24,346 bases of DNA from positions 1-24,346 of IMG/VR virus record IMGVR_UViG_3300046012_000447; one strand, written 5' to 3'. The first letter of the stretch is position 1. The number at the start of each line of letters is the position of its first letter. Both the position numbers and the translations under genes were made by a program. The notes under the pieces are model-generated. The model searched no databases, was not told the origin of the DNA, and worked only from the letters and a program-made list of their open reading frames with translations. Source of the DNA: a virus. Shown one piece after another: positions 1 to 24,346 of this stretch.

Positions 1-531
1 GAGCCCGGGAGGTCATCGCCGCCCTTAGCATGGGGCGCCAAGGTGTCGCCGGAATTCCGCGCCAAGGTTCGCGCGATTTCGACGCGCCTTGGTTGCGCTC
101 CCGACGATCTTATGTCGTGCGTGGCATGGGAAAGCGGTCGGTCATTTTCCCCGTCGAAAAAGAACCTCGCGGGCTCGGGCGCCACCGGCCTCATTCAATT
201 CATGCCGTCGACCGCAGTTGACCTAGGAACGTCGGTTGGTTCACTTGCGGCACTAACAGCCGAGCAACAGCTTGATTGGGTCGAGAAATACTTTCAGCCC
301 TATAAGGGCAAGCTCGCCACGCTCGCCGACCTTTACATGGCGATCCTGTGGCCGGCCGGCGTCGGCAAACCCATGGAATACGTGCTGTGGAACAAGGCCA
401 CTCGCCCGACGACTTATCGGCAAAATGCCGGCTTCGACGTCAACCATGATGGCGCGATCACAAAAGCGGAATGTGCCGCCAAGCTCTATGCGATGAAAGC
501 GGAAGGGCTGTTACCAAGGAATGTTGCGTAA
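1..531 (+). CDS. Endolysin, lytic transglycosylase-like, with EF-hand-like loop (5' end outside window)
   Basis: Peptidoglycan-degrading lysis enzyme. The reading frame is open to the window edge and the residues before the GTG at 43 (AWGAKVSPEFRAKV) read like the usual N-terminus of phage endolysins, so the true start probably lies upstream; GTG 43 is only the first in-frame start visible. Counting from GTG 43, a likely catalytic Glu is E30 (AWESGRSF), followed by the SLT-type signature GATGLIQFMPSTA at about 47-58. Residues 132-143 form a textbook 12-residue EF-hand loop (DVNHDGAITKAE), known in this endolysin group and suggesting calcium binding. First gene of a lysis cassette; its TAA overlaps the holin ATG by one base. 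Confidence 0.85.
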   Translation, partial: EPGRSSPPLAWGAKVSPEFRAKVRAISTRLGCAPDDLMSCVAWESGRSFSPSKKNLAGSGATGLIQFMPSTAVDLGTSVGSLAALTAEQQLDWVEKYFQPYKGKLATLADLYMAILWPAGVGKPMEYVLWNKATRPTTYRQNAGFDVNHDGAITKAECAAKLYAMKAEGLLPRNVA

Positions 532-821
532 TGTGGAAATCGTTCTTCGAGCGTATCTTATCTCCCCAAACGGCACGATTCATTCTCGCGTTGCTCGCGC
601 TCGGGTGCGCCACCTATGGCGCGAATAAGCTCCTAGCGGGAAAAGGTACCGAAGCCAGCCAGGCAGCGGTGTTCGCGGTCGGACAGCTTTTCGGGCTCGC
701 CACGCTGGCATTCGGATATTATTTCGGATCAACGGCAAAACGGGATGACGAAACGCCAACAGTGAAAATCGACCAGCCGCCGAATGAGCCGGTGCCGGTC
801 GATACGGGAGAAAACAAATGA
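531..821 (+). CDS. Holin
   Basis: Small membrane protein expected to form the inner-membrane lesion that releases the endolysin. The start is ATG 531, inside a TAATG overlap with the endolysin stop; an upstream in-frame ATG at 471 lies within the endolysin gene and is not used here. The 96-residue protein has two hydrophobic segments at about 16-33 and 46-65 and a charged, proline-rich C-terminal tail. Size, two membrane passes and position between endolysin and spanins support holin; no catalytic domain is visible. It overlaps the next gene by four bases (ATGA). Confidence 0.75.
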   Translation: MWKSFFERILSPQTARFILALLALGCATYGANKLLAGKGTEASQAAVFAVGQLFGLATLAFGYYFGSTAKRDDETPTVKIDQPPNEPVPVDTGENK

Positions 822-1165
822 CAATGCCGCCATTTCTCGCGAAATATGGAATTTACATTGGGCTCGCACTTGTCGTCGCGGCCGTGCTTGTGCTCACCTA
901 TTGCGAAGGGCACAAAGCCGGCAAATCCGGTGAAGTCGTCCAGGAGCAAAAGCGGACCATCCAGACGCAACAGGAAGTCGGATCCGCCAACGAAAATGCC
1001 GCCGCCGCTCGGGTATCCGATGCAACCACGGCCGCGCAGCAGGAAAGGGAATTGAAAGATGCGCTCGATGCTACGAACGATCCTAGTCGCCAGCGTGTGT
1101 TGCGCGGCTGTCTCATCATGCGCCAGCAGGGTAGAGACACAAAAAACATTCCCGCCTGTCGCTGA
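818..1165 (+). CDS. Inner-membrane spanin (Rz-like)
   Basis: Inner-membrane subunit of the two-component spanin that disrupts the outer membrane at lysis. The 115-residue protein has one N-terminal membrane segment (about residues 9-28), followed by a long polar, Gln/Glu/Ala-rich periplasmic stretch likely to form a coiled coil. The start overlaps the holin stop as ATGA. The 3' part overlaps, in another frame, the start of the lipoprotein spanin gene, the classic Rz/Rz1 arrangement. Sequence is poorly conserved in spanins, so the call rests on topology and gene order. Confidence 0.75.
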   Translation: MTMPPFLAKYGIYIGLALVVAAVLVLTYCEGHKAGKSGEVVQEQKRTIQTQQEVGSANENAAAARVSDATTAAQQERELKDALDATNDPSRQRVLRGCLIMRQQGRDTKNIPACR

Positions 1166-1358
1166 CATTCAACCGGCGGTCGAACCCGCCTATCCGGAAG
1201 CGGCTCTTCAGCCCGGCGATGCCGGCGAAGCGGCCGAAAAAGCGTGGTGGAATTCGGTCCTGATTTGGGGACGCGGTGAGCACTCGAAAGTGGTTCGGGT
1301 ATGTAATTGGGCTCGGGATTTGAAGATGCCGCTGCCGGCCGACTACTGCGGTCCCTGA
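1059..1358 (+). CDS. Outer-membrane spanin lipoprotein (Rz1-like)
   Basis: Outer-membrane lipoprotein partner of the Rz-like protein. It starts inside the Rz-like gene in a different frame and runs 193 bases past it. The N-terminus is a lipoprotein signal: charged MRSMLR, hydrophobic stretch, then lipobox VSSC with Cys21 as the predicted lipidated residue. The mature part is proline-rich near its start and has Cys near the C-terminus. ATG 1059 follows an AAAG/GGGA-type ribosome site; ATG 1068 is an alternative. Its 3' end overlaps the 3' end of the opposing RuvC-like gene by 16 bases, marking the boundary between late and early blocks. Confidence 0.8.
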   Translation: MRSMLRTILVASVCCAAVSSCASRVETQKTFPPVADIQPAVEPAYPEAALQPGDAGEAAEKAWWNSVLIWGRGEHSKVVRVCNWARDLKMPLPADYCGP

Positions 1359-1837
1359 CGTCCATAGTGAGCGATTAGCAGCGCTTCGGCGCGGCCGTCA
1401 TCCTTTACCCGGGTGAGTCGACTCTCCACGCTCGGGTAAAGCGCGATGGCTTTTTCACGGCTGGCGCCCTTGCTCGAATTCAAGAGCCCGAGCTTCCCTT
1501 TCCACTGTGCCGGCGTCGTGAATCGGATGGCCGGCCGTGGTCGGATGGCGAGCGCGATCGCATGGACAAAGCCAAGGGTACGACCGAATTTGAACATGCT
1601 CGATACGCCTTGGCCCGGCCGGGCGGCGACGTCCTCGATGACGACGTTCTCCACACCCGCGAAAATAAGGGCGTTGCTCCAAGACGTTTGCCAATCCGCA
1701 TAGGCCGGCACGTCTTTGTTGCGCAGCTTCACGCGGGGGACGTCGAAGAATTCCACAGTGTTATCCCCATAGAGGATCGCGAGCGCGCCCGTCTTGCCCG
1801 GATCGATGCCGGCAAAGCTAGAATGGGCAGTCGTCAT
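1343..1837 (-). CDS. RuvC-like Holliday junction resolvase
   Basis: RNase H-fold nuclease expected to cut four-way or branched DNA during phage recombination and before packaging. Visible motifs are GIDPGKTGAL with Asp12, VVIEDV with Glu68 and KDDGRAEALLIA with Asp146/Asp147, matching the acidic catalytic set of RuvC. The 164-residue length is close to bacterial RuvC. It is the last gene of the leftward operon; its start overlaps the upstream HNH gene by 20 bases and its end overlaps the convergent Rz1-like gene by 16. A perfect inverted repeat lies in its 3' coding part (1403-1441). Confidence 0.85.
   Translation of the reverse strand: MTTAHSSFAGIDPGKTGALAILYGDNTVEFFDVPRVKLRNKDVPAYADWQTSWSNALIFAGVENVVIEDVAARPGQGVSSMFKFGRTLGFVHAIALAIRPRPAIRFTTPAQWKGKLGLLNSSKGASREKAIALYPSVESRLTRVKDDGRAEALLIAHYGRQGPQ
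1403..1441. repeat. Inverted repeat inside the RuvC-like gene
   Basis: CTTTACCCG at 1403-1411 is matched by its exact reverse complement CGGGTAAAG at 1433-1441. Between them lies the perfect palindrome GAGTCGACTC (1415-1424). The structure sits just past the convergent 3' ends of the lysis and replication blocks, where no intergenic space exists for a normal terminator. On the + strand a run of five T follows about ten bases after the stem. Confidence 0.5.
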
Positions 1838-2354
1838 CGTTCGTCACCTTTGGTTTGAGGAACGGCCGCAACCACTCGGGCGGCTCGTAAAAGGGGATAC
1901 CGGAAAGCTCGGCCGATTTCTTCGTTTTCGGCTCGGGCTCGTTAATTCCCAATTGTAGAAAAAGGTAAGCTTGCCGGGTAAGACTGTTTTGTTCGCCTTT
2001 TTGGCGACGATTTCGAGCAACGCGTTCGTTGCGCTCAACGACATTTTCCGTTTTCGTCTGTCCGGCCAGGTGTTCCACGCATAGGGTATTAGGTCCGCAC
2101 GGGCAATTATGACCCGCCTCATTAGGGCCAAGCTCGATGCCGTGGATATGTACCGCAGCCCATCGGTGCGCCTTCCATGGTCCCGCATCCCAAAACGCGC
2201 CGTAGCGTGCTGAATTGCCCTGCCCGGCCGTGGTTCCCCCCGTCCATACAACACAGCCTGTAGCAGCGTCGAATTTGCATTTCTCGGCGAAGCGTTGGAT
2301 TGCCGGCTTTGTACCTCGATTTTTCGCGTTTTGATTTCCCTTAGCGGCGCCCAT
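1818..2354 (-). CDS. HNH endonuclease
   Basis: Free-standing HNH-family nuclease of 178 residues. The core has the usual order: a Trp-rich strand near YGAFW, AHRW (His63), GHNC (His82) with nearby Cys residues that may bind zinc, CVEHL (His95) and the TKTEN tail (Asn104). Such proteins in phage operons are often homing or nicking enzymes, less often packaging cofactors; the position here beside polymerase and resolvase fits a homing-type insertion. ATG 2354 overlaps the polymerase stop as TAATG, and the 3' end overlaps the RuvC-like start by 20 bases. Confidence 0.8.
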   Translation of the reverse strand: MGAAKGNQNAKNRGTKPAIQRFAEKCKFDAATGCVVWTGGTTAGQGNSARYGAFWDAGPWKAHRWAAVHIHGIELGPNEAGHNCPCGPNTLCVEHLAGQTKTENVVERNERVARNRRQKGEQNSLTRQAYLFLQLGINEPEPKTKKSAELSGIPFYEPPEWLRPFLKPKVTNDDDCPF

Positions 2355-4351
2355 TATTTCCGATACCTCAACATGCTCTCAACTTCAGCTTTGATCCGCA
2401 ATTTTCGCTCGATCGCCCACGGCTCGATATCTTCCATTATTTGCTTCACCGTGACGACCAAATCCGGCCGGTCGAATTCCTCAAAAACTAGCTCGTCATG
2501 AACCTTGAAAATTGTATAGAGCCCGGCCGATTCCGCGCGCTTCATCGCACCCATTATCAGGTCGCGGGAAAGCCCCTGAATGCAGTCAGCCGTAAGCATC
2601 CCGTGCCATGCCTGATGCCGGCGAAATTTCTTCCCTTGGTAGCTCATGAAAGTCCACGACGGACGTTCATTGCCTTCAAAGTCGTAGGTGGTACCTTTGC
2701 GCGGCCGGTGGTAGTGAAGCTTCCGTCCGCTCGGGAGCCGCATTGTCAGAAAATCGCCTTCCTTCCGGAATTCAATTCCCGCGTAGCTGTACGTCTTCGC
2801 ATGATCGCACCAAACGGCCGCAACGCTGGCTTCCCATAGCCCGTACCAAAATTTCGGGACGGCCGGTGCAAATTCCTTGCGGTACGTTGTCACCGCGAGC
2901 TTTGCCAGGTCGATCGAATCCTTTGGACAGAAGCGTGCCCGGAAGCCAACCGGCCCGAGCCCGTACCCGTTGCCCATCACGCAGTTTTTGCCAACTTGCC
3001 GTTCAAGTTTATTGTCGAATTTGTTAATTGGTTTGCGGTAAATCAGTGATGCCATTTCCGCGTAAGCATCGTGCCCGCTGTGGAGCATTTCGGCCTTGTC
3101 GTGCTGTCCCGCCATAGACAGGAGATTTTTCGCTTCCACCTGTGCCAAATCGCCGGCAACCAGGATCTTGCCCTTCTCGGGGATGATGCACGATCGCAGC
3201 GATGATATAACGGCTGTGAAAATGTCGTCGCCCCAAAGCTCCCGAATTGTCGGAAGGTCGCGCGTTAGGATCGCGTCGGCGAGCGCATCCGCAGTCAGCC
3301 CTTGTCGCTCGCTGATTTCGCCACGAGGGTAATTCTGAATCTGGATGAGCCGGCCGGCGTCCCTTCCGGTTCTCGCGCCATGGTACTGTGTCGAGTAGCG
3401 CACGCGGCCGTCGTAGTCGCTGGCGCATTCCAGCATCCGGCGCAGCTTCGAAACGCTCGATGAAGCGAGCGATCGGCGCAGCGTCAAAACTTCGTGGATA
3501 TGGTAAGGCAACGGCTCATCGAGCGCGTCAATTCCAAATTCGTCATCCGGGTCTAGGATCGCGTCGAGCGTGGCCTTTTTCATATCGCCAAGCGCGATGC
3601 CTTGGTCATTCACCCAATTGAGCACTTTTTCGCGTTGTGTCGGCCGCAGTCCGGTCAATTCCTTGAACCGTGCGGTCATCGGAACGCGCACTTGGTCTAG
3701 GACGTCGATCGACGCGTTGACAAATTCCTTGTCAATTTTAATGCCACGCTGATTGATATGCTGATCGAGCACCCAGGTTTCCCGTTCGGACGGCCCGAGC
3801 CCCATTGTCGAAACATAAACACCGTACTGCGCTTCGGTATCACCGGCACAATAGGTCTTCAGTCGGTCCACGTTGAAATCGTTGTGCTGCGACCAGCCGC
3901 CGATGCGGTCGGGCTTGCACATGACCATCATCAACCGGTGCCCTTCCATATCCTTCTTCACGGGCAATTCCAGCGCCGTTACCAGCGCATCGAGCCCGAG
4001 CGGCAAAGCTTTCATGCCGGCGACGGCCATGGTGTCGTGCCAGCGCTCGGGCGGCAATTCCGGATAGCCCATCGGGACCATGTGGAATTTCCACATACCT
4101 TGTTCGAAGCTGGCATTATGCGCGACGAAAATTACCGTGGGATCATTCGCCAAATCCATAAGCTCGGGATCGCGGGCGTTAAGCTGGCGCTCCGACAAAA
4201 CCCGCGACGGTGCCGGCCGGCCATCGGTGACAACCTTCAGCGACAGGCAAAGAACGAACGTCGTCATATCTTGCGCGTATTTCCACGCGCCTTGCTTCTG
4301 CAAGTCGCACCGCGAGGCGGTTTCGAAATCGGCGACGACGTATCGAGTCAT
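2354..4351 (-). CDS. DNA polymerase I-like, family A, with 3'-5' exonuclease
   Basis: Replicative phage polymerase of 665 residues. The start is ATG 4351 (MTRYVVADFET), in a TAATG overlap with the upstream gene; a start 16 codons earlier would run into that gene. The exonuclease domain shows DFET (Asp8, Glu10), HNASFE (about 78-83) and CAGDTEAQYGVY (Asp171). The polymerase domain shows motif A with AGDLAQVEA (Asp401), motif B with R451, K455 and NGYG (Tyr463), and motif C with KVHDELVF (Asp619, Glu620). All catalytic acids are present, so it should be active. The DUF2800, DUF2815-like, polymerase order is a known phage replication arrangement. Confidence 0.95.
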   Translation of the reverse strand: MTRYVVADFETASRCDLQKQGAWKYAQDMTTFVLCLSLKVVTDGRPAPSRVLSERQLNARDPELMDLANDPTVIFVAHNASFEQGMWKFHMVPMGYPELPPERWHDTMAVAGMKALPLGLDALVTALELPVKKDMEGHRLMMVMCKPDRIGGWSQHNDFNVDRLKTYCAGDTEAQYGVYVSTMGLGPSERETWVLDQHINQRGIKIDKEFVNASIDVLDQVRVPMTARFKELTGLRPTQREKVLNWVNDQGIALGDMKKATLDAILDPDDEFGIDALDEPLPYHIHEVLTLRRSLASSSVSKLRRMLECASDYDGRVRYSTQYHGARTGRDAGRLIQIQNYPRGEISERQGLTADALADAILTRDLPTIRELWGDDIFTAVISSLRSCIIPEKGKILVAGDLAQVEAKNLLSMAGQHDKAEMLHSGHDAYAEMASLIYRKPINKFDNKLERQVGKNCVMGNGYGLGPVGFRARFCPKDSIDLAKLAVTTYRKEFAPAVPKFWYGLWEASVAAVWCDHAKTYSYAGIEFRKEGDFLTMRLPSGRKLHYHRPRKGTTYDFEGNERPSWTFMSYQGKKFRRHQAWHGMLTADCIQGLSRDLIMGAMKRAESAGLYTIFKVHDELVFEEFDRPDLVVTVKQIMEDIEPWAIERKLRIKAEVESMLRYRK

Positions 4352-4560
4352 TAAGTGCTCGGTTCGTCTTTGAACCAGCAAAAGCGCTCGCGGGGCCAAT
4401 GGATATAATGGTGCTCGTCAGTGTCCACGTCGTTGAAGCGGCTGATTACCAGGACGGTATTTCCCGCCGTCCAAAAAACCGACTTCACGCGGTTGTAGAT
4501 GATTTGCACGGTGCTATCGTCACGATAGAGCGTAACCGTGCGGTCCCTTTTCTCGATCAT
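4351..4560 (-). CDS. Hypothetical protein, beta-rich
   Basis: Unrecognised 69-residue protein. It alternates polar and hydrophobic residues (TVTLYRDDSTVQIIYNRV, NTVLVISRF), suggesting a small beta-sheet fold, with no metal-binding or membrane motif. ATG 4560 lies inside the repeated junction block at 4557-4572, giving GGAG eight bases before the start. Its stop overlaps the polymerase start (TAATG), so the two are probably translationally coupled. Confidence 0.7.
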   Translation of the reverse strand: MIEKRDRTVTLYRDDSTVQIIYNRVKSVFWTAGNTVLVISRFNDVDTDEHHYIHWPRERFCWFKDEPST

Positions 4561-4572
4561 AAATCGTACTCC
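4557..4572 (-). repeat. YDL junction block, copy 1
   Basis: Minus-strand GGAGTACGATTTATGA. It encodes the C-terminal -EYDL of the upstream protein, its TGA stop, the ribosome binding site and the ATG of the next gene. It shares 17 identical bases with copy 2. Confidence 0.85.
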
Positions 4573-4769
4573 TGTTCTTTCGTCACCACCGCAGCAATCG
4601 CAGCGTCCCGGGCTTGCCGGTAGGCGTTCGAGTCATTCCGGATATTCCGGTATGTGTCGAACACCGCATGGTTGAGTGCACGCGGCACCCGGCGCCAATG
4701 CGGCCAGCACATAAGCTGCCCATCCTTGGCCGGTCGCTCGCAATCCGGAATGGCGCAAAGGTGGCTCAT
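4557..4769 (-). CDS. Small putative zinc-binding protein
   Basis: A 70-residue protein with a Cys/His cluster near its N-terminus: CAIPDCERP, then LMCWPHW, giving C-x4-C-x9-C-x2-H. This pattern is common in small phage proteins of unknown role and suggests one bound zinc ion. The rest is helical and charged. It starts within an ATGA overlap with its upstream neighbour and ends in -EYDL at junction copy 1. Confidence 0.7.
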   Translation of the reverse strand: MSHLCAIPDCERPAKDGQLMCWPHWRRVPRALNHAVFDTYRNIRNDSNAYRQARDAAIAAVVTKEQEYDL

Positions 4770-4963
4770 GGTTGAAATACAAAGATTTGCGAATTTCTCA
4801 TGGACCGCCGGTAAATAAGGATTTCAAATTTCACGGGCTCACTGGATAAGTTAGGTATCGAAGCTGCGAATTCCGTTTTGGGTATCGGAGACATTTCGAG
4901 AAAATCACCACCCTGAAATTCCAATTTTTTACCGTCATACGGACCACCGGATAGCGTAATCAT
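4766..4963 (-). CDS. Hypothetical protein (GGPYDGK motif)
   Basis: Unrecognised 65-residue protein starting MITLSGGPYDGKKLEF; an N-terminal GGPxDG turn followed by a beta strand is common among small phage proteins. The start is ATG 4963, supplied by junction copy 2 with GGAG eight bases upstream. A longer in-frame reading to 5047 would overlap the neighbouring gene and is rejected. It ends in an ATGA overlap with the next gene. Confidence 0.7.
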   Translation of the reverse strand: MITLSGGPYDGKKLEFQGGDFLEMSPIPKTEFAASIPNLSSEPVKFEILIYRRSMRNSQIFVFQP

Positions 4964-4975
4964 AAATCGTACTCC
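4960..4975 (-). repeat. YDL junction block, copy 2
   Basis: Minus-strand GGAGTACGATTTATGA, identical to copy 1 over the whole block, though the flanking genes are unrelated. Confidence 0.85.
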
Positions 4976-5193
4976 GATTTCGCAGCTTCGATTTTCTTCA
5001 GGCAATCGTTGCCGTGCACGACGGGCAGCGGTCCAATCCAGCCCCACACAGGATCGCGGAAGTGCCAGCGGCCGTCATGCCACGCCGCGATACTCGGCTC
5101 GCACCATTCGCGCGCCTGAAGCGCCTGGCAGGGCGTCCAGACGACATAACGGCCGGGCTCGGGTGGATCGCCGACTTGGATTTGAAGGTTCAT
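4960..5193 (-). CDS. Hypothetical protein, GWIGPLP family (paralogue A)
   Basis: A 77-residue protein of unknown role. It shares PGRYVVW-type and GWIGPLP motifs, a Trp-rich middle and length with the 76-residue protein at 10355-10585, so the two are probably paralogues. Upstream in-frame starts exist (ATG 5223, TTG 5232), but ATG 5193 overlaps the stop of a 49-residue ORF as ATGA and gives the same length as the paralogue, so it is preferred. It ends in -SEYDL at junction copy 2. Confidence 0.7.
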   Translation of the reverse strand: MNLQIQVGDPPEPGRYVVWTPCQALQAREWCEPSIAAWHDGRWHFRDPVWGWIGPLPVVHGNDCLKKIEAAKSEYDL

Positions 5194-5339
5194 TTGATCG
5201 GCCAGCGAAAATACATTCCGCATTTCCGGCAAAACGCTGATGGCTTCCTCAAATCATCCGAGCCGAGTATTCGCACAGAATCATTAAAAAATTGCTGGCG
5301 ATGCCGGATGAGGCACCAAATCGCTTTCCAACGCAGCAT
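5190..5339 (-). CDS. Small hypothetical protein with CxxC
   Basis: A 49-residue ORF, easily missed by length cut-offs. ATG 5339 has GGGAG eight bases upstream, and the TGA at 5190-5192 overlaps ATG 5193 of the next gene as ATGA, as elsewhere in the operon. The product is basic, starts MLRWKAIWCLIRHRQQFF and has a CRKCG knuckle near its C-terminus that could be half of a zinc site. No family recognised. Confidence 0.55.
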   Translation of the reverse strand: MLRWKAIWCLIRHRQQFFNDSVRILGSDDLRKPSAFCRKCGMYFRWPIK

Positions 5340-5351
5340 GGTTTTCGCTCC

Positions 5352-5388
5352 CTACGAAAAGGTGGCCGACTATTATCCCGGTCGGCCA
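5352..5388 (-). terminator. Intrinsic terminator after the DUF2815-like gene
   Basis: Perfect 8-bp stem: TGGCCGAC (5363-5370) with GTCGGCCA (5381-5388), loop of ten bases. In the minus direction it is followed by CCTTTTCG, a short T run. It lies in the only gene-free gap near here, 22 bases past the DUF2815-like stop. It may be partial, since the operon seems to continue. Confidence 0.6.
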
Positions 5389-5409
5389 GCGGTCCCGAGC
5401 AGGGGTAAC

Positions 5410-6147
5410 TTACCAGGCGGGAGCTTCGCCAGCCGCAGTACCGGCCGCTTCTTCGACAGTCGGGGCAAGCGCGGTCGGATCGACGTCCGAATAGCCCGCG
5501 TAGGCGCCGAAGACTTCGTTATTGTCCGGCCCGCCGGCACCGGCAATTTTCTCACCCTTGCGGATGAACATGCAATTCTGAAGGTAGGCGGTAACGCCAT
5601 CCTTCGCATCGAGCGTCTTTCGACGGAATGCCTTGAACGCCACGGCCGGAACAACGTAGGCGCCGGGGTAGAACAAATCCTTGCCGGCTTGTGCGCGGGC
5701 GTGCTCTTCGGCGGGGATATCGATAATTTTGCCGCCTTCAAGACGCGCAAGCTCGATATCGTACTGCGATGAGGCGGTGAGGATGCCGGCGAACGGTGCA
5801 TAGAGCGCCGCACGCTTTTCAGCCTTTTCCTTGATTTTGAATGCCTCATCGGGCGACTTGCCCTGGGCGTCCAATTCCGCTTTCGCGATCGCTCGCTTGC
5901 CGGCGGTAATGCCGCTCATCGCTGCAAGATAATATTCGCCGGGATTACCCGAGAACGAACCAAGCTCCGACTTGATGCCGTCGACCATGATCCCCACAAT
6001 CTTGTCGAAATCTTCCTTTTCGAGCCCGAAAGTGCCCGAGAATTTCGGCGTTGCGTTCTGAACATTGCGCGGTGCCGACTTCGCGGTGATCGATGAGTAG
6101 AGCAAGCGCGCCGGCTTGATAAGGGTGTAGCGAATTGTCTCTGCCAT
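5410..6147 (-). CDS. Putative single-stranded DNA-binding protein (DUF2815-like)
   Basis: A 245-residue protein resembling the DUF2815 group, thought to act as phage ssDNA-binding proteins. Supporting segments are MAETIRYTLIKPARLLYSS at the start, an FYPGAYVVPAVAFKAF strand near the middle, then an LQNCMFIRKGEKI and GGPDNNEVFGAYAG stretch, and a disordered acidic Ala/Glu-rich tail, as in gp2.5-like and SSB proteins where acidic tails recruit partners. Position between DUF2800 and DNA polymerase fits. ATG 6147 has an AAAGGAAG ribosome site. The assignment is from remembered family features; ssDNA binding is inference. Confidence 0.7.
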   Translation of the reverse strand: MAETIRYTLIKPARLLYSSITAKSAPRNVQNATPKFSGTFGLEKEDFDKIVGIMVDGIKSELGSFSGNPGEYYLAAMSGITAGKRAIAKAELDAQGKSPDEAFKIKEKAEKRAALYAPFAGILTASSQYDIELARLEGGKIIDIPAEEHARAQAGKDLFYPGAYVVPAVAFKAFRRKTLDAKDGVTAYLQNCMFIRKGEKIAGAGGPDNNEVFGAYAGYSDVDPTALAPTVEEAAGTAAGEAPAW

Positions 6148-6183
6148 GGTTACTTCCTTTGTGCCCCTTCGTGGTTTTTATGC

Positions 6184-6218
6184 TCCCGGCCGAAGCGGGG
6201 GCTCTGCCTCGGCCGGGA
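6184..6218. other. Strong hairpin between DUF2800 and DUF2815-like genes
   Basis: Perfect 10-bp inverted repeat TCCCGGCCGA (6184-6193) and TCGGCCGGGA (6209-6218) with a 15-base loop, in the 132-base gap. Neither strand has a T run after the stem, so it is not a canonical terminator. It could be an RNA-processing or stability element separating expression of the two genes. Confidence 0.55.
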
Positions 6219-6279
6219 AAGTCGAATGAGCCCTTAATCCGCCGCAAAGTCAAGCAACAGATTTGGCCCGGTGTCCCAT

Positions 6280-7515
6280 TTAGAAACCCATCTGTTCGGG
6301 CGTCTGCGCGTGGCCTTTGAAGATTTCAGCGTTCGTCTTCGGCTTCGCTTCGGGTCGAGGATCCGACAGAGGCGCGACGGACAGACCGGCCGATTCCGGT
6401 TTGTACCCGTACTCCAATGCCAATTCCTTGCCACGGCTCGAAAGCTTCTCGATTTGCGCAGGGCTTTTGACTTCCGGCACTGTGAAAGCTTTTTCACCGA
6501 ATGCAGCTTGCAGCGCCGCCGCAGCGCCGGGCTTCCAGACCCGATTGACTTTCTTTTCGACCAGCTTGGCGCTTGAAATTTTCGAGCCGCCGACAAGCCG
6601 GTGGTGAACCGTGGTTTCCAGCGCCTTCATGAACCGACGCGCTTGCTCGCGCATTCCATAGTAGCGGTTAAGGTCATCATCCGTAAGCATGGCGATAAAT
6701 TCCTCTTCAGCTTCGGCATAGGCGATGAACGCCTTTTGCATGGTTGGGCATTCCAACAGAACCGGACAAAACTGGCACCACTCGCCAGGATTGAAATCGT
6801 CTTCGGTTTCGTCTTCCCGCACGTTGTACGATGGCATTTCGTAAAGCTCTTTCATGCGGGGGAGCAATTCGTTCGTTCCCCAATCGAGCACAAAGCCGAC
6901 GTTGGTTTCCCAAACGTCGGGCGCTTCGAACATGCCGTAGAAATTTGGTTGAACGATCCCGAGCGACACCGGCATTTCTCGCGGCAATGTGTGCCCTTCG
7001 GAAAGAATTTTCAGCACCATGAGGTAGCCGTAGTAAAGTAACTGTTTGTTGCCCGGCGCTGAAACCCCGATGCCTTCACCGTTCTTATAGTCGCGCAGGA
7101 AAATACCGTCACCCATTGACCAAAAGCCGAAGTCAACGGTGCCGCGCAACAGCGGGTGAATTTCGGGAAGCTGGATGGTATCTTCCAAGAGCATGTGCCC
7201 TTGCTCGGTGCGACGGGCGAGAATACCCATGCACTCGGAAAAATAAATCTGTACGGCGTCCAGTGAAATGCCACCGGGCCAGCCCGCCAGATATCCGTTG
7301 AATTCCTCGCCGAGAAATTCGTAGGGCTCCGCTCCCGTGGCGATGGCTTTTGCACCTAACTCATGCGCGCCGGTCCCGAGTTTTGCGTACTCGCTTTCGA
7401 TATTTTCTAGCTCGTCCGCCTCGATCAATTCCCGCTGCAACAGAAACGATCCGTCGCAATTCATGAAACGATGGGCAGCGCTACCGCCTAGCGGTGAATG
7501 CTCTAGCTCGATCAT
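6280..7515 (-). CDS. PD-(D/E)XK nuclease, DUF2800 family (Cas4/RecB-like)
   Basis: A 411-residue nuclease. The PD-(D/E)XK core is visible as GTGAHE (about 48-52), GTVDFG (Asp128), LRDYKNGEG (Asp142, Lys144) and NKQLLYYGY with Gln158, matching the RecB/Cas4 active site. Four cysteines, Cys20 near the N-terminus (FMNCDGSF) and Cys247, Cys250 and Cys256 (CQFCPVLLEC), form the split arrangement that holds an iron-sulfur cluster in Cas4/AddB-type enzymes. It probably processes DNA ends during recombination-dependent replication with the ssDNA-binding protein. The Lys/Pro-rich C-terminal tail after about 360 looks disordered. The start overlaps the upstream stop as ATGA. Confidence 0.88.
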   Translation of the reverse strand: MIELEHSPLGGSAAHRFMNCDGSFLLQRELIEADELENIESEYAKLGTGAHELGAKAIATGAEPYEFLGEEFNGYLAGWPGGISLDAVQIYFSECMGILARRTEQGHMLLEDTIQLPEIHPLLRGTVDFGFWSMGDGIFLRDYKNGEGIGVSAPGNKQLLYYGYLMVLKILSEGHTLPREMPVSLGIVQPNFYGMFEAPDVWETNVGFVLDWGTNELLPRMKELYEMPSYNVREDETEDDFNPGEWCQFCPVLLECPTMQKAFIAYAEAEEEFIAMLTDDDLNRYYGMREQARRFMKALETTVHHRLVGGSKISSAKLVEKKVNRVWKPGAAAALQAAFGEKAFTVPEVKSPAQIEKLSSRGKELALEYGYKPESAGLSVAPLSDPRPEAKPKTNAEIFKGHAQTPEQMGF

Positions 7516-7871
7516 TGCTCATTCTCCATCGCAATGAGCGTTTCGAGCCGGGAAACCGCCGCCGTCTGATTGTCGACGTCGAGCATCGACCAAAGCTGCG
7601 CGAGCGCAGTGCCGGCACTTTGCGCGGCTACGCTGTCCGTTGTGAAGCCTTGCGCCCAAACCGGACGTAGAATTTCTAGGGTGCGCTCGGCGGTTGCGGC
7701 TTTTTCGCGCAATTCTTCAAGCTCATGGTTGCGCTTGCCCGCTTGCTTCAACATTGCGTCCGCCACACCATAGGCGCGCCGTGCGGCGTCTTCGTCGGGC
7801 ATTTGCCCGGCAAGGTGCCCGACAACATCAATCGCTATATAATCGCGATAAGAAAGCTCTGATAGACGCAT
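7512..7871 (-). CDS. Conserved phage hypothetical protein (RDYIA motif, coiled coil)
   Basis: A 119-residue protein. The N-terminal LSYRDYIAIDVVG, then RRAYGVADAMLKQ, matches a pattern seen in many small phage proteins of unknown role. Residues about 45-70 (ELEELREKAATAERTLE) look like a short coiled coil. ATG 7871 has a TAGGGA ribosome site and follows a terminator-like hairpin. It overlaps the nuclease gene by four bases and is probably co-translated with it. Confidence 0.7.
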   Translation of the reverse strand: MRLSELSYRDYIAIDVVGHLAGQMPDEDAARRAYGVADAMLKQAGKRNHELEELREKAATAERTLEILRPVWAQGFTTDSVAAQSAGTALAQLWSMLDVDNQTAAVSRLETLIAMENEQ

Positions 7872-7907
7872 TTCGAATTCCCTACGTATCGTTGTTTCTT
7901 CGTGGTT

Positions 7908-7958
7908 AGAAAAGTCAGGCGGGCCGGGGTTGTGGGTGGGCGGAACCCGACCCGCCTG
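7908..7958 (-). terminator. Intrinsic terminator downstream of 7970-8734
   Basis: CAGGCGGG (7916-7923) pairs with CCCGCCTG (7951-7958), and GGGTT (7927-7931) with AACCC (7944-7948) extends the stem inward. In the minus direction the stem is followed by ACTTTTCT. It lies 12 bases past the stop of the preceding gene and ends a sub-transcript of the operon, or attenuates it. Confidence 0.7.
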
Positions 7959-7969
7959 TTCACCGGGTG

Positions 7970-8734
7970 TTAGCCGGCAAATTCGATCCCCGCCTTGGCT
8001 TCAACCGCCTTGGCGAAATCCTCGCGCTTTTCGCCCGGAATGTTGCGGCTGTGAGCCACTTCACCCTGCGGCACATACTGCGCGATGATTTCCTTGATCG
8101 GCGACGGATCGCCGAGCTTCACCGCAGCCTGGTTGCACAAGGTACCAAGGTCGGCGTCGGACCACTGGCGAGCCGTGGGAGCCGAAGCCGCCGCAGCCTG
8201 GTCGACCTGATCGGACGTCGCCGCCGCAGCACGGAATGCCGCGAATTCGTCGTCTTCACCGCCAGAGGTAGCGGCCGGGGCGTCGGCCGGTGCCGGGGCA
8301 GTCTGCGAGGTCGCAGAAGCCGTACCGGTTTCCGTCGACGTGCCAGTGCCCGCGCTCTGCTCGTCGACAGGGAAACCCGGCTTTGGGTCCGGCCGGCTTA
8401 CGCCAACCTTCATGCGCCATAGACCATCCTTGGTCTTGCCCTTTGTCGACGCGTGAAGATCGGCCGACCATGGGTGGCCGTGAGCGTCGACTTCGCCGCC
8501 GTCGTCAGAAGGGGATGCAGCGCTCGTCGCAGTCTCGCCAGTACCAGCCGACGCCAGGTTTGCCGGCGCAAGCGTTTCGGCGGTAGCCGAAGACTTGGCG
8601 GTGTCCTGCGATGCAGCGGCGTTTCCCGGCTTCGGTGCCGACAGCGCGCCGGCAGCAGCGCCACCGAGCAACGCGCAAACGGCGCTGAACATATTTGCCG
8701 GAATCGGCATGTGGATGAAATCGTCAGGCTTCAT
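7970..8734 (-). CDS. Conserved phage hypothetical protein with Ala/Thr/Ser-rich linkers
   Basis: A 254-residue protein of unknown function. A conserved centre (about 83-110: DAHGHPWSADLHASTKGKT, then DGLWRMKVGV) resembles the 'GxPWDxRIHxxxKxKxxDGxWRxKRGV' segment common in phage replication regions. A C-terminal helical domain (about 185-254) is separated from it by long low-complexity Ala/Thr/Ser/Pro linkers. The N-terminus has a weakly hydrophobic stretch (about 15-35), but a secretion role seems unlikely here. The ribosome site AGGGAG lies inside the end of the SNF2 gene; the spacing is TGAAATG. Confidence 0.65.
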   Translation of the reverse strand: MKPDDFIHMPIPANMFSAVCALLGGAAAGALSAPKPGNAAASQDTAKSSATAETLAPANLASAGTGETATSAASPSDDGGEVDAHGHPWSADLHASTKGKTKDGLWRMKVGVSRPDPKPGFPVDEQSAGTGTSTETGTASATSQTAPAPADAPAATSGGEDDEFAAFRAAAATSDQVDQAAAASAPTARQWSDADLGTLCNQAAVKLGDPSPIKEIIAQYVPQGEVAHSRNIPGEKREDFAKAVEAKAGIEFAG

Positions 8735-8735
8735 T

Positions 8736-10358
8736 TCAATTCTCCCTTTGATCCAGAACGCGGTGTATCACGTTCATTTTTTCCAGCGCCTTCACTAGAA
8801 TTTTTTCGGAGATAGACCCAGGCGCAACAAAAATCTCCGCACTTACAATGTCTTTCTGCCCTAATCGATCCAATCGGGAAACGGCTTGCTCATTTTGTGC
8901 CGGCACCCAATCGGGCTCTGCTAGGTAGCACCGGGAACAAACCTCTTGCAGCCCATCCAAGCCGGTGCCCGCTGCTTGAATATTGCCGATGAAGACCCGC
9001 GTATGCGCGTTCTTCGTAAAATCGTCAACGGCATTTTGACGCGCGTTGGCGGATTTGCGCCCGTCGATGCGCGCTGTACCGAACCGGGACAATTCATTTT
9101 CGAGAATATCCAGCACTTCCAGATGCCAACCAAAGATGCACAGTTTTTCATCGCTGCCGTCGAGGAAGTCGGCGGCATACTCGGCAATCTGTGGCGCGAG
9201 CGCGATCCCCATAAGGCGCCGGACGGCCGCGATATGCCCGAGAATTTCAAAATCTTTGGTCGTCTGGATTTCTTCAATATTGAGCCCGAGCAATCCTTCC
9301 GCGTCGAGCGCGCCCCGCACGGGTCCATTTTCCTCGCAGCGCACGATGGCAAAGCGTGGTGGCTTCATGAATTTCAGCACGTCTTTCTTTTCGTGTCGGG
9401 CCATGATGTTTACGCGCAACCGATTTTGTAGCTCGTTTTCCAAACTTGTGCTTTCGAGCTTGAAACGCTTGCCCTCGATCGTTTTCATATCCGCCTGGCG
9501 ATTGTAGCGTTCCTTGAATTTGTCTTCGCTGGCGAAATCGATCGCTTGCCAATCGAAAAACCGGAACAGCACGTAAGCTTCGCTCGGACGGTTCAATAGG
9601 AGCGTACCGGTCAATGCCAGATGCTCCCGACAATGCTGCGCGATCGCCGGCACCTTGATATCGCCATGCTGATATTCACCGCGAGAATTCCCAATGATCG
9701 CGCGTGTCGTCAACGCCTCGATATTCTTCATTTTGTGCGCTTCATCACAAATCAGGACGTCCCATTTGTATTTGGAAATCGCCCGGATGATCGCGGGATT
9801 TCGCGCCGCGTCATAGCTTAACACCTGGTAATGTGCAGTCGGGTGAATCCCATCTTTCACCCGCAGCATGACGGAAACTTTAAGGCCGGGAATTATCGAC
9901 CATTCTTTGATCCGTTCACCCCATTGGATCCTGACTGACGCGGGGCAAATCACAAGCGTTCGGTACGCTTCCCGCTCATTGCAATAAGCGATAGCGGTTG
10001 GGGTTTTTCCCAAGCCCGGCTGATCCCCGTCAATGCCACCTTTCCGAGACAGGAGATAATCGAGCGTGGCCTTTTGAAATGCCCAAAGCTCTTTGCCAGG
10101 CGGAAGCCGCGTTGTGCCTTTCCCGTCGAGTGCGCGGGACAATTCGATTTGCTTACGATAAGCGCCGAGCAAGGGAGAATGGGATTCGGCTAGGTCGGCG
10201 AGCGAATAGGGATTGGGTGAAAATAGAATCGCGTTGTCGCGGGTAGATGCGGACGTGCTGAAGGTAAGCCCTCGATAGGCCATCAGGGGCGCGATTTCAT
10301 TTTTGCGCGTGCTCGGCACATGCAGGATGAAATTCTGCCCATTTTCGGTGACGATCAT
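8736..10358 (-). CDS. SNF2-family DEAD/DEAH-box helicase
   Basis: A 540-residue superfamily 2 ATPase. Motifs: Walker A GDQPGLGKT (about 111-119), motif II ICDEAHKMKN (Asp205-Glu206), motif III LALTGTLLLNRP, and in the second RecA-like lobe GTGLDGLQ and motif VI QAVSRLDRLGQKD from about 491. This is the SNF2/SWI2 type, a duplex-DNA translocase rather than a classic strand-separating helicase. In phage replication modules such proteins may remodel forks or remove bound proteins; that role is inferred. ATG 10358 comes from junction copy 3. All nucleotide-binding motifs look intact. Confidence 0.92.
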   Translation of the reverse strand: MIVTENGQNFILHVPSTRKNEIAPLMAYRGLTFSTSASTRDNAILFSPNPYSLADLAESHSPLLGAYRKQIELSRALDGKGTTRLPPGKELWAFQKATLDYLLSRKGGIDGDQPGLGKTPTAIAYCNEREAYRTLVICPASVRIQWGERIKEWSIIPGLKVSVMLRVKDGIHPTAHYQVLSYDAARNPAIIRAISKYKWDVLICDEAHKMKNIEALTTRAIIGNSRGEYQHGDIKVPAIAQHCREHLALTGTLLLNRPSEAYVLFRFFDWQAIDFASEDKFKERYNRQADMKTIEGKRFKLESTSLENELQNRLRVNIMARHEKKDVLKFMKPPRFAIVRCEENGPVRGALDAEGLLGLNIEEIQTTKDFEILGHIAAVRRLMGIALAPQIAEYAADFLDGSDEKLCIFGWHLEVLDILENELSRFGTARIDGRKSANARQNAVDDFTKNAHTRVFIGNIQAAGTGLDGLQEVCSRCYLAEPDWVPAQNEQAVSRLDRLGQKDIVSAEIFVAPGSISEKILVKALEKMNVIHRVLDQREN

Positions 10359-10373
10359 AGGTCGTAGGTTTCC
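10355..10373 (-). repeat. YDL junction block, copy 3
   Basis: Minus-strand GGAAACCTACGACCTATGA: the TACGACCTATGA core is kept, but the GGAA ribosome site sits three bases further upstream. It encodes -ETYDL then stop and the SNF2 start. Confidence 0.75.
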
Positions 10374-10585
10374 GGTTTCGTCAGTGCTTCAACCGAATTG
10401 TCCGGCATGATGGGAAGCGGGCCAATCCAGCCGGCAACGGGTCCGCTGATTTTCTCATGCAGATTATCGCACCACCCCGTTTCGGCAATGAAGAGCCGCA
10501 CGACGGTTGGCACTTCGACACCCGGCAAATAGCAGACGTACCGCCCGGTATATTGCGGAGTGCCCCGGCAAATCTCAAAGCTCAC
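10355..10585 (-). CDS. Hypothetical protein, GWIGPLP family (paralogue B)
   Basis: A 76-residue protein sharing TGRYVCYLPG and AGWIGPLP segments, spacing and overall length with the 77-residue protein at 4960-5193. The shared pattern is a GRYV strand, a Trp/Cys-containing middle and GWIGPLP near residue 50. Function unknown; strand-like composition suggests a small domain that may bind another phage protein. The start is GTG 10585, supplied by junction copy 4. The C-terminus is -ETYDL, so both paralogues end at YDL junctions. Confidence 0.7.
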   Translation of the reverse strand: MSFEICRGTPQYTGRYVCYLPGVEVPTVVRLFIAETGWCDNLHEKISGPVAGWIGPLPIMPDNSVEALTKPETYDL

Positions 10586-10596
10586 AGGTCGTATCC
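10582..10596 (-). repeat. YDL junction block, copy 4
   Basis: Minus-strand GGATACGACCTGTGA, preceded by AAA. It encodes -KGYDL, the stop and the GTG start of the next gene. Confidence 0.8.
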
Positions 10597-10956
10597 TTTA
10601 CAGATGCGGGAAAACTTTTTGTCCGGTGTAACGCTCCCGAGTCCGAAACGCTTGCCCATCGCGCCGCAAACCGAACATTTCATTTTGTCGTACATTCCAT
10701 GCCGGTCGCTAATCGTGACAAGGTTTTGCTTTCCCCATTTGTGATGCAGGACAAAAGGTTTCGGGGCTGTTGCTTCGTTCGATATGATCCGGACTAAGCG
10801 CCGCGCTTTTTCACCCGGCCGCAATGTTTCGTTGAACCGACGAATAACTGCACCGATGATTTCTTCAGGTGGGCCAGGCGCATCAGTTTCGTGTGTTTCT
10901 TCCCATGCGTCTTTGTCGGGCGACCCGGCATGGGTAGCGGTAAATCGAATTTTCAC
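10582..10956 (-). CDS. Hypothetical protein with C-terminal zinc-knuckle-like motif
   Basis: A 124-residue protein. The N-terminal half is charged and proline-containing; the C-terminal part has HHKWGKQNLVTISDRHGMYD followed by CSVCGAMGKRFGLG and a final Cys, resembling small phage proteins with a CxxCGxxGKR knuckle that probably bind zinc. The role is unknown. The GTG 10956 start comes from junction copy 5 and the protein ends -CKGYDL at copy 4, so both ends of this gene are junction blocks. Confidence 0.7.
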   Translation of the reverse strand: MKIRFTATHAGSPDKDAWEETHETDAPGPPEEIIGAVIRRFNETLRPGEKARRLVRIISNEATAPKPFVLHHKWGKQNLVTISDRHGMYDKMKCSVCGAMGKRFGLGSVTPDKKFSRICKGYDL

Positions 10957-10968
10957 AGGTCGTACTCC
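10953..10968 (-). repeat. YDL junction block, copy 5
   Basis: Minus-strand GGAGTACGACCTGTGA. It encodes -PEYDL, the stop and the GTG start at 10956. Confidence 0.85.
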
Positions 10969-11282
10969 GGTGCCGGCATTTTCGGACGGGGCAAACTTTC
11001 ACCCAGGCGAGCCGCCGCCATTGCCTGATCGGCAAGCCGGATGAGGATGGCTTGATGCGCTTCCGGTCCCCACTCATCGAGCATGATTGCGATTTCTTCG
11101 AGCGACCAGCCGCCGAATTGTGCCGCCGCGATGATCCTCGCTCTGTCCAATTGCTCGGCCGTGTAGCGCCGCGTGTCGCCTTCAGACCGCTCAACTGGCC
11201 CGAGTAGCCCCTTCTCTTCCCAAAAGCGGACGCCGCGCCGCGTGGTGCAGCCCGCGCGGGTCATCTCGTCAACGCTGTGCAT
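10953..11282 (-). CDS. MerR-type helix-turn-helix protein
   Basis: A 109-residue protein starting at ATG 11282, which has CAGGAG nine bases upstream; a longer reading frame to 11540 lies antisense-like over the upstream gene and is rejected. The N-terminus SVDEMTRAGCTTRRGVRFWEEKGLL is a MerR winged helix-turn-helix, with RRY at about 38-40 in the wing and SLEEIAIML near 60-68. The C-terminal helix is short and no effector domain or cysteine sensor is seen, so it is a DNA-binding regulator or excisionase-like factor. It overlaps the upstream gene by 14 bases and ends -PEYDL. Confidence 0.8.
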   Translation of the reverse strand: MHSVDEMTRAGCTTRRGVRFWEEKGLLGPVERSEGDTRRYTAEQLDRARIIAAAQFGGWSLEEIAIMLDEWGPEAHQAILIRLADQAMAAARLGESLPRPKMPAPEYDL

Positions 11283-11694
11283 TTTCAATCTCCTGTGAAA
11301 TTGCTTCGATCGATGCGTGCTTCCAATGATTGATGCGCTCGCAAATGAAAAACTGGCGCCACGGCTCCGGAAGCCGGGGCAATAGGTGGAAATCCAATTC
11401 GCGCTCCAACCGGCGCGGGGATTTGAGCACGGCGGGCCAGTGGTTTGTGTAGCCGGTTGCGATTGCGAGCGCCGGCCACATGGGAGCCAATTCTTCGGCG
11501 GTGTAGAATGATCGCGGGCGCCACAATGGAAGCCACGCAATCACGGCCGCAGCGTTGGGATCGGTGCGGTTCATTTGCGCCCATGTTGCAACGCTGGCTT
11601 TCCAACGCTCGATGACGCCGGGATGGTTGCCCGCGCGCTTCATCTGCCGGATAATGTGCCAGGTTTCACCCTGCCAATAGGAGCCGACTTTCAT
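11269..11694 (-). CDS. Hypothetical protein, Trp-rich
   Basis: Unrecognised 141-residue protein, mostly helical with many Trp residues (YWQGETWHIIRQMKRAG, WLPLWRPRSFYTAEELAPMW). The pattern 'YTAEELAPMWPALAIATGYT' resembles small phage DNA-metabolism proteins without a named domain. ATG 11694 is provided by junction copy 6, directly after the primase-polymerase gene, so it is probably translationally coupled to it. No membrane segment or metal motif. Confidence 0.65.
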   Translation of the reverse strand: MKVGSYWQGETWHIIRQMKRAGNHPGVIERWKASVATWAQMNRTDPNAAAVIAWLPLWRPRSFYTAEELAPMWPALAIATGYTNHWPAVLKSPRRLERELDFHLLPRLPEPWRQFFICERINHWKHASIEAISQEIENAQR

Positions 11695-11706
11695 AGGTCA
11701 TGCTCC
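11691..11706 (-). repeat. YDL junction block, copy 6 (HDL variant)
   Basis: Minus-strand GGAGCATGACCTATGA: GCAT replaces GTAC, so the upstream protein ends -QEHDL. Spacing from GGAG to the ATG at 11694 is kept at eight bases. Confidence 0.8.
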
Positions 11707-13568
11707 TGCGTCGGGATTTTCCATTGCCCTTCAGTCGGCCGCAAGAATGTGAGCCCATCATTTTTCCGCAATTGCTCACGGACCAAATGATTATCGAGCC
11801 CATGGTTGCCGGCGATTGCCTGGAAGAGCACCGCATCCGTGGTTTCGCCGCCGAGTCCGTTGAGAACCTTTGTTACCTCGCCAACGCTCGCCCATCCGTA
11901 GCGGCTGGATTGTTTCTTGGGATTTAGGTCGGCAAGCTCGGCGGTGCGCTCCAAGACGATCGATGCGCCAATTTCCTTTACCGCGAAATTGAAAGTCTCA
12001 TCCTGCACGTCAGCGTCTTTTTGTTTCTTCACCTTCAATTCCGTGCCGCCTTGCTTCAACCTGGTTGAAAGCACGGTATCGACGTTCGCGTAAAATGCCG
12101 ATGAGCCGCGAGCACCCTTGTCCTGATCCTTGCCGGTGTGGTGGACCGCGAGCACGAAACATTCGAAATAGCGGGCCAATTGTTCCATGAATTTCGTAAC
12201 CATGCTCGCGTCTTTGGCGGAATTCTCATCGAGCCCGGTTATCAGCCGCGTCAAAGTATCGATGATGATTAGCGACGGATTGGCCTTTAGCTCGACCAAA
12301 TCCTTTTTGACATTTTCCCATGCCGCGCTGTCTGTGTAGAGCGGGACTTCAGGACCGATGAAAAAGCGATGGTCATTTCGAAATTCAATTCCTTGCCATT
12401 CCATCCATGCGGGCCAGCGTTTTTTCGCAGTCGCAACCGGACCTTCGCCAGCCAGGAAAAGCACGTCATTCTTTACCGGCGGGGCGCCCCATTGACCGGG
12501 AATTCCAAATGCCAGTGACAGCGCCATATCGAGCGCGAGGAAAGATTTGTAGCTGCCGCTTTCACCGTACAGCATCCCAATGCCGTGCGCGGGGATCATG
12601 TTCGGAATTAACCACGTCGGGTCTTGTACGTTGTCGGCATAGTCATGCAGCAAGGAAATTCGATCGCGCCGCTCGGGGGGCATTGGCGGTTCGAATTCCT
12701 GCCCTTCGAAGCCGGCGAAAGCATCGGTGTTTGCCTGAAACCCTTTGACGCCGCCTTCAGTGTCTTCCCCGTACTCGGCTGCATTGCGGACGATGGTTTC
12801 TAATTCCCATTCATCCCACGGCGGCGAGCAATGCGGATTCCAGTGCTCCCACAAAAGGTCGTAAGCGAGCCCCGGGGATATCGCTTTGTCGAGGATCGAC
12901 GCGGCAACCTGAAAGGCGGTGTTGTTGCCGCCGTGCCCCTGTACCGATACGCGGCCGGACGAAACATAATTACGCAACAGGTCGAGCGCCCATTGGACGT
13001 TGCGCGGCTTGTCGCCTTCCGGGTTTTTGTCGAGTCCTAGCGTGTCGGTTTTCTTGCGCTCGGGGATGATCTTCGAGATTGCTTCGGGCAACTCATAAAA
13101 CCCGCCACCGGGTAGCGCGCTATAGGCGCCGGCCGGCGTCTTCGAGCCTGGCAACAGCACATAGCCGCCCGACACAATCTTGCCGTCGCGATGAATGCCG
13201 CCACGGGTGTCGATCCCGTCCGCGATCCGCGAAGCTGTGCTCGGACCCTCACCCTTGAAATAGACGTGCAAGCCGCCGCGCGGCGTCCGAACCTGAAAGG
13301 CGCGCTCGACGGCGCTGCGGATGGTCGAGTCGCGTTCGAGAAGCTTGCCCCACCAATCGAGCCCGTTGGGGTCGACGTCGATAACGAACAGCCCTGAAGG
13401 GCCGGTTGCGACCGCCCAATTGAAGTCCGGATTTATCTGTTTCCACTCGGCAACCTGGGTCGGGTCATTGCTGGCAATATGCCAGCCTTCCTTCGTTGCC
13501 GGTTCCTTGCCATTGGGAACGCACGGGAAGACCTTGCAGCCTTGGAAAAAGTCGGGTAAATCCCGCAA
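11691..13568 (-). CDS. Primase-polymerase with AAA+ (RepA-like) helicase domain
   Basis: A 625-residue replication protein. The N-terminal prim-pol (archaeo-eukaryotic primase) domain shows VFPC, VIDVDPNG (Asp64, Asp66) and RTPRGGLHVYF (His101). A middle region (about 185-270) resembles the C-terminal primase accessory region. A RecA/RepA-type ATPase follows, with Walker A YGESGSYKS (about 334-342), LFLAGEG, Walker B SLIIIDTL (about 432-439) and AVHHTGKD. It probably primes and unwinds DNA for the phage polymerase; no separate DnaB-type helicase is seen. The only start is TTG 13568, immediately after an in-frame TGA and preceded by GGGGAG seven bases upstream. Confidence 0.88.
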   Translation of the reverse strand: MRDLPDFFQGCKVFPCVPNGKEPATKEGWHIASNDPTQVAEWKQINPDFNWAVATGPSGLFVIDVDPNGLDWWGKLLERDSTIRSAVERAFQVRTPRGGLHVYFKGEGPSTASRIADGIDTRGGIHRDGKIVSGGYVLLPGSKTPAGAYSALPGGGFYELPEAISKIIPERKKTDTLGLDKNPEGDKPRNVQWALDLLRNYVSSGRVSVQGHGGNNTAFQVAASILDKAISPGLAYDLLWEHWNPHCSPPWDEWELETIVRNAAEYGEDTEGGVKGFQANTDAFAGFEGQEFEPPMPPERRDRISLLHDYADNVQDPTWLIPNMIPAHGIGMLYGESGSYKSFLALDMALSLAFGIPGQWGAPPVKNDVLFLAGEGPVATAKKRWPAWMEWQGIEFRNDHRFFIGPEVPLYTDSAAWENVKKDLVELKANPSLIIIDTLTRLITGLDENSAKDASMVTKFMEQLARYFECFVLAVHHTGKDQDKGARGSSAFYANVDTVLSTRLKQGGTELKVKKQKDADVQDETFNFAVKEIGASIVLERTAELADLNPKKQSSRYGWASVGEVTKVLNGLGGETTDAVLFQAIAGNHGLDNHLVREQLRKNDGLTFLRPTEGQWKIPTQEHDL

Positions 13569-13600
13569 TCACTTGCTCCCCATGAGGCAAGACCCTACGA

Positions 13601-13640
13601 ACGGCGCTGCGATGACCCATGAAGTCGCGGCGCCGTTTTT
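13601..13640 (+). terminator. Plus-oriented intrinsic terminator upstream of the primase-polymerase
   Basis: Stem ACGGCGCTGCGA (13601-13612) with TCGCGGCGCCGT (13625-13636), 12 bp with one G-T pair, followed on the + strand by TTTTTGTATTGTT. All genes here run on the - strand, where the stem is followed by TTCGTAGG and is not a terminator. It may block antisense transcription, or end an unseen + strand RNA; on the - strand it may fold just before the TTG start's ribosome site. Confidence 0.6.
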
Positions 13641-13646
13641 GTATTG

Positions 13647-13715
13647 TTACGTTGCGGAACGCTCTTTGAACGCCTCACCCCGAACCGGTAGCATTAACCC
13701 ACGATATGCCCTCAT
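13647..13715 (-). CDS. Possible 22-residue peptide
   Basis: Tiny ORF, MRAYRGLMLPVRGEAFKERS then AT, whose ATG overlaps the stop of the 49-residue ORF upstream as ATGA and which has AGAGGAA 11-12 bases before it. Overlap style and ribosome site agree with neighbours, but length and lack of any family leave it doubtful; it may be the remnant of a longer gene. Confidence 0.25.
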   Translation of the reverse strand: MRAYRGLMLPVRGEAFKERSAT

Positions 13716-13861
13716 GGCAAGGCTGTTCCTCTAGCCCCGCGCCGAAGCGCCGGGTTGATGATTTCATGAGCGCCCCGGCCAGCGGAACGCATCTGATGGT
13801 AAGGTGGAATCGGTAAGATGCCTTTTACCCGCAGCGCGGTTTTGTAACTGTGCCGTTCCAT
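13712..13861 (-). CDS. Small hypothetical protein
   Basis: A 49-residue ORF starting MERHSYKTALRVKGILPIPP, placed 11 bases after the adenine methyltransferase stop. ATG 13861 has TAGGG just upstream, though the spacing is short. A longer in-frame version (to 13951) overlaps the methyltransferase and is less likely. The product is basic with a Gly/Arg-rich end; no family recognised. It fills most of an otherwise gene-free 300-base gap. Confidence 0.4.
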   Translation of the reverse strand: MERHSYKTALRVKGILPIPPYHQMRSAGRGAHEIINPALRRGARGTALP

Positions 13862-13872
13862 TTTCCCTACTC

Positions 13873-14598
13873 CTATGCTGACGCAACGTAAGCATTGCGC
13901 TCGATCCGATTTCCCACTTGCTGCAAATGCTTTCGCACCTGTTCGCGCCAATGCCGCCGACCCTGCGTTTTAGGGTGCCGTGCAAAATGCCTGTACGCAT
14001 CCGACACACTCACCGGGCCATGACTGCCGGCGAGGAAATCCCGCATGGCTTCCGCCCAAGAGCATTGCGCATCGAGCCCGGCAACCGCGATGAATCGAGC
14101 GAACCGTAACGGGACAAGGGCGCCATCCAGGTTGCTCGCTGCAAGCCGGTCTAAGTCATCCTGCCCATAGGCGCAAAGCACGCTAGGAGCGCCGCCATTA
14201 TGCTTCGCCCGCGTGCCGTCCGCATGATGAAAGAAGAGCCGGCCGCGCAGGAATAGCAAACCGGTTGCGCGCTCCCATACGTAATTATGGAAAACGTCGG
14301 TTTCCGTCCGGGCAAACATCAAAGCGGTGCCGTGATTATGCGCGACCATTTTGCGAAGCCAGCTAGTCGGATCATCGTAGGGAAAATTCAACCATACGCG
14401 GCCGTGCCAATTGATCGCGAGCCCGTCCGCATCGCTTTCCGCATTGTGCTCCCATGCGGTGAACCACGGTCGCGGTGCTGGCGCTGCGCAAGGGTCCAAG
14501 TCGAAACTTTGCCAGCCGCCTAGCGCGTCGATGATCGGCTGCGGTGTGAGCCAGGTTGTCGAGATTGCCGCCGCGCTTTGATGCCCACCCATGCTCAT
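13873..14598 (-). CDS. DNA N6-adenine methyltransferase (phage Dam family)
   Basis: A 241-residue methyltransferase of the phage Dam type, which transfers methyl from S-adenosylmethionine to adenine in DNA. Visible are WLTPQPIIDALGGW, the FDLDPCAAP motif (about 32-40), DGLAINWHGRVWLNFPYDDP (catalytic motif NFPY at 71-74, where NPPY or DPPY is usual) and FARTETDVFHNYVWERATG with LRGRLFFHHADGT. Residues from about 185 form an extra C-terminal helical domain with SVSDAYRHFARHPK. It could protect phage DNA from restriction or regulate transcription. The start overlaps the upstream stop (TGAGCATG region, four bases). Confidence 0.85.
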   Translation of the reverse strand: MSMGGHQSAAAISTTWLTPQPIIDALGGWQSFDLDPCAAPAPRPWFTAWEHNAESDADGLAINWHGRVWLNFPYDDPTSWLRKMVAHNHGTALMFARTETDVFHNYVWERATGLLFLRGRLFFHHADGTRAKHNGGAPSVLCAYGQDDLDRLAASNLDGALVPLRFARFIAVAGLDAQCSWAEAMRDFLAGSHGPVSVSDAYRHFARHPKTQGRRHWREQVRKHLQQVGNRIERNAYVASA

Positions 14599-14966
14599 TT
14601 TAGTATTTCCGAAAGTGGATCGATCACAATTATTCGCGTATTGCGCGGAACGCCTATCCGGATAAGCCGGCTTGGTTGTTGCTGTATAGCATCCATAGCC
14701 TCGCGCTGATGGTCGAATAATTTAAGCTCGACCTTACGATAATAGCGCCACGCACCGCCGCGCGACTGAAGCCGAAAAAGCTCCGGATTGTCGAAACCGC
14801 CTTGCGCGTGAAATTCGACTTTCGTTATCCGCTCTTTCCGTTCCTTCTGCATTGCGTTCGTTTCCTTTGGACAGGCCGGGCCATCGCAGCACGCGCCGGC
14901 CGGGTTGGGAGCGTCACACACCGCGCAGCGCGCCGGCTCGGGATCGCGATCGCGGTTCATCCTCAC
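14595..14966 (-). CDS. Hypothetical protein with N-terminal Cys-rich motif
   Basis: A 123-residue protein beginning at GTG 14966 within junction copy 7; ATG 14960 two codons later is an alternative. The N-terminus has CAVCDAPNPAGACCDGPACP, five cysteines in a compact zinc-ribbon-like cluster, followed by a Lys/Glu-rich helix and a mixed C-terminal half. No family recognised. It directly precedes the adenine methyltransferase and overlaps it by four bases. Confidence 0.65.
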   Translation of the reverse strand: MRMNRDRDPEPARCAVCDAPNPAGACCDGPACPKETNAMQKERKERITKVEFHAQGGFDNPELFRLQSRGGAWRYYRKVELKLFDHQREAMDAIQQQPSRLIRIGVPRNTRIIVIDPLSEILK

Positions 14967-14978
14967 AGGTCATACTCC
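14963..14978 (-). repeat. YDL junction block, copy 7
   Basis: Minus-strand GGAGTATGACCTGTGA. It encodes -LEYDL, stop and the GTG at 14966. Confidence 0.85.
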
Positions 14979-15292
14979 AAAGGCGGGGCGGCTGGCACGC
15001 GTTCCTGAAGCTCTTTAATCAGGTCCGGAATTCCCGCGTCACCCATATCCTCTTCACTGAAGCACGCGCGGATTTCGTCTAGCTCGGCTGAACGATCCCC
15101 AAGCCATTCGAGCGCCCTTTCCGGCTTATTCTTCAGCCCGTCCGGTGCGTAATGATCCAGGCCATCGCATAGCGTGGCGTATGGCTCCACAACTTCCTCT
15201 TCCAAAGCGACAAGCGCTAGGATTTCGTCGGCGAATTCGCAGCCCTGCAAGCGCAAGCCTTCTGCGAATTCCTGAAGGTTAAGCGGCTTCAC
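14963..15292 (-). CDS. Hypothetical acidic helical protein
   Basis: A 109-residue, strongly acidic and mainly helical protein (EFADEILALVALEEEVVEPY, RALEWLGDRSAELDEI). No domain recognised; such acidic phage proteins sometimes act as DNA mimics or inhibitors, but nothing specific supports that here. GTG 15292 overlaps the upstream stop as GTGA. It ends -LEYDL at junction copy 7. Confidence 0.65.
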   Translation of the reverse strand: MKPLNLQEFAEGLRLQGCEFADEILALVALEEEVVEPYATLCDGLDHYAPDGLKNKPERALEWLGDRSAELDEIRACFSEEDMGDAGIPDLIKELQERVPAAPPLEYDL

Positions 15293-15759
15293 CGTTCATA
15301 ATCCGGAACAACGCGCGGCCCGTCTTCCTCGCCTAGCGACCATGCCGATTGCCACGGGATATTGCGAAAGGCGAAGCTTTCACAATAGCGCGAAACTACC
15401 CGGTAAACCGGCACCCAATTTTGACCGTTCGCGAGCGGATCAAAGCGGATAAGATCGAAGCGCATGGCGTCATGAATTATCCGCTCCTGCTCTGGCGTCC
15501 ACCGCTTTGCATAACGTCGGTTGCGCAACACCTTCAAGCCGCCTTCGTGAAGCTCGCCCGTCGCGGTCGGATGATGCTTTGCAATCAAGTGTTCCGCAGC
15601 ATTGATTTCCCCGACGGTGACGCGTGGCGCCGTTTGACCTACGCTGTAGCCCCGGGACTTGCGATCCCATGCGTTGAGCGCTTTGCGAATCCCGATGATA
15701 TTGCTTCGCGTGATTTTGCCGGACGTGATAGCGTCCAAATGCTTTTGAAACGTGCCCAT
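15289..15759 (-). CDS. Conserved phage hypothetical protein
   Basis: A 156-residue protein of a recurring but unnamed phage family: TFQKHLDAITSGKITRSNII and IRKALNAWDRKSRGYSVG at the start, EINAAEHLIAKHHP in the middle, GELHEGGLKVLRNRRYAKRW, then WVPVYRVVSRYCESFAFRN and PWQSAWSLGEEDGPRVVP at the end. These segments are remembered from other phage genomes; function unknown. ATG 15759 overlaps the upstream stop as TAATG. Confidence 0.75.
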   Translation of the reverse strand: MGTFQKHLDAITSGKITRSNIIGIRKALNAWDRKSRGYSVGQTAPRVTVGEINAAEHLIAKHHPTATGELHEGGLKVLRNRRYAKRWTPEQERIIHDAMRFDLIRFDPLANGQNWVPVYRVVSRYCESFAFRNIPWQSAWSLGEEDGPRVVPDYER

Positions 15760-15977
15760 TATTCAGCGCTCCAATTAATGCCATCTGCTCGCAAATGCTC
15801 GGCCAGGGTCGCAAGCTGCCACGGCTCGACAATGTAGCCGACGCGATCACATAGCGGCCGAAGCTCTGTCGGCTCTTCCTCGAAAAACCCATGAAGGGAC
15901 GATTCCCCGCAGTCGGTTAGCGGGCACGCCCATGCGCCACCCATCGGCGCTCGGATGATTTCAACGTCGGCGCTCAC
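15759..15977 (-). CDS. Hypothetical protein
   Basis: Unrecognised 72-residue acidic protein. It has two Cys near the N-terminus (ACPLTDCGESS) and a Glu-rich middle. GTG 15977 overlaps the stop of the cytosine methyltransferase as GTGA and the stop overlaps the next gene as TAATG. Confidence 0.65.
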   Translation of the reverse strand: MSADVEIIRAPMGGAWACPLTDCGESSLHGFFEEEPTELRPLCDRVGYIVEPWQLATLAEHLRADGINWSAE

Positions 15978-16708
15978 GCTGCGATCCTTTCCATTTCAAG
16001 TGCGAAGCCGCCCCACTGTTCGGCCATGGCGCGTGCCACGCTCGGAAAGAAGCGCGAGCGTTCCTTGCTGCGATCGGCGCCGGGGCTCATGCTGTGCACG
16101 CGATTATCGGGACGCCCGGAAAGCCCTAGCGCGGCTGCGCATTCCTCTTCGCTCGAATAGAGCCCTTTGAGTGCCGGCAACCCGCGAAGCCACAAGCAAG
16201 TGCGCTTGCGTTCGAAATCCCCGAATTGCCACGGCTGAATTGATTGCGTGAATTCCTGATAATTCTGGATGCGCGCCTTTGCGTGTTTGTGCATCACGGG
16301 ATTTTCCACCGCCACGCGCTTAACCGGCGCATTCCACAAATCGGAAAACAGCGCAGCGCCAGCGGTAAGCTTTAGTTGCATCATCGCGCGCTTGGCGTCC
16401 AAATCCATTAGCGGCCACGCGGCGCGCTCTTCGTCGGTGAAATCCTCGCCAAGATTTTTCATTGCGCTAGGATCATCGATCCAGCGGACGCCCGAGTTGC
16501 AGAGCCGCGTGCAAGGCGGATGCGCAACAATAAGCAAATCCCAACCCCATGTAACGACGTCGCGAGCATCGCCGATTATGTGCCGGTTGCTGCCGTCTTC
16601 AGCGCGGCGCAAATCGCATGACCATACATCATGCCCGAGCTTGTCAAATTCGCGCCGGACAGTGCCAGTAAACTCGCAAGCGATGAGGACGCGAAGCGGG
16701 GCGCTCAC
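15974..16708 (-). CDS. DNA cytosine methyltransferase-like protein
   Basis: A 244-residue protein usually annotated as cytosine-specific methyltransferase in phages. The SAM-binding loop is VLIACEFTGTVRREF (about 7-21), followed by CDLRRAEDG, HIIGDARDVV, a catalytic-type AHPPCTRLCNSG (Cys66 in PPC) and VAVENPVMH (Glu135-Asn136-Pro137, equivalent to the ENV motif). Later QPWQFGDFERKRTCLWLRGL resembles the arginine-rich motif VIII. No large target recognition domain is visible, so the sequence specificity is unknown. The GTG start overlaps the upstream stop as GTGA. With the adenine methyltransferase it gives the phage two modification chemistries. Confidence 0.8.
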   Translation of the reverse strand: MSAPLRVLIACEFTGTVRREFDKLGHDVWSCDLRRAEDGSNRHIIGDARDVVTWGWDLLIVAHPPCTRLCNSGVRWIDDPSAMKNLGEDFTDEERAAWPLMDLDAKRAMMQLKLTAGAALFSDLWNAPVKRVAVENPVMHKHAKARIQNYQEFTQSIQPWQFGDFERKRTCLWLRGLPALKGLYSSEEECAAALGLSGRPDNRVHSMSPGADRSKERSRFFPSVARAMAEQWGGFALEMERIAA

Positions 16709-16902
16709 AGAATTTCGCCTTTTGCGGCGGTTGCGTTGATTTCGCGGGCACGGCGGATAAGACCGTCCATTGCCAAATCATTTTCGAGATTGAGCCCTTC
16801 GGCTTCAGTTGTCAGCTTCATCTTGGCAATTTGATGAACCAAAGCACCGCGCAATTTGCTGCGCATCACAGCGCCATCAAGTGAGATTTTCTTATCGGCC
16901 AT
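16705..16902 (-). CDS. Small hypothetical helical protein
   Basis: A 65-residue protein (MADKKISLDGAVMRSKLRGA...). ATG 16902 has GGAG seven bases upstream (GGAGCGACAAAATG), which decides against longer in-frame starts at 16929 and 16986. Basic N-terminal half and Glu-rich C-terminal half, helical; no family recognised. It is the first gene after a 158-base gap and overlaps the cytosine methyltransferase by four bases. Confidence 0.65.
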   Translation of the reverse strand: MADKKISLDGAVMRSKLRGALVHQIAKMKLTTEAEGLNLENDLAMDGLIRRAREINATAAKGEIL

Positions 16903-17060
16903 TTTGTCGCTCCATTGAAAGCGTTTCATCAGGTGCAAGCGGGAAACCGAACGCTCCGGGCTCGCTCCAATCCAGCAAAGAGGCAATTTTGCCGATTGCT
17001 AGCTAGAGGCTTCAGGCTTTCGATTGCCCGCTTGCTGATATGTAACGTAACGTCACCCAC
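16903..17060 (-). promoter_or_regulatory. Gene-free gap with possible internal promoter and operator
   Basis: The gap before 16902 holds TTGACC on the minus strand (overlapping the end of the upstream gene), then a CGTAACGT-type word (plus-strand ACGTAACGTCACC, 17045-17057) and a TACATA box, spaced wider than ideal. It also contains GGCAATTTTGCC and CTAGCTAG palindromes. A secondary leftward promoter under repressor control is possible; the evidence is weak. Confidence 0.3.
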
Positions 17061-17618
17061 CTAAAGGTCAAGCGCTAATTTTTGATAGACTGTCTTATTT
17101 CGGGACACTGATTTTTCCCTACGGTGCCAGCCGGCAAATGATGGAACGTCGCGGCAATTCATCAATGCGCGATGCAAGCGAGGGAATTCATGCCGTCGCA
17201 TATTTTCCGGGACGCCAAGCAATAGCCGCGTGGCGATGTAGGAATGCCCGACCGGTTTTTCCGGAATGATCGTCTTTGCCCATGCAACAAGTGCCTCGAC
17301 CGCTTCCGGTTGCTTTTCAAACGCATCCAGAATTAGCGCCGTGACCTCGCGCGGCGCAACCTGGCCGGCAACGTCATCGAGCGCGCTTAGCTGCTCTTTG
17401 GCCTTGCTCGCGTATTTGCCAAGCTCCAAGAGCCCTGCCGGGTTTTCGATCAGATAAACGAGTTGCGCCACCGAAAGCTTATTGCTTAGGCGAATTGTTT
17501 CCCGGATCCCGTCAAGCTCTGTTGCGCTTCCGTCATGCCGCAACACGCCAAGCTTATCCAGCAAGCGCAATTTAGGAATGGAGATTTTCGCCTTTTCGGA
17601 AATCTCGAAAATGTTCAT
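17061..17618 (-). CDS. Helix-turn-helix protein, putative regulator
   Basis: A 185-residue protein. The N-terminus MNIFEISEKAKISIPKLRLL followed by DKLGVL reads as a MerR/DeoR-like helix-turn-helix. The middle is helical (QLVYLIENPAGLLELGKYAS, EVTALILDAFEKQPEAVEAL) and the C-terminus is basic. A DNA-binding regulator or replication-region accessory protein is likely; no known family. ATGA overlap with the upstream... neighbour at its start (17615-17618). It ends -LALDL followed by TAG, a near-match to the YDL ends but not a junction block. Confidence 0.65.
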   Translation of the reverse strand: MNIFEISEKAKISIPKLRLLDKLGVLRHDGSATELDGIRETIRLSNKLSVAQLVYLIENPAGLLELGKYASKAKEQLSALDDVAGQVAPREVTALILDAFEKQPEAVEALVAWAKTIIPEKPVGHSYIATRLLLGVPENMRRHEFPRLHRALMNCRDVPSFAGWHRREKSVSRNKTVYQKLALDL

Positions 17619-17857
17619 CGTTCGCCCTTTAATCGGTTGTCCAACAAATCATTGCACGCGGCTTGGTGCATCAATGCTTGGCCGAGTTTCCCGCACGCTT
17701 CGGAATAGGTTAAATCCGCATGAATTTCCTTTCCGTAGCGTACTGCGAAATTATCCCGACCGCGTTGCTGAAGCGTGACCATATCGAATTTTAAGCAAAG
17801 TTTATGGCGCGGCTCTGGCGCCGCGTATATCATCGAGTCTGCAAAATAATATCGCAT
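17615..17857 (-). CDS. Hypothetical protein
   Basis: Unrecognised 80-residue protein with an N-terminal strand pattern (MRYYFADSMIYAAPEPRH) and helical C-terminal half (YSEACGKLGQALMHQAACND). ATG 17857 follows the upstream TAA directly (TAAATG) with AGGAG eight to nine bases upstream. The end overlaps the HTH gene by four bases. Confidence 0.65.
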   Translation of the reverse strand: MRYYFADSMIYAAPEPRHKLCLKFDMVTLQQRGRDNFAVRYGKEIHADLTYSEACGKLGQALMHQAACNDLLDNRLKGER

Positions 17858-18049
17858 TTAACGCGCTCCTACGTCTAGTGTGGTTTCGCGGATCATTTGC
17901 GCTGCCCGCTTCCACGTTTGACTCTCGCGCTCGGCTAGCAGCTTGTCGCGCTTCGTTTTGTGCAGCCTATCGGAAAAGGCGCTCGCCTGCCATGCGCAAT
18001 GATCGAAGCTCGCTGCGATATCTTCTAGGCTCTTGGCGGTGTAGGGCAT
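17858..18049 (-). CDS. Hypothetical charged helical protein
   Basis: Unrecognised 63-residue protein, Lys/Arg/Glu-rich and helical throughout (RLHKTKRDKLLAERESQTWK). ATG 18049 overlaps the upstream stop as TAATG, so it is translationally coupled. No motif seen. Confidence 0.65.
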   Translation of the reverse strand: MPYTAKSLEDIAASFDHCAWQASAFSDRLHKTKRDKLLAERESQTWKRAAQMIRETTLDVGAR

Positions 18050-18939
18050 TAGTCCGACTCCGCTTTGATTTCATACGTGAACGGAAAATCAGCGAAGGGG
18101 AAAGCTTGCACAAACTCCGCTGATAGCGGCTTGCGCCATCCGAACGAAAACTTGCCCGTGTGAGGATAGTAGATCACATTAGCAGTGTTAAATCCGCGAT
18201 CCATAAGCCATAAAAAGCCATTTCGCTTAACGGTCGCGTTTTTGATTGTGCTGTCATACTCGGCGATAATGCGCGCTCGCTCCGCTGCAATACGCTTTTT
18301 CCCTCGCTCCGTATTCCCGTAAATTTGCGCTTCTGTATAGCGCTGCATAAGGTCGGCGCGTTCTTTGTCGGAAAGGGGCGCACGGGTCGCGTGTGGCTTG
18401 TCTTCGCTAATCGCCCGAAGCCGCAATAGGCGCAAATCTTCGGGTTTCAAATATTCCGAATCTAGGCAACGGTCACAGAATTTAGGCGCGTCTTTTTTAG
18501 GATACTGCGCACCACAATATCCGCACCCGAGAGTCCCGCTTCGAAGCTCTCGCATTTCGGCGCTTATGTCGAGATAATGCCCTCGGCGAATATTGAGCGG
18601 CGCCCAATTGTTGCCCTGCATCCGCGCGGCGCCTGAAATCCGTGCAGTTTCCACCCAATCGAAAACGCGCAACCCTTTGTCGCTTATCCCGTCGATCGGT
18701 GCTGTATTCCACTGGTTTTCGAATAGGTGCGCAGTTTCAAGCTCGATGGTTTCCCCATCTAGCTCGCTGGCATGATCGCTGTAATTGCTGGCCGCATCCA
18801 TACAATTGCTTGGCGTCCCGGAAAATATGCGACGTCCGCGACCGGGAGTTGCCAGAAGCTCCGCACGGAGTTTCGCATACGCGGCCGCATCTTCGGGATT
18901 GTCAGTATCGAAACGATAAAAATGAATTGTCGTTTTCAT
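18049..18939 (-). CDS. Hypothetical protein with central zinc ribbon
   Basis: A protein of about 296 residues of unknown function. A C-x2-C ... C-x2-C ribbon (GCGYCGAQYPKKDAPKFCDRC) in the middle indicates a structural zinc. It is preceded by an alpha/beta region with NTAPIDGISDKGLRVFDWVE and followed by basic helices and an aromatic C-terminus. Two starts compete: ATG 18939 (MKTTIHFYRFDT) with AGGAG eight bases upstream, and ATG 18978, which overlaps the upstream stop as TAATG and has GGGGA. The first is chosen for its stronger ribosome site and natural N-terminus; the alternative adds 13 residues. Confidence 0.7.
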   Translation of the reverse strand: MKTTIHFYRFDTDNPEDAAAYAKLRAELLATPGRGRRIFSGTPSNCMDAASNYSDHASELDGETIELETAHLFENQWNTAPIDGISDKGLRVFDWVETARISGAARMQGNNWAPLNIRRGHYLDISAEMRELRSGTLGCGYCGAQYPKKDAPKFCDRCLDSEYLKPEDLRLLRLRAISEDKPHATRAPLSDKERADLMQRYTEAQIYGNTERGKKRIAAERARIIAEYDSTIKNATVKRNGFLWLMDRGFNTANVIYYPHTGKFSFGWRKPLSAEFVQAFPFADFPFTYEIKAESD

Positions 18940-18977
18940 GCCCTGGACTCCTGTGGCGTTGCCGGCAAAGACGGTCA

Positions 18978-19181
18978 TTAGAATCGTTCCCCATAAACTG
19001 CGACTTGCATCGCGCGGAAAAGATTAAACACAGCGAGCCCGGCAGCGGCGAGTAATGCGAGATGCAAGCCCATGTAGCCGTCAGTTAGTGCTGCGCCATT
19101 TTCGTCGCGCTGGATCAGGATAAACCCGAAAACAAACAGCGCGGAAAATGCGTTGACAATGTGCGCCCAAAATTTGCTCAT
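18978..19181 (-). CDS. Small membrane protein, two segments
   Basis: A 67-residue protein with hydrophobic segments at about 7-23 (IVNAFSALFVFGFILI) and 37-57 (MGLHLALLAAAGLAVFNLF), joined by a charged loop. An early-expressed phage inner-membrane protein; superinfection exclusion is one known role for such proteins but nothing proves it here. ATG 19181 overlaps the upstream stop as ATGA. Confidence 0.65.
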   Translation of the reverse strand: MSKFWAHIVNAFSALFVFGFILIQRDENGAALTDGYMGLHLALLAAAGLAVFNLFRAMQVAVYGERF

Positions 19182-19405
19182 GAAAAATACTCCCCTAGCA
19201 CCATATCGGCAATCGTGCCGCGCTTGGCGTCTGTGACGTCTTTAGAGACTTCATCCAGCGCGGCGATATTCTCGCGCATCGCGCTTTCATCATCTCCCGG
19301 CTGGATATAGATTTGTTGCCCATTAGGCGCGCGGACGATCATCCCAACCCGTAACAGTTGGAAGGAATAGTCACCACCGATAGGCTCAAAATCCGCGCGG
19401 CTCAT
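19178..19405 (-). CDS. Hypothetical protein
   Basis: Unrecognised 75-residue acidic protein with a beta-like N-terminal half (YSFQLLRVGMIVRAPNGQQI) and helical C-terminal half. It overlaps both neighbours by four bases (ATGA), and GGGGAG near its 3' end serves the next gene. Confidence 0.65.
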   Translation of the reverse strand: MSRADFEPIGGDYSFQLLRVGMIVRAPNGQQIYIQPGDDESAMRENIAALDEVSKDVTDAKRGTIADMVLGEYFS

Positions 19406-19698
19406 TCCGCTGACTCACGCTCAAATGATTCATGGGTCATTCCAATGACGTCGAGCACGTCACCGCCACCCTCTGCGATCCGCAAGCGCTGCGAATAATT
19501 GTCTTCGCCATCGCGCGGCATCCGGAATGCATGAGAATAAAATTCGTCGGAGTCACAATCCATTCGCTGCCGCTCCCATTCGGCGCAAGCTCCCGCGATG
19601 ATTTCGCGCATCTCGCTTTCGTTTTCCGCCGAGTGATATTCTTGCGAATTCGGCATAAAATCCGCGTCACCGATTGCGATGCAAAAATAATGGGTCAT
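19402..19698 (-). CDS. Hypothetical acidic protein, first gene of the leftward operon
   Basis: Unrecognised 98-residue acidic protein (MTHYFCIAIGDADFMPNSQE, helical SEMREIIAGACAEWERQ). ATG 19698 has an ideal ribosome site, CGGAG with GGAG eight bases upstream, about 35 bases past the predicted promoter. As the first leftward gene it should be among the earliest expressed; such proteins are often host takeover or anti-defence factors, which is inference only. Confidence 0.7.
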   Translation of the reverse strand: MTHYFCIAIGDADFMPNSQEYHSAENESEMREIIAGACAEWERQRMDCDSDEFYSHAFRMPRDGEDNYSQRLRIAEGGGDVLDVIGMTHESFERESAE

Positions 19699-19724
19699 GG
19701 CTTTAGCTCCGTTGAAAGCTGGAA

Positions 19725-19865
19725 ACTATGGAAACTGTATATCCGGTCATATCCGGGATTGTCAAATTCTTTTTTCATCCCACTATGAAACAGGCAAATT
19801 CGGCTGAAACACTCGGGAACTGTGGAAACGTCAAATTCATTCATTCCCTAGAGCACTGCGGAAAC
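19725..19865 (+). repeat. Four iterated 10-11 bp repeats (operator or iteron-like)
   Basis: Plus-strand copies: ACTATGGAAAC 19725-19735, ACTATGAAAC 19782-19791 (one G short), ACTGTGGAAAC 19819-19829 and ACTGCGGAAAC 19855-19865. Start-to-start distances are 57, 37 and 36 bases. One copy overlaps the predicted -10 element of the leftward promoter, so repressor binding there would shut it off; origin iterons are the alternative. Confidence 0.6.
19736..19765 (-). promoter_or_regulatory. Leftward early promoter, sigma70-type
   Basis: Minus-strand TTGACA (19760-19765) and TATACA (19736-19741), spacer 18; GATATA or ATATAC would give 16-17. A perfect -35 box and its location upstream of the first leftward gene make it the probable main promoter of the early operon. 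Confidence 0.7.
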
Positions 19866-19923
19866 TATCAGCCTAAAGCGCGGACACGCGAATCATGTTC
19901 GCCCTACAAGATCGCTCACGCTG

Positions 19924-19951
19924 CGCTGCGCTCCTATCGTCGCTACGCTCC
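19924..19951. repeat. GC-rich direct repeat
   Basis: CGCTGCGCTCC at 19924-19934 and CGCTACGCTCC at 19941-19951, 17 bases apart, differing at one base, next to a further GCTCACGCTGCG stretch. Resembles low-complexity repeats seen between genes in many proteobacteria. Confidence 0.4.
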
Positions 19952-20072
19952 GCCTTTCGCTTAATCGAGACACTAAAAAATAATCGAGCATTCGAAAATT
20001 CTTCAATGTCAAAATTCGGCCTGGCTGATTCCCGTTACTGCGTGGCCTTAATGATATTCACCCGCGCCCGGA

Positions 20073-20246
20073 TTATCGGACCAGCCGAACGATCGGTGAT
20101 GAATTCTCATATGCCGGTGGATAATTGCGGCGATCGATGATCGGGAGATGACAGCGAGCCGCGCAGCACCATCTGCGCACCATCGCCTTATTGCGAGCGA
20201 TCCGGGATTGCTGCCCGTATTCGATCCAGTCTGCGAGCTGTGTCAT
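20073..20246 (-). CDS. Small hypothetical basic protein
   Basis: A 57-residue ORF starting MTQLADWIEYGQQSRIARNK. ATG 20246 has AAAGGA six to eight bases upstream, better than the in-frame start at 20291. Basic, with CCAARCH possibly binding a metal. It stands alone between the control-region repeats; a small regulator is possible, but coding status is unsure. Confidence 0.45.
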   Translation of the reverse strand: MTQLADWIEYGQQSRIARNKAMVRRWCCAARCHLPIIDRRNYPPAYENSSPIVRLVR

Positions 20247-20617
20247 TTGAATTCCTTTCGATCCTCGTGATAGCAGCGCAATCCTTACCAATTCCTTAAA
20301 GCCCGTTCAATAAATATAACGTAACGTAACGACATTCGGGCGCGATCGATCAACCAAACGTTACGATCTTCTTAATGATATTACTTAACGTCATATTAAT
20401 TATGAAATAGGGGTGGGTGTCCGGTACCTGTGAAGAATTCTTGCCCATAGGGGGGCGCCCTTCTTTTCGTGGGCAGGGATGCCGGGCCGGGTGGATGCGC
20501 GAGATATATACCAAATTCCCCGACCCTCACCTTACGTAACATATCTCCAATCATTGACATTCCTCGCAACGAAGCGCACATCCTCACGCCTCGCCTGGGG
20601 ATATATGGAGCATTTTC
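20247..20617. other. Non-coding control region, right part
   Basis: About 370 AT-rich bases separating the leftward and rightward operons. They carry the CGTAACGT cluster and TTGACA at 20554-20559, possibly the -35 of the rightward operon (no good -10 seen). A minus-strand ORF at 20396-20554 has a ribosome site but overlaps nothing coding-like and is not called. Confidence 0.5.
20319..20540. repeat. Cluster of CGTAACGT-type words
   Basis: ACGTAACG occurs as two overlapping copies at 20319-20331; a reverse copy AACGTTACG lies at 20357-20365; TTAACGTCA follows at about 20385-20393; TTACGTAAC sits at about 20532-20540. A further copy lies at 17045-17053. The spacing suits binding sites of a dimeric regulator. 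Confidence 0.5.
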
Positions 20618-21286
20618 ATGGATCAGAATGATTTCAAGCAATTCCGTCGCTCACAAATCGCCGAGCTTCGCCCTTATGTACCAGGCGAGGATATGAAGGG
20701 TATCGCAATCAGTATGCCGGACGTCGGCGCCGGTTCGCCCAAAACCGGGGATATGATCGCGCGCAATCCAAAAAACCATAATGACAAATGGTTGGTTGCC
20801 GAAAAATATTTCAACGACAATTTCGAACCGTTGCCGGAAGATGGAGCCCCATTCGATTTCGAGAATGGCATTCCAACCCCGCACAAGGAAACGTTGAGCC
20901 GGGTTTCGTCCATCGCTGCGCATTACCTGAAGCAAAACACCCGAGAGATTGAAATTCTCATCGAAACCAACCAAGCGGGTGTCATCGAAGATATTCGGAC
21001 GCTCGCAGCGTCTTGCTTGTCCCAGGATGAAACATCGGGACAGGAAAAACCGACCGGGGATTTCTTTTCCCGCCTGAAAGCCGAGCGCGCAGACCTTTCG
21101 GGAAAACTCGATGGGCTCTCCCGGTTTCTTCGGTGCGGACCCGGCAAAGGCATGGACCGTCACCACTGGCTGATGCTCGAACGGCAGGGCCAAATAATGT
21201 CCGAATATCTCGCGGTGCTTGATGAGCGTATCGCAGACCTTCAAATTTCGCAGCGCTCGTCAACGGAGAACGATCATGCCAAATGA
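20618..21286 (+). CDS. Two-domain phage hypothetical protein (crAss001_48-like C-terminus)
   Basis: A 222-residue protein joining two known phage segments. The N-terminal 75 residues (FRRSQIAELRPYVPGEDMKG, SPKTGDMIARNPKNHNDKW, EKYFNDNFEPL) recur alone in other phages as a small protein. The C-terminus (about 150-212: FFSRLKAERADLSGKLDGLS, MLERQGQIMSEYLAVLDERI) matches the 'crAss001_48-related' helical family. Function of both is unknown. ATG 20618 has GGAG seven bases upstream (GGAGCATTTTCATGG), nearly the same leader as the gene at 22366. It overlaps the next gene by 11 bases. Confidence 0.75.
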   Translation: MDQNDFKQFRRSQIAELRPYVPGEDMKGIAISMPDVGAGSPKTGDMIARNPKNHNDKWLVAEKYFNDNFEPLPEDGAPFDFENGIPTPHKETLSRVSSIAAHYLKQNTREIEILIETNQAGVIEDIRTLAASCLSQDETSGQEKPTGDFFSRLKAERADLSGKLDGLSRFLRCGPGKGMDRHHWLMLERQGQIMSEYLAVLDERIADLQISQRSSTENDHAK

Positions 21287-21623
21287 CGCCGGTATCCACC
21301 CTGCACCGGAAGAATTTTCAACATCGGAAATTGCGCTCGACCCGATCCTGCACTTCTTCCACTACGCGCACCTTCCACCAAAACTTCAGAGCACGTCGCG
21401 AGCATTCTTCCTGCTGGCCTCGCACGTCGTCAAAACGGTACCCCGCAATGCCGAGCGAACGGTAGCCCTGCGCAAGCTTCTCGAAGCCAAGGATGCTGCG
21501 GTTCGGGCGAACCTGTCGACGCCCAAATCTGCTTCGCCGCCGACCGATCCCGAGCTTGGCGAACCGGTACCAACGGGCGGGCATGATATCGACCGCGACG
21601 GACCCGTTTCATTTGGCGGTTGA
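21276..21623 (+). CDS. Acb2/Tad1-like hairpin protein, candidate anti-CBASS cyclic nucleotide sponge
   Basis: A 115-residue protein starting at ATG 21276 (GGAG seven bases upstream); the longer frame from 21219 lies inside the preceding gene. Residues 25-80 form a helical hairpin: LHFFHYAHLPPKLQSTSRAF, VVKTVPRNAERTVALRKLL and EAKDAAVRANL. The pattern YAHLP...S..F..LA......P...ER..ALRKLLEAKDxAVRA is one I associate with the Acb2/Tad1 hairpin family, whose members bind the cyclic nucleotides that activate CBASS or Thoeris defence. The tail after 82 is Pro/Asp-rich and disordered. The family link is remembered and not searched; the anti-defence role is inference. Confidence 0.65.
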   Translation: MPNDAGIHPAPEEFSTSEIALDPILHFFHYAHLPPKLQSTSRAFFLLASHVVKTVPRNAERTVALRKLLEAKDAAVRANLSTPKSASPPTDPELGEPVPTGGHDIDRDGPVSFGG

Positions 21624-21647
21624 CACCCGGCAATTATCCGGTAATTA
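21620..21647 (+). promoter_or_regulatory. TTGACA box with downstream direct repeat
   Basis: TTGACA (21620-21625) overlaps the preceding stop codon. It is followed by CCGGCAATTA (21627-21636) and CCGGTAATTA (21638-21647), an 11-base-period direct repeat where the spacer and -10 would lie. No good -10 is visible. It may be a repressed promoter. Confidence 0.35.
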
Positions 21648-21713
21648 CCCTTACTCTCGCGGACAGCAACCGCGAACCTCGTTTCTTCCAGAGGCTCGGT
21701 GAACCAAACAATG

Positions 21714-21757
21714 AAAGGCTTCGGGCTCCCCTACGGGTCCGGAGCCTTTCTCTTTTC
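21714..21757 (+). terminator. Intrinsic terminator after the Acb2-like gene
   Basis: AAAGGCT (21714-21720) pairs with AGCCTTT (21743-21749), extended inward by CGG/CCG, followed by CTCTTTTC. It closes the first rightward operon. Confidence 0.75.
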
Positions 21758-21844
21758 ACCGGAACCATATTGCTCGATCGCGGTTTTCGCCGATACCCGG
21801 TAGGCGGGAATGCCGGTCCTTTTTCGTCATGGAAGGATCGACTT

Positions 21845-22165
21845 ATGGAAAGCAAAAATACCAGCAAGGCTACGGGGCGCCACGCCTCGCAGTCGACTTC
21901 GGCTGGCGGACGTCACGGATCCCAGGCCAAGACGTCGGCCGAGCGCAGCGACAATACCCCGTCCGGGCTCAACGAGAACACCGGGGAATTCCGCGTTGGC
22001 GAGGATATCATCTTTGGGATGCGCAACGGCAACGTGCTCATCCGCCGCTCGCCCCAGGGTGAGGAAGTCGAAGTCGGGGAAGCGACCCTGGCCGGCCTCA
22101 TGATCGACGCCTTCTTCACCGACAAATTCGGCGAGGATTACAAGCCCGTGGTATCGCCGCGATGA
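21845..22165 (+). CDS. Conserved phage hypothetical protein
   Basis: A 106-residue protein from ATG 21845 (GAAGGAT ribosome site, GGA about eight bases upstream). The longer frame from 21620 crosses the terminator and is rejected. The first 45 residues are Ser/Thr/Gly-rich and probably disordered; the rest (FRVGEDIIFGMRNGNVLIRR, then EEVEVGEATLAGLMIDAFF) looks like a compact beta-alpha domain. Function unknown. Its stop overlaps the start of a 24-residue membrane peptide. Confidence 0.7.
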   Translation: MESKNTSKATGRHASQSTSAGGRHGSQAKTSAERSDNTPSGLNENTGEFRVGEDIIFGMRNGNVLIRRSPQGEEVEVGEATLAGLMIDAFFTDKFGEDYKPVVSPR

Positions 22166-22236
22166 CCGGCGCAATCCCCCTCGCGCTGCTCGTCATCGAT
22201 ACGATCCTGCTCGTTCTCATTCTCCTGCGGCGTTAA
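22162..22236 (+). CDS. 24-residue single-pass membrane peptide
   Basis: Tiny ORF whose ATG overlaps the preceding TGA as ATGA and whose TAA lies 18 bases before an intrinsic terminator. The product starts MTGAIPLALLVIDT and continues as an almost unbroken Leu/Ile/Val run ending in two arginines: one membrane helix with one internal Asp and a positive C-terminal end. Position between a coupled start and a terminator argues that it is real. It resembles small phage membrane peptides in size only; function unknown. Confidence 0.55.
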   Translation: MTGAIPLALLVIDTILLVLILLRR

Positions 22237-22254
22237 TCATCGGGCGCCGTCGTT

Positions 22255-22295
22255 GGGGCTCCTGTCTCATTCCGGGATGGGAGCCCCTTTCTTTT
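22255..22295 (+). terminator. Intrinsic terminator
   Basis: GGGGCTCC (22255-22262) pairs exactly with GGAGCCCC (22280-22287), followed by TTTCTTTT. It closes the operon ending with the membrane peptide. Confidence 0.85.
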
Positions 22296-22301
22296 GATAT
22301 C

Positions 22302-22330
22302 TTGACGCCCATAACGCATCGCTCCATAAG
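22302..22330 (+). promoter_or_regulatory. Probable promoter for the 22366 operon
   Basis: TTGACG (22302-22307) and CATAAG (22325-22330) with a 17-base spacer, placed directly after a strong terminator and 35 bases before the gene. The -35 is good; the -10 matches four of six. Confidence 0.5.
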
Positions 22331-22365
22331 GACCACGGCTAGGGGCCGAACGTAGGAGCATTTAC

Positions 22366-22800
22366 ATGGACAGGGATCAGCCGACGCTCACCGAGCGCGT
22401 GGAACGACTTGAGCGTGATTTTTATGCCGGCGGCGAACCCGTGCGACATTCCGGGTGCGAAGACGTCATTTCCGGGCAGCGCAGCATCCACGAAGATTTC
22501 CCTGCGGGTGGCGTCGAAGGGCGATCCGCGCCTAAGTCCATATCAAAAACCGAAATGGCAACGGCACTCCAAGAAATCATGGATCGGATTGTCAGGAGCA
22601 CCGGCCGCGTCAGCGAAAGTGCTAGCAGGATCGAAGAAATCGGCGACCGGATATTCGGGGCGCTGCCACAACAGGGTAGCACCGGGGACAAGGAACGTGA
22701 TCCGGAAGGCATGTTCGAGCATACCCTTCATGTACTCGACAGGCTCGACCACAGCCTTGAATGGCTGCAACGCGTTACCACCCGGATCGAGCGCGTCTAA
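22366..22800 (+). CDS. Hypothetical coiled-coil protein
   Basis: A 144-residue protein of unknown role. N-terminal helix TERVERLERDF, a Gly/Ser-rich low-complexity stretch, then two heptad-like helices (ALQEIMDRIVRSTGRVSESA, HVLDRLDHSLEWLQRVTTRI) suggesting a coiled coil. ATG 22366 has GTAGGAGCATTTAC upstream, the same leader as the gene at 20618. The next ATG follows its stop with no gap. Confidence 0.7.
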   Translation: MDRDQPTLTERVERLERDFYAGGEPVRHSGCEDVISGQRSIHEDFPAGGVEGRSAPKSISKTEMATALQEIMDRIVRSTGRVSESASRIEEIGDRIFGALPQQGSTGDKERDPEGMFEHTLHVLDRLDHSLEWLQRVTTRIERV

Positions 22801-22989
22801 ATGCCCGCGACGTCACCCGTTGATATGCTGCACAAATGCCGGGGCCACCTGTCCCAGGAAGCCGAGCAATACCGGCAATGTGCCAGCGGCGCGCCAACGG
22901 TCGGAGCGAAGCAAGCGGCCATCGAGCAAGCGGACAAATGGGAAAAGCTCATATCCGAAATCGATGCAACATTGAGGGATTGGGGATGA
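22801..22989 (+). CDS. Small hypothetical helical protein
   Basis: Unrecognised 62-residue helical protein (MLHKCRGHLSQEAEQYRQCA, AIEQADKWEKLISEIDATL). ATG 22801 follows the preceding TAA directly (TAAATG), and its TGA overlaps the next ATG (ATGA), placing it firmly in the operon. Confidence 0.65.
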   Translation: MPATSPVDMLHKCRGHLSQEAEQYRQCASGAPTVGAKQAAIEQADKWEKLISEIDATLRDWG

Positions 22990-23126
22990 CCGTCGAGACA
23001 CCGCGCATGGCTTCCCTGCGGGCGAAGCTGAAGGCACGCGAAGGCAAGAAAGAATTCGAGAAAAACTGTGAAGCGCTTCGCGAAGAAATCGCTCGCCTTG
23101 AACGCTGCCAGAATTTAGACCTGTGA
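22986..23126 (+). CDS. Small phage protein (RAKLKAREGKKEF motif)
   Basis: A 46-residue protein from ATG 22986, which overlaps the preceding stop as ATGA; the longer frame from 22836 overlaps another gene. The central SLRAKLKAREGKKEFEKNCE followed by ALREEIARLE matches a widespread small phage protein of the form RLKAREG-x-GF-x-N-x6-I-x2-LE. Helical, function unknown. It ends NLDL with GACCTGTGA, a partial echo of the leftward junction blocks, and overlaps the next GTG. Confidence 0.65.
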   Translation: MTVETPRMASLRAKLKAREGKKEFEKNCEALREEIARLERCQNLDL

Positions 23127-23269
23127 AACTTCCACGCATCCGCGCGCTCGATCTTCGGCCGCTCGAAATTCAGGTCGCAGAACACAACGCGCGCCCTGGC
23201 GCTTTACAAATCGGCATTTGGCACCGAAAGAGTTTCGAAGAGTCAATGCGCGGACGTGTAATATTATGA
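23123..23269 (+). CDS. Small hypothetical protein, GTG start
   Basis: A 48-residue ORF joining two genes exactly: GTG 23123 overlaps the preceding TGA (GTGA) and its TGA overlaps ATG 23266 (ATGA). The product is basic with Pro/Arg-rich ends (MKLPRIRALDLRPLEIQVAE, then HNARPGALQIGIW). The double overlap is the main evidence; no clear Shine-Dalgarno site is seen, so it may rely on coupling. Confidence 0.5.
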   Translation: MKLPRIRALDLRPLEIQVAEHNARPGALQIGIWHRKSFEESMRGRVIL

Positions 23270-23577
23270 ACCATGATACTTTATCACGTAACGTCACCTT
23301 CGACTTTCTCGTAAGCTTGCGGAAGGTCGACAAGCGTGGGCTCACGGTTCGCGACATTCTGATTTTGTACGTCGTCATCACGACGCCCGGTATCTCCGGG
23401 GTTGAAGTCACAGCGAAGCTCGGGATCAAAGACCGCTCGGCGATTGCCAGCAACCTTCGCCGGTTGGAACGGGAAAGCTATATCGAAGACCGCCGCGAGG
23501 AACAGCGCAAGGCTGTGCCGGCCGTGCTCCACGTTCTGCCCAAGGGGCTCGAATTTTGGGATGAAATCAAACCGTGA
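23266..23577 (+). CDS. MarR-like winged-helix regulator
   Basis: A 103-residue DNA-binding protein from ATG 23266 (ATGA overlap). A winged helix is visible: TVRDILILYVVITTPGISGV (helices 1-2), EVTAKLGIKDRSAIASNLRR (recognition helix), LERESYIEDRR and a wing around 79-93 with PAVLHVLPKG, then a C-terminal helix. This matches the MarR pattern without its dimerisation extensions. It could bind the CGTAACGT words; a copy of that word (23286-23298) even lies in its own coding start. Regulation of phage promoters is inferred. Confidence 0.75.
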   Translation: MNHDTLSRNVTFDFLVSLRKVDKRGLTVRDILILYVVITTPGISGVEVTAKLGIKDRSAIASNLRRLERESYIEDRREEQRKAVPAVLHVLPKGLEFWDEIKP

Positions 23578-23774
23578 ATGACTTTAGTGAGCCGTGCTTT
23601 CGCTGTGGCGTCCGTCCAGATATCGATTGCAAGCATCGGCCCGGGGTAGGACCGCCGCGCGCACCCCAAGAGGAAGTGAAAATTCGAGCCGCCCGGCATA
23701 CGGCGGCTCATTGGAAATTAGCTAAAGGCTATCGGCTGCCAAAACGGGAGAACGAAGATGGACAAGTGGGATGA
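23574..23774 (+). CDS. Small putative zinc-binding protein
   Basis: A 66-residue protein from GTG 23574 (GTGA overlap). CFRCGVRPDIDCKH gives a C-x2-C ... C-x-H site at residues 8-21, the form of a zinc-finger-like motif in small phage proteins; the rest is basic. Unknown role. Overlaps the next gene by 17 bases. Confidence 0.65.
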   Translation: MNDFSEPCFRCGVRPDIDCKHRPGVGPPRAPQEEVKIRAARHTAAHWKLAKGYRLPKRENEDGQVG

Positions 23775-23970
23775 AACTGTTGACCGCATCAAGCAAGCGG
23801 TCCTGGCCGAAGAGCCGGAAGCCGCGCTCGCGGGAGCGCTTCAGCTTTTCGCTGACTTCGGCCGACAGGTCGAATTGATTTCCGCTGATATGGACCGGAT
23901 CGCAACCGCGCTCGAAGCCAAGTCGGTCGACGTTTCCCAGGTACCCGAGAAGCCGGTTCACGACCTGTAA
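23758..23970 (+). CDS. Hypothetical acidic helical protein
   Basis: A 70-residue helical protein (VDRIKQAVLAEEPEAALAGA, FADFGRQVELISADMDRIAT). ATG 23758 has GGGAG seven bases upstream, deciding the start. The C-terminus VHDL with ACGACCTGTAA differs by little from the leftward YDL junction but lacks a following start. Function unknown. Confidence 0.65.
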   Translation: MDKWDETVDRIKQAVLAEEPEAALAGALQLFADFGRQVELISADMDRIATALEAKSVDVSQVPEKPVHDL

Positions 23971-23978
23971 AACCGGAC

Positions 23979-24006
23979 TTGCCGAAGATTAGGAATAGGG
24001 TACACT
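23979..24006 (+). promoter_or_regulatory. Possible promoter for the terminal gene
   Basis: TTGCCG (23979-23984) and TACACT (24001-24006), spacer 16, in the 46-base gap before the ATG at 24017. An imperfect 6-bp hairpin CCGGTT/AACCGG (23953-23976) precedes it. It may start late transcription. Confidence 0.35.
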
Positions 24007-24016
24007 TGGCGGGATC

Positions 24017-24346
24017 ATGACTGAAATCAACATCGCCAATTTACCCGCGACCCGCACGGATCCGATTCAACCGACGCGTGATGTTGCCAAGCTGCCGATG
24101 ATTTCGGCCGAGCAGTACCAGCATATCGGCCGTTTTGCCGGCGCGTTGGTTTTGTCGACGTTCGAGATGATCGGCGGCCTTCCCAGGATGGCAACGTGGG
24201 CGGATGATAACCCGACCGATTTCTACACGAAACTCTTTCCAAAGATGATTTCGCGGAGCCAGCAAGTCGACGTAAGCGGGACGTTGACGATCGATGATGC
24301 AATCACGCGCCTAGAGCGCATGGAAGCGCCACCGGTCGACGGGGTT
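24017..24346 (+). CDS. Terminase small-subunit-like or pre-terminase protein (3' end outside window)
   Basis: Open frame of 110 codons running off the window end. ATG 24017 has GGCGGGA upstream. A segment ALVLSTFEMIGGLPRMATWA then DNPTDFYTKLFPKMI resembles the 'FE.iGG...la.WA..NP..Fy....kli' pattern of phage proteins encoded directly before the large terminase, often treated as small terminase subunits. This fits the start of the late module and, with a circular or permuted genome, a link back to the lysis genes at the window start. The assignment is by pattern memory. Confidence 0.6.
   Translation, partial: MTEINIANLPATRTDPIQPTRDVAKLPMISAEQYQHIGRFAGALVLSTFEMIGGLPRMATWADDNPTDFYTKLFPKMISRSQQVDVSGTLTIDDAITRLERMEAPPVDGV

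Follow-up and report, generated by a model that had tools for sequence, protein, structure and literature searches.

The best reading of the 115-residue protein P0001, judged from its sequence and predicted structure, is that it belongs to a divergent, pan-phylum and so far unnamed branch of the Acb2/Tad1 hairpin superfamily, referred to here as the YAHLP family. It is probably a nucleotide sponge that works as an oligomer and whose ligand has changed. Its gene was found in a 24,346-base IMG/VR virus record, the whole of which is called the window below, and lies outside the structural genes; the window also carries a leftward replication module, consisting of DNA polymerase, exonuclease, an SSB-like protein, helicases and primase. 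For the last 7.8 kb of the window, the phage collection gave no close relative, and only short matches covering at most 2% of the query. The sequence-only reading had placed an ORF with YAHLP, ERTVALRKLLEAKD and AVRA segments at 21276-21623, and this is present exactly as described: according to the ORF list and its translation, the frame is open over these positions on the plus strand and encodes MPNDAGIHPAPEEFSTSEIALDPILHFFHYAHLPPKLQSTSRAFFLLASHVVKTVPRNAERTVALRKLLEAKDAAVRANLSTPKSASPPTDPELGEPVPTGGHDIDRDGPVSFGG. The features of the gene and its surroundings are as follows (window positions, plus strand throughout).

20618-21286 (+): upstream coupled gene P0002, 222 aa; ORF with an 11-nt overlap with P0001
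20618-20836 (+): N-terminal domain of P0002, residues 1-73, which other phages encode on its own as a small protein
21059-21235 (+): C-terminal PF21825 crAss001_48 domain of P0002, from a profile match
21265-21268 (+): GGAG, a Shine-Dalgarno-like site 7 nt 5' of the P0001 ATG, read from the sequence
21276-21623 (+): P0001, YAHLP-family helical-hairpin protein, 115 aa; ORF, phrog profile matches and phage relatives
21713-21750 (+): terminator-like hairpin of 16 pairs with a T-rich tail that closes the two-gene unit, from the sequence

Since the ATG of P0001 lies inside the final 11 nt of P0002, the two genes look translationally coupled. The strong terminator-like site 3' of P0001, with its 16-bp stem, ends this unit, and as such the operon of accessory small proteins that had been proposed holds as a two-gene unit and as nothing larger. 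The adjoining gene had been said to encode a two-domain protein, which it does: PF21825 is matched at residues 148-206 (E 3.5e-13), and the N-terminal domain is of a type that stands free in L336-L341 and is frame-split in L342-L344. This N-terminal domain ends in SPKxGDMIARNPKNHNDKWLVAxxYFxDNFE, and in the window it is fused to crAss001_48. No positive sign of an anti-defence role was found for P0002 or for genes further downstream, and the earlier suggestion that the neighbours might be anti-defence genes as well was left with nothing to show for it.

That the P0001 ORF is real, far beyond chance, follows from its relatives, which tblastn found in 312 phage records (best E 2e-26; among them Vibrio, Erwinia, Acinetobacter, Brevibacterium, Gordonia and Ruegeria phages), a first scan of viral contigs in at least 585 stretches, and a search of prokaryote species-representative genomes in 192 stretches from many phyla. 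Hosts of the phages and prophages that carry the gene include Pseudomonadota, Actinomycetota, Cyanobacteriota, Planctomycetota, Bacteroidota, Myxococcota, Acidobacteriota and others. P0001 matches phrog_1761 (E 2.7e-24) and phrog_5120 (E 1.5e-14), both PHROGs without an assigned function, as do all 45 aligned members of the family. The hand-written probes, one of 60 aa and consensus-like and one canonical of 59 aa, served for searching only, and their matches were checked independently. In public records the members are mostly called 'hypothetical protein' or are named for an unrelated domain. Two such names were rejected: 'Occludin homology domain' goes back to a weak match (E 0.044 against a cut-off of 31 bits), and 'anti-TRAP domain' describes a zinc finger that one member has in addition at its N terminus. 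We found no mention of PF24729, phrog_1761 or the YAHLP family in a literature search that covered few subscription papers.

The AlphaFold2 model of P0001 (m93741572c279, alignment A1) has a mean pLDDT of 83.6, and its hairpin blocks, at 95-98, bear out the helical hairpin that had been read from the sequence, with helices at residues 35-54 and 59-78. Along the gene, the predicted elements map as listed here.

21342-21359 (+): short N-terminal helix, residues 23-28 (PILHFF), just before the aromatic Y30 and the invariant HLP (32-34); AlphaFold2 (pLDDT 95-98) and conservation
21363-21365 (+): codon of Y30, aligned with T4 Acb2 Y8; alignment A3 and column counts
21378-21437 (+): hairpin helix 1, residues 35-54; AlphaFold2
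21450-21509 (+): hairpin helix 2, residues 59-78 (AERTVALRKLLEAKDAAVRA), near-invariant and charged; AlphaFold2 and the Acb2/Tad1 helix-2 register
21528-21620 (+): C-terminal tail, residues 85-115, ending DGPVSFGG; low confidence, pLDDT 65-79

The three predicted helices match the published topology of the Acb2 protomer, a short helix followed by two long antiparallel helices (PMC12043709; PMC10419184). The model shares this topology with Acb2 of T4 (Vs.4, 7uq2) and of Pseudomonas phages (p26, 8h2j/8ixz), both of which, unlike P0001, have their hairpin interrupted midway by a long insertion. Tad1 (7uav, 8kbh) has a C-terminal hairpin of the same superfamily, linked to the canonical set described below, but also an N-terminal antiparallel beta-sheet, whereas the P0001 model is without any strand. 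Among the matches returned by Foldseek and VIA-align for the P0001 model there was no Acb2. The model of a canonical family member that served as control (L166; pLDDT 85.6; helices 2-9, 20-40 and 45-68) likewise retrieved none in Foldseek, and we therefore read these fold searches as uninformative in either direction, the approach being limited where hairpins are this small, and not as counter-evidence. A PDB search with the single P0001 sequence returned designed helical proteins only, and Gp22 (8jaj, E 0.014-0.11) was rejected as a chance match, covering 26-46 residues within 529 aa and gaining nothing from better profiles.

Across 49 nr70 representatives, no variation is seen at F28, H32, L33, R66-D73 and R77, and very little at S41, E60, L65 and V76. 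Invariant charged residues stand on all faces of helix 2. Ascertainment accounts for part of the invariance at residues 66-73, as KLLEAKDA and RKLLEAKD were search patterns of the contig scans. In the unbiased tblastn set, RKLLE(A/S/T) with K/Q/R-D occurs in nearly all members, phiAsp2 (NSLVEAKD) being the exception. Natural variation within this most conserved helix is seen in Brevibacterium phage AGM9 gp27 (L351 589-834), where a 51-bp tandem duplication, labelled a repeat region in the record, repeats LPDGPEKSTALRKLLE. Outside the hairpin, the long members L027, L031, L039, L053 and L056 have D/E-rich tails with a P..F end (e.g. DETPVPFK, SEEPIPFS). Such tails, the DGPVSFGG of P0001 included, are reminiscent of the acidic C-terminal tip of SSB and could serve as docking peptides. 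In Mycobacterium phage prophi79-1, an M. abscessus prophage, a divergent relative overlaps an annotated gene:

L349 484-747: divergent YAHLP-helix protein
L349 740-1326: annotated nucleotidyltransferase

How, then, does the family relate to Acb2 and Tad1? The sequence-only reading, which took P0001 for a protein of the Acb2/Tad1 hairpin type, had pointed to an HMM search against that family, and this search came back empty: P0001 has no match to PF24729 or to an NCBIfam profile and lies below every curated Acb2/Tad1 threshold. PF24729 has a cut-off of 27 bits and recognises T4 Acb2 at 71 bits. It is nevertheless the family most often matched by divergent YAHLP members (6 of 25, best E 0.0042, below the cut-off); it matches AGM9 gp27 at 1.2e-4, again below the cut-off, and subfamilies of YAHLP are ranked first by it, though below cut-off as well. 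None of 16 viral records of the same phages had a PF24729 match above the cut-off, and one (G015) had a weak match. PhiAsp2 Pas23, AGM9 gp27 and the PDGAEKSAG group are members that bridge YAHLP and PF24729.

A further link runs through the canonical family of FTYHPPK type, for which 80 loci were collected and aligned (A2). This set reaches Acb2 homolog 43 (9ptq) at E 2.6e-6, Tad1 (8kbh) at E 0.0036 and T4 Vs.4 weakly (E 0.59), and it matches phrog_1454 throughout. The same phrog_1454, which represents the canonical FTYHPPK hairpin, matches 32 of 45 YAHLP members (best E 4.4e-5), and conversely phrog_1761 matches 20 of 39 canonical members (best E 2.4e-4). In both families a short N-terminal element containing F-x-Y leads into a two-helix hairpin, and both show the helix-2 pattern P..(S/N).E.(S/T).A..KL.EA along with these reciprocal profile matches. 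They differ in that YAHLP has HLP and not HPPK, a loop before helix 1 that is four residues shorter, and the changes of T to R66, W to A74, N to V76, A to R77 and the invariant helix-1 R/K to S41. By sequence, 9ptq is the closest solved relative, its LPEGREKSVFKTKLEEA aligning gap-free to helix 2 of P0001, and it passes PF24729 whereas P0001 does not.

In alignment A3, P0001 Y30 falls on Y8 of T4 Acb2, the stacking tyrosine, and an aromatic Y/F/W is kept there in 44 of the 49 nr70 members; Y8A abolishes cyclic-dinucleotide binding by T4 Acb2 (PMC12657218; PMC12657230). Helix 2 runs in a register common to both proteins, and three further T4 Acb2 positions differ. T68, whose change to M lowers binding (PMC12657230), corresponds to the family's invariant R66; F82, a residue that stacks on the T4 Acb2 ligand (PMC12657218), is aliphatic in YAHLP (L/I/V80; L80 in P0001); and the basic K23 is S41 in 48 of 49 YAHLP members and an invariant Arg in the canonical family. 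The invariant Arg of the canonical SRE is mostly A or P at YAHLP position 59. At the positions of S41 and residue 59, the Acb2 of the Pseudomonas phage has K26 and R67, which presumably contact ligands. That one pocket residue is kept and several are swapped for equally fixed ones fits either a different conserved ligand or the loss of the nucleotide function. Because other Acb2 ligand positions are systematically replaced, the changes argue that the ligand of P0001 would not simply be drawn from the Acb2 set. The assignment to the Acb2/Tad1 type stands as distant homology within the superfamily, carried by profiles, decoys and register, and does not extend to a demonstrated Acb2 or Tad1. Since P0001 scores below the curated profiles and differs at these residues, it is not filed as either.

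The same replacements are what one would see if the ancestry is shared and the job another, with the hairpin acting as an oligomerisation or protein-binding module without nucleotide binding, e.g. as a regulator or adaptor that holds an attached or coupled partner such as a crAss001_48 domain, a zinc finger or a P-loop-like domain. We give this reading roughly one chance in five. In its favour, P0001 is coupled to a PF21825 protein in the window, and on three other contigs a PF21825 domain immediately follows the YAHLP hairpin within one protein:

L002 3995-4552: YAHLP hairpin-PF21825 fusion, from a PF21825 match
L005 3995-4531: YAHLP hairpin-PF21825 fusion, from a PF21825 match
L055 1563-2078: YAHLP hairpin-PF21825 fusion, from a PF21825 match

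These fusions suggest that the two modules may cooperate. A YAHLP or YAHLP-like helix is further fused behind CxxC zinc fingers (L083 765-1133; L348 379-723) and behind a P-loop-like GAVGSGKS segment in an Erwinia jumbo phage (L249 2255-2707), and these arrangements, too, would suit an adaptor. A general link between YAHLP and crAss001_48 was rejected, as the fusion is rare (3 of 160 loci) and PF21825 occurs anywhere in 3 of 18 records, which makes the association occasional and not the rule. Against this reading, only a few members carry extra domains, and most consist of a single domain of 60-80 aa with no partner attached. A zinc-ribbon extension is also seen in the canonical family (L178), and the Y8 position of YAHLP stays aromatic as described above.

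Helical hairpins are common, and homology is no proof of function. Could the resemblance to Acb2 and Tad1 have arisen by convergence of short amphipathic helical hairpins, instead of by descent? Small hairpins of this kind yield many chance matches, and P0001 on its own stays below the Pfam cut-off. Several independent tests, however, gave reciprocal matches that preserve the register. In hhalign, the YAHLP and canonical profiles matched at E 6.4e-6 (85% probability) and E 3.5e-6 (88%). A YAHLP-only profile ranked 9ptq second of 177,635 PDB sequences, in register, at E 0.09. Ungapped comparison of helix 2 gave P0001 a Z of 5.0 with 9ptq, 4.1 with canonical proteins and 3.4 with T4 Acb2, all in the register that the alignments predict; the bridging phiAsp2 Pas23 reached 5.7 with T4 Acb2, and P0001 against the Tad1 helix was at chance level (Z 0.4). 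As a decoy control, a YAHLP HMM run on 4,062 ORFs of canonical loci reported 73 of the 80 true proteins, with 48 of the 80 above the first decoy, and the reverse test, run on 14,743 ORFs, retrieved 156 of the 160 YAHLP proteins. Common ancestry of YAHLP and the Acb2/Tad1 hairpin is thus likely, with convergence left at little better than a one-in-ten chance. The top two hits of the reverse test were a single non-YAHLP ORF that occurs in both L120 and L121 (2675-2986), directly upstream of the YAHLP gene. It resembles a canonical hairpin (AAAKLEELFFWIRAGMAR; 15 bits), had no Pfam match, and is possibly a second hairpin protein.

The position of the YAHLP gene is not conserved across phages and across genomes of many phyla. 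In Gordonia phage Ruthy it is flanked by connector genes, in Vibrio phage martha 12B12 it immediately precedes the portal gene, and in Ochrobactrum phage OH it stands four genes ahead of that for the terminase large subunit. A T4-like phage has it with DNA topoisomerase on one side and RNA ligase 2 on the other, and elsewhere it follows an RNA polymerase gene or adjoins a holin. The first three of these sites could speak for an accessory protein of the virion or its morphogenesis (a connector, scaffold or packaging helper), but such a structural role predicts synteny, of which the other sites and that in the window show none, and we consider it highly improbable. The lack of synteny fits an accessory gene, and varied positions together with many phyla are as expected for one that is portable.

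The results above show the gene, its family, the predicted hairpin, the remote homology to Acb2/Tad1 and the kept and changed ligand positions; from them we infer for P0001 oligomerisation, nucleotide binding and a role in immune evasion. We somewhat favour, as the most likely mechanism, that an oligomeric hairpin protein stoichiometrically sequesters a nucleotide-type immune signal. Each protomer would consist of the short N-terminal helix with its aromatic residue, followed by the two antiparallel helices, and copies would most likely assemble as an oligomer, which by analogy would be a hexamer. During infection this oligomer would take up the signal, and with the signal sequestered the host effector would not be triggered. 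If this holds, P0001 would work in the manner of Acb2/Tad1. More tentatively, with odds somewhat against it, YAHLP may constitute an unrecognised class of phage immune-signal sponge with the Acb2/Tad1 hairpin as its scaffold, in which the rearranged and almost invariant charged set S41, R66, K72, D73 and R77 is adapted to another nucleotide signal, one that hosts of many phyla have in common. That signal possibly comes from a defence system for which no countermeasure is known so far.

If P0001 and its relatives are indeed sponges, a very common anti-defence gene would have been overlooked, sitting just below the curated Acb2/Tad1 threshold. The fixed but altered set of residues would then lead to a question that can be tested, namely what host signal is so widely shared across bacteria that the protein has hardly been free to change.
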